Assembly: GCF_004364315.1 (NCBI RefSeq)
Contig: NZ_SOBR01000003.1
Span: 248,001 to 312,000 of the forward strand
Direction: 5' to 3'
DNA length: 64,000 bases
From: Chromohalobacter marismortui
Lineage (GTDB): Bacteria > Pseudomonadota > Gammaproteobacteria > Pseudomonadales > Halomonadaceae
Below are positions 1 to 64,000 of this stretch, in pieces. The position numbers and the translations under genes were made by a program. Position 1 is the first letter of the stretch; every line of letters starts with the position of its first letter. The notes under the pieces were generated by a model that saw nothing but the letters and a program-made list of their open reading frames with translations, was not told the origin of the DNA and searched no databases.

Positions 1-1886
1 ACCCGCTTCAGGGCACGGCACTCCAGCTCGAAGCACGGGCGGAACGTCTCCGAGATATAACGCGAAGCGCCACGAAACCCGAGCATCGGATTCTCTTCAC
101 CGGGCTCGTAAAGCTTGCCGCCGATGAGGTTTTCGTACTCGTTGGACTTGAAATCGGACAGCCGCACGATGACGCGCTTGGGATAGAACGCCGCCGCCAG
201 CGTGGAGATGCCCTCCACCAGCCGATCGACGTAAAAGCTGACCGGGTCATCGTACCCAGCGGTACGCAGATCGATCGTCTGCTGCAAATCGGCAGGGAGC
301 GTCGCGTAATCGAGCAATGCCTTGGGATGGACCCCGATCATGCGATTGATGATGAACTCCAGGCGCGCCAGCCCTACGCCCGCATTGGGCAAGCTGGAAA
401 AGCCAAAGGCACGATCGGGATTGCCGACGTTCATCATGATATGGAAAGGCAGCGACGGCATGTTGTCGACCGTCGTGGTCTGACAGTCGTAATCCAGCAA
501 ACCATCGTAGACATGCCCCGTGTCACCCTCGGCACAGGACACGGTCACCTCATGACCATCGGCCAGGGCTTGCGTCGCGTCACCACAGCCCACGACGGCG
601 GGAATACCCAGCTCGCGCGCGATGATCGCCGCATGGCAGGTGCGTCCACCCCGGTTGGTGACGATCGCGGAGGCACGCTTCATGATCGGCTCCCAATCGG
701 GGTCGGTCATGTCGGTGACCAGCACATCGCCATCGTAGACCTTGTCCATCTGCTCGGGGCTGGCCACGATCTTCACCGCGCCACGCCCGATACGCTGCCC
801 GATGGCGCGGCCATCCACCAGCACGCGGCTTTTTTCCTTGAGCTGAAAACGCTCGAGCTTGCCGCCTTCTACGTTGGAGACCACGGTTTCCGGGCGTGCC
901 TGGACGATGTAAAGCTTGCCATCGTCACCATCACGCGCCCACTCGATATCCATCGGGCGGCCATAGTGCTCCTCGATGGTCACCGCTTGCCGGGCCAATG
1001 CCATGACCTCATCGTCACCGAGACAGAAACGCTGACGGTCGGCATGGGGCACATCGACTGTCTTCACGGAGCGGCCCGCGGTGCTTTCCTCGCCATAGAC
1101 CATCTTGATCAGCTTGGAACCCAGTGTCCGCCGTAGAACGGCGGGACGCCCCGCCGCCAAGGTGGGCTTATGCACGTAGAACTCATCGGGGTTGACCGCC
1201 CCTTGCACCACCGTTTCGCCCAGCCCCCAGGACCCGGTAACGAACACCGCGTCGCGATATCCGGACTCGGTATCGAGCGTGAACATCACGCCACTGGCCG
1301 CCGTCTCGGAACGCACCATTTTCTGCACGCCGGCGGAAAGCGCCACGTTTTCGTGCGGATAACCGCGATGCACGCGGTAGGCGATGGCACGGTCGTTGAA
1401 CAGGGACGCAAAGACCTCGTGAACGGCGCGTTTGACGTTGTCGAACCCCTCGATATTGAGGAAGGTTTCCTGCTGTCCGGCGAACGACGCGTCGGGTAGA
1501 TCCTCAGCCGTTGCGGAGGAGCGCACCGCCGCCTTGAGATGCGGATGCTTATCCTGCAGCTGGCCATACGCCTCGGCCAGGATCCGCTCGAACGCCGGCG
1601 GCAGTGGCGTATCGATGACCCACTGACGGATCTGCGCCCCCGTCTCGGCGAGTGCCGTGACATCGTCGACATCCAGGCGCGCCAACGCGTCGTTGATGCG
1701 CTCGTTGAGCCCCTCATGGGCGAGGAATTCGCGATATGCCAAGGCGGTAGTGGCGAACCCGCCCGGCACCGTGACACCGGCATCCGCCAGGTTGGAGATC
1801 ATTTCCCCGAGCGACGCATTCTTGCCGCCTACCCGCTCGACATCGTCCATGCCAAGCTGATCGAACCACACGATATACTCTTCCAA
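1..1886 (-). CDS. ppsA: Phosphoenolpyruvate synthase (pyruvate, water dikinase), 3' end cut by window
   Basis: Converts pyruvate, ATP and water to PEP, AMP and phosphate for gluconeogenesis in the cytosol. About 628 of the usual ~790 codons are present; the C-terminal part of the PEP/pyruvate-binding domain lies beyond base 1. The N-terminus reads [20 protein letters not shown] followed by KNASLGEM, the PpsA ATP-grasp start. The swivelling domain has [16 protein letters not shown] with the phospho-histidine at about residue 418. The last visible residues, [11 protein letters not shown], match the family. The start is the TTG at 1886-1884, because no in-frame ATG precedes the conserved N-terminus and a GAGGGGG ribosome-binding site lies 6 bases upstream. 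The gene is divergent from its regulator ppsR. Confidence 0.95.
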
Positions 1887-2142
1887 GAGAACCCCCTCGA
1901 GTCAGGACGGTGGCGATGACCACATCGTCACCGCCAGTACCGCGCGTGGCGCGGCGGATGGTCGTACCCTATCAAGGGCGCCTGGTATTCGCCATTGGTC
2001 TAATAGCGAAGAGGTTGGAGTATTTTTACAACAATGAAGGATTCTTGTAGCCGCCATGCCGGACGCGACGAACGACTATTTGCGCCAGCCGGACAGGAGC
2101 CAGAGAATAAGGGCATCTTTTTGGCCACGTTCGGACACGCTC

Positions 2143-2976
2143 ATGCCTCGCACCGCTTTTTTCATCTCCGACGGCACCGGCATCACCGCAGAAACCCTGG
2201 GGCGCAGCCTGCTCGCCCAGTTCGAGGGTGTCGAGCTCACCTTGGTGGTCAAGCCTTATATCGATACGCTGGAAAAAGCCCGCACTCTGGCGGCCACCAT
2301 CGCCCAGACGGCTGATCGCGACGGCGCCCGCCCCATCGTGATCGATACCATCGTCGATCAGACGATCCGCTCCATCATTGCCGATGCACCGGGTTTCAAA
2401 GTGGATATCTTCTCGACCTTCCTGGCGCCACTCGAAGAAGAACTATCGACCCATTCCACGTATACCGTGGGGCGCACACATTCCATTGGTCGCGATGACG
2501 TCTACATGCATCGCATCGATGCCGTGCACTTCGCGCTCGATAACGACGATGGCGCACGCACGCACCAATACGATCAGGCCGATGTGATCCTGGTCGGCGT
2601 CTCACGTTGCGGCAAGACCCCCACCTCGCTCTATCTGGCCCTGCAATTCGGCATTCAAGCCGCCAACTATCCCCTGACCGAGGATGATCTGGATGAAGAC
2701 GGCACGCTGAGCATGCCCAAGGCATTGGCGCCCTATCGTCACAAGCTATTCGCCTTGACCATCGACCCACGCCGGCTCGCGGCGATTCGCAGCGAACGCC
2801 GCCCCAATAGCCGTTACTGCTCGATGGATCAATGCATGCAGGAACTGCAACAGGCCGAGGCACTTTTTCGCCGCTATAACATTCCCTATATCGACACCAC
2901 GCGCTTCTCCATCGAGGAGATATCCACGCGCATGATCGCCGAAACGAGCCTGACACGCCGCTTCAGCCCGCGTTGA
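2143..2976 (+). CDS. ppsR: PEP synthase regulatory protein (bifunctional kinase/pyrophosphorylase, DUF299)
   Basis: The family inactivates PEP synthase by ADP-dependent threonine phosphorylation and reactivates it by Pi-dependent dephosphorylation. The 277 residues match the family length. The N-terminus [20 protein letters not shown] is diagnostic, and the P-loop GVSRCGKT is at residues 152-159. An in-frame ATG at 2056 would add 29 unconserved residues, so the ATG at 2143 is preferred by homology even though its ribosome-binding site is weak. It is divergent from ppsA across about 250 bp, the usual partnership. Confidence 0.93.
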
Positions 2977-3000
2977 GGCTCACGCACGAAACGCCAACGC

Positions 3001-4110
3001 TCATAGATCGGCAAGCGGATGCGTCTCAGCATCCCAGAGTGGCATGAAGAAACCGTCGATATAGTGCTCGGGGACGCTGGCGACATCCGTATACGCCCAT
3101 TGCGGCGCACGATCCTTGTCGATCAGCAACGCGCGAATGCCCTCGGCCAGTTCCGTATGCCGACAGCATTGCACCGACAACATCAGCTCGTCGCGAAACG
3201 TTTCCGCCAAGCTGCCATGCCGATGCCGGCGCAGCATGCGCCACACGAGATGCGCCGTGGCAGGACATCCCGCCGCCAAACGCGCCCGATTGGCCACCAG
3301 CCAGGCATCCTCACGGGGGTCATCGAAAATGCGCCGAACCACCTGGGTGATATCCGCCGCATCGGTCAAGGTCTGCAGATGATCGAGACGCGGCATGACT
3401 TCGGCCCTCGGCGCCAGGGCACGATTCTCGACGTCACGCAAGACCGCCCTGACCGCCTGCTGGGGATAGCGATAATCGGCATTTCTCAGCGCATCCAGGA
3501 CGTCCTGCCGCGCCTCACGTGGGATGACGCGATCCGCCAAGCCCAGTTCAAGGGCATCACGCGCATTGAGTTGGGCGCCGGTCACGCCCAGATAGAGCCC
3601 CACGCCGGGAGGCATACGCTGAAAAAACCAGCTGGCACCGACATCGGGATACAAGCCGAGGCTGATTTCCGGCATCGCCAGGCGACTGGTCTCGGTCACG
3701 ATACGCTGATCGGCGGCGACAAAGAGCCCCAGACCGCCGCCCATGACGATACCGTCGCCCCAGGCGATAAGCGGCTTGGGATAATGATGAAGGAAATGGT
3801 CGAGACGATACTCGGCACCAAAGTAAGTCTGAGCGGCCTCTCCCTCGTCACCGGGCGATTGCGTCATGGTGCGGTACAAGGCAACCACGTCGCCCCCCGC
3901 GCAAAATGCCTTATCCCCCGCACCTTGTAGCCACACCGCGTGTACCGCCACATCGTTCGCCCAGGCATCGAGCTTGGCATGTAGCGTGACGATCATCGAC
4001 AGTGACAAGGCATTGAGACTGGCCGGTGCATTCAACGTGACGATGCCGATCCGCCCGCCATCACGCGTGGGCTGCTCCTCGAAAATCACCTCGGATTCCG
4101 TCATCACCAT
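3001..4110 (-). CDS. Enoyl-CoA hydratase/isomerase family protein, 3-hydroxyisobutyryl-CoA hydrolase type
   Basis: A 369-residue crotonase-fold protein. It has the oxyanion-hole strands (AFCAGGDVVALY; GDGIVMGGGLGLF) and the block MPEISLGLYPDVGASWFFQ typical of the HIBYL-CoA hydrolase branch (valine catabolism: 3-hydroxyisobutyryl-CoA to 3-hydroxyisobutyrate and CoA). The conserved C-terminal extension of that branch is present, with ADRVIP and a helical tail. The ATG at 4110 is chosen for AAGG about 6 bases upstream; the ATG at 4104 is an alternative. A longer open frame upstream to 4416 is an antisense-type extension over hpt. No other valine-pathway gene is nearby, so the exact substrate is inferred. 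Confidence 0.8.
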   Translation of the reverse strand: MVMTESEVIFEEQPTRDGGRIGIVTLNAPASLNALSLSMIVTLHAKLDAWANDVAVHAVWLQGAGDKAFCAGGDVVALYRTMTQSPGDEGEAAQTYFGAEYRLDHFLHHYPKPLIAWGDGIVMGGGLGLFVAADQRIVTETSRLAMPEISLGLYPDVGASWFFQRMPPGVGLYLGVTGAQLNARDALELGLADRVIPREARQDVLDALRNADYRYPQQAVRAVLRDVENRALAPRAEVMPRLDHLQTLTDAADITQVVRRIFDDPREDAWLVANRARLAAGCPATAHLVWRMLRRHRHGSLAETFRDELMLSVQCCRHTELAEGIRALLIDKDRAPQWAYTDVASVPEHYIDGFFMPLWDAETHPLADL

Positions 4111-4186
4111 CCCCCACCTTCTGCTGCTTGAAGACGCTGCGAGCCACGTGTTCCTGGCCACGGCTCGAGCGTAGCAATGTCCACGC

Positions 4187-4768
4187 TTACATACCGTGTG
4201 GTGCGAAGATCCCCGGCGCATTGCGCCAGTAGCCTTTGTAGTCCATACCGAAGCCGAACACATAGCGGTCGACGACTTCGAGACTGCAGTAATCCGCTCG
4301 CAGCCCCGGCACGGCCTTGCGGTCGTGACGCTTGTCGACCAGCACCGCTGTCGAAATACTCGCGGCACCCGCCTGGCGGCAATGATCCAGAATGGCCGCC
4401 AGCGTCGTCCCTTCATCGAGGATATCGTCGACGATCACCACATGGCGGCCGGCCATGGGCACCTCTGGCGAGACGCGCCAGAAAAGCTCGCCTCCGCGCA
4501 TGCCGCCGCGATAGCGTGTCGCATGCAGATAATCCACTTCCAGCGGAAAGCCAAGGCGTGTCAACAGATGTCCCGTGGTGATCAAGCCACCGTTCATCAC
4601 ACAGTAGAAAACCGGCAGCTTGTCGCCAAGATCATGCGTTATCTTGTCAGCCATGCGGTCAAGTGCACGCTCGACTTCCTGCTGCGAGATAAGACAATCG
4701 GCATGCGCCATGACATCGCGCATGGCCGCCAGGGATTCCTGGCACACGGAAGTAGATTGATTAAGCAT
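4187..4768 (-). CDS. hpt: Hypoxanthine-guanine phosphoribosyltransferase family protein
   Basis: Type I phosphoribosyltransferase of 193 residues that salvages hypoxanthine/guanine with PRPP. It carries the PRPP loop VVIVDDILDEGTT and the family features FYCVMNGGLITTGHLL and VFGFGMDYKGYWRN near the C-terminus. The start at 4768 is supported by AGGA 5 bases upstream and by an 8-base overlap (ATGCTTAA) with the end of the upstream mscS gene, so the two are probably co-transcribed and translationally coupled. An earlier in-frame start at 4795 is possible but less likely. Confidence 0.85.
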   Translation of the reverse strand: MLNQSTSVCQESLAAMRDVMAHADCLISQQEVERALDRMADKITHDLGDKLPVFYCVMNGGLITTGHLLTRLGFPLEVDYLHATRYRGGMRGGELFWRVSPEVPMAGRHVVIVDDILDEGTTLAAILDHCRQAGAASISTAVLVDKRHDRKAVPGLRADYCSLEVVDRYVFGFGMDYKGYWRNAPGIFAPHGM

Positions 4769-6056
4769 CGGATTCCTGATCCTGGGAAGCATCATTCACT
4801 TCGCCTCGACGGGCGTCGCGCGAACGCTTTCGAGACGCTGTATCGGGCACCTCACGGGGGGATCCCCCACCCGAGCGGGTTTTATCCGCTGTCCTGTCAT
4901 GGGCATCGGCGTTTTGAGTATCGTTGCCACCCTCGGCATGACGACGCGTCGCGTCTTCAACCGAGACCGGGCCGGCAATATGCAGCTCTGAAGCCGGTAA
5001 TGCCAGGCGCGCGTCATGCTCACGCACGATATCGTAGATGCGCAGCAAGATATCTTGCTTCATCGACTGAAATTCACTCCAGTCGGTCGTCTTGGCAAAG
5101 GCATACACGATCAGTTCCAGCGCGTGCTCGCCATAGGCCTGAAAGTACACCAGGGTTTGTTCGTTGGTATCCACTTCATCATGAGAGTCGAGCATCGAGC
5201 GGATCGACTTGACGATGCCCGCCACACGCTCGATATCGGTATACCGCACCCGAATCGTCTCGAAAAGGCGCCGGTTCCACATGCGCGAGGGATTGTCGAG
5301 CACCAGATTGCTGAAAGCGGAATTGGGAACATAGCGTGGACGTGACGCAAAGGTGCGGATACGCGTCAGGCGCCAGCCGATGTCTTCCACGACTCCTTCG
5401 ATCTCGCGATCTGGAGATTTCACCCAATCGCCGACGCGAAACGGTTTATCCAAGTGAATCATCAACCCGCCAAAGAAATTGGCCAGCATGTCCTTGGCAG
5501 CGAACCCGATTATCAGCCCACCGACACCACCAAAGGCCGCTACCCCCGAGGGCGAGACCCCCAGACTTGAAAGAATCAACAAGCCGGCGACAACCACGAC
5601 GACCGCGCCCAATATCTTGGAGACAGCCGATGCCGTATCGGCATCCATGGGCTTGGCACGCTGCCCCCCCGGCGGAAACACAAGACGTTTCTCGAGAAGT
5701 TTGACGGCCCTGAGCCCCGCCCAGGCCAGAAGTAGCCACGAAATGACGGCCTGCACCTGGACCAGGTGTTCGGCGAGCCATTCGATATTCCAATGGTAGC
5801 GAACGACAGTCAGGCAGAGGAGTGCCCCCATCAGCCAGATCCAGAGACGAAGCGGTCGCCGCAGCGCCTGAATCAGGATGTCATCCCAACGATTGCTGGT
5901 TTTCTCCAGTAGTGGCCCGAGACGCCAGAAAACGACCCAACTCAGCAGATCGATCATCAACGTCAAGATGACGACCAACCCCAGTGCCGCTACCCACAGC
6001 GGAATGCCCAGGGTCGCTTGCACCCAGTCCATGACGGGAGAGAAAAAATCAAACAC
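4761..6056 (-). CDS. MscS-family mechanosensitive channel
   Basis: Inner-membrane channel of 431 residues, predicted to release solutes at hypo-osmotic shock. Hydrophobic segments lie at about residues 15-45, 75-90 and 100-120. The pore helix and MscS core follow (GVSPSGVAAFGGVGGLIIGF, AAKDMLANFFGGLMI), then the beta domain (DKPFRVGDWV, RTFASRPRYVPNSAFSN) and the C-terminal cytosolic domain. The last ~80 residues are highly charged and probably disordered, longer than in the minimal E. coli MscS. The start is GTG at 6056 with AAGGAAAGG upstream. It overlaps hpt by 8 bases. The osmotic role fits a halophile, but the subfamily (MscS, YnaI or YbdG type) cannot be fixed by eye. Confidence 0.88.
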   Translation of the reverse strand: MFDFFSPVMDWVQATLGIPLWVAALGLVVILTLMIDLLSWVVFWRLGPLLEKTSNRWDDILIQALRRPLRLWIWLMGALLCLTVVRYHWNIEWLAEHLVQVQAVISWLLLAWAGLRAVKLLEKRLVFPPGGQRAKPMDADTASAVSKILGAVVVVVAGLLILSSLGVSPSGVAAFGGVGGLIIGFAAKDMLANFFGGLMIHLDKPFRVGDWVKSPDREIEGVVEDIGWRLTRIRTFASRPRYVPNSAFSNLVLDNPSRMWNRRLFETIRVRYTDIERVAGIVKSIRSMLDSHDEVDTNEQTLVYFQAYGEHALELIVYAFAKTTDWSEFQSMKQDILLRIYDIVREHDARLALPASELHIAGPVSVEDATRRHAEGGNDTQNADAHDRTADKTRSGGGSPREVPDTASRKRSRDARRGEVNDASQDQESDA

Positions 6057-6113
6057 GAGGGCCTTTCCTTCTAGTACGCATACAGGTGTCGACGTCGATA
6101 ACCAATGGCGGGA

Positions 6114-7136
6114 TCAGTCGGCAAGTGTTTCCGACAGCGACTCGAGACGCGCATGGGCGCGCCGCCAACGCGCCAGCGCAGGTAGCGTTTCCAACTCAGG
6201 GCGGGCCCGACCGTAACGCAATTTGCCCAGACGCTTGGACGCGTGCCCCACCGCCGCATCGAGCACCTCGAGCGCGGCCGCGCGATCATTGCATACCAGT
6301 ACCATGTCGCACCCCGCCGTCCAAGCGGCCTGGGCACGCGTCGAGGGCGGTCCGGCCACGTGCGCACCGGCCATGCTCAGGTCATCGGAAAACACCACGC
6401 CCTTGAACATCAGTTCCTCGCGCAACATCCCTAGCCAGGACGGGGAAAATCCCGCCGGGCGCGCATCGAAAGCGGTATAGACGACATGCGCCGGCATCAC
6501 GGCATCCAGCTTGCCGGCCAGCGTCTTGAAGGGAATCAGGTCGTGCGCGCGCAGCGTCGCCAGCGAGCGCGTGTCTTCGGGCAAGGCATGATGCGAGTCG
6601 AGATTGACACCGCCATGGCCGGGAAAGTGCTTGCCCACAGCGATCATGCCGGCTTCATGCAACCCATCGATGAAGGCACCGCCAAGCGTCGCGACGACGT
6701 CGGGATCGGCGGAAAAGCTGCGATCGCCGATGGCCGGCGAACGCTGATCGTCGACATCGAGCACCGGAGCAAAGGTGATATCGAAACCGCAGGCCGCCAT
6801 CTCCATGCCTAAGAGCCAACCGGCCTCATGGGCCAACACACGGACCGCCTCGGGTGTCTCGCCATACCCGGCTGCCAATGTCGCCATGGCCGGCAGACGC
6901 GTCACGCCGTCTCGCAGTCGCTGGACACGCCCGCCTTCCTGATCGATCGCCAGCAACACATCAGGACGTATCTCGCGAATCGCGCGGGTCAAGCTGCGCA
7001 CTTGCTTGGCATCATGCGTATTGCGCTTGAACAGGATCACCCCACCGACCTCGGGGCGTGCCAGAAGATGACGTTCGTCGTCGCTGAGTTGCGTCCCTTC
7101 GATGTCCAGCATGACCGGGCCGAGAGGTTGGGTCAT
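6114..7136 (-). CDS. nagZ: Beta-N-acetylhexosaminidase (peptidoglycan recycling)
   Basis: Cytosolic glycoside hydrolase family 3 enzyme of 340 residues. It removes GlcNAc from 1,6-anhydroMurNAc-peptides during muropeptide recycling. The signature loop KHFPGHGGVNLDSHHALPED carries the His/Asp acid-base pair. LLAIDQEGGRVQRL and VVFSDDLSMAGA hold substrate-binding residues and the nucleophile Asp. AGGAGCGCGACG precedes the ATG. It is the distal gene of a psrA-ldt-nagZ unit, 82 bases after the L,D-transpeptidase gene. Confidence 0.95.
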   Translation of the reverse strand: MTQPLGPVMLDIEGTQLSDDERHLLARPEVGGVILFKRNTHDAKQVRSLTRAIREIRPDVLLAIDQEGGRVQRLRDGVTRLPAMATLAAGYGETPEAVRVLAHEAGWLLGMEMAACGFDITFAPVLDVDDQRSPAIGDRSFSADPDVVATLGGAFIDGLHEAGMIAVGKHFPGHGGVNLDSHHALPEDTRSLATLRAHDLIPFKTLAGKLDAVMPAHVVYTAFDARPAGFSPSWLGMLREELMFKGVVFSDDLSMAGAHVAGPPSTRAQAAWTAGCDMVLVCNDRAAALEVLDAAVGHASKRLGKLRYGRARPELETLPALARWRRAHARLESLSETLAD

Positions 7137-7218
7137 CGTCGCGCTCCTGGCAAATGGAGGAAGGATTCTAGGCGGTGAGCGGCACTACGTCGAGCGCAGC
7201 CCTTGTGTAAACACCCTC

Positions 7219-7740
7219 TCAGTCATGCAGCCAGACCGGCGTGCCAGCCGGCGCAGCCTCGCAAACGGCCAGCAGCGCCGCATCGCGCAGACGTATGCAA
7301 CCATGCGAGGCGGGCACCCCCATCGGCTGGTCGAGCGGCGTGCCGTGCAGATAGATATAGCGACGCTGGCTGTCCACCTCCCCCCCTCGGTTGATCCCCG
7401 TTTCCAAGCCACACAACCACAGGATACGCGTCAATATCCAATCCCGCTCGGGATGGGCACGCGCCAACGCAGGTGAAAACACCTCACCGGTGGGGCGCCG
7501 CCCGCGAAAGACACTGCCGGGCGGCAGTCCATCACCGATAACTGCGCGAACGTAATGCCATCCCACAGGCGTCTGCCCGCTACCCTCGTGCTGTCCAATG
7601 CCATGGGCGCCCGAGGAAATGGCAAATGTCTCGCGACACGTGTCGCCCTCGCGAATCGTCAGCGCCTGGGCGGCAAGATCGATTTCCAACCACACGCCCC
7701 GATCGGGGGGCATCTGGGCAAGTCGCGGCGTCTGCATCAT
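7219..7740 (-). CDS. L,D-transpeptidase (YkuD domain), cytosolic form without signal peptide
   Basis: A 173-residue protein that is almost entirely one YkuD domain. The catalytic motif is H132-GTPLDQPMGVPASHGCIRL with nucleophile Cys148. YkuD enzymes usually act in the periplasm, but no signal peptide or membrane segment is visible here. Together with the following nagZ, this suggests a role in cytosolic muropeptide handling, such as an L,D-carboxypeptidase-like step, which is an inference. The start at 7740 has AAGG 7 bases upstream and overlaps the psrA stop codon (ATGA), so translation is coupled. Confidence 0.85.
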   Translation of the reverse strand: MMQTPRLAQMPPDRGVWLEIDLAAQALTIREGDTCRETFAISSGAHGIGQHEGSGQTPVGWHYVRAVIGDGLPPGSVFRGRRPTGEVFSPALARAHPERDWILTRILWLCGLETGINRGGEVDSQRRYIYLHGTPLDQPMGVPASHGCIRLRDAALLAVCEAAPAGTPVWLHD

Positions 7741-8396
7741 CCCGCCACCTTGAGCGCTTCATCGGGCAGTGGCGCCTGCATGCCAGCCACGACGACAGGA
7801 CGCAGACGCCGGATCAAATCGCGCACGCTGACATGCTCGTGGTAATCCTTGTCGGCAATATCGCGCAAGGCATCAAGGCCCGACAACGTGAAGATCACCG
7901 TTCCCAGCATGAAGTGTAGCCGCCAGAAGCGCTCCGCCTCTGGCAACTCCGGCGTGGCCCGGCGCACCAGGTCGCTGAAACGCGAGAACACATTGCCGTA
8001 ATGGTCTTGTATATAACGCCGCAGATGGCCCTGAGCCTGGGTATAGGCCAGCCCCAGCAAGCGCATGAAGACCTTGAGGCTATTGCGCTCGGCGGGGACT
8101 TCCAAGACGGTACGTGCCAGCGTCTCCAACAACACCTCTAAAGGAATGGGCTCGCCCTGGTAGTGCGCCTCGAGGTCGTCCAGGGCTTGGTGAAAGCGCT
8201 CGGAAAAGGGATCGAGATAGCGCGCGAAGACTGCTTGGATGAGCGCCTTCTTGGACCCGAAATGGTAATTGACCGCCGCCAAGTTGACCTTGGCCTTGCT
8301 GGTGATGGTACGCAGCGAGGTCTCGGCGAACCCCCGCTCGGCGAACAGAACCTCGGCGGTATCGAGAATGCGCGTCACTGTATCGGTCTGAGCCAT
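7737..8396 (-). CDS. psrA: TetR-family regulator, PsrA-like
   Basis: A 219-residue TetR-family repressor. The N-terminal HTH is RILDTAEVLFAERGFAETSL followed by RTITSKAKVNLAAVNYHFGS, closely resembling Pseudomonas PsrA. That protein senses long-chain fatty acids and controls rpoS and fatty-acid degradation. The C-terminal ligand domain covers roughly residues 80-210. The context nagZ-(ldt)-psrA divergent from lexA is the Pseudomonas arrangement. An AAAC-N4-GTTT palindrome in its own promoter supports both identity and autoregulation. The start at 8396 is chosen by homology; the ribosome-binding site is weak. Confidence 0.85.
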   Translation of the reverse strand: MAQTDTVTRILDTAEVLFAERGFAETSLRTITSKAKVNLAAVNYHFGSKKALIQAVFARYLDPFSERFHQALDDLEAHYQGEPIPLEVLLETLARTVLEVPAERNSLKVFMRLLGLAYTQAQGHLRRYIQDHYGNVFSRFSDLVRRATPELPEAERFWRLHFMLGTVIFTLSGLDALRDIADKDYHEHVSVRDLIRRLRPVVVAGMQAPLPDEALKVAG

Positions 8397-8416
8397 GGGG
8401 GCGCCCCGCGTGGAAT

Positions 8417-8469
8417 AAACGAATGTTTTAAACAAATTCGATTCTAAGCCTTGACATCGATAACGACAA
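8417..8469 (-). promoter_or_regulatory. psrA promoter with PsrA-type operator
   Basis: On the minus strand a -35 TTGTCG (8469-8464) is followed, after exactly 17 bases, by the -10 TAGAAT (8446-8441). Just downstream of the expected start site lies AAACGAATGTTT (8417-8428). It matches the published PsrA consensus of two AAAC/GTTT half-sites separated by 2-4 bases. It is embedded in a longer imperfect palindrome, GAATGTTTTAAACAAATTC (8421-8439). The placement predicts steric autorepression of psrA-ldt-nagZ. Confidence 0.7.
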
Positions 8470-8521
8470 ATCTCCCCAGGTTTGAAACACCCGGGCCGTG
8501 AACGAATGACCGCGCTAATGG

Positions 8522-8571
8522 TTGCACCACGCCAAAGACTGGATACAATCACATACTGTATGCTTGAACAC
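8522..8571 (+). promoter_or_regulatory. lexA promoter with SOS box
   Basis: A -35 TTGCAC (8522-8527), a 16-base spacer and a -10 TACAAT (8544-8549) precede lexA. A LexA-box candidate, CTGT-ATGCTTGA-ACAC (8556-8571), covers the expected transcription start. It matches CTGT-N8-ACAG except for the last base. This fits LexA autoregulation of lexA-dinB. Confidence 0.65.
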
Positions 8572-8593
8572 GTCAGCGCCTGCCGGAGGCCCC

Positions 8594-9232
8594 ATGTCTC
8601 GCTCGTTAACTTCACGCCAGCAACACGTCTTCGATTTTATCGTCAAGACCATGAATGAGCTTGGCTATCCACCGACACGCGCGGAAATTGCCCGGGCTCT
8701 GGGCTTTCGTTCGCCGAATGCCGCCGAGGAACATCTCCGAGCGCTCGACCGCAAGGGGGTCATCCGCATGATCCCCGGCACCTCACGCGGAATCCGCCTC
8801 ACCGGAGAGGAAGAGACCGCCTCGAGCAGCGGCGATGGCCTGCCGGTCATCGGGGAGGTCGCCGCCGGTAGCCCGATCCTGGCCGCGGCGCACATCGACC
8901 GGCACTGCCCTCTGGCGCCGGACTACTTCACCCCGCGCGCCGATTATCTGCTGCGTGTTCGCGGGCTCTCGATGAAGAACGCCGGCATTCTCGATGGCGA
9001 CCTGCTCGCCGTGCATCGTACCCAACAGATCCGCGACGGTCAGATCGTCGTCGCGCGTCTGGAAGATGAAGTCACCGTCAAGCGCTTCAAGCGTCAAGGG
9101 CATCATGTCTGGCTGCTGGCCGAAAACGACGATTTCACGCCCATCGAGGTGGATTTGCGCCACCAGGAACTCGACATCGAAGGCCTCGGCGTCGGCGTGA
9201 TTCGTGGCGGTGGCGGTAACGGCCTGCACTGA
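8594..9232 (+). CDS. lexA: LexA repressor
   Basis: SOS-response repressor and self-cleaving protease of 212 residues. The winged-helix domain at 1-70 has [20 protein letters not shown]. The cleavage site is Ala91-Gly92 in GEVAAGSPI. The catalytic dyad is Ser126 ([15 protein letters not shown]) and Lys163 (VTVKRF), each offset by 7 from E. coli numbering. The start at 8594 has GGAGG just upstream; the open frame to 8522 contains the promoter and SOS box. The downstream neighbour is dinB, 19 bases away. Confidence 0.97.
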
Positions 9233-9251
9233 GCAGACACGCCCATTTGCC

Positions 9252-10298
9252 ATGCGCAAGATCCTCCACGCCGATTGCGACTGCTTCTATGCCGCCGTGG
9301 AAATGCGCGACGATCCGACGTTACGCGACATTCCTCTGGCAATCGGCGGCAGCCCCGAGACGCGTGGCGTTGTCGCCACCTGCAACTACCCCGCGCGCGC
9401 CTTCGGCATCCATTCGGCGATGCCCATGGCGCGTGCCATGCGTTTGTGTCCGCACTTGACCCGGCTTTCTCCGGACTTCGAAAAGTACCGTGACGTGTCG
9501 GCCTGCATTCAGGCACTTTTCCATGAGCTGACGCCACTGGTGGAGCCCTTGTCCCTCGACGAGGCGTATCTGGACGTCAGCGAGGTCACACGCTTCCAGG
9601 GAAGCGCGACATGGATGGCCAGATGGCTCAAGCAGGAAGCGCTGGCGAGAACGGGCATCGTCATCTCTGTGGGAGCGGCGCCCAGCAAGTTTCTCGCCAA
9701 GCTGGCCAGCGACTGGGACAAACCGGATGGACTCCGAGTGATCGCTCCCGATGAAGTCGAGCCTTTTCTCCTCGCGTTGCCCGTCAAGCAGTTGCACGGT
9801 GTCGGCCCGGCGACGGCGGCCAAGCTCGAGGCACTACAGATCGTCACCTGCCGTGACCTGCGCGAATGGCCGCTCGAATCTCTGATCGACCGCTTCGGCA
9901 AGTTCGGACGACGGCTATTCGAGCTGGCACGTGGCATCGACGAGCGCCCGGTACAGATCGAGCGTGAACGCAAGTCCGTCAGCGTGGAAACCACCTATCA
10001 CCGCGACCTGCCCGATCTAGCCAGTTGCCACGACGCACTCGCACCGCTCGTTGAGCGCTTGATGACGCGTCTGACGCGACATGGCTCGCCGGACATTCAA
10101 AAACTGTTCGTCAAGGTTCGCTTCAACGATTTCAGCAGTACGACCCTGGAAGCGGCGGGTCGCGAGGCGCTGGCAGTACGCTTTCAGGCCTTACTCGACG
10201 GGGCCTGGGCGCGCGGCGAGCGCCCCGTGCGCCTGCTCGGGGTCGGCGTGCGACTGACCCCCGAGGCGCAGCAACGACAGATGACCCTCTTCGACTGA
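9252..10298 (+). CDS. dinB: DNA polymerase IV (Y-family, translesion)
   Basis: A 348-residue Y-family polymerase. The N-terminal metal-binding motif is HADCDCFYAAVEMRDDP, the second acidic motif is LSLDEAYLDVS, and the fingers/little-finger domains follow. The C-terminus QMTLFD is a canonical beta-clamp-binding motif. The start MRKILHADCD at 9252 is set by homology; the ribosome-binding site is weak, which may mean coupling to lexA. A lexA-dinB pair places this polymerase under SOS control; Pseudomonas has sulA after lexA instead. Confidence 0.96.
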   Translation: MRKILHADCDCFYAAVEMRDDPTLRDIPLAIGGSPETRGVVATCNYPARAFGIHSAMPMARAMRLCPHLTRLSPDFEKYRDVSACIQALFHELTPLVEPLSLDEAYLDVSEVTRFQGSATWMARWLKQEALARTGIVISVGAAPSKFLAKLASDWDKPDGLRVIAPDEVEPFLLALPVKQLHGVGPATAAKLEALQIVTCRDLREWPLESLIDRFGKFGRRLFELARGIDERPVQIERERKSVSVETTYHRDLPDLASCHDALAPLVERLMTRLTRHGSPDIQKLFVKVRFNDFSSTTLEAAGREALAVRFQALLDGAWARGERPVRLLGVGVRLTPEAQQRQMTLFD

Positions 10299-10307
10299 CC
10301 CTCACCT

Positions 10308-11162
10308 TCAAGCAAACACGACCGTCTTGTTGCCATGGATCAAGACACGATCCTGCAAATGCCAGCGTAGCCCCCGCGCCAGCACGGCCTTTTCGACGTC
10401 ACGCCCCAGGCGCACCAGGTCCTCGGCGGTATGGCAGTGCGTCACGCGCTGGATGTCTTGCTCAATGATGGGGCCCGCGTCGAGTTCTTCGGTGACATAA
10501 TGGCACGTCGCGCCGATCAGCTTGACACCCCGCGCATAGGCCTGATGGTACGGCTTGGCGCCAGCGAACGAGGGCAGGAAGCTGTGATGAATATTGATGA
10601 TTCGGCCGGCGTATCGCTGACACAGGTTGGGCGGCAAGATCTGCATGTAGCGCGCCAGTACTACCGTATCCGCCCGCGCCTCTTCGACCAGTGCCTCCAC
10701 CCGAGCAAACGCCGCCGCCTTGTCGTCTGCATCGACGGGCACATGATGGAATGGAATGCCATGCCATTCGACCAGTGCGCGCAGCGCTTCATGATTGGAG
10801 ATCACGCAGGGGATCTCGCAGTCGAGCTCACCTGCCGTCCAGCGGTACAACAAATCGACCAGGCAGTGCGACGCGCGCGACGCCATCAGGACGACGCGCT
10901 TGGGCATAGCGGTATCGCTCAGCGCCCAGTCCATCGAAAACTCATCGGCAATGGCCGAAAAGTCGTCGCGCATCGCATCGATGCTCAGTGGCAACGACTC
11001 GGCTTTTATTTCGTAGCGCATGAAAAAGCGCCCGGTGGCCAAGTCCGAATGTTGATTGGCCTCGGTGATCCAACCACCATGACCGGCGATATAGCTGGAT
11101 ACGCGAGAGACGATGCCCACGCGGTCGGGGCACGAAACGATAAGACGATACGAATGGGACAT
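10308..11162 (-). CDS. purU: Formyltetrahydrofolate deformylase
   Basis: Hydrolyses 10-formyl-THF to THF and formate, balancing one-carbon pools and supplying formate. The 284 residues comprise an N-terminal ACT domain (YRLIVSCPDRVGIVSRVSSY) and a formyl-transferase fold with NIHHSFLPSFAGAKPYHQAY and GATCHYVTEELDAGPIIEQ. The ATG at 11162 is chosen by homology; an in-frame ATG at 11174 has AGGA too close in front. It converges with dinB with only 9 bases between the stops. Confidence 0.93.
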   Translation of the reverse strand: MSHSYRLIVSCPDRVGIVSRVSSYIAGHGGWITEANQHSDLATGRFFMRYEIKAESLPLSIDAMRDDFSAIADEFSMDWALSDTAMPKRVVLMASRASHCLVDLLYRWTAGELDCEIPCVISNHEALRALVEWHGIPFHHVPVDADDKAAAFARVEALVEEARADTVVLARYMQILPPNLCQRYAGRIINIHHSFLPSFAGAKPYHQAYARGVKLIGATCHYVTEELDAGPIIEQDIQRVTHCHTAEDLVRLGRDVEKAVLARGLRWHLQDRVLIHGNKTVVFA

Positions 11163-11333
11163 GCGCGCTACCATCAATCCTGAAATGAGGCAGTGATCGG
11201 CGTCTCATCGAGGAAGACGCGTCTCACCAAAGGGCGCCTATTGTAGCGAATTCGGTGATCACAAGAAGCCTCGATTGTGGCCGCACCGGGGCATCCCGTA
11301 TAGTGTTGGACATCTTCACGTCAAGGGATAACG

Positions 11334-13016
11334 ATGTCCCAATCACGCATCCAGATACGCGCTCGCCGCAAGCCTCCCCTGCGGATACTGCCCCTCGGTG
11401 GCTGCGGTGAAATCGGCATGAACTTCACTCTTTACGGGCACCTTGATCACTGGATCGTGGTCGATTGCGGCATGATGATTCGCCAGGATCTCCCGCAGGC
11501 GCCCTTGCAAGTCCCCAATGTCGATCTCTTGCCTTCTCAGGGTATCGTTCCTCAGGCCATCTTCGTCACGCACGGACATGAAGATCACATCGGTGCGATT
11601 GCCTGGCTGTGGCCACGTTGGCAATGCCCCATTCATGCCACGCCACTGGCCGCCGGCTTGCTGCACCTACGCTTCGCCGAGCAGCAACTGCCCACCGATG
11701 CGATTCACGTCATCACGCCCGACGACGCCACGCAAAGCGGCCCTTTCGATGTACGCTTCTTGCCAGTGCCGCACTCGATTCCCGAAAGCTGTGCCCTGCT
11801 ATTGGCGACCCCCGATCATCGTATCCTGCACACCGGTGACTGGAAACTCGATTCCGAGCCCTTGATCGGTGCCCCCGCATGTCCGCAGCGTTTCCAGGCG
11901 CTGGCGCCTATTGATCTCGTCGTCGGCGATTCCACCAACGCCCCCATCCCCGGACATTCACGCAGCGAGGGCGAGGTCGCACGCGCACTTGAAGCGACGA
12001 TCGACGCCTGCCCCGGCCGTGTGATCGTCAGTTGCTTCGCCAGCAACCTGGCCCGCATTCTGGCCCTGGGCCGCGCTGCCAAGGCGTGCGGACGACGCGT
12101 CAGCCTCATGGGGCGTTCGATGGAGCGTATGGTGAATGTCGCGCGAGGACTTGGCTATCTAGAGGACTTCCCCACCCTGGTGCCCGTTCGCGACCTTGGC
12201 TATCTACCCCCCGAAGAAGTCCTGATCATCGCCACCGGTAGCCAGGGAGAGCCACGCTCCGCCCTGTCTCGCCTGGCTCAGGGGCAACATGCTGATTTCG
12301 AGCTCCAGCCCGGCGACAGCGTGATTTTTTCGGCCAAGGCGATCCCCGGCAACGAACTGCTGATCGAGCGATTACAGGCAGGACTCAAGCGCGCCCGCAT
12401 CACGCTTTACGATGAGCGCCATCATCCCGAACTGCATGCCTCGGGGCATCCTGCACAGGACGAATTGCAACGTCTTTATGGCTGGCTTGCGCCCAAATAT
12501 CTGCTGCCCGTGCACGGTGAGTCTCAGCACCAACTGGCGCATCGTCGCCTGGCGAAATCACTGGGCATCGAAGTGCCCTGGATACCTCGCAATGGTGATA
12601 TGCTCCGCTTCGATAACGACGGTCTGACCTGCCTCGAGCGCCATCCCCTGGCACCGCATATCGTGACCCAGAATCGCATACATCCCCTGGAAGGATTGCG
12701 CGCGCCCAGCATGTCGAGCATGCACCATCGCAGCGGCATCTTGAGCCTGACGCTGCCGGTCATTCGCCAGCCATCGGGATGGGCACGCGTGGGACGTTTA
12801 TTGTGGGATACGAGCCACGACCTGGCGCTGGACGATACGGCGCTCGCCGACTGGCTCGACGATCAACTACCCCTTCACGAGGCGGATACCATCGCGGCAT
12901 TACGCCAACGGCTACACGCCCCCTTGATGCATTGGCTCAATGAGCATCTGCGACATCTCCCCGAGGTCCACCTGCATATCATGGCGGCGGAAGAAACCTC
13001 GTCGATCGATGGGTGA
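11334..13016 (+). CDS. RNase J-family metallo-beta-lactamase ribonuclease
   Basis: A 560-residue beta-CASP/metallo-beta-lactamase nuclease. RILPLGGCGEIGMN opens the fold, and the zinc motif HGHEDH is at 80-85. Family blocks follow in order: PVPHSIPES, HTGDWKLD, GDSTNAPIPGHSRSE, VSCFASNLARI, MGRSMERM, IIATGSQGEPRSAL, LHASGHPAQDEL and LPVHGES. These are characteristic of RNase J, which has 5'-3' exo- and endo-RNase activity, rather than of CPSF-type or tRNase Z enzymes. AAGGGATAACG precedes the ATG. RNase J is unusual in gammaproteobacteria, which rely on RNase E. Confidence 0.85.
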   Translation: MSQSRIQIRARRKPPLRILPLGGCGEIGMNFTLYGHLDHWIVVDCGMMIRQDLPQAPLQVPNVDLLPSQGIVPQAIFVTHGHEDHIGAIAWLWPRWQCPIHATPLAAGLLHLRFAEQQLPTDAIHVITPDDATQSGPFDVRFLPVPHSIPESCALLLATPDHRILHTGDWKLDSEPLIGAPACPQRFQALAPIDLVVGDSTNAPIPGHSRSEGEVARALEATIDACPGRVIVSCFASNLARILALGRAAKACGRRVSLMGRSMERMVNVARGLGYLEDFPTLVPVRDLGYLPPEEVLIIATGSQGEPRSALSRLAQGQHADFELQPGDSVIFSAKAIPGNELLIERLQAGLKRARITLYDERHHPELHASGHPAQDELQRLYGWLAPKYLLPVHGESQHQLAHRRLAKSLGIEVPWIPRNGDMLRFDNDGLTCLERHPLAPHIVTQNRIHPLEGLRAPSMSSMHHRSGILSLTLPVIRQPSGWARVGRLLWDTSHDLALDDTALADWLDDQLPLHEADTIAALRQRLHAPLMHWLNEHLRHLPEVHLHIMAAEETSSIDG

Positions 13017-13027
13017 CCCGGCAATAA

Positions 13028-13051
13028 AAAACGGACCCGAAGGTCCGTTTT
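13028..13051. terminator. Bidirectional intrinsic terminator
   Basis: A perfect 10-bp stem, AAAACGGACC / GGTCCGTTTT, encloses the tetraloop CGAA. It lies between the convergent RNase J-like gene and the H-NS-like gene. A/T tracts on both sides allow termination in either direction. Confidence 0.85.
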
Positions 13052-13070
13052 GATCGTTCGAGCGTGTCGC

Positions 13071-13367
13071 TCACTGCTTGCGGTCCTTGTCTTTCTTAGG
13101 TGGACGACCTCGACGCTTGCGCGGCTGCTCGGACATCAAATCGTCCAGGGAAAGGCCCGCATCGCTCATCGCCTCACGAATTTCCGCCAACTTCCGCTCT
13201 TTTGCAGCTTCTTCCGCTTGGCGCTTGTGATCTTCCTGCTGCTTCTGCTCGATCACTTCACCGATGACTTCTGACAGCTTATGGAGCTGTTCCATGCTGA
13301 GCTGTCGCGCGGCAGCGCGAGCCACATTTTTATTTCGCGCAATGCGCTCCAGGGTGTCAGTGGACAT
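13071..13367 (-). CDS. Short H-NS-like protein with AT-hook-type tail
   Basis: A 98-residue basic protein. Residues 1-78 align with the coiled-coil oligomerisation domain of H-NS (LERIARNKNVARAAARQL then SMEQLHKLSEVIGEVIEQK; REAMSDAGLSLDDLM resembles E. coli REMLIADGIDPNELL). The usual ~45-residue DNA-binding domain (TWTGQGRTP type) is missing. The protein ends instead in RKRRGRPPKKDKDRKQ, which contains the AT-hook core RGRP. It probably binds AT-rich minor grooves or modifies a full-length H-NS/MvaT partner. GGAGGAGG precedes the ATG. It lies 177 bases downstream of moaA. Confidence 0.7.
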   Translation of the reverse strand: MSTDTLERIARNKNVARAAARQLSMEQLHKLSEVIGEVIEQKQQEDHKRQAEEAAKERKLAEIREAMSDAGLSLDDLMSEQPRKRRGRPPKKDKDRKQ

Positions 13368-13544
13368 TCGCCTCCTCCATTAAAAATAAACGACCTGCGG
13401 CAATAACGCCTTGGCGTTTTTGAAAAGTATATGACTCGAACTTGGTTTAGCAAGAAAATAATGCACTCAAGCCCCGTCGAAACCTCACGCCTTTATGGTC
13501 AGGAGACGCATCACGCTAGCGCGAATGACGCACACCGTAAAACA

Positions 13545-14534
13545 TCACCCGCCCGTCATGTTCATAAAACGCACGATATCGACATCGCCATCGGTGCGGA
13601 AATGATGGCGTTCGGGTTTCAGTGGCATGGCCTCGATGATGCGCTGTTTGAGGCGCTCGATATCCCCGGGATAACGCCGCAGAACCTCGCGCAGGTCGAC
13701 CGAGTGCTCGTTACCGAGGCACAGTAACAAGCGCCCTTCCACCGTGACCCTGACGCGGTTACAGGTATCGCAGAAATTATGGCTGTGCGGCGAGATAAAA
13801 CCGATACGCGATTCACTATCGGGCATGCGGAAATAGCGCGATGGCCCCAAGGTATTCTCGGTCGTCGGTAATAGCGCATGACGCGATGCGATCGCCGCAT
13901 GGACATCATCGCTGGAATAAAAGGTTTCTTCACGCGAATGGTCAGACACATCGCCTAGCGGCATTTCTTCGATGAAGCTGATATCCACGCCTTCTCGGCG
14001 CGCGAAATCGACCAGGTCGAGCACTTCATCGTCGTTTCGCCCCTTGAGCACGACGGCATTGAGCTTGATACGCTCGAACCCGGCATCGCGCGCGGCACGA
14101 ATACCGGCGATGACATCCTCGAGATTTCCGGTACGCGTCAAGCTGCGGAAGCGCTCGGGGTCGAGTGAATCAATGCTGATATTGAGGCGCTGCATACCGC
14201 CTGCTCGCAATGCCTTGGCATGCTTGACCAGCCCCGCGCCATTGGTCGTCATGGCGAAGTCCTTGAGCCCCGGCAGCGCGCCGACGCGCGATACCAGATC
14301 ATCGATGCCACGTCTGACCAGCGGCTCACCGCCGGTCAAACGAATCTTCTCCACGCCCAGTTCGACGAAGGCACGCGCGACTTGTTCGATCTCTTCAAGC
14401 GTCAATATCTGTGCGCGCGGTAGAAACGTCATGTCCTCGCTCATGCAGTAGACGCAGCGAAAGTCACAGCGATCCGTCACCGAGATACGTACATAACGAA
14501 TCTGGCGCTGAAAGTTGTCGATCAGCTCGGTCAT
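13545..14534 (-). CDS. moaA: GTP 3',8-cyclase (molybdopterin precursor step 1)
   Basis: Radical-SAM enzyme of 329 residues making the (8S)-3',8-cyclo-GTP intermediate of Moco synthesis. The N-terminal [4Fe-4S] motif is C23-x3-C27-x2-C30 (RCDFRCVYC), followed by the SAM-binding [13 protein letters not shown]. The second cluster uses [10 protein letters not shown]...LLLCL. The C-terminal Gly-Gly (MNMTGG) needed for catalysis is intact. GGGAGGAAGC precedes the ATG, which overlaps the moaE stop (ATGA). It is the last gene of the moe/moa operon. Confidence 0.96.
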
Positions 14535-14989
14535 GCTTCCTCCCAACGGTCCGCAGCTCGCACGTCACTGTCACGCGCCGAGACCCAATACGTCCCGCTT
14601 GCAGTGTGTTCTTTCTTCCAGAATGGCGCACGTGTCTTGAGGTGGTCCATAAGAAAATCGCACGCATCGAATGCCGCACGTCGATGGGCACTCGCGACCA
14701 TGACCATGACGATGGGATCACTTGGCGACAAGCGGCCGACACGATGCACGATGCGTACTCCTTCGAGCGGCCAACGCGACGTCGCCTGTTCGGCAATATC
14801 GCGCAACGCCGCCTCGGTCATGCCAGGATAATGCTCCAGTGACAGGGCCTGCACATCCGGACGCTCATTGACATCGCGCACCAGGCCGGTAAAGGTCACC
14901 ACGGCACCGATATCGCAACGCCCCGCCAGCAGGTAGCGTTGCTCCTCGCCCACATCGAAGACGGAAGACTGCACGCGCACATCGATCAT
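14531..14989 (-). CDS. moaE: Molybdopterin synthase large subunit
   Basis: A 152-residue catalytic subunit that transfers sulfur from thiocarboxylated MoaD to precursor [37 protein letters not shown] and the C-terminal [10 protein letters not shown] (catalytic lysines) are the family landmarks. The start at 14989 has AGGAG 6 bases upstream; longer open frames run into the MoaD-coding region. It begins 10 bases after the moaCD stop and overlaps moaA by ATGA. Confidence 0.94.
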
Positions 14990-14999
14990 GATTAGCTCC

Positions 15000-15779
15000 T
15001 CATCCTCCGGTGACCGGCGGAAAAAACGCCACTTCATCGCCCTCGCGAAGGGTTGTGTCGTCATGCGCCATGGCATGATCGACGGCACATAGAATACGCG
15101 CGGCGGACAAGGCCGCGAAGCGCGAATCCCGTGCTTCGAGTGCGGCCTTGAGACTGGCGACATCGAGACTTTTTAGCGATGCAACCGGCACTTCCACCTC
15201 TTCGGTGTCCAGTCGCTCGCGCAATTCGGCGAGAAACTTGACGCGTATTGCGGCGACGCCGACGGGCGGGGTTTCGGACGCTTCACGCGTCGCGGGGACC
15301 TCCTCGGCGGCGCGATGCCATTCACCGGACTTGCCGCCCGTCTTGTGCTCCAGGCACACGCCGTCGATCGTCATGTCCTTGTCGACCGCCTTGCACATAT
15401 CATAAAGAGTCAGGCACGCCACCGAGACCGCGGTCAGCGCCTCCATTTCCACACCAGTGCGGCCCGCCAGACGACAGCGTGACTCCACATGCACGCAGGA
15501 CGCCGCTTCGTCGAGGCGAAAATCGACACTTACCTTGGACAGCAGCAATGCATGACACAAGGGAATCAATTCATGTGTGCGCTTGGCGGCCTGAATACCG
15601 GCGATGCGTGCCGTGGCCAGCACATCCCCTTTGGGCAAGCCGCCCTCGGCCAGCAAGGCCAACGTGTCCGGGCGCATGACGATGCGTCCGCTCGCCACGG
15701 CCTCGCGCTGCGTTTCGGCTTTATCGCCGACATCCACCATGTGAGCTTCGCCACGCGCATTGAGATGGGTCAAACTCAT
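15000..15779 (-). CDS. MoaC-MoaD fusion: cyclic pyranopterin monophosphate synthase plus molybdopterin synthase small subunit
   Basis: One 259-residue frame encodes two usually separate proteins. Residues 1 to about 157 are MoaC, with [36 protein letters not shown] and [18 protein letters not shown]. After a linker of about 20 residues, rich in E, P, A and T, residues 178-259 are a complete MoaD ([14 protein letters not shown] ... [15 protein letters not shown]). It ends in the Gly-Gly that MoeB/MoaE chemistry requires. No stop or frameshift separates them. The start overlaps the moeA stop (ATGA). The fusion would supply cPMP synthesis and the sulfur carrier in a 1:1 ratio. Confidence 0.93.
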
Positions 15780-17047
15780 GTCAGGTCACCGAACGGTTGT
15801 ATCGTCACCGGCGTACCCGCCTCGACGGCGGCACACTCGTCTCCGATTTCGATAAGGCAATTGGCCGCCACCATCGAGCTGAGGATGCCCGACCCTTGAC
15901 GGCCCGTGGTCCGCACCGAGAGCTGGCCGGCCTCATCCACGGTATAGATACCGCGATGAAAATCGACACGTCCGGCGCGGCTTTTCAATGGCTCGCCGGC
16001 CAGCGCCGTGAGACGTGACGGCTGCCAAGCGCGCTCTCCCTGCATGCGCCGGAGCATGGGTTGAACGAATTGCAAGAACGTCACCATGACCGCCACAGGG
16101 TTGCCGGGCAGCCCGAAGAAAGGCACCGTCACCCCTCCCGTTCGATGGATACGACCGAACGCCAAGGGTCTTCCGGGGCGCATGGCGATCCGCCACAACC
16201 CCAGCTCGCCGATGGCGGTTAGCGCGGGCTTGACCCAGTCGGCTTGCCCCACCGATACGCCGCCGCTGGTCACCACCATATCCGCCTCGCGGGCCGCCGC
16301 CGACAGAGAGGCACGCATGCTGTCCAGATCGTCCCGCAGAATGCCCAGGTCGATGACCTCGCATCCCAAGCGGCTCAGCAAGCCATGTAACGAAAAACGA
16401 TTGGTATCGTAGATACCGGCGGGTGGCAACGCCTCGCCCGGCGCCGTGACTTCATCGCCGGTGGAAAACACGGCCACACGGAGTGGGCGAAACACCTCGA
16501 TCTCCGCATACCCCAGCGAGGCCAGCAGCCCCACGTGCTGCGGCCGCAATCGTGTACCTATCCCCAGCGCACGCTGGCCGCGCGCCAGGTCTTCGCCGGC
16601 CTGGCGCACGTTCTGCCCACGCCGCACTCGTTCGGGTCGTGCGACACGCATGCGCCCGGCGTTGTCGACATCGGCGAGCTGCTCGCTCATGACCACGGTA
16701 TCGGCACCATCCGGCAGCGGTGCGCCAGTGGTAATCCTCACCGCCTCACCTGGCGCCAGCGATGTCGTCAACCGCGTACCCGCCAGGACATCAGCGACCA
16801 CATCCACGAGCATAGCGCCTGCCGGTGCCTCGTCGGGCCATGCCAACGCGATGCCGTCCATCGCAGCATTGGTATTTTGCGGCACGTCGATTGGCGACAT
16901 GACATCCACCGCCAACACCCGACCGCAGGCCGCCTCCAAGCCGATCCGCTGCCTGGCAACCGTCGGCGGCGCCATCTCAGCCAGCGCTGCGAGGGTCTCG
17001 TCGACGCTGAGCATGCGCTCGCCCAACTCGAAACAGGATAAGGTCAT
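15776..17047 (-). CDS. moeA: Molybdopterin molybdenumtransferase
   Basis: A 423-residue protein that inserts molybdate into adenylated molybdopterin. [61 protein letters not shown] and [15 protein letters not shown] are the MoeA signatures in order. The ATG at 17047 overlaps the mobB stop (ATGA), and its stop overlaps the moaCD start, so the chain is tightly coupled. Confidence 0.96.
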
Positions 17048-17610
17048 GACGTCTCCCGAGGACCACGGCGCATCTCGGGCCAGCGTGGCGGCCATGCCCG
17101 CACCCAGTCGACCAGGGCGTCATGATCGTCCATCGGCAAGCGCTCGACTCCGTCCGGCAGCACCATATTATCGGGCGTCGCCACCGCCCGCACCCAGGGG
17201 TCATCGGCCGCCATCAGCGGCTTTTCCAAGGCTTCGCGATGCAGCTCCAGCTTGGGCAAAGGCCAGGCTTTGAAGCCTTCGACCAGGATCAGATCCGGCG
17301 CCAAGGGCAAGACATGAGGGATCAGCGCCGCGAGATCGGCTTCCTCGCGATCGGGCGTTTCCATCATCAAGGCAAAACGCTTGCCCGAGGCCACCAGCAT
17401 CGGCGTCGCGCCAGCCTGACGCAGGCGGTAGCTATCCTTGCCGGGGCGATCGATATCGAAGGCGTGATGGGCATGCTTGATCACGGCCACTTGCATTCCC
17501 GCATCGGCTAGCCTGGGCAACAGTGCCTCGAGCAGCGTCGTCTTGCCGGTCCCGCTCCAGGCGGCGATACCCAACAGTGGCGTGTCTAGCGCATCAAGCG
17601 ATAACGTCAT
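17044..17610 (-). CDS. mobB: Molybdopterin-guanine dinucleotide biosynthesis adaptor
   Basis: A 188-residue GTP-binding accessory protein for bis-MGD formation. The P-loop is GIAAWSGTGKTTLLEALLP. VIKHAHHAFDIDRPGKDSY and LILVEGFKAWPLPKLELHR are typical MobB blocks. It starts a four-gene chain with moeA, moaCD and moaE, all joined by overlaps or a 10-base gap. About 140 bases separate it from mobA upstream; nothing distinct was seen there. Confidence 0.93.
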   Translation of the reverse strand: MTLSLDALDTPLLGIAAWSGTGKTTLLEALLPRLADAGMQVAVIKHAHHAFDIDRPGKDSYRLRQAGATPMLVASGKRFALMMETPDREEADLAALIPHVLPLAPDLILVEGFKAWPLPKLELHREALEKPLMAADDPWVRAVATPDNMVLPDGVERLPMDDHDALVDWVRAWPPRWPEMRRGPRETS

Positions 17611-17752
17611 CGCGTCTCGTCGTCCTCTTGCAAATCATCGAGGGAATCATCAGTGAGTAATGCAACGCAACAAACATGCCGAGGGCTCGCCATTGATACG
17701 ATGGTGGATCGCCTTGGTTCTCCGAAAATCACATGGCGCGATAGCTACCGCG

Positions 17753-18352
17753 TCAAAACGATCCATCAGCGCGCCAATGTCGCTCCATAACGTCACGGTC
17801 AGCGGGGGAGTTGAGATTGGCGAACGCCTCGGGCTGATCGGAAAAGTCGACATGGCACCAGGGATGGCGCGCATACCAGCGATCTATCTTGCGTTCGCCA
17901 TCGCGCAGGGCCGCCCCGAGATCGTCGCGCAGCGTGGTATCGATCAAGGCCACCACGGGATGCGCCCGCTGACCATCGTGCGCGACCGCGATACGCTGCT
18001 CGCCGCGTCCCTGCTGCAAGCGCAGCGCCAGATCCACCGGCAGCGCCGGAGAGTCGCAGGGCACGAATAACGCCCACGGCGTTTCCACGGCACATAACGC
18101 GCTCCACATGCCCATCAGCGGTCCGTGATAACCGGTCTCACGGTCGCCGATGAGCGGGTAGCCCAGCGCACGATAGCGCTCCAGGCTGCGATTGGCATTG
18201 ATCGCGATGCGCCCCACCTGAGGCACCAAACGGTTCACCACATGCGTGATCAAGGGTTGCCCCGCAAACGGTTCCCAGCCTTTATCGCGGCCACCCATGC
18301 GACGCCCTTCCCCACCCGCCAAGATGACCGCGGTCACGTCCTCTTCGTGCAT
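17753..18352 (-). CDS. mobA: Molybdenum cofactor guanylyltransferase
   Basis: A 199-residue nucleotidyltransferase that attaches GMP to Mo-molybdopterin. The N-terminal VTAVILAGGEGRRMGGRDKG is the nucleotide-binding signature. FVPCDSPALP, HPVVALIDT and ANLNSPADRD follow as in MobA. The start at 18352 is supported by AGGAG 8 bases upstream. It lies between the tungstate transporter genes and mobB on the same strand. Confidence 0.94.
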   Translation of the reverse strand: MHEEDVTAVILAGGEGRRMGGRDKGWEPFAGQPLITHVVNRLVPQVGRIAINANRSLERYRALGYPLIGDRETGYHGPLMGMWSALCAVETPWALFVPCDSPALPVDLALRLQQGRGEQRIAVAHDGQRAHPVVALIDTTLRDDLGAALRDGERKIDRWYARHPWCHVDFSDQPEAFANLNSPADRDVMERHWRADGSF

Positions 18353-18448
18353 GCCTATCACTCCTGCACTGGCTATTATGTCCACCATCATACGCAGCTT
18401 GGATGCACACGCCGAGCCACTTCCCCAATGCGTGCGGCGAGGAAGGCG

Positions 18449-19114
18449 TCACACCGCCACGCCCTGCTTGAAAGCACTTACCTGTAGGCAGCGTTGTTCC
18501 AGGCACCAGTACTCATCGCAACGTTCGGTCAATACGCTCGGCTGATGGGCACTGAGCACGATGGCACAGCCTGCTTCATGCAGCGACGAGATCAATGTAC
18601 AGACATCGGCAATGGCCTGACGGTCGAGGCTGGCGGTAGGTTCATCGAGCAGCAACACGCGAGGCGACAAAAGCCACGCCCGTGCCAACGCCAATCGCAT
18701 GCGCTCACCGCCCGACAACGATCGGGCACGCTGCTCGGCATGCGCAGCCAGGCCGCAATGTTCCAGCATCGCGGCGACGCGATGGCGCGCTTCCTCCCGT
18801 CGCCAGCCGTGCCAGCGAGCCACATAGCGCAGGTTGCCGGCGACACTCGTATCGAAGAGATAAGGCTGTTGATGCAAATAGAGCACGCGCCCAGGGCATG
18901 GCGGTGACAACGGCGCCGCATTTCCCAATGTCCAGCGTATGGTGCCTTGGCGAGGGACCTCCAGCCCTGCCAGCAGACGCAGCAATGTCGTCTTGCCGCT
19001 GCCGTTATCGCCGCGCAGGTGCACGAGCGAGCGCCCCTGCCATTGCAAGTGAGATATCTCCCATAGCGCCGGCTCGCGGTCGAAGCCATGGGCTAGCTGG
19101 CTCACCTCGAGCAT
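18449..19114 (-). CDS. tupC: Tungstate-type ABC transporter, ATP-binding protein
   Basis: Small ABC ATPase of about 221 residues. Walker A is LRGDNGSGKTTLLRLLAG, the Q-loop region is LYLHQQPYLFDTSV, the signature is SLSGGERMRLALARAW, and Walker B is VLLLDEPTASLD. The H-loop is SAHQPSV. The assignment to tungstate or molybdate comes from the adjacent TupA/TupB pair. The ATG at 19114 has GAGG at good distance; the ATG at 19120, two codons earlier, is also possible. It lacks the C-terminal MOP domain of ModC. Confidence 0.85.
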   Translation of the reverse strand: MLEVSQLAHGFDREPALWEISHLQWQGRSLVHLRGDNGSGKTTLLRLLAGLEVPRQGTIRWTLGNAAPLSPPCPGRVLYLHQQPYLFDTSVAGNLRYVARWHGWRREEARHRVAAMLEHCGLAAHAEQRARSLSGGERMRLALARAWLLSPRVLLLDEPTASLDRQAIADVCTLISSLHEAGCAIVLSAHQPSVLTERCDEYWCLEQRCLQVSAFKQGVAV

Positions 19115-19143
19115 GAGCATTCCCCTCGATGGACGCGACGCGG

Positions 19144-19851
19144 TCAGGCGCTCACGGTTTGATGACCGCGTCCACGCATGACGCCCAGTAGTACATTGAG
19201 GACCAGCGCCAACAGCAGCAAGACGAGCCCCAAGGCCAGCCCTTGAGCAAATTTACCCTTGAGCGTTTCCAGCGCGATCGCCGTGGTGATGGTGCGCGTA
19301 AAATGCTCGATATTACCGCCGATCATCACCGCGCTACCGACTTCGGCAATGATGCGCCCGAACGCCGCCAGCACGGCGGCGATGACGCCGAAGCGCGCTT
19401 CGCGGATCAATAGCCATAAAGACGACCACCACCCCGCGCCTAGTTGCCGCGCCGTTTCCCAGGCCCGTTGATCGATGCTCTGTAACGTACTGTGCAACAT
19501 GGCGATCAAGACCGGCATCGCCAGCAGAAACTGCCCCATGATCATGGCGCGCTGGGTGAACAGCAATTGCCATTCTCCCAGCGGGCCACTGCGCGATAGC
19601 AGCATGAACAGCACCAGTCCCACCACCACTGTCGGCACGGCCATGAACGTATTGACCAACGATATCGCGAACCAGCGCCCCGGAAAGGCAACACGCGCCA
19701 GTAGCAAGGCGATCAACAAAGAAGGCGGCAAGGCTGCGAATATCGCCGTCAACGAGACACGAAAGGAAACGCCGATGATTTCCCATAAGGCCGGATCGAA
19801 GGAGACCAACAGATACAGCGCCTCCCCCACCGTGTTCATGAGCTCACGCAT
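19144..19851 (-). CDS. tupB: Tungstate-type ABC transporter, permease
   Basis: A 235-residue inner-membrane permease with about five to six hydrophobic segments. The family strings are FMAVPTVVVGLVLFMLLSRS, RQLGAGWWSSLWLLIREARF, the EAA-loop-like region and FGRIIAEVGSAVMIGGNIEH. These match TupB/WtpB-like permeases for oxyanions. The start is 15 bases after tupA and the stop about 29 bases before tupC, consistent with one transcript. Confidence 0.88.
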   Translation of the reverse strand: MRELMNTVGEALYLLVSFDPALWEIIGVSFRVSLTAIFAALPPSLLIALLLARVAFPGRWFAISLVNTFMAVPTVVVGLVLFMLLSRSGPLGEWQLLFTQRAMIMGQFLLAMPVLIAMLHSTLQSIDQRAWETARQLGAGWWSSLWLLIREARFGVIAAVLAAFGRIIAEVGSAVMIGGNIEHFTRTITTAIALETLKGKFAQGLALGLVLLLLALVLNVLLGVMRGRGHQTVSA

Positions 19852-19866
19852 CGGCGTCTCCGCGCA

Positions 19867-20715
19867 TCAGTCGTTTTCTTGGACGGCGGCGGAAGGATCG
19901 ACCTTCTCACCGGCGCTAGCATGAAACAATACCTTGTCGTTGAGTCGGAACGCATCGATCAGGTCCTGCCCCTCATCGGAAATCAGCCACTCGGCCAGCG
20001 CTCGTGCCCCCTGTGTATTGAGCCCCTCATGGCGTTCGGGATTGACCAGAATGACCTGGTAAGGGTTGAACAATGCCTTGTCACCCTCGACCATGATCTC
20101 CAGATCCAGCTTGTCCTTCATCGCCAACCAGGTCCCCCGATCCGTCAAGGTGTAGCCCTGCAGTTCACTGGCCATGTTCAGTACAGCGCCCATGCCTTGG
20201 CCGGCGGAGCGGTAGCCCTCGAAATCAGGGGTGGTTCCGGCGTCTTGCCACAGGTGATTTTCTTTTTTCTCGGTGCCGGAATCATCGCCGCGCGAAATGA
20301 ATGTCGCGCCCTCATCGGCCAGCGTGGCAAACGCACGGGTCGCATCATCGCCACCCTCAATGCCCGCCGGATCGTCGGCGGGCCCTACGATCACGAAATC
20401 GTTGTACATCACGCCATGCGGCTCGACACCGTAACCGGCATCGACGAAGGCCTTTTCCGCTCCGGGAGCATGCGTCAGGACCACATCGACATCACCATCA
20501 CGCCCCAGCCTTAGCGCCTTGCCGGTGCCCACGGGGATGACCTGGACCTGATAAGGATGGTCTTGCTCGAACTTGGGCAACAGATAATCGAGCAATCCCG
20601 AATTATAGGTACTGGTGGTGGTCGCCAGGCGCACGATATCGGCCGCCTGGGCGCCGGAGGCCAGCAGGAACGTTAGCGCCAGGGCGGCGAGCAGTGGAAA
20701 ACGGCGTTGTAGCAT
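19867..20715 (-). CDS. tupA: Tungstate-type ABC transporter, periplasmic binding protein
   Basis: A 282-residue secreted protein. The signal peptide MLQRRFPLLAALALTFLLAS ends with GAQA before ADIV. The mature start, LATTTSTYNSGLLDYLLPKF, is the TupA oxyanion-binding motif (TTTSTxxSGLL). SRGDDSGTEKKENHLW and GYTLTDRGTWLAM are also typical. It distinguishes tungstate from molybdate poorly by sequence alone. The start at 20715 has GAGAGG 6 bases upstream. A sigma-54-type promoter lies about 36 bases from its ATG to the expected start site. The longer open frame upstream to 20982 is not coding. Confidence 0.9.
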   Translation of the reverse strand: MLQRRFPLLAALALTFLLASGAQAADIVRLATTTSTYNSGLLDYLLPKFEQDHPYQVQVIPVGTGKALRLGRDGDVDVVLTHAPGAEKAFVDAGYGVEPHGVMYNDFVIVGPADDPAGIEGGDDATRAFATLADEGATFISRGDDSGTEKKENHLWQDAGTTPDFEGYRSAGQGMGAVLNMASELQGYTLTDRGTWLAMKDKLDLEIMVEGDKALFNPYQVILVNPERHEGLNTQGARALAEWLISDEGQDLIDAFRLNDKVLFHASAGEKVDPSAAVQEND

Positions 20716-20761
20716 GGGAAACCTCTCATCATTGTGGGGCCGTGGATACACTCGACTCCCT

Positions 20762-20777
20762 TGCAATTGGCATGCCT
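20762..20777 (-). promoter_or_regulatory. Candidate sigma-54 (-24/-12) promoter of tupABC
   Basis: On the minus strand, AGGCATGCCAATTGCA (20777-20762) matches TGGCACG-N4-TTGCA at all but two of the twelve specified positions. It keeps the invariant GG and GC dinucleotides exactly 10 bases apart. The predicted start site is near 20751, in front of the tupA ribosome-binding site. A divergent sigma-54 activator gene starts 150 bases away. A small palindrome, GACATAGTGTC (20887-20897), could be an activator site, but it is also close to that gene's own start. Confidence 0.65.
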
Positions 20778-20920
20778 GACGTGACCCTGCCGCCAAAAAC
20801 GGTGACAATTGCCGGATCGCATCGCGCCTTTTACCATGAAAATAATCCAGGTGCGTAACGAATGGAACAAATTGACCCAATAGCGAGACATAGTGTCCCG
20901 TCACGCAGGGAACGCCACTC

Positions 20921-22282
20921 ATGACTGCATCCACCGAACTGCCCACCGCCTCCGTGCTGATCGTCGACGACGAGCCTGGCATGCGCAGCTATCTGGCCAA
21001 GGCGCTGGCCTCGCGCTTTGCGCTGGTCGAGGTCGCCGACTCGCTCAGTGCCGCCGAGGCGCTGCGCCAGCGTCTACACTTCGATCTGCTGCTGGTGGAC
21101 ATCCGCCTTCCCGATCGGTCGGGCATCGAGTGGCACGAAGCCCTCGGCCCCGAACGGCGTAGCGATATCATCTTCATGACCGCCTACGCCGATCTCGACA
21201 TGGCGGTCAAAGCGCTGCGCGCGGGCGCCAGCGACTTCATCATCAAGCCGTTTCGGCTCGAGCAGTTGCAAGGCGCCGTCGACCGCTGCCTGGCTCAGCG
21301 CCGTCTGGCGCGCGAGAATTTCGTGCTCAAGCGCGAGACGCAGCGCCTTTATCACCCCGACGAAAGCATGATCGGGGATAGCCGCGCCATGGCCCAGGTC
21401 AGAACGATCATCGAACGCGTCGCACCGGCCCCCTCGGCTGTCTTGATCCATGGCGAGTCGGGCACTGGCAAGGAGCTCGTGGCGCGTGACCTGCATCGCC
21501 TTTCAGGGCGGTTCGGGGCTTTCGTTCCGCTCAATTGTGGCGCCATCGCCGGCGAGCTGCTGGAGTCGGAACTCTTCGGCCATATCAAGGGGGCGTTCAC
21601 CGGCGCGGTGAAGACCCGCGAAGGGCTGTTCACCTATGCCGACGGCGGGACGTTGTTTCTCGACGAAATCGCCGAGATGCCATTGGCCATGCAGGCCAAA
21701 CTGCTGCGCGTGATCGAAAGCAAACGCATCCGTCCGGTGGGTAGCGAGCAGGAACAACCCGTGGACGTGCGCATCATCGCCGCCACCCATCGCAACCTGC
21801 AGCATGAAGTCAGCGAGGGACGCTTCCGTGAGGATCTCTATTTTCGCCTCAATGTCCTGACCATGACCCTTCCCGCCTTGCGCGAGCGCCCCGAGGATAT
21901 TCCTGTCCTGGCCCACCATTTTTCCCGGCAGCTGGCACGCGATCTCGGCCTCGAAGCCCTGCCGTGGCAACACGCCGATCTCGAGCGCCTGACGCATTAC
22001 CCTTGGCCCGGAAACATCCGCGAACTCAAGAATTTCATCGAACGTTGTATCCTGCTCGGCCAGCTTCCCAGTGACATGCTCGACGAGGCAGCCGACAGCT
22101 CCTCCAGCGATAGCGTCAAGGGCTATCCTTGCGACTGGTCGCTGGAAGCCGTCGAACGAGCGCATATCCTGGAGGTGCTCGGGGCTCACGGTCATAACAA
22201 GTCCAGCGCCGCTCGCTCTCTGGGCGTGTCGCGCAAGACCCTCGATCGCAAGCTCAACGCCTGGCAAGACCTCGGCGCATGA
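20921..22282 (+). CDS. Sigma-54-dependent response regulator (NtrC/DctD type)
   Basis: A 453-residue three-domain activator. The receiver domain is at 1-120 (SVLIVDDEPGMRSY, phospho-acceptor Asp60 in LLLVDIRLP, Thr in FMTAYAD, Lys in FIIKPF). The AAA+ domain is at about 145-380 with Walker A GESGTGKE near 178, the sigma-54 contact loop GAFTGA near 224 and Walker B GGTLFLDEIAEMP. A C-terminal Fis-type HTH (NKSSAARSLGVSRKTLDRKL) binds DNA. It is translationally coupled (ATGA) to the following histidine kinase, its likely partner. It is divergent from tupA, which carries a sigma-54-like promoter, so tungstate/molybdate uptake is the probable target. Confidence 0.95.
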   Translation: MTASTELPTASVLIVDDEPGMRSYLAKALASRFALVEVADSLSAAEALRQRLHFDLLLVDIRLPDRSGIEWHEALGPERRSDIIFMTAYADLDMAVKALRAGASDFIIKPFRLEQLQGAVDRCLAQRRLARENFVLKRETQRLYHPDESMIGDSRAMAQVRTIIERVAPAPSAVLIHGESGTGKELVARDLHRLSGRFGAFVPLNCGAIAGELLESELFGHIKGAFTGAVKTREGLFTYADGGTLFLDEIAEMPLAMQAKLLRVIESKRIRPVGSEQEQPVDVRIIAATHRNLQHEVSEGRFREDLYFRLNVLTMTLPALRERPEDIPVLAHHFSRQLARDLGLEALPWQHADLERLTHYPWPGNIRELKNFIERCILLGQLPSDMLDEAADSSSSDSVKGYPCDWSLEAVERAHILEVLGAHGHNKSSAARSLGVSRKTLDRKLNAWQDLGA

Positions 22283-24378
22283 GACGCCTGCGCCGCTGGC
22301 TGCGCGCCTCGATTCGACGTCGGCTCTTGTGGCTCACGTTCGCGCCCATGGCGTTGCTGATAATCGCCCTGACGGGACTCACCGCCTACTGGACCTCGAC
22401 GTACAATGACCGTCAGTTGTACATGAAAGTGCGTGCCGACCTGGCCGTCGCCTCGCGGGTTCTGGATGGCTTGAGCCAGCAGCAGCAAGCACGCCTCGAG
22501 GAATTGGCGCATAGCCACGCGCTCGCCTCGGCACTGCAGGGCGAGGGGTCGCAATCCCTCGAGGCACTGCTCGATGAAACCCAGGAAGCAATGCAACTGG
22601 ACTGGTTGCGCGTGGTACCGCTGGCAGCCTTCGAGACACGCCCCGAACTGCACCGCCGATTGCACTCGCCAGGCCATACACACGGCATGTCCGGCCTGGA
22701 TGTGCTCCCCGCAACGCGGCTCGAGACACTGGCTCCCGGACTGGCCCAACGCGCGCGCCTCGAGCTGCATGACACACCGCAAGCCGCCCCCAGCGATCGG
22801 CGACGCGAAACACGCGGTATGGTGCTACGCACGCTGTATCCAATTCATGATGACCCGGGCCACCGGCGTCTTCTGCTGGATGGCGGGCGCTTGCTCAATG
22901 GCGATGCCGCTCCCGTGGATGATATTCGCGACCTGGTCTATGGGCCGGGCACGTTGCCCGAAGGCAGTACCGGCAGCGTCACCTTGTTTCTCGATGACGT
23001 GCGCATCGCCACCAATGTACGCCTGGACAACGGCGAACGGGCACTCGGTACACGCGTCTCCGAGCCCGTCAGTCGCCAAGTGCTCGAACGCGGCGAGCGT
23101 TTCATCGATAGCGCCTTCGTGGTCAGCGGCTGGTACGTCGCCGCTTATGCACCGCTCACATCGCTGACCGGTCAGCGTATCGGCATGATCTACGCCGGTT
23201 TCCCCCTGGCGCCTTATGAAGCCCTTTATCGGCAAACGCTCTTTCAGGTCGGTGCCATTCTGGCCATCATCGTCCTGATCTCAGGGCTGATGGTGATCCG
23301 CGGAATCGATGCTCTCGCCAGTCCAATACGCCGAATGCATCGCGTGATCCACGGGGTTCGCGAGGGTCGCCATTTGCGCATTGGTCACCTCGACAGCCAA
23401 GACGAACTGGCCGAACTGGCCCATGAATTCGATGCCATGCTCGATCGCCTGGATACCCACCAGGCCGCCTTGCAGCGCGCCGCTCAGACCCTCGAGCGAC
23501 GCGTCGAGGCACGCACCCAGTCCTTGACCGAAAAAACACGTGCCCTCGAGGAGCACGTGGCCTTGCTCAAGCAGGCGCGCGCCAGCCTGATGACGCAGGA
23601 GAAGCTCGCCGCCCTGGGCGAAATGACGGCTGGCATCGCGCATGAAATCAACAACCCCGCGGCCGTCATCCTGGGCCACGTGGAACTGCTGGACGATACG
23701 CTCGGTCCTGATGCGGCTCCCGTACGCGACGAGATCGACACCATCATCGCCCAAGTCGAGCGCATCCGGGCGCTGATCGACAACCTGCTGCAATACTCGC
23801 GTGCCGGCAACGGTCAAGAGCCGGCCTTCCGTGACGAGGACATCAATGCCATCGCCGCAGATACCGAGGTACTCGTCCGCCACGCGCTCGACAAGCACGG
23901 CCATCGGCTGATCGGTTCGCTGCACGCCACACGGCGAGCCGAATGCCACCGCGGCCAATTGCAGCAGGTACTGATCAACCTGCTGCTCAATGCCACTCAG
24001 GCCAGCACGTCACCGATGATCATTCATCTGGCCACGCGCGACACGTCACGCACGATTCCCGGACACGGACGGCGCGATGGCGTGGAGGTTCGTGTTGCCG
24101 ACCAGGGGCCGGGCATTCCACTGGAACTACGTGGGCGCGTCTTCGATCCGTTCTTCACCACGCGCGAAGCAGGCTCCGGGCTCGGCCTGGCCATCAGCGC
24201 GGGTATCGTACGTCGCAGCGGCGGCGAGATGTGGGTCGCCTCGGCACGCGGTCGCGGCTCGATATTCCATGTCTGGCTCCCCTGCCAGGCATTTCCCAGC
24301 GGCGCCGAGGACGTCACGACACGCAAATTGATCGCCTCTCTCAGCGACATGACCTCACCGTCCTCACGCGGCGGTTAA
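22279..24378 (+). CDS. Membrane sensor histidine kinase
   Basis: A 699-residue kinase. Transmembrane segment 1 is at about 15-40. A large periplasmic sensor region of about 270 residues follows (dCache-like, RRLLLDGGRLLNGD ... GSVTLFLDDVRIATNVRL ... VVSGWYVAAYAPL). Transmembrane segment 2 is at about 318-342, then HAMP and a coiled coil. The HisKA box has H455 in GIAHEINNPAAV. The ATPase domain has NLLLNATQA, DQGPGIP and GSGLGLAIS. The partner is the upstream sigma-54 regulator, with overlapping ATGA. The ligand is unknown; the position next to tupABC suggests an oxyanion or a Mo/W-enzyme substrate. Confidence 0.93.
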   Translation: MRRLRRWLRASIRRRLLWLTFAPMALLIIALTGLTAYWTSTYNDRQLYMKVRADLAVASRVLDGLSQQQQARLEELAHSHALASALQGEGSQSLEALLDETQEAMQLDWLRVVPLAAFETRPELHRRLHSPGHTHGMSGLDVLPATRLETLAPGLAQRARLELHDTPQAAPSDRRRETRGMVLRTLYPIHDDPGHRRLLLDGGRLLNGDAAPVDDIRDLVYGPGTLPEGSTGSVTLFLDDVRIATNVRLDNGERALGTRVSEPVSRQVLERGERFIDSAFVVSGWYVAAYAPLTSLTGQRIGMIYAGFPLAPYEALYRQTLFQVGAILAIIVLISGLMVIRGIDALASPIRRMHRVIHGVREGRHLRIGHLDSQDELAELAHEFDAMLDRLDTHQAALQRAAQTLERRVEARTQSLTEKTRALEEHVALLKQARASLMTQEKLAALGEMTAGIAHEINNPAAVILGHVELLDDTLGPDAAPVRDEIDTIIAQVERIRALIDNLLQYSRAGNGQEPAFRDEDINAIAADTEVLVRHALDKHGHRLIGSLHATRRAECHRGQLQQVLINLLLNATQASTSPMIIHLATRDTSRTIPGHGRRDGVEVRVADQGPGIPLELRGRVFDPFFTTREAGSGLGLAISAGIVRRSGGEMWVASARGRGSIFHVWLPCQAFPSGAEDVTTRKLIASLSDMTSPSSRGG

Positions 24379-24439
24379 GATCGCTTCAACGAGGCGCTAT
24401 CATAGGTCGATAACGTCTCGGTACACGCAAGGATCATCC

Positions 24440-25027
24440 ATGAGCGGATTCGACGTCGGCGCACGTCTCAAGCAATTGCGCATGTTGCGCGACTTATCGC
24501 AACGCGAGCTGGCGAAACGTGCCGGCGTGACCAACAGCACCATTTCGCTCATCGAGCAGAATAGCGTGAGTCCTTCGGTGAGCTCGCTGAAAAAAATTCT
24601 CGATGCCATGCCGGTCTCGATCAGCGAGTTCTTCGTCGGCGAGGAAACCAGCCCCCAGGAGAAAGTCTTCTATCGCGCCGCAGAGCTGACGGAAATCGGC
24701 GATGGCAATCTTTCCTGGCGTCTGGTCGCCGCACGCCACCCCAGCCGCGGCATGTCGATCATCCACGAGCATTACCCGCCAGGGGCCGATACCGGCGAGG
24801 ACATGCTCGAACACGAAGGCGAGGAAGGCGGCGTCGTCGTTTCCGGTACCATCGAACTCACCGTCAATGGTGATACCCAATGCCTGCACGCGGGCGACGC
24901 CTACTATTTCGACTCGCGCCTTCCTCACCGCTTTCGCAATCCCGGCGCTGGGGACTGCGTCATCGTCAGCGCCAACACTCCCCCGGGTTTCTCGGAGGGC
25001 GGGGCGAGTACGCATCACCGCCACTAG
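24440..25027 (+). CDS. XRE-cupin transcriptional regulator (PuuR-like)
   Basis: A 195-residue regulator with an N-terminal XRE HTH (LKQLRMLRDLSQRELAKRAG, TNSTISLIEQNSVSPSVSSL) and a C-terminal cupin (EHEGEEGGVVVSGTIELTVN, AGDAYYFDSRLPHRF). The architecture and sequence resemble PuuR, the putrescine-responsive repressor of E. coli. No polyamine-degradation gene is in the window, so the effector is not established. AAGGATCATCC precedes the ATG. Confidence 0.85.
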   Translation: MSGFDVGARLKQLRMLRDLSQRELAKRAGVTNSTISLIEQNSVSPSVSSLKKILDAMPVSISEFFVGEETSPQEKVFYRAAELTEIGDGNLSWRLVAARHPSRGMSIIHEHYPPGADTGEDMLEHEGEEGGVVVSGTIELTVNGDTQCLHAGDAYYFDSRLPHRFRNPGAGDCVIVSANTPPGFSEGGASTHHRH

Positions 25028-25056
25028 CCTCCACCTGACGAGCCTCCCGCTCTCCC

Positions 25057-26298
25057 TCACTCATGCTTGGCGGCCGGCGGCAAGGCCCAGTTGAGCACGA
25101 TACCGACCAGCGCGGCGAGGCTCACGCCCTGCAGAGCGTATTCGCCGCTACCGAGCTGCATCCCCCCAATACCGAACACCAGGATCAGCGACACCACCAC
25201 GAGATTGCGCGGCGCGGTCAAGGACTCGCCGCCACGCACCAAGGAGTTCATCCCCACGACCGCGATGGAGCCGAACAACAGGGTCATGATCCCCCCCATC
25301 ACCGGCGTAGGGATGGTCTGCAACAACATGCCAAGCTTGGCCACGAACGCCAGTACAATGGCGGTACAGGCTGCGACGATCATGATCGCCGGATTGAAAT
25401 TGCGAGTCAGCGTTACCGCGCCGGTGACCTCCGAATAGGTTGTGTTGGGCGGTCCACCGAAAAGTGCCGCCACGGACGTCGCCAGCCCATCGCCCAGCAG
25501 GGTGCGCTTGAGTCCGGGGGTTTCCAGGTAATTGCGACGTGTGACCGACCCGATCGCCACCATATCGCCGATGTGCTCGATCACCGGCGCGATGGCCACC
25601 GGAATCATGAACAGGATCGCTGCAAGATTGAACGTCGGGGACACGAAATCGGGCCACGCCAGCCAGGCGGCGTCATGCACCGGCGTCAGATCGACCACGC
25701 CCATGGCCAGCCCTAACGCATACCCGACGACGATCCCGCCCATGATCGGAATCAGACGGATCAGGCCTCGCCCGAAAACCGCCAACACCAGCGTTACCAG
25801 TAGGCTGATCATCGACAACGAAATGGCCTGGACATAGCCCATATCGCTGTTTTTCCCCGTGGCCATATCCACTGCCACCGGCGCCAGCGCGAGGCCGATG
25901 ACCATGATCACCGGTCCCACCACGACCGAGGGCAGCAGGCGATGCAGCCATGCGGTTCCCCTCACGCGCACGATCTGTGAGATCGCCACATAGACCAGGC
26001 CTGCGACGAACAATCCACCCAAGGTGGCAGGTATGCCATAGCTGGCCACCGACCCCTGAATGGGGGCGATGAACGCAAATGAGGACGCCAGAAACACGGG
26101 GATACTGCGTTGCGTGATGAACTGGAAGATCAAGGTGCCGATCCCCGCCGTGAATAACGCGACACTCGGGTCCAGACCTGTCAATAACGGCACCAGCACC
26201 AAGGCTCCGAACGCCACGAACAGCATTTGCGTTCCAGTGATCAGCGTGCGTATCGGATGGTTCGTTGGCGTCGCCGAGGTCGCAGTGTCGTCGGTCAT
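25057..26298 (-). CDS. uraA: Uracil permease (NCS2 family)
   Basis: A 413-residue proton-coupled nucleobase transporter with about 12-14 hydrophobic segments. FLASSFAFIAPIQ, the glutamate in APVIEHIGDMVAIG and FGGPPNTTYSEVTGAVTLTRN are UraA/NCS2 substrate-site motifs. A uracil rather than xanthine preference is inferred from closeness to UraA and from upp lying upstream on the same strand, though 6.6 kb away. AGGAG lies 10 bases from the ATG. Confidence 0.9.
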   Translation of the reverse strand: MTDDTATSATPTNHPIRTLITGTQMLFVAFGALVLVPLLTGLDPSVALFTAGIGTLIFQFITQRSIPVFLASSFAFIAPIQGSVASYGIPATLGGLFVAGLVYVAISQIVRVRGTAWLHRLLPSVVVGPVIMVIGLALAPVAVDMATGKNSDMGYVQAISLSMISLLVTLVLAVFGRGLIRLIPIMGGIVVGYALGLAMGVVDLTPVHDAAWLAWPDFVSPTFNLAAILFMIPVAIAPVIEHIGDMVAIGSVTRRNYLETPGLKRTLLGDGLATSVAALFGGPPNTTYSEVTGAVTLTRNFNPAIMIVAACTAIVLAFVAKLGMLLQTIPTPVMGGIMTLLFGSIAVVGMNSLVRGGESLTAPRNLVVVSLILVFGIGGMQLGSGEYALQGVSLAALVGIVLNWALPPAAKHE

Positions 26299-26453
26299 GG
26301 GAAAGCAGCTCCTGATATTGGTGGGCGGGAATGGAAGCGCGATATTCTAGCAATGACGATGGCTTCACCGCAGCTACCAGCGCACTAAGAGCTCCTTTCA
26401 ACACATTGATAGCGCGGATATCGGGGCAGTTGTCACAAGAGGCTTGTCCAAGC

Positions 26454-26489
26454 AAAAGGCCCCGCCCGGCATGAACCGAGTGAGGCCTT
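26454..26489 (-). terminator. Intrinsic terminator downstream of the glp ABC operon
   Basis: Read on the minus strand, AAGGCC and CTCGG pair with CCGGG and GGCCTT around the loop TTCATG, followed by TTTT. It sits between glpV (stop at 26582) and uraA. It would end the glycerol transporter transcript, which makes uraA read-through uncertain. Confidence 0.55.
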
Positions 26490-26526
26490 GTGTTGTACTC
26501 CGAATCGCCGACTACACGATCATGGC

Positions 26527-26550
26527 ATGTCCCGGGCAAGCCCGGGACAT
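26527..26550. repeat. Perfect 11-bp inverted repeat
   Basis: ATGTCCCGGGC, a two-base centre AA, then GCCCGGGACAT. It is 31 bases past the glpV stop and lacks a T-run on either strand. It may stabilise the 3' end of the glp mRNA or form part of a compound terminator with the hairpin at 26454-26489. Confidence 0.7.
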
Positions 26551-26581
26551 TCATGGACGCGTCAAGCACCACGTCCATTGA

Positions 26582-28324
26582 TCACTCGCTAGAACCGGCC
26601 GCCATCCATTGCTTCATCAGTTCATCATAGGGAACGGTGGTGCCCTGCGGCATCTCGTTGTCCAGCTTGGGCTTAGGCGCTCCCGGTTGGGATAGCCAGT
26701 ATTCTGGATCTCGCTTCTCATTGAGATTCGGTGAATACGTATCGAACACATCGGCTCGAGCAAGACGCGACATGATGTTGTCCAGGTCAGCAGCCAGGTT
26801 ATCGAGTGCCTCTTTGGGAGCGACATCACCGCTTACGGCCGGCGACAAGTTTTCCCACCACAAGGGCGCCATTCGCGGATAGTCCGGGACATTGGTGCTC
26901 GATGGCGTCCACTTGGCTGCATTGGGACTACGATAAAACTCCACCAGCCCACCGAGCTTGGGCGCCATTTGCGTCATTTTTTCAGAGAAAATATCCGATT
27001 TACGGATCGGGGTCAGGCCCGCCAGCAACTTTTCGAGCGAGACGGTCTTTGAAACAGTAAACTGCGCAAAGAGCCAAGCGGCCGTCCGTCGATCCTCGGG
27101 CGTGGATTTAAAGAAGGTCCAGGCTCCCACATCTTGATACCCGACCTTCATGCCTTCTTCCCAGTACGGCCCCGTCGGCGATGGCGCCATCCTCCACTTA
27201 GGATTTCCATCTTCATCGGTCACCGGCAGATCGGGCCCGGTCATATCCGCAGTAAAGGCCGAATACCAAAAGATCTGCTGGGCAATATTGCCTTGCGCAG
27301 GCACCGGCCCCGCCTCACTGAACGTCATGCCGCTCGCCTCGGGCGGTGCATACTTCTTCAGCCAATCGACCATTTTGGTCACGGCAAAAACCGAGGCCGG
27401 TGAGTTGGTGGCCCCGCCACGCGAAACGCTGGCACCGACCGGTTGACTCTGCTCGTTGACGCGAATCCCCCAGTCATCCACCGGGTTGCCAAACGGCACC
27501 CCCGGACTTCCCATACCCGCCATGGAGAGCCAGGAGTCATGGAAGCGCCATCCCAGCGAGGGATCCCGACGACCGTAATCCATGTGGCCATACACCTTGT
27601 GGCCATCAATCTCGCCGACATGCTCGGTGAAGAACTCGGCAATATCTTCATAGGCCGTCCAATTGGTAGGAACGCCTAGGTCATACCCATAGATATCACG
27701 AAATTTCTTCTGCAGATCCTCACGCTGAAACCAATCGTAGCGGAACCAATATAGGTTGGCGAACTGCTGCGTTGGCAACTGATAAAGACTACCGTCGGGC
27801 CCCGTCCCATATTGCAATCCCATGAAATCATCGAGATCCAAAGTGGGCAGCGTGTAATCGGCCCACTCGTTTTTCATGGCCTCGGAAATATTGACGGTAT
27901 CACCATAGCGAATATGCGTACCGATGGAATCTGTATCATTGACGTAACCATCATATATATTACGTCCTGTTTGCATCTGGGTCTGCATATTGGTGACAAC
28001 ATCACCCTCACCGATGATATTATGAGTGAGGTTGATACCCGTCAGCTTGCTAAAAGCCTTCGCCAGGACGTCACGTTCATAAACGTGCGTCGTCAGGCCC
28101 TCCGCGACCGTATTGATCTCCATTCCACGAAAAGGCTCGGCTGCCTTGGCAAACCACATGAGCTCTTCGATCTGTTGTTCACGTGTCAGTGTCGATTCCT
28201 GAAAGTGCTTATCCACCAATTGCTCTGCAATGGCCCGAGTATCTCTCTCATCGGCGTGCACTGAGCCGCTTGCAAGCATCACGCCTGCGGCAAGCAGAGA
28301 GAATCGTATTCTTATAGCTTTCAT
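26582..28324 (-). CDS. glpV: Glycerol-type ABC transporter, periplasmic binding protein
   Basis: A 580-residue secreted solute-binding protein. The signal peptide MKAIRIRFSLLAAGVMLASG ends near VHA before DERD. The unusual length for a carbohydrate-binding protein, and GLTTHVYERDVLAKAF, LPTQQFANLYWFRYDWF and GAWTFFKSTPEDRRTAAWLF, fit the Rhizobium GlpV group. The DUF2160 gene and the paired ATPases upstream strengthen this. The start at 28324 has GAGG 5 bases upstream; the GTG at 28330 is less likely. It is the last gene of the operon. Confidence 0.83.
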   Translation of the reverse strand: MKAIRIRFSLLAAGVMLASGSVHADERDTRAIAEQLVDKHFQESTLTREQQIEELMWFAKAAEPFRGMEINTVAEGLTTHVYERDVLAKAFSKLTGINLTHNIIGEGDVVTNMQTQMQTGRNIYDGYVNDTDSIGTHIRYGDTVNISEAMKNEWADYTLPTLDLDDFMGLQYGTGPDGSLYQLPTQQFANLYWFRYDWFQREDLQKKFRDIYGYDLGVPTNWTAYEDIAEFFTEHVGEIDGHKVYGHMDYGRRDPSLGWRFHDSWLSMAGMGSPGVPFGNPVDDWGIRVNEQSQPVGASVSRGGATNSPASVFAVTKMVDWLKKYAPPEASGMTFSEAGPVPAQGNIAQQIFWYSAFTADMTGPDLPVTDEDGNPKWRMAPSPTGPYWEEGMKVGYQDVGAWTFFKSTPEDRRTAAWLFAQFTVSKTVSLEKLLAGLTPIRKSDIFSEKMTQMAPKLGGLVEFYRSPNAAKWTPSSTNVPDYPRMAPLWWENLSPAVSGDVAPKEALDNLAADLDNIMSRLARADVFDTYSPNLNEKRDPEYWLSQPGAPKPKLDNEMPQGTTVPYDELMKQWMAAGSSE

Positions 28325-28379
28325 AGTCACCTCTTCGATTGTGGTTTTTCGTCCGTGAAACTACAGCTCCAAGCAACGG

Positions 28380-28652
28380 TTACCCCCAGCGTATCAGCAC
28401 CAACATCCAAAGGATGGAGACGCTCAAGGCAATCCAGATATTGAGTGAAGTAAAGCCAACCACCAACAAGTGAATATAGGCGGCACAAAGCAGACCGATA
28501 AACAGCCGGTCACCCCGTGTGGTTGAAATCGGTAAAAACCCCTTGCGCTCGACCGTGGGTGAGACAACCTCCCAGACCGTCATCCCTGATAGCATCAGGG
28601 CAATGGCCATGAAAAATATCGCAGTAGGCGTCGTCCAAACCATCCATTCCAT
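28380..28652 (-). CDS. glpU: DUF2160 small membrane protein of glycerol ABC operon
   Basis: A 90-residue protein with three hydrophobic segments (TAIFFMAIALMLSGMTVWEV; FIGLLCAAYIHLLVVGF; IWIALSVSILWMLVLI). The central TVERKGFLPISTTRGDRLF is typical of DUF2160, a family found almost only inside glpSTPQ(U)V operons; its role there is unknown. GAGGGGGCG precedes the ATG. It sits between permease glpQ and binding protein glpV. Confidence 0.83.
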   Translation of the reverse strand: MEWMVWTTPTAIFFMAIALMLSGMTVWEVVSPTVERKGFLPISTTRGDRLFIGLLCAAYIHLLVVGFTSLNIWIALSVSILWMLVLIRWG

Positions 28653-28663
28653 ATCACGCCCCC

Positions 28664-29557
28664 TCAGGTTCGGCCTAGAGCAAAGCCCTTGGCAATATGA
28701 TTACGAACAAAATAAACCACCACGATGCCAGGCAGAATCGTCAAGACGCCGGCGGCAGATAGCGTTCCCCAGTCAATCCCCGAGGCTCCCTTTGTTTGAG
28801 TCATAACGGAAGCGATAGGCTGTGCGTTGGTCGCAGTCAACGTATTGGCGAGCAGTAATTCGACCCAAGAGAACATGAACAAGAAGAACAGGGTAACCCC
28901 TATACCCGAGCTGATCATGGGCACAAAAATCTTGACGAAAAACTTGGGGAAACTGTAGCCATCGATAAACGCCATTTCATCGACTTCCTTAGGCACACCA
29001 CTCATGAATCCTTCCAGAATCCAGACCGCAAGCGGAATATTGAACAGGCAATGTGCCAGAGCCACCGAAAAATGAGTATCGAAGAGCCCAACCGTATAAT
29101 AGAGTTGAAAATAAGGCAGCAAGAAAACTGCCGGTGGCGCCATGAGGTTAGTCAACAGCCAGAAAAAAAGATGCTTATCGCCTATAAATTTATAACGACT
29201 GAAAGCATAGGCTGCCGGCAATGCCACCACAATACTTATCAGCATGTTCATCAAGACATAAGAAATAGAGTTGACATACCCCATATACCAATTAGAAGTT
29301 GTAAAAATCTTGACATAGTGTTCAGCAGTAAAATCCTGCGGCCACAACGTCAAGGCACTCAGTATCTCGTTATTGGACTGGAATGACATATTGAGAAGCC
29401 AGTATATGGGCAACATCAAAAAGATGACGTAGATGCCCACCAGCCCTCGACGACGCCACTGGGTGGAAGCCGAGCGCGCTCTGCGACGGCGACGGTTATT
29501 GGCAGCCGCTGCCCGATCACGCACGGCCTCTGGTGTTGTGGGTAGTATATTTCTCAT
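28664..29557 (-). CDS. glpQ: Glycerol-type ABC transporter, permease 2
   Basis: A 297-residue MalG-type permease. A basic N-terminal stretch (RRRRRARS) precedes six hydrophobic segments. The EAA loop is FMSGVPKEVDEMAFIDGYSF, with the invariant D-G. Family ties come from its place after glpP (one base between stop and start) and AAGGAAGG before the ATG. The region is visibly AT-richer than the window at large. Confidence 0.85.
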   Translation of the reverse strand: MRNILPTTPEAVRDRAAAANNRRRRRARSASTQWRRRGLVGIYVIFLMLPIYWLLNMSFQSNNEILSALTLWPQDFTAEHYVKIFTTSNWYMGYVNSISYVLMNMLISIVVALPAAYAFSRYKFIGDKHLFFWLLTNLMAPPAVFLLPYFQLYYTVGLFDTHFSVALAHCLFNIPLAVWILEGFMSGVPKEVDEMAFIDGYSFPKFFVKIFVPMISSGIGVTLFFLFMFSWVELLLANTLTATNAQPIASVMTQTKGASGIDWGTLSAAGVLTILPGIVVVYFVRNHIAKGFALGRT

Positions 29558-29558
29558 C

Positions 29559-30440
29559 TCACCCTTCCTTGTTTTTATCGTCTTTCTGCATATTCATGAT
29601 GGCGGTGTAGAACACCCAGCAGACAAGCAGAATAATCAGAAAATAAATGAGCGAGAACGCTGCTGACGGCCCCAAATCCTGTTGACCAATAGCCATAGTG
29701 GTAAGTGACTGGCTAAGAAACGTCGTTGAACTGCCAGGACCACCGCCGGTTAAAACGAAAGGCTCTGCATATATCTTGAAGGAGTACATGAAGCGCAACA
29801 ATACGCCAATAACCAACACATTGGTTAACTTGGGAAGCTGGATATGGCGAAATATGGCCCATTTGGAAGCACGATCGATACGTGCCGCCTGATAATAGGC
29901 ATCCGGAATCGAGCGCAGGCCACTAAAGCAAAGCAAGGCGATCAGAGGCGTCCAGTGCCAGACATCCATCAGGATGATGGTCGCCCAAGCATCCACTGGA
30001 TTTGCCGTAATGTTGTAGCCATAACCCAACTCGCGTAGCCCCCACCCCATGAGCCCAATATCGCCACGGGTGAAGATTTGCCAAATGCTGCCGACCACAT
30101 TCCAGGGGATCAATAATGGCATGGTAACGAGTATGAGCATGGCCGATGCCTGCCAGCCCTTCTTGGGCATTATCAGAGCAATACCGATCCCCAAGGGCAC
30201 TTCGATGGCCAGCACGGTCAGCGAGAAGGCAAACTGACGCACCAAGGCCGCCTGTAGTGCAGGATCATTGAGCATCTGCTTGAACCACTCGGTCCCCGTA
30301 AAGAACCGAGTATGAGCATCGAAGACATCCTGGACCGAATAGTTCACCACGGTCATCAATGGAATAATGGCGGTAAACGCTACCAGCAATAGCATGGGTA
30401 GAATCAACCACCATGCCCGGTTATTGTAGACTTTATTCAT
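29559..30440 (-). CDS. glpP: Glycerol-type ABC transporter, permease 1
   Basis: A 293-residue MalF-type permease with about six hydrophobic segments. The EAA loop is SIPDAYYQAARIDRASKWAI. The start at 30440 overlaps the end of glpT by 8 bases (ATGAATAA) and has GGAG 7 bases upstream. A longer frame to 30488 is rejected because it lies inside glpT. Confidence 0.85.
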   Translation of the reverse strand: MNKVYNNRAWWLILPMLLLVAFTAIIPLMTVVNYSVQDVFDAHTRFFTGTEWFKQMLNDPALQAALVRQFAFSLTVLAIEVPLGIGIALIMPKKGWQASAMLILVTMPLLIPWNVVGSIWQIFTRGDIGLMGWGLRELGYGYNITANPVDAWATIILMDVWHWTPLIALLCFSGLRSIPDAYYQAARIDRASKWAIFRHIQLPKLTNVLVIGVLLRFMYSFKIYAEPFVLTGGGPGSSTTFLSQSLTTMAIGQQDLGPSAAFSLIYFLIILLVCWVFYTAIMNMQKDDKNKEG

Positions 30441-31533
30441 GACCGCTCTCCACGCGATATTCATCGATGTATAGGCCAAGTCGGTCATCGGGAAAACGAA
30501 GCCATGCCTTGCTACTTGGCGTTGCCTGATCTTCCGCTATACGCGCCTTGAGGACGACATTGCCCAGCATGAGATGCACGATAGAAAAGGTCCCCAAATC
30601 CTGAGCGTAATCTACCCGAGCCTCCATCCCACCTTCGATTGGCTCTGGATGCACCTCGATGAACTCTGGGCGGATACCCAACTTGATATTGCTGGAATCG
30701 GCATGCGCCACGGCATCACAAATATGCTGTCCCACGACCAATTCGGCGTCACCACTCATGACGCGGCCGTCACTCATCACGACATCCAGAAAATTCATTC
30801 CGGGACTACCGATAAAATAGCCGACAAACGTATGCCTTGGCTCTTCGAACAATTCACGTGGCGTTCCGAACTGGACGATCTGACCTTCATACATCACCGC
30901 GATCTTGTCTGCAAAAGTAGAGGCCTCGAGCTGATCGTGAGTCACATAGATCATGGTGACTCCAAAGCGTTGATGAATCTCTTTCAACTTGCGGCGAAGC
31001 TTCCACTTGAGTTGAGGATCAATAACGGTGAGCGGTTCATCGAATAAAATCGCCGCAACATCGTCACGTACCAGTCCACGCCCCATGGAAACCTTCTGTT
31101 TTTCATCGGCGGTCAGGTTCTTGGCCTTGCGCTTGAGCTGGGCAGTAAGTTCCAGCACATCGGCAACTTCCATGACGCGCTCGTGAACGCGCGCCTCGGG
31201 CGTCTTCACGTTACGTAGCGGGAAGGCCAGATTGTCATAGACCGTCATGGTGTCGTAAACGACGGGGAACTGAAAAACTTGCGCGATGTTGCGCGCCTCG
31301 GGGGGCATGTCGTTGACCAGTTCACCATCAAAGAGAACCTCGCCGCTCGAAGGTTCCAGCAAGCCGGAAATGATGTTCAGCAGCGTCGATTTACCACAGC
31401 CAGAAGGCCCGAGCAGCGCATAGGCTCCTCCTTGATGCCAGACGTGGTCCATCTCGCGGATGGCATAATCCTCTGATGACGTTGGATCGGCGAGATAGGT
31501 ATGGGCAAGGGATTTTAGAGTGATTTCTGCCAT
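30433..31533 (-). CDS. glpT: Glycerol-type ABC transporter, ATP-binding protein 2 (degenerate signature motif)
   Basis: A 366-residue MalK-type ATPase. Walker A is LLGPSGCGKSTLLNIISG and Walker B is AAILFDEPLTVIDP. The H-loop is YVTHDQ, and a C-terminal regulatory domain follows from about 240. The ABC signature, normally LSGGQ, reads NLTADEKQKVSMGRG. With GlpS carrying a normal signature, the heterodimer would have one consensus and one degenerate ATP site. The start MAEITLKSL at 31533 has GGAGG upstream and lies one base after the glpS stop. Confidence 0.85.
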   Translation of the reverse strand: MAEITLKSLAHTYLADPTSSEDYAIREMDHVWHQGGAYALLGPSGCGKSTLLNIISGLLEPSSGEVLFDGELVNDMPPEARNIAQVFQFPVVYDTMTVYDNLAFPLRNVKTPEARVHERVMEVADVLELTAQLKRKAKNLTADEKQKVSMGRGLVRDDVAAILFDEPLTVIDPQLKWKLRRKLKEIHQRFGVTMIYVTHDQLEASTFADKIAVMYEGQIVQFGTPRELFEEPRHTFVGYFIGSPGMNFLDVVMSDGRVMSGDAELVVGQHICDAVAHADSSNIKLGIRPEFIEVHPEPIEGGMEARVDYAQDLGTFSIVHLMLGNVVLKARIAEDQATPSSKAWLRFPDDRLGLYIDEYRVESGHE

Positions 31534-31534
31534 G

Positions 31535-32623
31535 TCAGCTTCCTCCCAGATGCATGGGTGTATGCGCGACTGCACCCTGCTGATCGAAGACATACATCTT
31601 GTGGGCCGGAAGATAGAGTGTTACCGATGCATCCACCGAGAACTCATGGATACCCTCAAGGTACACTGTCATATTGAAACGTTCGTCATGCACGTGAAGA
31701 AACGTCTCGGAACCACTGATCTCCGCTAGATCCACTATCATGTGGAGCGTAATGTCATTGCTCGTCTGAGGTGTCAATGAAATGTGCGAGGCACGTACGC
31801 CAAAGCGATACTCGCCCGCCGGTAGTCGCTTCAAATAACGGTCCAGTGAAAAATACGTTTTACGATCGAAGGTCAGCTCCTCCCCAGAGACGACACCGTC
31901 CAGAATATTGATGGAGGGTTCGGAGAACATCTCCGCCGTGAGGATGTCCTGAGGACGATGATAAACATCTTCGGTGCGGCCGTACTGCAATAGGCGACCT
32001 TCGTGCAATACCGCCGTATTACCTCCTAATGCCAGCGCCTCGGCAGGTTCAGTGGTTGCATAAACCGCAATGCAATTACGCTCGCTAAAGACGGCACGCA
32101 ATTCTTCTCGAAATTCTTCACGAAGCTTGTAATCCAGATTGACCAATGGCTCGTCGAAGAGGACAACGTCCGCATCCTTTACCAGGGCCCGTCCCATGGC
32201 GGTACGCTGTTGTTGTCCGCCGGAAAGTTCAAGTGGGAGACGGTCAAGCAAATGCTCGATATGAAGCATTTCGGCGATATTTCTTACCCGTCGATCGACC
32301 TCCGCACGTGGTACCTTGGCGAGCTTCAGCGGTGATGCAATGTTATTATAAACCGTCAGACTCGGGTAATTGATGAATTGCTGATAGACCATCGACACAT
32401 TACGATGACGTACCGAGACGCCGGTGACATCTTGGTCATTCATTATCAAGCGCCCGTGGGTCGGGGAGTCGAGTCCGGCCATCAAGCGCATCAACGTTGT
32501 TTTACCCGCCAGAGTACGTCCCAGCAGGACATTGAAAGAGCCGGGCTGTAGCTCTAGATTCACGTCTTTTATATGGGACTCGCCACCGACCTGCCGATCG
32601 ATGTTTTCCAGGATCAATGACAT
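31535..32623 (-). CDS. glpS: Glycerol-type ABC transporter, ATP-binding protein 1
   Basis: A 362-residue MalK-type ATPase that opens the operon. Walker A is LLGRTLAGKTTLMRLMAGL, the signature is LSGGQQQRTAMGRAL, and Walker B is VVLFDEPLVNLDYKL. The position of the H-loop reads YATTEPAEALAL, so the usual histidine is replaced. The start at 32623 (MSLILENI) is by homology; the ribosome-binding site is weak. A TTG at 32635 is a less likely alternative. Confidence 0.85.
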   Translation of the reverse strand: MSLILENIDRQVGGESHIKDVNLELQPGSFNVLLGRTLAGKTTLMRLMAGLDSPTHGRLIMNDQDVTGVSVRHRNVSMVYQQFINYPSLTVYNNIASPLKLAKVPRAEVDRRVRNIAEMLHIEHLLDRLPLELSGGQQQRTAMGRALVKDADVVLFDEPLVNLDYKLREEFREELRAVFSERNCIAVYATTEPAEALALGGNTAVLHEGRLLQYGRTEDVYHRPQDILTAEMFSEPSINILDGVVSGEELTFDRKTYFSLDRYLKRLPAGEYRFGVRASHISLTPQTSNDITLHMIVDLAEISGSETFLHVHDERFNMTVYLEGIHEFSVDASVTLYLPAHKMYVFDQQGAVAHTPMHLGGS

Positions 32624-32718
32624 GGCGCATCTCAAATAGTCGTTGTTAGTGCATGACGATTCACGTCACTGCCCTTACAACCCTAGGCGAGGCGCATTTT
32701 TTTAACAATGCCGCTCAT

Positions 32719-32735
32719 TATCGAAAACCGAATAT
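32719..32735 (-). promoter_or_regulatory. Candidate GlpR operator upstream of glpS
   Basis: On the minus strand the site reads ATATTCGGTTTTCGATA. It is nearly the same as ATGTTCGTTTTCGATTA in front of glpD (41395-41411). TTCG repeated at short spacing is common to both. It sits about 100 bases from the glpS start, in an AT-rich leader. GATAAT inside or beside it could be a -10 element. Confidence 0.5.
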
Positions 32736-32836
32736 GCGATCTTGAAAACGGCAAAAAATCTTGCAAGGCATTGTTTTATTTAATTTTTTATTGGACTTAT
32801 ACTTTATATTGAGAAACGAAAGCGCTAAACAGAGAC

Positions 32837-32875
32837 AAAAAAACGGCCCTGCGTTCGTATATGAACGCAGGGCCG
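32837..32875 (-). terminator. Intrinsic terminator of upp
   Basis: A perfect 13-bp stem (CGGCCCTGCGTTC / GAACGCAGGGCCG) with a six-base loop is followed, on the minus strand, by seven T. It begins 29 bases after the upp stop and separates upp from the glpSTPQUV operon. Confidence 0.93.
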
Positions 32876-32903
32876 CGAGCGAAAAGCAGCGTCCAGGACG
32901 GGG

Positions 32904-33533
32904 TCAGCGTGTACCGAATATCTTGTCACCGGCATCCCCCAGGCCGGGGATGATATAGCCATTCTCATCGAGGCGCTCATCAACAGCGGCGGTGTAGATC
33001 TCCACCTCGGGATAAGCCTCCTGAACCCGGGCGATACCTTCCGGTGCCGCCACCAGGACAATGACCTTGACCTGTGGGCACCCTCGCTCCTTGAGCATGT
33101 CCAGCGTGGCGACCATAGAGCCGCCCGTCGCCAACATGGGGTCAATGACGATCGCTAATCGCTCGTCGAGGTCGCCGACGAACTTCTCGAAATACGGCAC
33201 CGGCTCCAGCGTCTCTTCGTTACGATAAAGCCCCACAACACTGACGCGCGCACTGGGAATGAGGTCGGTAACGCCGTCGAGCATCCCAAGACCGGCACGC
33301 AGAATAGGGACCACGGTGACCTTCTTGCCCTTGAGCAACTCGACTTCGAGCAAGCCTCCGCTCCACCCCGGAATCTCGGTTTTCTGAGTCTCGAGATCCT
33401 GCGTCGCTTCATAGGTCAGCAACTTGGCGACTTCGCTGGCCAGTTCACGGAAGCTCTTGGTACTGATACCGGCTTCGCGCATCAAGCCCAGCTTATGCTT
33501 GACCAGGGGGTGTTGGATGGCATGAACGCTCAT
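32904..33533 (-). CDS. upp: Uracil phosphoribosyltransferase
   Basis: A 209-residue cytosolic enzyme converting uracil and PRPP to [23 protein letters not shown] at the N-terminus, [14 protein letters not shown], the PRPP loop [12 protein letters not shown] and the uracil-binding C-terminus [18 protein letters not shown] are all intact. The start at 33533 (MSVHAIQHP) is by homology, with AAGGAT 11 bases upstream. uraA is found on the same strand beyond the glp operon. Confidence 0.97.
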
Positions 33534-33660
33534 GTCGGGGGATATCCTTTCGGCGATGACGAGCCGAACCACATTCCACGCTGGCCATGCGGTTACGTCA
33601 TGGACGCGGCCGGAACACGGTTCGGATTTACGTGCATTCTAGCGTGTCAGGGGAACTGGG

Positions 33661-34362
33661 TTAAGAGGACGCTGCGAGCTCAGGCTGCACCGGCAATTGC
33701 CAGTCAATGCCCTCTCGGCCCCGAGCGACCAAGAAGTCATTGGCTTGGGAAAAGTGACGCTGACCGAAGAAGCCACGATGCGCCGACAAGGGAGAGGGAT
33801 GCGGCGCGTGCAGCACTAGGTGTTTCTGACGATCGACGAACGCCGCCTTCTTCTGTGCGTAACTGCCCCACAGCAAGAAAACCACGCCATCGCATTGCTC
33901 GTTGACGACCTGGATCGCGCGATCGGTGAAGAGCTCCCACCCCTGGCCTCGATGCGCGCCAGCGTTGCCCTGCTCGACGGTCAACACACTATTGAGCATC
34001 AACACGCCCTGACGTGCCCACGACTCGAGAAAACCATGCGACACAGGACTCGCGCCCACATCCTGGGCCAGCTCCTTGTAGATATTCTGCAAGGATGGAG
34101 GGACGGGCACACCGGGCCGCACCGAGAAACACAGCCCATGTGCCTGGTGCGGACCGTGATACGGATCTTGCCCCAGGATCACGACGCGGACCCGGTCTAA
34201 CGGCGCCAGCTCGAAGGCACGAAACCAGTGAGCAGAATGCGGGTAGATCACCTTGTGCTGGGCTTTCTCGCGCGCCAGAAACGCGCGTAACGCCTGCATG
34301 TAAGGCGCATCGAACTCGGGGCCGAGATGATGCTGCCAGCTATCCGGCAAGACCTGGGGCAT
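33661..34362 (-). CDS. ung: Uracil-DNA glycosylase (family 1)
   Basis: A 233-residue base-excision repair enzyme. The water-activating loop is [11 protein letters not shown] with Asp66, the uracil pocket has [16 protein letters not shown], and the minor-groove loop is [22 protein letters not shown] serves either the ATG at 34362 or the GTG one codon earlier. Confidence 0.97.
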
Positions 34363-34394
34363 CACGGGATTTCCTTACCTCTGACGATGAATGA

Positions 34395-34883
34395 TCACGC
34401 ATCGCGCGAGCGAACCTGGTCGACCAGCGGCTCGACATAGGCAATCCCCATGTCCCAGGGAAACTGAATCCAGCAATCCTGAGCGACCTCGGTCAGGTAT
34501 TGGTCGACCAGCGGGCGACCTTCCGGCTTGGCATAGACAGTCACGAAATGTGCCTGGGGCAGCATTTCACGCACCGCTCGAGCTGTCTTGCCGGTATCGA
34601 CCAGGTCGTCGACCAGCAACCAGCCATCGCCGTCGTGCTCAACGCCCTTCATGACGTTCAAGCCGCCTTGTTCCTGGTGCTCGTAACTCTTGATGCACAC
34701 GGTGTCGATCAAACGCACATTGAGCTCACGCGCAATCAACGCCGCAGGAATCAAACCACCGCGCGTGATGGCAACGATCCCCTTGAAGTCTCGCTCGACA
34801 AGTTGATGGCACAGAGCACGCACGTCGCGATGCAACTGGTCCCAGGAAACGGTGAATTGCTGGTGATAGCGATCGGTACTCAT
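34395..34883 (-). CDS. gpt: Xanthine-guanine phosphoribosyltransferase
   Basis: A 162-residue purine salvage enzyme. The PRPP loop is [30 protein letters not shown] and the C-terminal WIQFPWDMG fit Gpt rather than Hpt or Apt. [20 protein letters not shown] is the expected N-terminus (E. coli Gpt is 152 residues). No clear ribosome-binding site is visible. It lies between ung and apt, all on one strand. Confidence 0.93.
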
Positions 34884-34950
34884 GGGGAAGACCACGCGGA
34901 TGAAGATGGGGAAGACTAGAGAGGGCGCGAGAGCCACACGCCCACGCTCA

Positions 34951-35496
34951 TCATTCGTGCTCGGTAAACGTGCAGACGGCGAACACATTATGGCCGGCTT
35001 CGCGGAGCTTCTGCGCGCCACCTAGTTCGGGAAGGTCAATGATCGCGGCGGTCTCGACCACCTGCCCTCCGCTACGCTGAATCAGCGAGGCCGCCGCCAG
35101 CATGGTGCCGCCGGTGGCAATCAGATCATCCATGACCAGAATACGATCACCCTCGCGGAAGGCATCGGAATGCAACTCGACCGTCGACTCACCGTATTCC
35201 AGCATGTAGGTTTCGCTGATGGTCTTGAACGGCAACTTGCCTTTCTTGCGCACCGGCACAAAGCTGCACCCCAGCTCATACGCTACCGGCGCGCCGATGA
35301 TGAAGCCCCGCGCATCGATCGCGGCGATCGCATCCAGATTGAGCTCCTGGTAACGGTGCACGAAGCTATCGATGAGCTTGCGGAAGGCAGCGCTGTTCTG
35401 CAGCACCGGCGTGATATCACGGAAGTTGACGCCCGGCTGGGGCCAATCGGGGACGGTACGAATGACCGACTTGATGTAATCGCCATAAATGCTCAT
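34951..35496 (-). CDS. apt: Adenine phosphoribosyltransferase
   Basis: A 181-residue enzyme that converts adenine and PRPP to [59 protein letters not shown] and the PRPP loop [14 protein letters not shown] identify Apt. The start [10 protein letters not shown] at 35496 has GGAG 6 bases upstream; earlier in-frame starts are not conserved. Confidence 0.96.
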
Positions 35497-35620
35497 CTGG
35501 AGCTCCATCAGCAATGCATGCGGCTTTAGCCGCGACGGGCAGCGGACAAAGCGGCAAATGGTACCCAATGCAACGCCAGGAATCGAGGGGGCACATCGGA
35601 TCCTCGATCCCTATACGGTT

Positions 35621-36235
35621 TCATGATGCGCCGCGGGCCGTCATGACCCGCTCGACCGTTTCGACGATGGCCTGCGTCTGCGGATCGATCTCGATATTGA
35701 CACAGTCGCCCAGCATTCGCTCACCCAACGTCGTCCGCGCCAAGGTCTCGGGAATCAGGTCGACACAGAAGCGCTTGCCCTCGACCGCACCGATGGTCAG
35801 GCTGATACCGTCGACGCCAATATAGCCCTTCTCGAACAAGAACCGCGCATGCGCATCGGGCAATGCAAACCAGAGGCGGCGATTGTTCGGCGCTTCCTCG
35901 AGCTCCTCCAGGGGCGCCTGGCATATCACATGCCCGGACATCGCATGACCACCGATCTCATCGCCGATACGAGCGGCCCGCTCGAGATTGACATGATCGC
36001 CGACGCTCAGCGCCCCCAGGTTGGTGAGACGCAACGTTTCACGCATCAGGTCGAAAGATACATGGTTCCCCTCGATTCCCGTCACCGACAGGCAGCATCC
36101 ATTGTGCGATACCGAAGCCCCGGTTTCGAGCCCGTCCGCCATGCCCTCGGGAAACATCACCACGTGGCGCCGAAACTGGACGTCTTCTTCCACGGCGACC
36201 ACTGTGCCTACGCCCTGCACGATACCGGTAAACAT
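35621..36235 (-). CDS. ribE: Riboflavin synthase
   Basis: A 204-residue enzyme dismutating two 6,7-dimethyl-8-ribityllumazine molecules to riboflavin. Two lumazine-binding repeats are visible: MFTGIVQGVGTVV ... GASVSHNGCCLSVT ... FDLMRETLRLTNLG, then MSGHVICQAPLE ... GYIGVDGISLTIGA ... LIPETLARTTLG. No FMN riboswitch is seen in the ~200 bases upstream. It is divergent from the metNIQ leader. Confidence 0.95.
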   Translation of the reverse strand: MFTGIVQGVGTVVAVEEDVQFRRHVVMFPEGMADGLETGASVSHNGCCLSVTGIEGNHVSFDLMRETLRLTNLGALSVGDHVNLERAARIGDEIGGHAMSGHVICQAPLEELEEAPNNRRLWFALPDAHARFLFEKGYIGVDGISLTIGAVEGKRFCVDLIPETLARTTLGERMLGDCVNIEIDPQTQAIVETVERVMTARGAS

Positions 36236-36408
36236 CTAGACTCCTATTTGCTAACGACAGCGTGTCAAGACGCTGTACTGCCGCATGACGACTCACTATA
36301 CCATGGCCCGACAATGTCCACCGCCAGACGCCTACACCTTTAAAAAGCCACGAAAAAGACGATTTTTCTGATCCCAAGACCTGTCAGCAAGAACTTGGCC
36401 TAGGAATA

Positions 36409-36437
36409 TTGACAGGTTACGGGAGGCTACCTAGAAT
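36409..36437 (+). promoter_or_regulatory. Sigma-70 promoter of the met operon
   Basis: A perfect -35 TTGACA (36409-36414), a 17-base spacer and a -10 TAGAAT (36432-36437). The predicted start is near 36443, just ahead of the riboswitch. The rest of 36236-36408, between ribE and this promoter, shows nothing distinct. Confidence 0.88.
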
Positions 36438-36450
36438 TCACCGCTTATTG

Positions 36451-36519
36451 AGCGCCGATTTGTACCCAGATTGCGGGCGCACCCGAGCATGCCTCGGGAA
36501 AATGCCGCTAAAAGGGTGT
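36451..36519 (+). ncRNA. SAM-II-class riboswitch with an inserted hairpin
   Basis: The core landmarks of the SAM-II aptamer occur in order. The P1 strand GCGCC is followed by GATTTGTACCCAGATTGC, the closing strand GGCGC, and then AAAATGCCGCTAAAAGGGTG. ACCC (36464-36467) can pair with GGGT (36514-36517) as the pseudoknot. A 6-bp hairpin, CCCGAG-CATGC-CTCGGG (36482-36498), sits between P1 and the AATGCCGCTAAAAGG strand. The element lies between a consensus promoter and an intrinsic terminator, upstream of metNIQ, the expected target. No covariance model was run. Confidence 0.83.
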
Positions 36520-36532
36520 GTCCAGCGTTGAT

Positions 36533-36558
36533 GGCCACCCGTCTGGGTGGCCTTTTTT
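36533..36558 (+). terminator. Riboswitch-controlled intrinsic terminator
   Basis: A perfect 8-bp stem GGCCACCC / GGGTGGCC with loop GTCT is followed by six T, about 165 bases before metN. Its 5' half contains CACCC, complementary to GGGTG (36514-36518) of the aptamer pseudoknot. The same segment could therefore act as anti-terminator without SAM and be sequestered with SAM. Confidence 0.88.
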
Positions 36559-36724
36559 ATGGCCACAACCTGCAAATCCCGCCACACAGGCGATCCAGCC
36601 CCGTTACAATGCTGGCTTTCGCCACATGCGACGTCACCTCCTGGCATGACAAGCGTCGTCGCCCAAGATCGCCGACGCGTGCCACGGATCATGATGTCCC
36701 AACGCATCAACCCAAACGAAAACG

Positions 36725-37768
36725 ATGATCAAACTCGAAGGTGTCTCCAAAACCTATGGGAGCGGCCCTGAGGCTGTCCATGCCCTCAAGCATATCGACC
36801 TGGATGTGCCGAAAGGCGCCATCCATGGCGTCATCGGCTTGTCCGGTGCGGGCAAATCGACGCTGATTCGCTGCGTCAATCTCCTCGAGCGTCCGACCTC
36901 GGGGCGCGTCATCGTCGACGGCCAGGACTTGACCCGACAGGACAGCGAGGCCTTGCGCCAATCACGCCACCAGCTCGGCATGATCTTCCAGCATTTCAAC
37001 CTGCTTTCCTCACGCACAGTGTTCGATAACGTGGCACTGCCGCTGGAACTGATGGGGGTCTCGAAAAGCGAGATTCGCGAGCGTGTCGAACCGCTCCTGG
37101 ACCTCACCGGCCTGACCGACAAAGTGTCACAATATCCGGCACAACTCTCGGGGGGGCAGAAGCAACGCGTGGCCATCGCACGCGCCCTCGCCAGTCGCCC
37201 CAAAGTGCTGCTGTGCGACGAAGCGACCTCGGCTCTCGACCCGCAAACCACAGCGTCGATCCTCGAATTATTGCAGGACATCAACCGCAAACTGGGGCTG
37301 ACCATTCTGCTCATTACCCACGAGATGGAGGTCGTCAAGAGCATCTGCCACCGTGTCGGCCTGATCTCCGATGGCGAGCTGGTGGAAGAAGCCGACGTCG
37401 GCGACTTCTTCACCGCGCCCAGCACACGTCTGGGGCGTGAGTTTCTCAATGCGTTTCTCGAACTCGAGCCTCCGCAGGCACTGATCGAACGTCTCGAGGA
37501 AGCTCCTGACGAGCATACGCATCCCGTGGTACGTCTGGCGTTTTCCGGCGCCAACGTCGCCACCCCGCTCATCTCGCGCCTGGCACGCGAGAGTGGCGTC
37601 GATGTCAGCATCCTGCAAGCCAAGGTGGAATCGATCCAGGGCCGTACACTGGGCCTCATGATAGCCGAGCTCATCGGCACACCCGAGACCACGTCACAAG
37701 CCCTTGCACAACTCGAAGCTCACGATATCAATGTAGAGGTACTCGGCCATGTCCAGCGCAATGCTTGA
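36725..37768 (+). CDS. metN: Methionine ABC transporter, ATP-binding protein
   Basis: A 347-residue MetN. Walker A is GLSGAGKSTLIRCVN, the signature LSGGQKQRVAIARAL, Walker B VLLCDEATSALDP and the H-loop LITHEM. The C-terminal ~100 residues form the NIL/ACT domain that binds cytosolic methionine and inhibits transport. It heads metNIQ behind the SAM-II-type leader; transcript control is probably by termination. The ribosome-binding site is poor. Confidence 0.96.
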   Translation: MIKLEGVSKTYGSGPEAVHALKHIDLDVPKGAIHGVIGLSGAGKSTLIRCVNLLERPTSGRVIVDGQDLTRQDSEALRQSRHQLGMIFQHFNLLSSRTVFDNVALPLELMGVSKSEIRERVEPLLDLTGLTDKVSQYPAQLSGGQKQRVAIARALASRPKVLLCDEATSALDPQTTASILELLQDINRKLGLTILLITHEMEVVKSICHRVGLISDGELVEEADVGDFFTAPSTRLGREFLNAFLELEPPQALIERLEEAPDEHTHPVVRLAFSGANVATPLISRLARESGVDVSILQAKVESIQGRTLGLMIAELIGTPETTSQALAQLEAHDINVEVLGHVQRNA

Positions 37769-38402
37769 ACTGATCTTCAAGGCCACCCTCGACACACTCT
37801 ATATGGTGGCTCTTTCAGGAACCGTTTCGGCCTTGATCGGCATCCCCCTCGGGGTCCTGCTGTATGTCACCCGACCGGGACAGGTACTCGCACAGCCTTT
37901 CGCCCAGCGCGTACTCGGCATCATCACCAATATCGGGCGTTCGATCCCTTTCATCATTCTGATGGTGGCGATCATCCCCTTCACGCGGCTTATCGTGGGC
38001 AGCTCCATCGGTACCAATGCCGCCGTGGTGCCACTCATCATCGCCGCCATTCCCTTCGTCGCGCGCTTGGTCGAAGGCGCCCTCAACGAGATACCGCCGG
38101 GACTCATCGAAGCCGCTCAGGCGATGGGCGCCACCCCCATGCAGATCATCACCAAGGTGCTCCTTCCCGAGGCCAAAGGCGGCATCATCAACGGCCTGAC
38201 CATTACGGTGGTCACGCTGGTCAGCTATTCGGCCATGGCCGGTGCCGTTGGCGGCGGCGGCCTGGGCGACCTGGGCATTCGTTACGGCTACAACCGTTTC
38301 GAACCGATGATCATGCTCATCACGGTAGCGATACTGGTCGTCATGGTGCAGGGCTTTCAAAGCCTCGGCGACCGCCTCGTGCGCAAGGCCGATCATAAAT
38401 GA
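37749..38402 (+). CDS. metI: Methionine ABC transporter, permease
   Basis: A 217-residue permease with five hydrophobic segments. GIPLGVLLYVTRPGQ, IGRSIPFIILMVAIIPFTRL, the EAA loop EIPPGLIEAAQAMGATPMQI and SAMAGAVGGGGLGDLGIRYG are MetI signatures. The ATG at 37749 overlaps metN by 20 bases and has GAGG upstream; the ATG at 37761 (8-base overlap) is the alternative. Confidence 0.95.
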   Translation: MSSAMLELIFKATLDTLYMVALSGTVSALIGIPLGVLLYVTRPGQVLAQPFAQRVLGIITNIGRSIPFIILMVAIIPFTRLIVGSSIGTNAAVVPLIIAAIPFVARLVEGALNEIPPGLIEAAQAMGATPMQIITKVLLPEAKGGIINGLTITVVTLVSYSAMAGAVGGGGLGDLGIRYGYNRFEPMIMLITVAILVVMVQGFQSLGDRLVRKADHK

Positions 38403-38525
38403 GCCAGTAGCCATGGCGAAAACGAAAAGCTATAATAGGAATCACTTTTATACTCAAAAGGCATAAATGCTTTTGGGAAACCATCCGACATCGGATAGCA
38501 ACGCCTCATTCAAGGAGCTCGCATA

Positions 38526-39353
38526 ATGAAAGACACCCTGGCCCACGCCCTGCGTCCTGTTCGTCTTCTCGGCGCCGCCGCATTACTTGGTGCAGGCTTG
38601 ATCGCCGGCTGCGGAAGCGATGACGCCAATACGCAATCGATCAAGGTCGGCACCGTGGCAGGACCGGAAACGGACGTCATGAAAGTCGCCAAGCAAATCG
38701 CCAAAGAAGAATACGACCTCAATGTCGAAATCATTGAATTCACCGATTATGTCTCGCCCAATGCGGCGCTTGCCGATGGCAGCCTGGATGCCAATGCCTT
38801 CCAGCATGAGCCCTACCTGAACAGCATGATCCAGGATCGCGGCTACGATTTCGCCATCGCGGGCAAAACCTTCGTCTATCCGATCGGGGCCTATTCCGAG
38901 CGCTACGACACCATTGAAAACTTGCCCGACGGCGCCATCATTGCGCTGCCCAACGACCCATCCAATGAAGGGCGTTCGCTGATCCTGATGCACAACAAGG
39001 GGCTGATTGAACTCAAGGATCCCACCAATCTCGAAGCGACGCCCATCGATATCAGCAAGAACCCCCACAACTACGAGTTCCGTGAGATCGCCGCCGCGCA
39101 GCTGCCTCGCGTATTGCCCGATGTCGACCTGGCCTTCATCAACAACACCTTCGCCCAACCGGCGGGGCTCAGCCTGGATGACGCACTGATCAAGGAAGGC
39201 CCCGAGTCGCCCTACGTCAACTTGATCGTGACGCGTGAAGGCATGCAGGACAACAAGGCAATCCAACAGCTGGTTGACGCCTATCAATCGCCGGCGGTCA
39301 TCGACAAAGCCGCCGAATTGTTCAAGGGCGCTGCCGTACCTGGCTGGAAGTAA
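38526..39353 (+). CDS. metQ: Methionine-binding lipoprotein
   Basis: A 275-residue lipoprotein. The signal peptide ends in the lipobox LIAGC followed by GSDD. KVGTVAGPETDVMKVAKQIA, FTDYVSPNAALADGSLDANA and FQHEPYL are the NlpA/MetQ pattern. AAGGAG lies 8 bases from the ATG. The 123-base gap after metI holds TATAAT (38432-38437) and a bulged hairpin around AAAAGGCATAAATGCTTTT, so an internal promoter or processing site is possible. Confidence 0.94.
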   Translation: MKDTLAHALRPVRLLGAAALLGAGLIAGCGSDDANTQSIKVGTVAGPETDVMKVAKQIAKEEYDLNVEIIEFTDYVSPNAALADGSLDANAFQHEPYLNSMIQDRGYDFAIAGKTFVYPIGAYSERYDTIENLPDGAIIALPNDPSNEGRSLILMHNKGLIELKDPTNLEATPIDISKNPHNYEFREIAAAQLPRVLPDVDLAFINNTFAQPAGLSLDDALIKEGPESPYVNLIVTREGMQDNKAIQQLVDAYQSPAVIDKAAELFKGAAVPGWK

Positions 39354-39435
39354 CCGCCCTCCGCCACTTCGTTCGACAGGCCGACCCTATGGGGCCGGCC
39401 TGTTTCGTTACCATCCACATTCGTTTGGAGACATC

Positions 39436-39912
39436 ATGAGCGACTACGCGCTACTCGCCCGCCAGCTCGAAACCCTGCTGGATACCCGTGACTGGCTGAC
39501 CAACGCGGCACAAACCTGCGCCTTTCTGACACATGAGATTGGCGATTTGAACTGGGTCGGCTTCTACCTCCAGCGCCAGCCTAGGACACTTGTCCTGGGG
39601 CCATTTCAAGGCCTGCCCGCGTGCAACCCCATCCCGTTCGACAAAGGGGTCTGCGGGGCGGCCGCCACCACAAGGCGCACGCAGCGTGTCGCGGATGTTC
39701 ATGCCTTCCCCGGCCACATCGCCTGCGACGCCGCGTCGCGCTCGGAACTGGTCGTGCCCATCATGCACGACGGCGAACTCTGGGGCGTGCTCGACCTCGA
39801 CAGCCCGCGCCCCGAACGCTTCAGTGAAGACGACCAGCGTGGAATCGAACGCCTGATGGAGATCTTCAGTGCCGCCAGCGACCTCACCAAGCCATGCAAC
39901 GTGACTGGATAA
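39436..39912 (+). CDS. msrC: Free methionine-(R)-sulfoxide reductase (GAF type)
   Basis: A 158-residue single-GAF-domain enzyme reducing free Met-R-sulfoxide. The three conserved cysteines are present: Cys63 (FQGLPACNPIPF), Cys73 (KGVCGAAA) and Cys97 (FPGHIACDAASRSELVVPI). GGAG lies 5 bases from the ATG. It is 82 bases after metQ on the same strand, suggesting uptake and repair of methionine are coordinated. Confidence 0.93.
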   Translation: MSDYALLARQLETLLDTRDWLTNAAQTCAFLTHEIGDLNWVGFYLQRQPRTLVLGPFQGLPACNPIPFDKGVCGAAATTRRTQRVADVHAFPGHIACDAASRSELVVPIMHDGELWGVLDLDSPRPERFSEDDQRGIERLMEIFSAASDLTKPCNVTG

Positions 39913-39946
39913 GCGCCTGGTTAGCGTTCTCGTAACGCACAACGCA

Positions 39947-39978
39947 AACGCCCCCGCTGAAAAGACAGCGGGGGCGTT
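39947..39978. terminator. Strong hairpin between msrC and tRNA-Val
   Basis: A perfect 13-bp stem, AACGCCCCCGCTG / CAGCGGGGGCGTT, with loop AAAAGA. It lies between the rightward msrC and the leftward tRNA genes and probably ends both. T-runs are short on each side, so the call rests on stem strength and position. Confidence 0.7.
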
Positions 39979-39986
39979 CAATATGC

Positions 39987-40063
39987 TGGTAGGACCGAGC
40001 GGATTTGAACCGCTGACCTCCACGATGTCAACGTGGCGCTCTAACCAACTGAGCTACGGTCCT
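39987..40063 (-). tRNA. tRNA-Val (GAC), copy 2
   Basis: A 77-base cloverleaf with encoded CCA. The anticodon stem CCACG/CGTGG closes the loop TTGACAT, giving anticodon GAC. The T arm has GGTTCAAATCC and the D arm GCTCAGTTGGTTAGAGC. It is identical to the upstream copy at 40121-40197, 57 bases away. Confidence 0.97.
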
Positions 40064-40120
40064 GCAAATCGATGGTTGGCAGCATGTCGGCTGTTGGGCA
40101 CTTCTGGCAATTAGCGCGTC

Positions 40121-40197
40121 TGGTAGGACCGAGCGGATTTGAACCGCTGACCTCCACGATGTCAACGTGGCGCTCTAACCAACTGAGCTACGGTCCT
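40121..40197 (-). tRNA. tRNA-Val (GAC), copy 1
   Basis: The same 77-base tRNA-Val with anticodon GAC and encoded CCA. It is first in a two-gene transcript that starts from the promoter at 40278-40305. Confidence 0.97.
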
Positions 40198-40277
40198 ATT
40201 GGGCACTCATTGAGCGATACACTGCCATTTAGCGATGCACTGCCGTTGAAGGCTCTCGCCCTTAGCGACGGATGAGT

Positions 40278-40305
40278 ATTTTACTCAGATCGCAGGAAAT
40301 TGCAA
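40278..40305 (-). promoter_or_regulatory. Promoter of the tRNA-Val pair
   Basis: On the minus strand, -35 TTGCAA (40305-40300), a 16-base spacer and -10 TAAAAT (40283-40278). The expected start is about 75 bases ahead of the first tRNA. Apart from this and a possible GlpR site at 40412-40426, nothing distinct was seen in 40198-40572. Confidence 0.6.
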
Positions 40306-40411
40306 GACTCGAATCTAAAAATTCGCCAAGGTTCAAACGCTTGACGCGCTCATCAGACACCGTGTAAGCGCTGTTGATGCCAGTGCCCTTTATCGAGAAT
40401 GATTCATGCCC

Positions 40412-40426
40412 ATTTTCGTTTTGCAA
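40412..40426 (+). promoter_or_regulatory. Possible GlpR site upstream of glpR
   Basis: ATTTTCGTTTTGCAA shares TTCGTTTT with the sites in front of glpD and, inverted, glpS. It lies 147 bases before the glpR start. The second TTCG half is degenerate, so support is weaker than for the other two. Confidence 0.3.
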
Positions 40427-40572
40427 CACGCCATGGTGCCTTTTTCCTACACGAGGTCATGGTTTAACATGGCGCTGCAGCCCGTATTGCCGTGCCTGTG
40501 CAAGGCTCGCACCATCCCATACGACATGGCTCATTCATCGGCCGTTTTACTCGCCAGGTAACGGAACTTTCC

Positions 40573-41337
40573 ATGACACAACAAGATCGCCACGATGCCA
40601 TCGTCACCTTGGTCAAGCGCCAGGGCTACGCCTCCATCGAACAGCTCACGCAGCATTTTTCCGTCACGCCACAGACGATTCGCCGCGACCTCAACCAATT
40701 GGCCGACGAGGGCGCCATCAAACGTGTGCACGGCGGCGCCGGTCTTGAGTCGAGCACGGTCAATACCGCCTACCATACGCGCAAGACGCTCAACGCCGAT
40801 GCCAAGCAGCATATCGCCGAATGCGTCGCTGCACAGATTCCCGACTCCGCTTCGCTGTTCATCAACATCGGCACCAGCAACGAAATGGTTGCCGAGGCAC
40901 TACGCGATCACCAAGGCCTCGAGGTCATCACCAACAATCTCAACGTGGCGGCAATCCTCCAGCACAAGGAAGACTTCAACGTCATCATCGCCGGCGGTCA
41001 GGTGCGCTCGCGCGACGGCGGCATCATCGGCGAAGCCACGATCGACTTCATCAATCAGTTCAAGGTCGATTACGGCATCATCGGCATCAGCGGTATCGAC
41101 GATGACGGCTCTTTGCTCGAGTTCGACTATCAAGAAGTCCGTGTCGCCCAGGCCATCATCCGCAACTCACGCCAAGTCTTCCTGACGGCCGACCACTCCA
41201 AGTTCCACCGCAATGCTGTGGTGCGCCAGGGCAACATCGCGCAAATCGACGCGCTGTTCACGGATCGCCAACCGCCCGATGGCATGCTACGCCTTCTCCG
41301 CGAGCATGACGTGACACTGCATATCGCCGACGCCTGA
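40573..41337 (+). CDS. glpR: Glycerol regulon repressor (DeoR family)
   Basis: A 254-residue DeoR-family repressor. The N-terminal HTH is QQDRHDAIVTLVKRQGYASI, HFSVTPQTIRRDLNQLADEG, AIKRVHGGAG. The DeoRC sugar-phosphate domain has FINIGTSNEMVAEAL, ITNNLNVAAIL, GIIGISGIDDDGSLLEFDY and LTADHSKFHRNAVVRQGNI, matching GlpR (inducer glycerol-3-phosphate). The start is set by homology. The glpD gene follows by 129 bases. Confidence 0.93.
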   Translation: MTQQDRHDAIVTLVKRQGYASIEQLTQHFSVTPQTIRRDLNQLADEGAIKRVHGGAGLESSTVNTAYHTRKTLNADAKQHIAECVAAQIPDSASLFINIGTSNEMVAEALRDHQGLEVITNNLNVAAILQHKEDFNVIIAGGQVRSRDGGIIGEATIDFINQFKVDYGIIGISGIDDDGSLLEFDYQEVRVAQAIIRNSRQVFLTADHSKFHRNAVVRQGNIAQIDALFTDRQPPDGMLRLLREHDVTLHIADA

Positions 41338-41376
41338 GCGGCTTGCTCCGCTTGCGGCGCCACCAAGTGACGCCGC

Positions 41377-41411
41377 GTTCGTTTCGTCGACTTGATGTTC
41401 GTTTTCGATTA
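41377..41411 (+). promoter_or_regulatory. Candidate GlpR operators upstream of glpD
   Basis: Two TTCG-type tandem motifs are present: GTTCGTTTCGTCGAC (41377-41391) and ATGTTCGTTTTCGATTA (41395-41411). The second closely resembles the inverted site in front of glpS. They lie 56-90 bases from the glpD start, a repressor-compatible place. Confidence 0.5.
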
Positions 41412-41466
41412 AACTACTTTCATATCCGAACAATCGATCTGCGAAACCAACCTTGCGGAGCTTGCC

Positions 41467-42972
41467 ATGAACGCCTCCCCCCGGCAGGACATACTCGATC
41501 TTTTCGTCATCGGCGGTGGCATCAACGGCACCGGCATCGCCAATGAGGCTGCCGGCCGTGGCTTGCGCGTCGCCCTGAGCGAGCAGCACGATCTCGCCAG
41601 CGCGACCTCCTCGGCGAGCAGCAAACTGATCCATGGCGGCTTGCGCTACCTCGAGCATCGCGAATTTCGCTTAGTGCGCGAAGCACTGCATGAGCGTGAA
41701 GTATTACTACGCAAGGCGCCGCACATCGTTTGGCCATTGCGTTTCATCCTCCCGCATCAGCCTCATTTACGCCCAGCCTGGATGATCCGCGCGGGACTGT
41801 TCCTTTACGACCATCTCAGCCAGCGCGACAGCCTACCCGCGTCCAAGGGATTGCGTTTTGGCTCTGAAAGCCCCTTGAAGCCCGACATCAAGCGCGGTTT
41901 CGAATATTCCGACTGCTGGGTCGACGATGCCCGTCTCGTCGTTCTCAACGCCGTGCAAGCGCGCGAGCACGGTGCCGACATCCAAGCGGGTAGCCGCTGT
42001 ATCGGGGCTCGGGTAGAAGATGGTATCTGGCATATCACACTGGAAGATGTCATCACCGGCAAGCGTCATACACGCTTCTCACGCGCCCTGGTCAACGCTG
42101 CCGGCCCTTGGGTGGAACGGGTGGTGCGTGACAACGTTCAACGCGAATCGCGTTACGGCGTGCGCATGATTCAGGGAAGTCATATCGTGGTACCGCGCCT
42201 CAACACCGACGAACGCGCCTATATTTTGCAAAATCAGGACCGACGCATCGTCTTCGTACTGCCCTATCAGCAAGACTACAGTCTGATCGGTACCACCGAT
42301 GTGCGTTATCAGGGCGATCCCCGCAAGGTCAGTGCCAGCCGTCAGGAAATCGACTATCTGCTCGATGTGGTCAATCAGCATTTCACCCAGACGCTGTCTC
42401 ATGAGGACATCGTCACCACATTCTCCGGCGTTCGGCCGTTGTGCGATGACGAGTCCGCCGATCCGTCGGCGATGACGCGCGACTACACACTCGATCTTGA
42501 TACACGCGGCGCCCCGTTATTGTCGGTCTTCGGCGGCAAGATCACCACGTACCGCAAGCTGGCCGAGGCCGCGCTGGAACAACTGTCACCTTACTTCCAC
42601 GCTATCGGTGAGGCCTGGACCGCCGACGCCGTCTTGCCGGGGGGCGATATCGACTCGCGCGAAGCTTTCACCATGCAACTGGTTCGCGATTACCCCTTCT
42701 TGGGCGAAGCCCGGGCACGACGCTTCGCTTCCAGTTATGGCTCGCGGTGCCTGCACTTTCTGCAAGGTGTCAGCCGTGAAGACCAGCTGGGCGAGGCGTT
42801 CGGCGCCGGTCTGACACAGGCCGAAGTCGACTACCAGGTGAATGAGGAGTGGGCACGTTCGCCGGATGATATCTTGTGGCGACGCACCAAGCTGGGGTTA
42901 CGTTTCACGCCCGAACACTATCAGCGCCTGACCACCTATCTCGACCGTCATTGCCAGGGGCATGCCGCCTGA
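41467..42972 (+). CDS. glpD: Aerobic glycerol-3-phosphate dehydrogenase
   Basis: A 501-residue FAD-dependent, membrane-associated enzyme oxidising sn-glycerol-3-phosphate to DHAP and reducing quinone. The FAD-binding N-terminus is LFVIGGGINGTGIANEAAG. ATSSASSKLIHGGLRYLEH, FSGVRPLCDDESADPSAMTR and SVFGGKITTYRKLAE are GlpD signatures. CGGAG lies 6 bases upstream of the ATG. No glpK or glpF is in the window. Confidence 0.97.
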   Translation: MNASPRQDILDLFVIGGGINGTGIANEAAGRGLRVALSEQHDLASATSSASSKLIHGGLRYLEHREFRLVREALHEREVLLRKAPHIVWPLRFILPHQPHLRPAWMIRAGLFLYDHLSQRDSLPASKGLRFGSESPLKPDIKRGFEYSDCWVDDARLVVLNAVQAREHGADIQAGSRCIGARVEDGIWHITLEDVITGKRHTRFSRALVNAAGPWVERVVRDNVQRESRYGVRMIQGSHIVVPRLNTDERAYILQNQDRRIVFVLPYQQDYSLIGTTDVRYQGDPRKVSASRQEIDYLLDVVNQHFTQTLSHEDIVTTFSGVRPLCDDESADPSAMTRDYTLDLDTRGAPLLSVFGGKITTYRKLAEAALEQLSPYFHAIGEAWTADAVLPGGDIDSREAFTMQLVRDYPFLGEARARRFASSYGSRCLHFLQGVSREDQLGEAFGAGLTQAEVDYQVNEEWARSPDDILWRRTKLGLRFTPEHYQRLTTYLDRHCQGHAA

Positions 42973-43100
42973 TGAGGCTACCCGATATCGCCTTTACTTA
43001 GCATAACTGCGCGTCAGCCTGCTACGCTCAATCTCCACGCTGACCATGGACGGTAACGCCCCGGCATGGAGCCAGGGGTCGGCGCCGCCTTAACGAGGCC

Positions 43101-44204
43101 ATGATGATTGAGTATGTCGCCGAGCTAGTGCTCACCCTGTTCGCGCTCGTCGCATTTATTGCCACTGCCATCCCATGGCTGAATCTACGCTACTGGTGGG
43201 TGCGGGGGTTCGACTTCCCCCGCATGCAACTCGCGGCGCTCGCTGTGGTAATTTTCATTGCCTTGCTGAGTGTGCTGCCTTGGTCACCGCTGGGCTGGAC
43301 CGGAGCAGTCGTCAGCTTGATCGTGCTCGGCGTGCAAGGCATGCATATTTTTCCCTGGACGCCACTGGCAGCATGCCAGGTGGTCAATGCCGAAGGCAAA
43401 GACGCCTCACGCCAATTCTCGCTGCTGATCGCCAACGTTCTCACGCCCAATCGCCAAGCCGCGTCACTGATGCGCCAGATTCACGAGACCGATCCCGATA
43501 TCGTGCTGACATTGGAGTCCGACGCCTGGTGGGAAGAACGCCTCGACGAGGCACTGAGCGAGAGCCACCCACATACCGTCAAGATTCCCCTCGACAATCT
43601 CTACGGCATGCACCTGTATTCACGCCTGACACTGTGTGAACCACATGTCGAGTGGCTGATCCAGGACGATATTCCGTCGATACACGGCTGGTTCGCGCTG
43701 CCCAGTGGCGAGCGCGTGCGCTTCCATGCCGTACATCCAAGACCCCCCGCACCCGGCGAAAGCGATGAATCGCTATGGCGGGATGCCGAGCTATTGCTCG
43801 TCGGGCAAACGATTCGTGACTCGGATCACCCCACCTTGGTCGCTGGCGACCTCAATGACGTGGCATGGTCGAAAACGACACGTCTATTTTGCCGCATCAG
43901 CGGCATGCTGGATCCACGCTGCGGACGCGGACTATTCAGCACCTTCCATGCCGAGCATCGTTGGCTGCGTTGGCCCTTGGACCACGTCTTCGTCAGCGAG
44001 CATTTCACCTTGGTCGCACTACGCCGCCTCTCGGCATTCGGTTCCGATCACTTCCCCATTCTCGCCACCCTCCGTTATCGGCCGGCACGCGCCGACGAAA
44101 ACGACAGCCCCGACGCCGACCGCGAAGAACGGCAAGACGCCGAGCAAACCATCGAAGAAGCCCATGACCGGCGTGGTGAAGAGCCCATCAAGCACGACGA
44201 CTAA
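43101..44204 (+). CDS. Membrane-anchored endonuclease/exonuclease/phosphatase family protein
   Basis: A 367-residue protein. Three hydrophobic segments occupy about residues 5-95 and anchor an EEP domain. That domain has FSLLIANVLTPNRQ, DPDIVLTLESDAWW (metal Glu), TLVAGDLNDVAWS and LDHVFVSEHF, ending in FGSDHFPILATL (catalytic His). The last ~40 residues are strongly acidic and basic (EREERQDAEQTIEEAHDRR-like) and likely disordered. The domain is probably periplasmic. The substrate (nucleic acid or phospholipid) cannot be told. It does not look co-regulated with glpD. Confidence 0.8.
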   Translation: MMIEYVAELVLTLFALVAFIATAIPWLNLRYWWVRGFDFPRMQLAALAVVIFIALLSVLPWSPLGWTGAVVSLIVLGVQGMHIFPWTPLAACQVVNAEGKDASRQFSLLIANVLTPNRQAASLMRQIHETDPDIVLTLESDAWWEERLDEALSESHPHTVKIPLDNLYGMHLYSRLTLCEPHVEWLIQDDIPSIHGWFALPSGERVRFHAVHPRPPAPGESDESLWRDAELLLVGQTIRDSDHPTLVAGDLNDVAWSKTTRLFCRISGMLDPRCGRGLFSTFHAEHRWLRWPLDHVFVSEHFTLVALRRLSAFGSDHFPILATLRYRPARADENDSPDADREERQDAEQTIEEAHDRRGEEPIKHDD

Positions 44205-44270
44205 GCCCCTCGTCGTCATCCGCCGACGTCAGCAAAACAAGATGAAACACAACACGATGCGCTACATGAA

Positions 44271-44294
44271 TTGGGCGCCCATGAGGGCGCCCAA
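44271..44294. terminator. Hairpin between convergent EEP gene and fumC
   Basis: A perfect 10-bp stem TTGGGCGCCC / GGGCGCCCAA with loop ATGA. There is no T-run, but it lies between the ends of two convergent genes, so a shared terminator or mRNA 3'-end stabiliser is likely. Confidence 0.55.
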
Positions 44295-44322
44295 GCAACG
44301 TCCTGGGGGCCGCGCTGTCACG

Positions 44323-45702
44323 TCATTCGGGAATACCGCCTTGTGTCAGTTGCGTCGGATCGAGCAAACGCTCGAGCTCCTCGCGGGACAAGTCCGTTTC
44401 TTCCTCGGCCACGTCGATGATCGGTCGGCCGGCCTGATAGGCTTTCTTGGCGACTTGCGCCGCCGCGTTGTAGCCGATCACCGCGTTGAGTGCGGTCACC
44501 AGGATAGGGTTACGCGACAGCGGCGCCTCGATGTTGTCGCGACGCACATTGAAGGTCGCGATGGCACGATCGGCGAGCAGCGCACTGGCCCGTGACATCA
44601 AGCGCACCGAGGTCAACAGGTTGCTGGCGATCAGAGGCAGCATGACATTGAGCTGGAAGTTGCCGCTCTGCCCCGCCACCGTGACCGCACCATCCAGCCC
44701 GATCACCTGGGCCGCCGTTTGCGCCGCCGCCTCGGGAATCACCGGATTGACCTTGCCTGGCATGATCGAGCTGCCTGGCTGCAAGGCTTCGAGCTCGATC
44801 TCGCCCAGCCCGGCCAAGGGGCCGGAGTTCATCCAGCGCAGGTCGTTGCTGATTTTCATCACTGCGCAGGCATAGGTCCGCAACTGTCCGGAGAGTTCGA
44901 CGGCGGCATCCTGCGAGCCGAGGCTGGCGAAGAAGCTATCGTTGGGGCGCAGGTTGAGTCCCGTCTGCTCGCTGAGCGCCTTGGCGACGCGCGCGGCGAA
45001 TTCAGGATGGGCGTTGATCCCCGTGCCCACGGCCGTTCCCCCGAGCGCCAGACGTGCCAGACGCGACTGCGTGCCTTCCAGTCGCTCGATGGCCTGAGCA
45101 ACCTGACTGGACCATCCGCCCAGCTCTTGGCTCATGCGCACCGGCATGGCATCCATCAGGTGGGTGCGCCCGGTCTTGACGACATCATCGACGTCGCGTG
45201 ACTTGGCATCGATGGCCGACTGCAGATGGCGCAAGGCAGGCAGCAGGTCGTGCTCGACCGCCAGCGCCGCTGACAAATGTAAAGCGGTGGGAATGACGTC
45301 GTTGCTCGACTGCCCCATGTTGACATGGTCATTGGGGCCGACCTCGGTGCCACTCTCGGCAGCGAGATGAGCGATCACCTCGTTGACGTTCATATTGGTC
45401 GAGGTGCCCGACCCCGTCTGGAACACGTCGATCGGAAATTGATCGCCATGCTCGCCGTCGACGAGACGCTGGGCAGCGTCGGCGATCGCCTCGGCACGCT
45501 CAGCATCGAGCAAGCCGAGATCGCGATTGACCTGCGCCGCCGCCAGCTTGATCCGCGCCACGGCCTGGATGAACTCAGCCGGCATCGCTTGCCCACTGAT
45601 GGGAAAATTATTGATGGCACGTTGGGTCTGTGCGCCATACAGCGCGTCGGCGGGAACCTCGAGCTCCCCCATGCTATCGCGTTCGATACGCGTCTCGCTC
45701 AT
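44323..45702 (-). CDS. fumC: Fumarate hydratase class II
   Basis: A 459-residue oxygen-stable TCA-cycle enzyme. [20 protein letters not shown], the Thr/Ser-rich [15 protein letters not shown], the active-site His in [13 protein letters not shown] and the fumarase signature [12 protein letters not shown] are all intact. It is a standalone gene with an ATG at 45702. Confidence 0.97.
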
Positions 45703-45882
45703 GACAGCCTCCTCTCGGTTGAGATCACCAGTGTGCGGGCCGCATCATGGCGGCGACAATCGATATCGGCGATCACGACGATAGGCACGCCGAGGCACGC
45801 CCGCCCGGTGACTGTCGATATAGGATTGTGCTGCTCAGGGCGCCTTTCAAGGCGTCGATCACCACGCACCGGGAGAAATGAC

Positions 45883-46308
45883 ATGTGGCACCGCACCCCC
45901 CTGACCCTGCGTCCCCGTCGGCAAGGCTTTCACCTCGTCACCGACGAGATCCTCGAGCAACTGCCGGTACTCGCCGACGTACGCCTCGGCCTGATCCACC
46001 TGCAGTTGCTGCATACCTCCGCCTCGCTGACCCTCAACGAAAACGCCGATCCTGATGTGCGCCACGATATGGCACTCTACGCCGCGCGGCTCGCCCCCCA
46101 GAACATCGAGGGCATGCAGCACACGCTGGAAGGCCCGGACGACATGCCGGCGCATGTCCTGGCCAGCCTGTTCGGCACGCAAGTCACGCTCGCCGTCGAG
46201 TCGGGGCGGCTCGCCACCGGCACCTGGCAAGGCATATGGTTAGGAGAACATCGTCAGCATGGCGGGCCACGCCGCATACTCGCCACCCTCAACGGCGAAG
46301 ACACATGA
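45883..46308 (+). CDS. yjbQ: YjbQ family protein (UPF0047)
   Basis: A 141-residue small beta protein. [36 protein letters not shown] and the C-terminal [12 protein letters not shown]...RRILATL are the family blocks; conserved His and Glu form a possible active site. E. coli YjbQ has weak thiamine-phosphate synthase activity, but its real role is unsettled. GGGAG lies 7 bases from the ATG. It is convergent with hda, 9 bases between stops. Confidence 0.9.
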
Positions 46309-46317
46309 CGCAGTGCA

Positions 46318-47016
46318 TTACCAGCCCAGCGCCTGCTTGACGAAAGGAATGGTCAACTTGCGCTGAGCGGAAAGCGAAGCACGATCGAGGCGTGCCAGCG
46401 CATCGAAGAGTGCGGGCAGCTGTCGCGGGCCCCGATGCAGGATGTAACGCGCGACCTCATCGGGCAGCTGCATGCCACGCACACGCGCACGTAGCTGCAA
46501 GGCCTTGAAGCGTCCGCTGTCATCCAGCGACTGGACATGGAAGGTCACGCCCCAGCTCAAGCGCGAGGCGAGATCGGGCAACACGATGGGTAACTGGCGC
46601 GGCGCGGCCTCGGCGGCCATCAACAAGCGCTTGTTGGCATCGCGCATGCGGTTGAAGAAATGAAACAGTTCTTCTTCCCAGCGCTTGCGCCCCAGCACCA
46701 CGGAAAGATCATCGATCGCCACCAGATCGAGACGCTCGAGGTCTTCAAGCATATGCGGCGGAAAATGACCGAGGTCACGCAGAGGAAGATACAGAGCCCG
46801 ATCTCCTCGGTCGCCGGCTTCATGGCACGCCGCCTGAAGCAGATGGCTGCGTCCGCTGCCCGGCGCTCCCCAGAGAAACAAAAAGGGCTCGCCATCCGCG
46901 TCGAGCTGTCCTCGCAAGCGCTCCAGCAACGGGGCATTGCCCGCGGCATGGAAGTTGGCGAACGTTGCATCGTCACTCAGCCCCACCCCTAGTGGCAGCT
47001 GCGCGGACCCGGTCAT
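46318..47016 (-). CDS. hda: DnaA regulatory inactivator Hda
   Basis: A 232-residue AAA+ protein that, with the DNA-loaded beta clamp, promotes ATP hydrolysis by DnaA after initiation. The clamp-binding motif QLPL is at residues 6-9. Walker A-like FLWGAPGSGRSHLLQA and the arginine-containing LPDLASRLSWGVTF follow. The start overlaps the stop of perM (ATGA). Confidence 0.94.
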   Translation of the reverse strand: MTGSAQLPLGVGLSDDATFANFHAAGNAPLLERLRGQLDADGEPFLFLWGAPGSGRSHLLQAACHEAGDRGDRALYLPLRDLGHFPPHMLEDLERLDLVAIDDLSVVLGRKRWEEELFHFFNRMRDANKRLLMAAEAAPRQLPIVLPDLASRLSWGVTFHVQSLDDSGRFKALQLRARVRGMQLPDEVARYILHRGPRQLPALFDALARLDRASLSAQRKLTIPFVKQALGW

Positions 47017-48104
47017 GACCTTTCCTCATCGCCTTCGTGCAAGGCGCCAGCGTGGCGGGAAGTATCGTATAAGCGACTGTTTTTATAGCGCTCGTGTAGG
47101 TAACGTAATACTACCATGATGATCGCCGCAACCGGCAACGCCAGCAGAATGCCAATGAAGCCGAACAATTGCCCCCCAGCCAAGACCGCGAAGATGACCG
47201 CAATGGGGTGCAAGCCGATCTTGTCGCCAAGCAGTATCGGTTGCAGTACGGTACTTTCGACCAGTTGCCCGATACCGAAGGTCACAGCCACGCCGAGTAA
47301 CGGCAGCCATTCACCGAACTGGAAGAACGCCACCAGCGCCGCGATACTGATGCCCACGATCACCCCCAAGTAGGGCACGATACTCGCCAGCCCTGCGACC
47401 AGCCCGATCAAAAGGCCAAACCGCAAGCCCAGCAGACTCAATCCCGTCGCATAGATCACCGCCAGGCTGAGCATCACCAGCAGCTGGCCGCGCAGGAATG
47501 CCGATAGCACCTCGTCGCATTCAAGGCTCAAGCGGGTGACCGTTGGCTCGACATGGCGTGGCAGCAGATCGCGTACTCGCCCCTTCAAGCGGTCCCAATC
47601 GAGCAGGAAATAGAACGTCGTGACGGGGATCAGTGCCAAGTTGCCCATCCATACCACGATCGCCATGCCCGACTTGGAGGCTTGTGCCAGGACGGCGGCC
47701 GCCACGGTGCCGGTTTCCCGCCAATTGTCCATCAAGGTACTGCGCAACTGATCGAAGTCGGCACTGAGGTCGACGCCGGTCAAGGCCTGAAATTCCGGCA
47801 GCACCGTGGTCTGCACCCAATTGAAGATGGCCGGGAAAGCCTCAACCAACTGAGCTATCTGGCGCCCAAGCAGAGGAATCAAGATCAAGAAGGCCAGCAC
47901 CATGCTCAATGCAAGCACCAGAAACACCACGCTTACCGACAGCCGACGCGACAAGCCACGGGCTTCCAGCCAGTCGGTCACCGGGTCGCCGAGATAGGCC
48001 AGGATCATGCCGACGAAAAACGGCATCAAGATGGGTTCCAGCAAGACGAGCAACCAGATCAGCCCCGCTGCCCCTAGAAGACTCCATCCCTGTATGCGTG
48101 TCAT
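47013..48104 (-). CDS. perM: AI-2E/PerM family permease
   Basis: A 363-residue inner-membrane protein with about eight hydrophobic segments. [20 protein letters not shown], the hallmark [12 protein letters not shown] and the C-terminal [20 protein letters not shown] are family motifs. The substrate is unknown; relatives export autoinducer-2 or act as Na+/H+ antiporters. The start at 48104 has GAGG 8 bases upstream. perM-hda divergent from purM is common in gammaproteobacteria. Confidence 0.9.
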
Positions 48105-48286
48105 GCGATGCGCCTCTCCCGGCTTCTTTGATGACGATTCTACACGCCTGCACGGGCGATGCGCCTCCCGTGGGGCAATGCTACAATACGAGCTTCCCTT
48201 ATCCCGCTCTGGCCTCGGGCGCCAGGCGGCGCCATCGGCTTCGCTCGGTCGCCTCCGCGACCGGCTCACTGTTGACAGGAATGCCC

Positions 48287-49366
48287 ATGACTCGCAGTTC
48301 GGACACGCCCACCTCTTCCCACGCATCGCTCAGCTACAAGGATGCTGGCGTGGACATCGACGCCGGCAACGCGCTCGTCGAACGCATCAAGGGCGTCGCC
48401 AAGCGTACCACCCGCCCAGAAGTAATGGGCGGACTGGGTGGTTTCGGCGCGCTGTGCCAATTACCCAGCGGGTATCGCGACCCCGTACTCGTCTCCGGCA
48501 CCGACGGCGTCGGCACCAAGCTCCGCCTGGCCATGGACCTGGCACGCCATGACACCATCGGTATCGACCTGGTGGCCATGTGCGTCAACGACCTGGTCGT
48601 CGCCGGCGCCGAACCGCTATTTTTCCTGGACTACTACGCCACCGGCAAGCTGGATATCGACATCGCCGCCGATGTCGTCACCGGCATTGGTGAAGGCTGC
48701 AGCCAGGCTGGGTGCGCGCTGATCGGCGGTGAAACCGCCGAAATGCCCGGCATGTATGCGGGCAGCGATTACGACCTGGCAGGCTTCTGTGTCGGCGTCG
48801 TCGAAAAATCCGAGATCATCGACGGCAGCCGCGTCGCCGAAGGCGATGTACTGCTCGGGCTGGCATCGTCCGGCCCGCATTCCAACGGCTACTCGCTGAT
48901 CCGCAAGATTCTAGAGAGGGGACAGGCCGATCTAGCGCAAGACCTTGACGGCATTCCCCTGCGCGACGCCTTGCTGGCACCGACGCGCATTTACGTCAAA
49001 TCGCTGCTGTCGTTGATCAAGGACAGCGACGTAGACATACATGCGCTTTCGCACATCACCGGCGGCGGCCTGCTCGAGAACGTACCCCGCGTATTGCCCG
49101 ACACGCTCAGCGCACGCATCGACGCCGCAAGCTGGACCCGCCCCGCCGTCTTCGACTGGCTGCAACGTGAAGGCAACGTCGACGAGCACGAGATGCACCG
49201 CGTGCTCAATTGCGGCATCGGCATGGTAGCAATCGTGCCGGCGGCGCAGGCCGAACATGCCCAGGCCACGCTCGAGACCGCGGGCGAAACGGTGTACCAC
49301 CTGGGAGATATCATCGCGCGCCAGCATGAGGAAGAACAAGTACGTCTGGAGAACGTCCGCTCATGA
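48287..49366 (+). CDS. purM: Phosphoribosylformylglycinamidine cyclo-ligase (AIR synthetase)
   Basis: A 359-residue enzyme closing the imidazole ring of purines using [66 protein letters not shown] and [15 protein letters not shown] are the PurM signatures. The ATG at 48287 has AGGA 6 bases upstream; the ATG at 48281 is too close to it. It is coupled to purN by ATGA. Confidence 0.97.
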
Positions 49367-50100
49367 ATGCTACGACTCAAGCCGACACCCCCGACGACAA
49401 TGACTTCGCCGCGGAGCCGGCCGAGACACGTCGTGTCGTGGTGTTGATTTCCGGCAACGGCAGCAACCTGCAGGCGCTGCTCGATGCGCAGCAACACGAC
49501 GAGCTGGGCGGCGAAATCGTTGCCGTGATCTCCAATCAGGGCGATGCCTACGGTCTGGTCCGAGCCAAGGAAGCCGGCATCGATTCCGTGGTGCTTCCGC
49601 ATCGTGAGTACGACGATCGCGAAGCCTACGACCGCGCGCTGATCAAGGTCATCGACCGTCACGCCCCGGACCTGATCGTCCTCGCGGGGTTCATGCGCAT
49701 TCTCACCCCGACATTCGTGCATCGCTATGCCGGCCGCATGCTCAACATTCACCCCTCGTTGCTGCCGAACTACCCAGGCCTCGACACGCATCGGCGCGCC
49801 CTTGCCGATGGCGTATCGGAGCATGGCACCAGCGTGCATTTCGTCACCGAAGAGCTCGATGGCGGGCCGGTCGCCTTGCAGGCCGCGGTTAGCGTCGATA
49901 GCGACACCTCCGTCGAGCAACTGGTCGAGCGGGTCCAGGCCCGCGAGCATTTGATCTACCCCATCGCCGTGCGCTGGTTCCTCGAGGGGCGCTTGAGCCT
50001 GGGGGCGCAAGGCGCTCAGTTCGACGGTATGCCGCTGCCGCCCACCGGACTGCGGATGTCGCATGAAGACGCCGCGGAAGAGCTCGACGAGGAAGGGTAG
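49363..50100 (+). CDS. purN: Phosphoribosylglycinamide formyltransferase
   Basis: A 245-residue enzyme transferring formyl from 10-formyl-THF to [23 protein letters not shown], the catalytic Asn/His in [20 protein letters not shown] and [14 protein letters not shown] are conserved. It is longer than the E. coli protein (212), with acidic N-terminal (~20) and C-terminal (~25) extensions typical of halophiles. The stop is only seven bases before a heptanucleotide tandem repeat. Confidence 0.95.
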
Positions 50101-50107
50101 AACCCAG

Positions 50108-50169
50108 CTTCGGGCTTCGGGCTTCGGGCTTCGGGCTTCGGGCTTCGGGCTTCGGGCTTCGGGCTTCGG
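50108..50169. repeat. Heptanucleotide tandem repeat (CTTCGGG)n
   Basis: Eight exact copies of CTTCGGG (50108-50163) and a partial ninth lie between the convergent purN and dcd genes. Just after, GCTCGCTGCT occurs twice about 30 bases apart. A 7-base unit is slippage-prone, so copy number may vary among strains. The repeat is after the purN stop and before the dcd end, so no gene frame depends on it directly. Confidence 0.95.
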
Positions 50170-50216
50170 CAGCATTTTGGCTCGCTGCTCGTGGCCCGTT
50201 GCCCGTAGCTCGCTGC

Positions 50217-50783
50217 TTACGTCCTCGGTAGCGTCACGCCTCTCTGCCCCATGTACTTGCCGCCGCGATCCTTGTAGGAAACGTCGCAGACCTCGTCGGA
50301 TTCCAGAAACAGCATCTGTGCCACGCCTTCATTGGCATAGATGCGTGCGGGCAGGTTGGTGGTGTTGGAAAACTCCAGGGTCACGTGCCCCTCCCACTCC
50401 GGCTCCAGTGGGGTGACATTGACGATGATGCCGCACCGCGCATAGGTGGACTTGCCCAGGCAAATCGTCAAGACACTGCGTGGAATGCGAAAGTATTCCA
50501 CGGTCCGCGCCAGCGCGAACGAATTGGGCGGAATCACGCAGACATCACCCTTGACGTCGACGAAGCTCTTTTCGTCGAAGCCCTTGGGATCGACCACCGC
50601 CGAGTGAATATTCGTGAACACTTTGAATTCATCGGCGCAACGCACGTCATAGCCGTAGCTGGAGGTCCCGTAAGAAATCACCCGCCGCTCATTCACGTAT
50701 CGAACCTGGTCCGCCTCGAACGGCTCGATCATGCCATCACGCTCGGCCATGCGCCGAATCCATTTATCGGATTTGATGCTCAT
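50217..50783 (-). CDS. dcd: dCTP deaminase
   Basis: A 188-residue enzyme supplying dUTP for dTTP synthesis. [20 protein letters not shown] starts the protein; [54 protein letters not shown] and EGVAQMLFL are the Dcd blocks, with the catalytic Glu in [12 protein letters not shown] lies 7 bases upstream. Confidence 0.97.
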
Positions 50784-50926
50784 TGAAGTTTCCTGCTCAG
50801 TGCGCTGTCGCGGTGACATCGGGCCGTCTCCGCGAACGCTTGGTCCGTCAACACTCGGTCCCGGAAAACAAAGGGGCCGTAATGATAACGGCCCCATCGC
50901 GTCACGCAAACGTTAGGTGGCGAACG

Positions 50927-51730
50927 TCACTCGCCAAAACTGATGGTCGGCGATTCGTCGGACTGTGCCTCGATCCCCTCGGCCACGGCACGCGCCACCT
51001 GGCGGAACGTCTGCGCGACGTTGCCTTCCGGGTCGGCGATCACGCTGGGCTTGCCACCATCGACCTGCTCGCGAATCGTACCGTCGAGTGGCAGTTGGCC
51101 CAAGAGCCGGGTCTGGTACTGCGACGCGATGCGCTCACCACCACCGCTACCGAAGATCGGCTCCTGGTGACCACACTGCGAGCAGATATGCTGACTCATG
51201 TTCTCGACGACCCCCAGCACCGGCACGTTGACCTTGCGGAACATCTCGATGCCCTTCTTGGCATCGAGCAGCGCGATGTCCTGGGGCGTGGTCACGATCA
51301 CTGCACCGCTTACCGGCACCTTCTGCGCCAAGGTCAACTGCACATCCCCCGTGCCCGGTGGCATGTCGACGAAAAGGTAATCGAGATCCTTCCAAGCGGT
51401 CTGATTGAGCAACTGCTGGAAGGCCCCCGCCACCATCGGGCCGCGCCAGACCATGGGTTCATCGACATCCACCATGAACGCCATCGACATCGCCTGCAGA
51501 CCATGAGCCTCCAACGGCTTGAAGGCATTTTCGCCCGCCGGCTGCGGACGCACGCCCGGGGCAATGCCCAGCATCTGCGCCTGGCTAGGACCGTAGATAT
51601 CGGCATCGAGCAGGCCCACTCGGTATCCCTCGGCGGCCATCGCCAGGGCCAGATTGACGGTCACGGTGGACTTGCCGACGCCCCCCTTGCCCGACGCCAC
51701 GGCGACGATATGCTTCACGCCTTCGATCAC
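50927..51730 (-). CDS. Mrp/ApbC-type Fe-S cluster carrier ATPase, short form
   Basis: A 267-residue P-loop ATPase. The deviant Walker A is VASGKGGVGKSTVTVNLALA; LLDADIYGPSQAQMLG, FVDMPPGTGDVQLTLAQ and the cluster-binding CxxC in HICSQCGHQEPIFGSGGG follow. The usual N-terminal MIP18/DUF59 domain is absent. The start is GTG at 51730, with AAAGGAG 7 bases upstream; an extension upstream is not conserved. Confidence 0.9.
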   Translation of the reverse strand: MIEGVKHIVAVASGKGGVGKSTVTVNLALAMAAEGYRVGLLDADIYGPSQAQMLGIAPGVRPQPAGENAFKPLEAHGLQAMSMAFMVDVDEPMVWRGPMVAGAFQQLLNQTAWKDLDYLFVDMPPGTGDVQLTLAQKVPVSGAVIVTTPQDIALLDAKKGIEMFRKVNVPVLGVVENMSQHICSQCGHQEPIFGSGGGERIASQYQTRLLGQLPLDGTIREQVDGGKPSVIADPEGNVAQTFRQVARAVAEGIEAQSDESPTISFGE

Positions 51731-51894
51731 AGCAACTCTCCTTTCCACGATATGCTCATCTGCGGTGCGCCAGCCAGGCTGACAGCTCGATGTGCCCAGT
51801 ATAACGTCCTGCGATGGCACTTACCCAAGCGTTTCAGTCAACTTTTCACCAGGCGTTTTCGAGTGCTCGGCGCACGCAGGCAGCACGTGGCCCG

Positions 51895-52347
51895 TCAACG
51901 CACAGGCATGGCCTCGAGCTTGGTGCGGATGAAGTCGCTATGACTGACATAAAGCAGGTCGGCGAGACGCCGAACGCGGTGCTCTTCCAGGGCATCGAGT
52001 TCGCCGTCGGCAAAAGCCAACTGCCACATCTGCGCCACTAACGCCACGCGATCCTCGTAGCCGTACTGCTCGCGAATCAAGCTGACGAATTCATAGTGGT
52101 CGACCGCCTGCTCGACCTCGGCCTCGGCCAGCGCCATCAGTTCCTCGACTTCTTCGGCACTGACGTGCAAGCGCGCGGTCAAAAGCTCGCGCAACAGCGC
52201 CTTCTCGAGTGGATCATGCTCGTAATCGGCACGCATGATCTCGCACAACAAGGCTGCCACCGCCAACTCCAACGTCACCTGCCGACGTTGAAGTTGCGGG
52301 GGTTCCAACATGCGCTGAAAGAATTGCTGAATGCCTGCGATACTCAA
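51895..52347 (-). CDS. TerB-like protein
   Basis: A 150-residue helical, acidic protein. LAVAALLCEIMRADYEHDPL, HYEFVSLIREQYGYEDRVAL and MWQLAFADGELDALEEHRVR repeat the TerB/DjlA acidic helix pattern with conserved Asp/Glu that may bind metal. Function unknown; single TerB genes are common outside tellurite-resistance clusters. The start is TTG at 52347 with GGGAG 6 bases upstream. Confidence 0.75.
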   Translation of the reverse strand: MSIAGIQQFFQRMLEPPQLQRRQVTLELAVAALLCEIMRADYEHDPLEKALLRELLTARLHVSAEEVEELMALAEAEVEQAVDHYEFVSLIREQYGYEDRVALVAQMWQLAFADGELDALEEHRVRRLADLLYVSHSDFIRTKLEAMPVR

Positions 52348-52417
52348 GAGATGCTCCCATGACAAAAGATGACATGACCTGTGACACCTTCTGCATACGA
52401 GGGTTGCATCCGGCCAC

Positions 52418-53128
52418 TCACTCGACCATGGCATGATGCGCCTTGAGGTTCATGAACTTCTCGACGAAAGCATCCATCACCGGCGGATCGTACTCACGCA
52501 AGCCGCTGACCACCAGCTTCTTGGACCCATGGCCGATGGCCGTTTCACCGTCGGTCATCTTGAATTGCAGCAAGGCGTCCCCCCGCTTGCCGCAGACGTC
52601 TAACGTCGCGCCAGCAAAGGCCACGCCAGCCTCAGCGACATCCAGCCGTGACAACGAGAAGCCCATGCTGTCATAGATCACCAATGGCCGCTGGGGGTTG
52701 AACATGACGCCCTGCTCTTCCATCAGCGGTTTTAGATAGTGCGGAAAGTTGCGCCCCGAAAAGGCCACATAACGGCGCGTGAAGGCCTCGATGACGCCGG
52801 CGTCGTGGGTAATGTCCCCGCCGCGCTCGACCTCGAGATACACCTTGCCATGGGCGTCGGTCACTTGGACGGTATCGCCGCACTGAGCGAAGCACAACGG
52901 TACGCTGTCGCCGACCATGCCCTTGAAATGGAAGGTCATGCGCTGTGCCAAGCCAAAACGGGCCATCACCAAGGCGAACAACAGATCGCCCGGCACGCAG
53001 AAGCGCCGGGCATCCACATCATGAATGGGATTGTAATCGCCAGCGATACACTTGGCGAAACGGCTTGCCTGCTCGGCCGTAATACATAGCCGATCATCGG
53101 TCACGGTGTGAAAGTCGTCGAGAAACAT
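52418..53128 (-). CDS. DUF3581 protein with MaoC-type hydratase motif
   Basis: A 236-residue protein of DUF3581 (gammaproteobacterial, uncharacterised). AEQASRFAKCIAGDYNPIHD contains the hydratase-2 motif GDxNPIHxD of the hot-dog-fold MaoC dehydratases, and RRFCVPGDLLFALVMARFG continues like that family. A CoA- or ACP-linked hydratase function is an inference; the remaining two-thirds (YVAFSGRNFPHYLKPLM, GHGSKKLVVSGLREYD) are peculiar to DUF3581. AGGGA lies 7 bases upstream of the ATG. Confidence 0.78.
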   Translation of the reverse strand: MFLDDFHTVTDDRLCITAEQASRFAKCIAGDYNPIHDVDARRFCVPGDLLFALVMARFGLAQRMTFHFKGMVGDSVPLCFAQCGDTVQVTDAHGKVYLEVERGGDITHDAGVIEAFTRRYVAFSGRNFPHYLKPLMEEQGVMFNPQRPLVIYDSMGFSLSRLDVAEAGVAFAGATLDVCGKRGDALLQFKMTDGETAIGHGSKKLVVSGLREYDPPVMDAFVEKFMNLKAHHAMVE

Positions 53129-53394
53129 GCGCTTATCCCTGCCCATCAAGAAGCGCCCACCACGGCGCGGATCACGAACGCCAAGATGGTATCAAATTCG
53201 TTGGCGCTCGGGCGCGGACCCCGCACACATTTCTCAACATAGCGCCACCGGACGATAACATCGAGCCCTCAATCGGCATCCAGCTCAAGCTAATGGCGAA
53301 AATGCCGTCGTCGTTGAACCCCGGCGGCGTGACTGGCGAGGCAGATGCCGTATTGCTACCATGCGCGCCTTTACTAGCACTCGACACGAGACAT

Positions 53395-54885
53395 ATGCGG
53401 TATCGCGTCAAGCTTTTCCCCGAAATCACCATCAAGTCGCGCCCCGTGCGCAAGCAGATGGTGCGCTGTCTGCGCACCAATCTGCGCAACATTCTGACGC
53501 CACTCGTTCCCGATGTGCGGATCGCCGACTGCTGGGATGCGCTTGAGGTACGGATTCGCCACGTCATCGACGACGCTACCCGCGCGCGTCTGGAAGCAAT
53601 GCTGTCGCGCGTCCCCGGTGTCCACGAAGTGCTGGTGATCGACGTGCATACCTTCGTGTCCTTCGCCGATACCGCCGAACGCCTGGTGGCGCTGTGGCAA
53701 GCGCCGTTGGCTGGCCGCCGATTTCGCGTCAGCGTCAAGCGCCGCGGGCAGCACGATTTCACCTCCGCGGACCTCGAACGCTACCTGGGCGGCGCGCTGC
53801 TCGACGCCAGCCCGGACGCCAAGGTGGATCTTGCGCACCCCGAGTTTAACGTCACGCTCGAGTTGCAGGACCAACGTTTACGCCTGGTCACGCGCCGCTT
53901 GCCGGGGCTGGGGGGATATCCACTGGGTACCCAGGGCCAGGCACTGGCGCTCATCTCGGGTGGCTACGATTCACCGGTCGCGGCCTGGCGACTGATGCGC
54001 CGTGGACTCAAGACGCACTACCTGTTCTTCAACCTTGGCGGTGCGGAACACGAGCAGGCCGTGCGCGAGGTGGTGCATCGGGTATGGCAGGGCTACGGTG
54101 CATCGCATCATGCCCACTTCATCAGCGTGCCTTTCGATGGCGTGCTCGATGAAATCCAGCGTCGTGTGCCTCCCGGCCTGGCGGGCGTCGTGCTCAAGCG
54201 CATGATGCTGCGTGCCGCCAATCGCGTCGCGGCACGCGCCCGCATTTCGGCCCTCGTCACCGGCGACGCACTGGCACAGGTTTCCAGCCAGAGCCTGGTC
54301 AACCTGGGGCTGATCGACACGGTCAGTGAGCGGCCCGTGCTGCGTCCGCTCATCGCCGACGATAAGCAAACCATCATCGAGGATGCGCGCCGCATCGGGA
54401 CCGCTGCCCATGCCGAGCGCCTGCCGGAATATTGCGGCACGCTCTCGAAACGCCCCAATACACGCCCCAGACCCGATCAGCTCGACACCGCCGAGGCCGA
54501 CGTCGACATGAACGTGCTCGATGCTGCCCTCGAGGCCAGCAGCCAAACGCGAGTGGACCGTCTGCTCGATACGCCCGCACCGCGCACGCGCGATGTCCCC
54601 GTGATCGGGAGTCGCGAGGCGCTAGGCGAAGCCGAGGATGTCACGGTCATCGATATTCGCCATCCCGATGAACGCGACGCCGCCCCGTTGGAGTTGCCGC
54701 GAGGCGAACCCTTGGCGATTCCGTTCTTCGAGCTCGGCGAACGCGCGCCCCAATTGCCGCCGAACCGGCGCTACGCGCTATATTGCGATCAAGGCATCAT
54801 GAGCAAGATGCAGGCGCTGCGGCTCGCCGACCAGGGGCTCACGAACTTCGTCGTCTACCGTGGCCACCATCACGCCGAACACTGA
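53395..54885 (+). CDS. thiI: tRNA 4-thiouridine synthase / thiamine sulfurtransferase
   Basis: A 496-residue three-part enzyme. The N-terminal ferredoxin-like and THUMP domains cover 1-165. The PP-loop ATPase follows with LALISGGYDSPVAAWRLM. The C-terminal rhodanese domain has the sulfur-carrying Cys in YALYCDQGIMSKMQAL. It makes s4U8 in tRNA and supplies sulfur for the thiazole of thiamine. The start at 53395 (MRYRVKLFPEITIKS) is by homology; the open frame from 53293 adds unconserved residues. Confidence 0.95.
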   Translation: MRYRVKLFPEITIKSRPVRKQMVRCLRTNLRNILTPLVPDVRIADCWDALEVRIRHVIDDATRARLEAMLSRVPGVHEVLVIDVHTFVSFADTAERLVALWQAPLAGRRFRVSVKRRGQHDFTSADLERYLGGALLDASPDAKVDLAHPEFNVTLELQDQRLRLVTRRLPGLGGYPLGTQGQALALISGGYDSPVAAWRLMRRGLKTHYLFFNLGGAEHEQAVREVVHRVWQGYGASHHAHFISVPFDGVLDEIQRRVPPGLAGVVLKRMMLRAANRVAARARISALVTGDALAQVSSQSLVNLGLIDTVSERPVLRPLIADDKQTIIEDARRIGTAAHAERLPEYCGTLSKRPNTRPRPDQLDTAEADVDMNVLDAALEASSQTRVDRLLDTPAPRTRDVPVIGSREALGEAEDVTVIDIRHPDERDAAPLELPRGEPLAIPFFELGERAPQLPPNRRYALYCDQGIMSKMQALRLADQGLTNFVVYRGHHHAEH

Positions 54886-54915
54886 ACCGTCATCCGTCGC
54901 CAACACAAGGTCGCC

Positions 54916-55305
54916 ATGCACTCCCCCGTTCTCGCCATTCGTCGCACGCCCTTGGTCGCCGTGTACGGCACGCTCAAGCGCGGGTTGCGCAACCACCATT
55001 GGCTCGAAGGTGCCACGTTCGTGGGGGCCGACACGCTCGGAGACATCACCCTCTACGACTTGGGCCATTGCCCCGGCGCCAAACGCGAACCTTCACGCGG
55101 CATCGAGGTAGAGCTGTACCGAGTCGACGCCCGCGGCCTGCGCCACCTCGACCGACTCGAGGATTATCGCGTTCGCGCACCGCTGACCGGCACCTATGAC
55201 CGCGTCCTGCATGACACCGCATTCGGCCCCGCCTGGCTGTACCTTTACAATCCCGAGGTCTCGGGCTGCCCAGTGATTCGTACTGGTGGCTGGCCGGTTA
55301 GCTAG
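54916..55305 (+). CDS. Gamma-glutamylcyclotransferase-like (AIG2 fold) protein
   Basis: A 129-residue protein with the fold's YGTLKRG loop (VAVYGTLKRGLRNHHWL), GDITLYDLGHCPGA, the acidic catalytic candidate in LDRLEDYR and LYLYNPE at the end. Relatives cleave gamma-glutamyl amines to 5-oxoproline. The substrate is unknown. It follows thiI by 30 bases and precedes metG. Confidence 0.82.
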   Translation: MHSPVLAIRRTPLVAVYGTLKRGLRNHHWLEGATFVGADTLGDITLYDLGHCPGAKREPSRGIEVELYRVDARGLRHLDRLEDYRVRAPLTGTYDRVLHDTAFGPAWLYLYNPEVSGCPVIRTGGWPVS

Positions 55306-55416
55306 TACCACGGGCATCACGGATGCAGCCAAGCGCCAAGCGGGCTACAATCGCCTATTCGATCATGTCGTTCGAGACACTTTTCTTCGTTTCCGATTTC
55401 AGTCACTAGAGCCACC

Positions 55417-57462
55417 ATGCCGACTACCGCCAACGCCAAGCGCAAGATCCTGGTCACCAGTGCCCTGCCCTATGCCAACGGCTCGATCCATCTGGGCCAT
55501 TTGCTCGAGTACATCCAGACCGATATCTGGGTGCGCTTCCAGAAGAGCCGCGGCCACGAGTGCCATTACGTGTGCGCCGACGATGCCCACGGTACCGCCA
55601 TCATGTTGCGCGCAGAGCAGGAAGGCATCACCTCGGAGCAGTTGATCAGCAACGTCAGCGCCGAGCACCAGGCCGATTTCGCCCGCTTCGGAGTGGCATT
55701 CGACAATTACCATTCGACGCATTCGGAAGAGAACCGCCAGCACAGCGAGCGTATCTACACGGCGCTGCGTGACGCCGGCCATATCTCGACGCGTGACATC
55801 GAACAGATGTACGACCCGGTGAAGGGGTTGTTCCTCGCCGACCGCTTCATCAAGGGCACTTGCCCCAAGTGCCATAGCGGCGATCAATACGGCGATAACT
55901 GCGAGGCGTGCGGTGCGACCTATACCCCGGCCGAGCTGATCGACCCGGTCTCGGCGATCAGCGGTGCCACGCCGGAGGTGCGCAGCTCGACGCACTATTT
56001 CTTCAAGTTGCCCGACTTCGCCGATTTCATGCAGGGCTGGATCAACGCCGGTCATGTGCAACCGCAGATCCGCAACAAGCTGCTGGAATGGTTCGAGTCG
56101 GGCTTCAACGAGTGGGACATCTCGCGCGACGCGCCCTACTTCGGCTTCGAGATCCCCGATGCGCCAGGCAAATACTTCTATGTCTGGCTGGACGCACCGA
56201 TCGGCTACCTGGCCAGCTTCCAGAACCTCTGTGAGCGCGAAGGCATCGACTTCGACAGTTACTGGAAGAAGGACTCCGAGGCCGAGGTCTATCATTTCAT
56301 CGGCAAGGACATCGTCTACTTCCACGCCCTGTTCTGGCCAGCGATGCTCGAGGGCGCGGGGCTGCGCACGCCGACCGGCGTCAATTGCCACGGCTTCGTC
56401 ACCGTCAACGGCGCCAAGATGTCCAAGTCCCGCGGGACCTTCATCAAGGCGCAGACCTATGCCGAATACCTCAATCCCGAGTACCTGCGCTACTACTTCG
56501 CCGCCAAGCTCACCGCCGGCGTCGACGATCTGGACCTCAACCTCGAGGACTTCGCCTCGCGCGTGAACGCGGATCTGGTCGGCAAGGTCGTCAACATCGC
56601 CAGTCGCTGTGCCGGCTTCGTCAAGAAGCTGGGTGCCGGCCGACTCGCCGCGCACTGTGCCGAGCCCGAGCTGGTGGCCCGCTTCGTGGCGGCCGGCGAG
56701 GCCATCGCCGCCGATTACGAGGCGCGCGAATTCGCCCGCGCCATGCGCAAGGTCATGGACCTGGCCGACGAGGCCAATGCCTACATCGCCGACAAGGCGC
56801 CCTGGGTGCTGGCCAAGGAAGCAGGCCGCGAGCAGGAGGTGCTCGACATCTGCTCGGTGGGCATCAACCTGTTCCGCATCCTGATGGTCTACCTGCAGCC
56901 CGTGGTGCCGGCGATGGCCGAGCAGGCACGCGACTTCCTGCAGATCGAGTCGCTCGACTGGGAAAGCCGCCGCACCTTGCTCGAAGGCCACGAGATCGCC
57001 AAGTTCAAGCCGCTGATGACGCGCGTCGATACCGACAAGATCGCGTCGATGACCGAGGCGTCCAAGGAAGTGCTCGCCGAAGAGCAGAAGCTCAAGGAAC
57101 AGCCCAAGGGCCCCCTCGCCGACGACCCGATTGCCGACGAGATCGGCTTCGACGATTTTGCCAAGCTCGACCTGCGCATCGTGCGCATCGCCAAGGCCGA
57201 ATACGTCGAGGGTGCCAAGAAGCTCCTCAAGCTGACGCTCGATCTGGGCGGCGAGACGCGCACCGTGTTCTCGGGCATCCGGGCCGTCTACGCACCCGAA
57301 GCACTGGAGGGACGCCTGACCGTCATGGTCGCCAACCTGGCACCGCGCAAGATGCGTTTCGGCGTCTCGGAAGGCATGGTGCTGGCCGCCGGCGACAAGG
57401 AAGGTGGCATTTACCTCTTGTCGCCGGACAGCGGCGCGGAACCCGGTCAGCGCGTGACCTGA
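55417..57462 (+). CDS. metG: Methionyl-tRNA synthetase
   Basis: A 681-residue class I synthetase. The HIGH-type motif is in [20 protein letters not shown]. The zinc knuckle has [17 protein letters not shown], and KMSKSRGTF is the KMSKS loop. The C-terminal ~110 residues are the EMAP-II-like tRNA-binding and dimerisation domain ([20 protein letters not shown]). Long antisense open frames here are GC-driven shadows. Confidence 0.98.
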
Positions 57463-57472
57463 GGAGGGCAAG

Positions 57473-58477
57473 GTGTCCGCTAACGCCGCGCTCATCGAGA
57501 CCCTCGACGCCGAACTGCCGCAGACGCAATGCGGCAAGTGCGGGCATCCCGGCTGTCGCCCCTATGCCGAAGGCATTGCCGCCGGCGAGGCGATCAACAA
57601 GTGCCCGCCCGGCGGCGAGGCAACTGTGGTGCGCCTGGCCGAGTTGACCGGCCAGACGCCACAACCTCTGGCGCAGCCCGCCGAGTCGCCCAAGGTGGCG
57701 TATATTCGCGAGGCAGAGTGCATCGGCTGCACCAAGTGCATCCAGGCCTGCCCGGTGGACGCCATCCTCGGCGCCGCCAAGCAGATGCATACCGTCATCG
57801 CCGGAGAGTGCACCGGCTGCGAACTCTGTGTGGCGCCCTGCCCGGTCGACTGCATCGATATCCTGCCGCATCCCGAATGGGTCGCGGCAGAAACCCAAGC
57901 CCAGCAAGACGCCTACTTGGCCAAACGAGCCGAACTGGGTCGCCAACGCTATGAGGCACGCCAGCAGCGTCTCGCCCGCCAGGCCGAGGAAAAACGCCGC
58001 AAACGCGAACGCCGCCAGGCCAGCGTGTCGGCCATGTCCAAGCACGAGGCTGCCCCTGCGCAATCGACGCAACAGGGTGATGCCTCTAGTGTGGATAGCA
58101 CGGCCCTCAAGGCGACGCGTGCCACGCTGGTCGCCGGACTCAAGCGAGTGGAACGTCAACGCCAGCGCGACGACCTGGACGCCGAGGCACGCCAGGCGCT
58201 CGATGATCGCGCCGAGACGTTGACCTCGCGCCTGGCGGACGTCGACCGGCAACTCGGCAACGCCCAGACACCGCGCGCCGACACCTCTGCCACGCATCAT
58301 CGGCGCATGGCCGTCAAAGCCGCCGAGCAGTCATTGCGCAAGGCTCGCCAACAAGTCACGCATGCCCAGCGCCATGGCGATGCCGCCAGTCTCGAGGCCG
58401 CGCATGGCCAGGTCGACGACGCCCAGCGCATGCTCGATGCCGCTCGCGCCGCCTTCGATTCCCCCTCATCGTCGTGA
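57473..58477 (+). CDS. RnfB-like ferredoxin, soluble form with long C-terminal extension
   Basis: A 334-residue protein. Residues 15-55 hold the RnfB Fe-S domain ([20 protein letters not shown]...KCPPGGEA). Residues about 80-130 hold two [4Fe-4S] ferredoxin motifs ([32 protein letters not shown]). The N-terminal membrane helix of canonical RnfB/RsxB is missing. From about 145 on the chain is a charged, probably coiled-coil extension of nearly 190 residues. The start is GTG at 57473 with GGAGGGCAAG upstream. No rnfACDGE genes are next to it; nth follows, as in rnf clusters. Confidence 0.85.
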
Positions 58478-58484
58478 TTCGCCC

Positions 58485-59123
58485 ATGAACGCTCAAAAAC
58501 GCTACGAGATCTTTTCGCGCCTGCGCGCTCACACCCCCACGCCGACGACAGAGCTGCATTGGGAGACGCCTTTCGAGCTGCTGACGGCGGTACTGCTGTC
58601 CGCCCAGGCCACGGATGTCGGCGTCAACAAGGCCACCGCGCGCCTGTTTCCCGTGGCCAATACCCCACAGGGCATTCTGGAGCTGGGCATCGAGGGGCTC
58701 AAGGACAAGATCAAGACCATCGGCCTGTACAACAGCAAGGCCGATAACCTGATGAAAACCTGTCACCTGCTGCTCGAACGTCACGGTGGTGAGGTACCCG
58801 ACACGCGTGAGGCACTGGAAGCGCTGCCCGGCGTCGGTCGCAAGACCGCCAACGTGATTCTCAACACCGCTTTCGGGCAGCCGACCATGGCGGTGGATAC
58901 GCATATCTTCCGGGTCGCCAACCGCACACGCATCGCGCCCGGCAAGAACGTGCTGGAGGTCGAGCAAAAGCTGATGCGCCATGTCCCCAAGGAATTTCTG
59001 CACGATGCGCATCATTGGCTGATTCTGCACGGGCGCTACACCTGCGTGGCCCGCAAGCCACGCTGCGGAAGCTGCGTGATCGAAGACCTGTGCGAGTACA
59101 AGGACAAGACAGAGATCAGTTGA
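58485..59123 (+). CDS. nth: Endonuclease III
   Basis: A 212-residue DNA glycosylase/AP lyase for oxidised pyrimidines. The helix-hairpin-helix LPGVGRKTANV contains Lys120, and VDTHIFR has Asp138, the same numbering as E. coli. The C-terminal [4Fe-4S] motif is CVARKPRCGSCVIEDLC. The start is 7 bases after the rnfB-like stop. The stop is 22 bases from the convergent glycosyltransferase. Confidence 0.97.
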   Translation: MNAQKRYEIFSRLRAHTPTPTTELHWETPFELLTAVLLSAQATDVGVNKATARLFPVANTPQGILELGIEGLKDKIKTIGLYNSKADNLMKTCHLLLERHGGEVPDTREALEALPGVGRKTANVILNTAFGQPTMAVDTHIFRVANRTRIAPGKNVLEVEQKLMRHVPKEFLHDAHHWLILHGRYTCVARKPRCGSCVIEDLCEYKDKTEIS

Positions 59124-59145
59124 AGACGTCTACAGGCGTTCTTGC

Positions 59146-60201
59146 CTACTCTCCCCCCATAAGTACCTTACGATAGGCCTCACGCCACGCCGGCCACTGC
59201 CAGGCGCACGCGTCGGGCAGTGGCGGACGTGATGCAGGATCCGTCAGCCATTGCGCCAAGGTGGTCTCCAGGGACGCCTGGTCCCCCGTGTAACGGTACG
59301 CCGACGCGTAATATTCGGGAAAGCACAGGCGGTCCGGCACCAGCGGTATGCAGCCATGGGTCACCGCCTCCATGACCGCCAGCCCCTGGAACTCATGATC
59401 GGTCGTAGATACCACGATGTCGGCGCTGTCGAGCGTCTCTTGGTAGACATCGTCGGGCTGCTCGCCCCAGCACACGACGCGCTCGCCCAACCAGGCCCGT
59501 GCCGCCTCGAAGACCGGCGGTTGATCGCGGAACTGCTGTCCCATCACCGCCACCTCGAAATCGATACCTTGGCTCGCCAATGCCTGCAACGCGGTAAAAA
59601 AGGCCTCAGGATTCTTGTCATACTCCCAGCGATGATTCCACAGAATGCGCCTCCCCGAGCGCGCAGGCTTTGGCGTTTCTTCCGACAAGGGCACGGGAAG
59701 CACCACGGCCTTCTCGGCGACGCGTGACAGCACGGCGTCGAGGGGCAGACGCTCCGGCATGCGCTTGAGAAAGTCGCGCGCCCCACACAATAGGCTGTCG
59801 CGATTGTAAGCACTGTTGAAGACCACCACATCCGCCGCCAGCGCCGCGTAGAGATTGACCATCAGCGGCTCGGCGCGGACGCGCTGGCCCTTGGGCAGCG
59901 GATAAGCGAATTGATTCTCATGGAAGTACACGACCTTGTGCGCCTTCGCCAGCGAGGGATATAGACCCACCAAGGTCGCCAGATCGACCATCGAGGTGGC
60001 GACGATCACCTCATAGTCTTCCTGGAGACAGCCACTCTCCTGGCCCAGCCAGGTCAGGGGGTTACCGCGAATACGCCAGGGAAAATGCCGCGCAGGCAGC
60101 TCCAACCGCCGCCAGTCGATCTCAGGGAACTGTTGCTGCAGCCCATCCGCCCAGTGCCGATGGCTAACGGCCGCGTAGGCGGAAAGCAATAAAGCCTTCA
60201 C
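59146..60201 (-). CDS. DUF3524-domain glycosyltransferase (QTMAN/GTDC1-like)
   Basis: A 351-residue GT-B glycosyltransferase. The N-terminal DUF3524 domain has MKALLLSAYAAVSHRHWADG, LELPARHFPWRIRGN and VVYFHENQFAYPLPKGQR. The C-terminal GT4 domain has ILWNHRWEYDKNPEAFF and DHEFQGLAVMEAVTHGCIPL. Vertebrate members add mannose to queuosine in tRNA-Asp; whether bacterial relatives do the same is not shown by sequence. The start is GTG at 60201 with AGGAG 6 bases upstream. Confidence 0.82.
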   Translation of the reverse strand: MKALLLSAYAAVSHRHWADGLQQQFPEIDWRRLELPARHFPWRIRGNPLTWLGQESGCLQEDYEVIVATSMVDLATLVGLYPSLAKAHKVVYFHENQFAYPLPKGQRVRAEPLMVNLYAALAADVVVFNSAYNRDSLLCGARDFLKRMPERLPLDAVLSRVAEKAVVLPVPLSEETPKPARSGRRILWNHRWEYDKNPEAFFTALQALASQGIDFEVAVMGQQFRDQPPVFEAARAWLGERVVCWGEQPDDVYQETLDSADIVVSTTDHEFQGLAVMEAVTHGCIPLVPDRLCFPEYYASAYRYTGDQASLETTLAQWLTDPASRPPLPDACAWQWPAWREAYRKVLMGGE

Positions 60202-60269
60202 GGCGGACTCCTGCTGAAAAACCCCCATGGTAGCCAACCGCGGCAATGACCGGAAAGTGGCATCGGCAG

Positions 60270-60695
60270 CTAGGACGACGGGGCCTGTCCGGCAGGCGAT
60301 GTGTCGCCCCCACCCGGCTCGCTGCTCCCATCCCGAGGTGGCAGCGCGGCATCCGAGGACGACATGGCGCCACTTCCCTGGGCGCCACGACGGTAAATCA
60401 CCTTGCGCGTGCCAGCATCACAGCTGCCCACGATATCGCCTTCCGCCAAAGGGTCGCCTTCGCGAACGCGCCCTTCGACGACCCTATCGCTTGAGATGAT
60501 ATCGAGCTGGAAGTCCTCGACGCCATTGGCACGAATCTTGGCTTCGATCTTATCCTGCAGGATATCGCAGGCCATCACGCCGGTGGCACTGCCATTTCCC
60601 GCGTCGTGCGCTCTCTCTGGGGCTTGGGCGTTGGCGATGATCGGCAGCGCCAACAGCCCCAATGCCAGCCCTTTGCCCCACCAGTGACTCGTCAT
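60270..60695 (-). CDS. DUF1161 periplasmic protein
   Basis: A 141-residue secreted protein. The signal peptide MTSHWWGKGLALGLLALPII ends in ANAQA. The DUF1161 core is CDILQDKIEAKIRANGVEDF ... DIVGSCDAGTRKVIYRR, with two conserved cysteines. The C-terminal ~35 residues are low-complexity (Ser, Gly, Pro). GAGGAG lies 5 bases from the ATG. The function of DUF1161 is unknown. It starts 11 bases after the GST gene and is probably co-transcribed. Confidence 0.8.
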   Translation of the reverse strand: MTSHWWGKGLALGLLALPIIANAQAPERAHDAGNGSATGVMACDILQDKIEAKIRANGVEDFQLDIISSDRVVEGRVREGDPLAEGDIVGSCDAGTRKVIYRRGAQGSGAMSSSDAALPPRDGSSEPGGGDTSPAGQAPSS

Positions 60696-60705
60696 GATCG
60701 CTCCT

Positions 60706-61380
60706 CTAGCGTGTCGCACTCAGGTTCAATTCACCGGTCTGCGCCACGGCACGCTGGTAGTCCGATCGTGCACGTATCCGCGCCAACCAGTCGCCAATGG
60801 CGGGAAAATCACCGATGCCACGTCGTGATTCGACCGCCAATACGGGGAAACTCATCTGAATATCCGCCGCCGTGAAGTCGGCGCCGGCAAACCAGGCATG
60901 CTCACCGAGCGTGGACGCCCAGAAAGCCAGATGCCGCTCGATCTCGGGATCCAGAAACTTGGCTTGCACGCCCTGGCCCAATTTGCCCGCCACGGGGCGC
61001 AATAACGCCGGCACCGGCGGCTTTCCAAGGCGTGAAAAGACCAGGTGCATCACCAGCGGCGGCATGGCCGATCCTTCGGCATAATGCAGCCAATAGCGAT
61101 AGTCGCGATGCGCGGGCGTGCTCATCGGCGGCGCCAGACGGCCATCATCGTAACGCTCGGTCAGGTAATCGATGATCGCTCCCGACTCGGCCACGGTCAG
61201 GCCTTCGTCGACGATCAACGGCGCCTTGCCCAGTGGATGAAGACGCTTGAGACTCTCCGGCGCCAGCAGTGTCTGCGGATCGCGATGGTGCGTCACCAGT
61301 TCATAGGGCTGCTGCAGTGCTTCCAGCAGCCAGACGATGCGCAGCGAGCGGGAATTGTCGAGGTGATGCACGGTAATCAT
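60706..61380 (-). CDS. Glutathione S-transferase family protein
   Basis: A 224-residue GST. The thioredoxin-fold N-domain has VHHLDNSRSLRIVWLLEALQ with a Ser in the active-site position, LHPLGKAPLIVDEGL and ESGAIIDYL (glutathione contact). The helical C-domain has FTAADIQMSFPVLAVE. The start at 61380 has GGAG 6 bases upstream; the ATG at 61392 is not excluded. The substrate is unknown. Confidence 0.87.
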   Translation of the reverse strand: MITVHHLDNSRSLRIVWLLEALQQPYELVTHHRDPQTLLAPESLKRLHPLGKAPLIVDEGLTVAESGAIIDYLTERYDDGRLAPPMSTPAHRDYRYWLHYAEGSAMPPLVMHLVFSRLGKPPVPALLRPVAGKLGQGVQAKFLDPEIERHLAFWASTLGEHAWFAGADFTAADIQMSFPVLAVESRRGIGDFPAIGDWLARIRARSDYQRAVAQTGELNLSATR

Positions 61381-61464
61381 GCGCGGCTCCATCGGGATGA
61401 TAAAAGGGTGGTCTCGCTCTACGCGGCAAGAGTTCCCGGTTCGCGTGCCCAGGCGTCACGGGAA

Positions 61465-61512
61465 TAAAAACGCCACTATTTCAGAGGCCGTGGCTCCAAA
61501 GATAGTGGCGTT
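61465..61512 (-). terminator. Intrinsic terminator of the hlyU-like gene
   Basis: On the minus strand AACGCCACTAT pairs over 11 bp with ATAGTGGCGTT, followed by TTT (five T in all). The 22-base loop contains a smaller GGAGCC/GGCCTC-type hairpin. It is 30 bases after the hlyU-like stop. Confidence 0.8.
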
Positions 61513-61542
61513 GGCGGCCGTGTGCGCGATCGCCAGGCGCGT

Positions 61543-61833
61543 TCAGCGCTCCTCGAACATGTCATCGCCGAGATCGTCGATAAAGCGCTGAGCCTTGCGC
61601 AGCGTGAGCTGGATGCAATCCTCACGGTTGGACACGATATCCGAGCGCTCGAAGCGATGCTCACGCGTTTCGCCGCCCTCGACGGGCTTGCGAATCCAGC
61701 CGCTGACACGGTACTGACCACCGGCATCCTGCGGGTCCGGCGTGATCAGGTAGCCTTCGTAGTCGGTGGCCGGTATTTCCTCGTCATTGACATTACCGCC
61801 ACGGAACAAGCCATCGATGAGTCGTTTCAGCAT
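61543..61833 (-). CDS. HlyU-like protein
   Basis: A 96-residue protein with the HlyU-domain pattern YEGYLITPDPQDAGGQYRVS, GWIRKPVEG, EHRFERSDIVSNREDCIQLT, LRKAQRFIDDLGDDMF. The family is named for a Vibrio haemolysin activator, but this short group differs from the ArsR-type HlyU and has no clear DNA-binding helix. It lies between argG and the GST gene and has its own terminator. Confidence 0.75.
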   Translation of the reverse strand: MLKRLIDGLFRGGNVNDEEIPATDYEGYLITPDPQDAGGQYRVSGWIRKPVEGGETREHRFERSDIVSNREDCIQLTLRKAQRFIDDLGDDMFEER

Positions 61834-61905
61834 GAAGCCTCCTGCGCGCTGGCCATGCGTGCCACGCCGCCCGACCGGGAGGCGTTCGACGCGAGTGAAT
61901 GCGGA

Positions 61906-63126
61906 TCAGTTCGCCTTGCGGCCTTTGGCCGCCGCGATGCGTAAACGCAAGGCATTGAGCTTGATGAAGCCCTCGGCATCTTTCTGATCGTAAGCGCCTG
62001 CATCGTCCTCGAAGGTGGCGATGGAAGCATCGAACAGTGACTCCGCGGACTTGCGCCCGACCACGGTGGCACTGCCCTTGTACAGTTTCATGCGCACCAC
62101 GCCGTTGACGTTCCCCTGGGTTTCGTCGATGGCCGCCTGCAGCATCTTGCGTTCCGGGCTCCACCAGTAGCCGTTGTAGATCACCTCGGCGTACTTGGGC
62201 ATCAGCTCGTCCTTGAGGTGCGCCGCTTCACGGTCAAGCGTCAGCGACTCGATCGCGCGATGGGCACGTAGCATGATGGTGCCGCCCGGTGTTTCGTAGC
62301 AGCCGCGCGATTTCATGCCTACATAGCGGTTCTCGACGATATCCAGACGCCCGACACCGTTGTCGCCACCCAGTTTGTTGAGCTTGGAAAGCACCTCATG
62401 AGGCTTGAGCGACTCGCCATCGATGGCGACGATATCGCCTTGTTCGAAGGTCAGCTCGATATAGGTCGGCGTCTCCGGCGCAGCCTCCGGTGACACGCTC
62501 CAGCGCCACATGTCCTCTTCGGCTTCCGCCCAGGGATCCTCGAGAATGCCGCCTTCGTATGAAATATGCAGCAAGTTGGCATCCATGGAGTATGGCGATT
62601 TCTTCTTGCTCTTGGAGAAGTCGACCGGAATATCGTGCTGCTCGCAATAATCCATCAACTTCTCGCGGGAGTTGAGGTCCCACTCACGCCACGGGGCAAT
62701 CACCTGGACGCCGGGCTTCAATGCATAGGCGCCGAGTTCGAAGCGTACCTGGTCATTGCCCTTGCCGGTGGCGCCGTGAGAAATGGCATCGGCGCCGGTT
62801 TCGTTGGCGATCTCGATCAGCCGCTTGGCGATCAACGGCCGCGCAATGGAGGTCCCTAGCAGGTATTCACCTTCGTAGATCGTGTTGGCGCGGAACATCG
62901 GGTAGACATAATCACGCACGAACTCTTCGCGCAGGTCCTCGATGTAAATTTCCTTGACGCCCAAGGCCTGTGCCTTGGCGCGTGCCGGCTCGACCTCTTC
63001 GCCCTGACCGATGTCGGCGGTGAAGGTCACCACCTCGCAATCGTAGGTTTCCTGCAACCACTTGACGATGACGGACGTATCCAAGCCGCCGGAATAGGCG
63101 AGGACGACCTTGTTCACATCGGACAT
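61906..63126 (-). CDS. argG: Argininosuccinate synthase
   Basis: A 406-residue ATP-dependent ligase of citrulline and aspartate. [20 protein letters not shown] is the PP-loop; [38 protein letters not shown] and the citrulline-binding [19 protein letters not shown] are diagnostic. CAGGAG lies 7 bases from the ATG. A TATAAT (63202-63197 on the minus strand) about 70 bases upstream is a possible -10 with a poor -35. It is divergent from rnt. Confidence 0.97.
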
Positions 63127-63334
63127 GCGGGACTCCTGAAAAGATGGATATGGATCGAATGGTTCGACTGCGCGAACACAGCAAAAACGTCACCCGATTA
63201 TAGCGCCGAGCAAGGCCGACGAACACCGAGCGACGGGACGTCGAAGGGCGAAAATGCTACACTCGACGCCACTTTGTCGCCTCCAGCAGGGTATGGCGAC
63301 GCAATCGAGACTGCATCGGGATGGGAGCAAAAGC

Positions 63335-64000
63335 ATGGGCGACGGCCAGGCACGCGATTTAATGGCTCAACGTTTTCGAGGCTTTCTCCCTGTCGTCGTC
63401 GATCTGGAAACCGGCGGCTTCAATGCTCAACGAGACGCCCTGCTCGAGGTCGCGGCGGTGACGCTCACCATGGACGAGCTGGGCAACCTGATGCCCGATG
63501 CCACGCACGCCTTCCATATCAAGCCCTTCGAAGGGGCCAATATCGAGCAGGCCGCGCTGGATTTCACCGGCATCGATCTCGACAGCCCACTACGCCAGCA
63601 GGTGGCGCTGGATGAGCACGACGCCCTGGGTGAAATATTCAAACCGGTGCGCAAGGCCATCAAGGCCAACCAATGCACCCGTGCCGTTCTGGTCGGCCAT
63701 AACGCCGCTTTCGATCAAGGCTTCCTGAATGCCGCCGTCGAGCGCAATGGCATCAAGCGCAACCCTTTTCATCCGTTTTCGTGTTTCGATACCGCCACGC
63801 TCGGCGGTTTGATCTACGGTCAGACCGTACTGGCACGCGCTTGTCGCGCGGCGGGCATCGAGTTCGACAACGCCTCGGCGCATTCGGCCCGTTACGATAC
63901 CGAACGCACCGCCGAACTGTTCTGTGCCATGGTCAACCGCTACAAGGATCTCGGCGGCTGGGCACTGGCCCAGAAGGAACAAGGCATGGACGAGAACTGA
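63335..64000 (+). CDS. rnt: Ribonuclease T
   Basis: A 221-residue DEDDh exonuclease trimming tRNA and other stable RNA 3' ends. Exo I is [20 protein letters not shown], Exo [20 protein letters not shown], and Exo [17 protein letters not shown], with the catalytic His. The start at 63335 has GGGAG 7 bases upstream. The TGA stop is the last codon of the window, so the gene is complete. Confidence 0.96.

Follow-up and report, generated by a model that had tools for sequence, protein, structure and literature searches.

Putative terminators were noted behind many SAM-II riboswitches in the first paper on the class (PMC1273637), a 2007 survey found SAM-II most often associated with terminators in alpha- and beta-Proteobacteria and only sporadic in gamma-Proteobacteria (PMC2258182), and the majority of SAM-II riboswitches are transcriptional according to the SAM-V structure paper (PMC6061858), as far as the extracts of these three papers go. 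A further survey, which included 12 Oceanospirillales genomes and various gamma-proteobacteria, reports SAM_alpha only in Rhizobiales and Rhodobacterales in the accessible part of its text (PMC4239095). In the crystal structure of SAM-V, the 3′ end of P1 leads into a P3 stem-loop, behind which adenines face P1; according to its authors, P3 is absent from SAM-II (PMC6061858). The SAM-II switches of Sinorhizobium meliloti metZ and metA are followed by an intrinsic terminator and have the riboswitch sRNAs RZ and RA1, for which, in the extract of the report, a trans role is only speculated and MetK binding was sought and not detected (PMC9373788). In Listeria, the SAM riboswitch SreA precedes a methionine ABC transporter and acts in cis by termination, and the terminated RNA pairs in trans with the prfA 5′ UTR about 80 nt upstream of the ribosome site, again as given in an extract (PMC8079631).

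The leader examined here lies in a 64,000-nt stretch of Chromohalobacter marismortui DNA, called the window below, where a promoter, a SAM-II core, an inserted 6-bp hairpin and an intrinsic terminator were all found at 36409-36558, ahead of metNIQ (Table 1). The first-pass annotation had listed a promoter, SAM-II strings, compatible P1 and pseudoknot pairing and a terminator, and each of these strings was recovered at its place. A promoter-like pair (at least 9/12) is present upstream of 102/102 parsed elements, compared with 4% of mononucleotide shuffles, and the start of metN is 167 nt past the final T of the T-run. Folding of the single sequence gave a z of -3.26, yet the fold obtained is not the aptamer. 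At Rfam's own cut-offs, only two tRNAs were detected in the whole window; two identical tRNA genes lie on the minus strand at 39990-40063 and 40124-40197, 60 bases apart.

Table 1. Features of the metN leader and of the genes behind it, in window positions.
Feature	Position	Strand	Remarks
Sigma-70-like promoter TTGACA-17-TAGAAT	36409-36437	+	TTGACA 36409-36414, TAGAAT 36432-36437, 17-nt spacer
P1 5′ strand GCGCC	36452-36456	+	partner 36476-36480; two P1 pairs vary on both sides among relatives
GATTTG, SAM-II triplex third strand	36457-36462	+	GATTT invariant and final G nearly so in alignment; aligns to RF00521
P2a 5′ strand TACCC	36463-36467	+	partner is GGGTG 36514-36518
P2 5′ strand ATTGC	36470-36474	+	TTGC invariant among relatives
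P1 3′ strand GGCGC	36476-36480	+	covariation with P1 5′ strand
Inserted hairpin (P3) CCCGAG-CATGC-CTCGGG	36482-36498	+	5/5 tested pairs vary on both sides
A-rich joint AAAATGCC, P3 to P2 3′ strand	36499-36506	+	one A invariant, the A before it at least 90%
P2 3′ strand GCTAAAA	36507-36513	+	with GGGTG, 99.9% identity in 90 relatives
GGGTG, P2a 3′ strand or antiterminator strand	36514-36518	+	pairs with TACCC or with CACCC 36536-36540
Linker TGTCCAGCGTTGAT	36519-36532	+	14 nt, nearly invariant (99.3% identity); candidate seed for ilvC-leader pairing; alternative anti-aptamer helix with P1 5′ strand
Intrinsic terminator stem-loop GGCCACCC-GTCT-GGGTGGCC	36533-36552	+	8/8 pairs in 88/90 relatives
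Terminator T-run T6	36553-36558	+	from the sequence
metN	36725-37768	+	best match NCBIfam TIGR02314, 472 bits, under model cut-off 499.7
metI	37749-38402	+	NF008049, above cut-off
metQ	38526-39353	+	TIGR00363 above cut-off; best match NF008285 (MetQ) under its cut-off

Compared with RF00521 (SAM_alpha) at relaxed thresholds, the window gave a match at 36452-36480 of 13.3 bits (E 1.6) against a cut-off of 36, and the window alone is therefore not acceptable as SAM-II by the Rfam test. Relatives without the hairpin behaved differently: all seven that were parsed match RF00521, four of them above the cut-off (L099 with 47.8 bits and E 3.6e-8, L105 with 38.9, L104 with 38.4 and L090 with 36.9 bits) and three below it (L095 and L096 with 29.6 bits each, L097 with 25.4). 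Since none of 13 hairpin-bearing relatives in one scan had an RF00521 match at E <= 5, the Rfam failure tracks the insert; the hairpin-bearing L110, L111 and L112 score 17.8, 16.8 and 16.8 bits. The element shares with RF00521 the P1 helix, GATTTG, TTGC, GCTAAA, P2a, a promoter just upstream, a terminator downstream and a methionine gene, and differs in the hairpin that separates P1 from the P2 3′ strand, in its metNIQ target and in its score below the cut-off. The pocket strings GATTT, TTGC and GCTAAA form invariant alignment columns, as SAM-II membership requires, and in the P1 helix that closes onto GATTT 99.1% of cells are paired and two pairs vary on both sides. For P2a, CCC:GGG pairing is possible in 59-60 of 60 relatives per pair and the outer two pairs in 43-45, with ACC:GGT in L104 and L105 (by eye), and because P2a is nearly unvarying in the family it receives little covariation support. 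The assignment to SAM-II by the first-pass annotation is upheld through this homology, and of the two Rfam models it had put forward, RF00521 matches all seven hairpin-less relatives and scores the window below its cut-off, and the SAM-V model (RF01826) found nothing at E <= 1 in 61 genomes of the family, nor in the window or the relatives scanned. Membership in SAM-V was rejected on that result (0/61). P2a does not hold the ribosome site here as it does in SAM-V; a terminator follows.

A covariance model built from 60 family aptamers detected matches at E <= 0.01 in 39/293 genomes of the order, 172/369 of the class and 34/299 of the phylum, these being overlapping sets that include family members. 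By comparison of the lists by eye, both models point to one place in at least 20 of the 24 genomes with an RF00521 score over the cut-off; the family model's match listed for G338 lies elsewhere, and its positions in G199, G216 and G305 are not among the matches listed. Judged by homology, the element is a variant SAM-II riboswitch that has a P3 stem at the position known from SAM-V, and is predicted to bind SAM; this identity is supported although the window itself fails the Rfam score test.

The 6-bp hairpin that had been read from the window sequence between P1 and the 3′ binding strand is backed by covariation in the alignment of Halomonadaceae metN leaders. Over 60 distinct aptamers, all five pairs at the foot of P3 vary on both sides with 82.7% of cells paired, and P1, P2a and P3 together reached a covariation score of 0.233, compared with 0.084 for shuffles and at most 0.093 for slid controls. 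The sequence of the insert is not conserved, and the stretch from P1 to the P2 3′ strand that contains it is the most variable of the element, with lengths of 4 to 159 nt in 102 parsed elements. Distinct inserts of at least 12 nt folded better than the mean of their own mononucleotide shuffles in 87/87 cases, 52 of them at p < 0.05. The longest, of 159 nt (L098:205-407), folds at -71 kcal/mol, with the pocket strings and the terminator still intact. We infer that the hairpin might serve as a passive spacer that tolerates changes in size. Outside the family, SAM-II elements among the matches listed are mostly 53-56 nt long and lack an insert. When 17 out-of-family matches of at least 65 nt, picked by length among the matches listed, were fetched, 14 (L275-L288) had a hairpin at the same site, 11 at p < 0.05; it is present without reaching that level in L278, L281 and L287, weak in L291 (p 0.29) and absent from L289, and L290 could not be parsed.

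The position of the insert is that of P3 in SAM-V, directly 3′ of P1 and followed by adenines and then by the P2 strand, with the adenines of SAM-V facing P1 in the extract of the structure paper (PMC6061858). In place of the hidden ribosome site of SAM-V there is a terminator here, and P3 has 6 bp, and is long in some relatives, against 3 bp in the SAM-V structure. A covarying P3 also departs from SAM-II as that extract describes it, and is absent in seven of the relatives; since relatives located before the same gene, metN, differ in having P3, it is treated here as a variable feature. The architecture had been called unusual, which is correct relative to SAM-II so described and not relative to the fold of SAM-II and SAM-V. 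An added stem that brings more pairing regions than a plain H-type pseudoknot is also known from the HLout pseudoknot of preQ1-II, which has an unrelated ligand and sequence, according to the available portion of that report (PMC11625349). No description of P3 in SAM-II was found in the open literature searched. The family carries SAM-II switches that score below the cut-off of the standard model owing to one inserted stem, and since SAM-II elements from outside the family can have a stem there too, the gap between SAM-II and SAM-V closes.

At E <= 0.01, RF00521 matched 105/274 genomes of the class, 24 of them over the cut-off, and 0/14 control genomes. The remaining 81 of the 105 have no match over the Rfam cut-off, and chance matches are possibly included among them. 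The class, Gammaproteobacteria, includes the former Betaproteobacteria, and SAM-II looks under-annotated in it. The first-pass annotation had regarded the host and the mechanism as unusual, and SAM-II as acting mostly on translation. An unusual host and an unusual mechanism are not supported: the matches in 105 genomes speak against the first, and the terminators already described behind SAM-II elements (PMC1273637; PMC2258182), together with the transcriptional majority stated in the SAM-V paper (PMC6061858), against the second. Host and mechanism are ordinary. No paper on a SAM-II riboswitch in Halomonas, or on a Halomonas metN riboswitch, was found in the open literature searched.

Conservation within Halomonadaceae was evaluated with a 171-nt DNA query (36400-36570) against 151 genomes of the family, of which 111, from 18 of 24 genera, gave matches. 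Among 80 of 118 stretches listed, GCTAAAAGGGTGTGTCCAGCGTTGA was matched in at least Halomonas, Vreelandella, Billgrantia, Chromohalobacter, Salinicola, Cobetia, Onishia, Modicisalibacter, Aidingimonas, Litchfieldella, Phytohalomonas, Terasakiispira and Bisbaumannia, and the window version is nearest, by eye and among the matches listed, to six Chromohalobacter sequences. About 100 loci of the family keep the pocket and P1, nearly all with the terminator, and in 98/103 parsed elements the stretch fetched contains metN behind the element in the same orientation, in one case 1.2 kb away. Over 90 aligned elements, a set that excludes those without a terminator, GATTTG, TTGC, GCTAAAAGGGTG, the linker and the terminator hardly vary, with 99.9% identity for GCTAAAAGGGTG and 99.3% for the linker, and 52% for the last columns past the T-run. 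As for a further copy, RF00521 gave three other matches in the genome that the window comes from, all of them weak (12.3 to 17.5 bits).

The switch would operate as follows. When SAM is abundant, it would stabilize the pseudoknot (P1 with P2/P2a), which would tie up GGGTG; held in the pseudoknot, GGGTG could not form the antiterminator with CACCC, and the downstream terminator would then stop transcription and leave metNIQ off. Without SAM, the 5′ terminator arm would be taken up by GGGTG, and transcription would run into metN. The alternative pairing of GGGTG with CACCC had been suggested from the window alone, and all five of its pairs are possible in 89/90 elements; CC:GG lengthens the helix in 87, and L090 and L099 have another extension, UGUC:GACA. 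When the transcript stops short of the 3′ arm of the terminator, the antiterminator is the lowest-energy fold in 58/90 elements and within 1 kcal/mol of it in 75/90. In the cut transcript of the window, however, the antiterminator is 1.8 kcal/mol worse than the best fold and has a pairing probability of 0.07, and the winner is an anti-aptamer helix formed by the linker with the P1 5′ strand and GAT; the suggested pairing is possible nearly throughout the family, although for the window a different ligand-free fold is lowest. Locking P2 removed the antiterminator and left the terminator formed in all five elements folded. Mean energies over 97 elements were -18.2 kcal/mol for the terminator and -10.5 kcal/mol for the antiterminator, a gap of about 8 kcal/mol, and the decision must therefore be kinetic.

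The lowest-energy fold of the full-length window leader contains the terminator with or without P2, as might be expected if the terminator were constitutive and the leader chiefly a source of sRNA, with SAM altering only the stability or exposure of the RNA. A similar view has been discussed for metA of S. meliloti, and in five Salinicola genomes the element and its terminator are intact with metN about 7 kb away. This explanation nonetheless appears unlikely: the antiterminator is possible in 89/90 elements and has two different extensions, and in other Salinicola genomes (G055, G077 and G111) the elements lack a terminator or are decayed. What was observed is homology to SAM-II, a conserved pocket, covarying P1 and P3, conserved potential for terminator and antiterminator pairing, and a position before metN. 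We therefore consider it very probable that the element is a cis-acting SAM-II switch that turns metNIQ off at high SAM by means of its terminator, with SAM binding and the direction of the response deduced from the sequence.

Among the Salinicola loci (L115-L118, L071, L075, L076, L092 and L098), the intact riboswitch and terminator of the five genomes mentioned above adjoin ribE, and metN lies behind inserted genes. One of the inserted genes encodes a cytosine/purine permease, which is read towards metN in the three cases checked. The element distant from metN is a candidate stand-alone SAM-responsive sRNA.

Weak secondary matches of the 171-nt query led to the leader of a second gene, which we take to be ilvC from its N-terminal sequence and which presumably encodes ketol-acid reductoisomerase. 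This leader contains, upstream of the start codon, the sequence GGCCATCAACGCTGACA, which, apart from one bulge, is complementary to the linker and to the first bases of the terminator arm in antisense orientation; in the window's own genome the exact 17-mer is found at G000:C9:101838-101854 and ends 39 nt before the ilvC start (101893). The site is preceded by a hairpin whose stem is 97.5% paired and in which 5/6 pairs vary on both sides (46 sequences). As seen in L107:311-343 and in L358 from the window's own genome, this ilvC leader element consists of a hairpin GCGCCG/CGGCGC with a loop ending in AGA, followed by GGCCATCAACGCTGACA. A conserved ilvC leader element of Halomonadaceae was not met in the literature searched. 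Extra matches in L107-L109 and L113 had raised the possibility of a second riboswitch, which was rejected since they proved to be the antisense ilvC site.

Conserved complementarity to the leader of a second mRNA, as expected of a trans-acting riboswitch RNA of the SreA type, was found here as well, and we think it reasonably likely, from sequence comparison, that the terminated metN leader RNA also pairs with ilvC mRNA, adding to the cis switch without replacing it. The two sites tend to occur together. An ilvC match was present in 143 genomes, and for the 106 of them whose ilvC leaders were compared, which are not a random sample, a strict edit threshold gave 64 genomes with both sites, 6 with the metN site only, 6 with the ilvC site only and 30 with neither (Fisher p 1e-14, genomes taken as independent). 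Counting the wobble form of genus g6 changed these numbers to 66, 4, 7 and 29, and correction by hand for G030 and G137, which have a metN match in the DNA search, to 67, 5, 6 and 28 (Fisher p 6e-15, genomes again taken as independent, which they are not, nor were they randomly chosen). The association extends within genera, with 7 both and 5 neither in g19, 18 both, 2 neither and 1 metN only in g20, and 5 both, 6 neither and 5 ilvC only in g3, and of the 24 genus labels covered, 14 have both sites. There are exceptions in both directions, as G003, G027 and G130 of the Salinicola group have an ilvC site and no detected riboswitch, and g9, g13 and g22 the reverse. The two sites also change together: a 2-nt deletion in the metN linker of g7 (GTTGAGCC) has its counterpart in the ilvC site (GGCTCAAC), and in g6 the combination of three A>G changes with one inserted G results in 20 contiguous pairs including G.U. 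Against this, G112 and G128 have mismatches without compensation, and in G145 both sites have changed and most of the pairing is lost. The duplex had a median energy of -47.1 kcal/mol, compared with a median shuffled mean of -27.1, and was better than all 100 dinucleotide shuffles in 66/77 genomes. Complementarity within the window's own genome is not exceptional, since pairing of equal strength is seen for 1 of 1694 window segments, and 48 of 1704 do as well as the 14-nt seed alone. The linker is 99.3% identical though mostly in the antiterminator loop (90 elements); its mean unpaired probability rises from 0.33 in the free full leader to 0.72 with P2 locked, and it is less paired by at least 0.2 in 85/90, so SAM binding would be expected to expose it. 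Pairing mainly through the terminator arm is less likely than through the linker, because the ilvC bases opposite the arm differ between genera (GGAAGGCC, GGGTCGCC, GGGTTGCC, CGGTGGCC) and ATCAACGCTGA of the ilvC site varies less.

An antisense relation, joint loss and joint change would equally result if the shared sequence were a double-stranded site for a DNA-binding regulator, present in opposite orientations at metN and ilvC without any contact between the RNAs. The kind of change seen at the ilvC site bears on this question. The 33 differences from consensus seen in 62 genomes comprise 22 changes of the A>G or C>T kind, which keep a G.U pair, 3 of the opposite transitions and 8 transversions. 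A single g6 genome contributes four of the 22, one by way of an inserted base; without g6 the counts are 18, 3 and 8, with a binomial p of 0.011 if composition alone predicts 60:40 and genomes are treated as independent. A DNA site leaves this strand bias unexplained, although the bias is modest and weaker when each position and change is counted once (7 to 3, with 5 transversions, or 6, 3 and 5 without g6). Further, the metN copy overlaps a terminator arm deep within the leader and has one extra central base, the ilvC copy sits behind a covarying RNA hairpin, and the 17-mer with at most one mismatch is present in 54/101 genomes, mostly once. Taken with these points, a DNA-binding site seems to us improbable as the sole origin of the shared sequence, and the metN leader RNA is probably also a partner of the ilvC leader. 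That the leader is in full a two-way regulator, which would terminate metNIQ transcription in cis with SAM and pair with the ilvC leader in trans, linking methionine and SAM to branched-chain amino acid synthesis, we rate at slightly better than an even chance.

If the ilvC pairing is true, a metabolite switch of Gram-negative bacteria would double as a regulatory RNA whose target is conserved, and whether terminated riboswitch RNAs have any trans role would become directly testable by base swaps in two short sites. SreA does not belong to the SAM-II class, and the metN leader would then be its SAM-II counterpart: both are SAM switches of a methionine transporter that act via termination, with trans pairing to the 5′ UTR of another mRNA, here deduced by comparison, and they differ in that the target is prfA in the one and the metabolic gene ilvC in the other. 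The S. meliloti switches share the terminator, and the extract of that report mentions no inserted hairpin and names no mRNA target (PMC9373788). No earlier SAM-II switch with a conserved mRNA target in trans was found in the literature searched, and the papers on ilvC with riboswitches or sRNAs in the open literature searched did not, by titles and abstract openings, concern the metN and ilvC leaders as a pair.

Aptamers without a terminator were detected in L104, L105 and L110-L112; L101 is degenerate, and L100, L103 and L106 are decayed, the aptamer of L103 still scoring 54.7 bits with the aptamer model after loss of its terminator. In L110, L111 and L112 the aptamer is kept before metN and both the terminator and the linker are gone. 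The ilvC site is gone in the genomes of these three loci (G138, G083 and G117), and is degenerate in G051, as is the element at L101.
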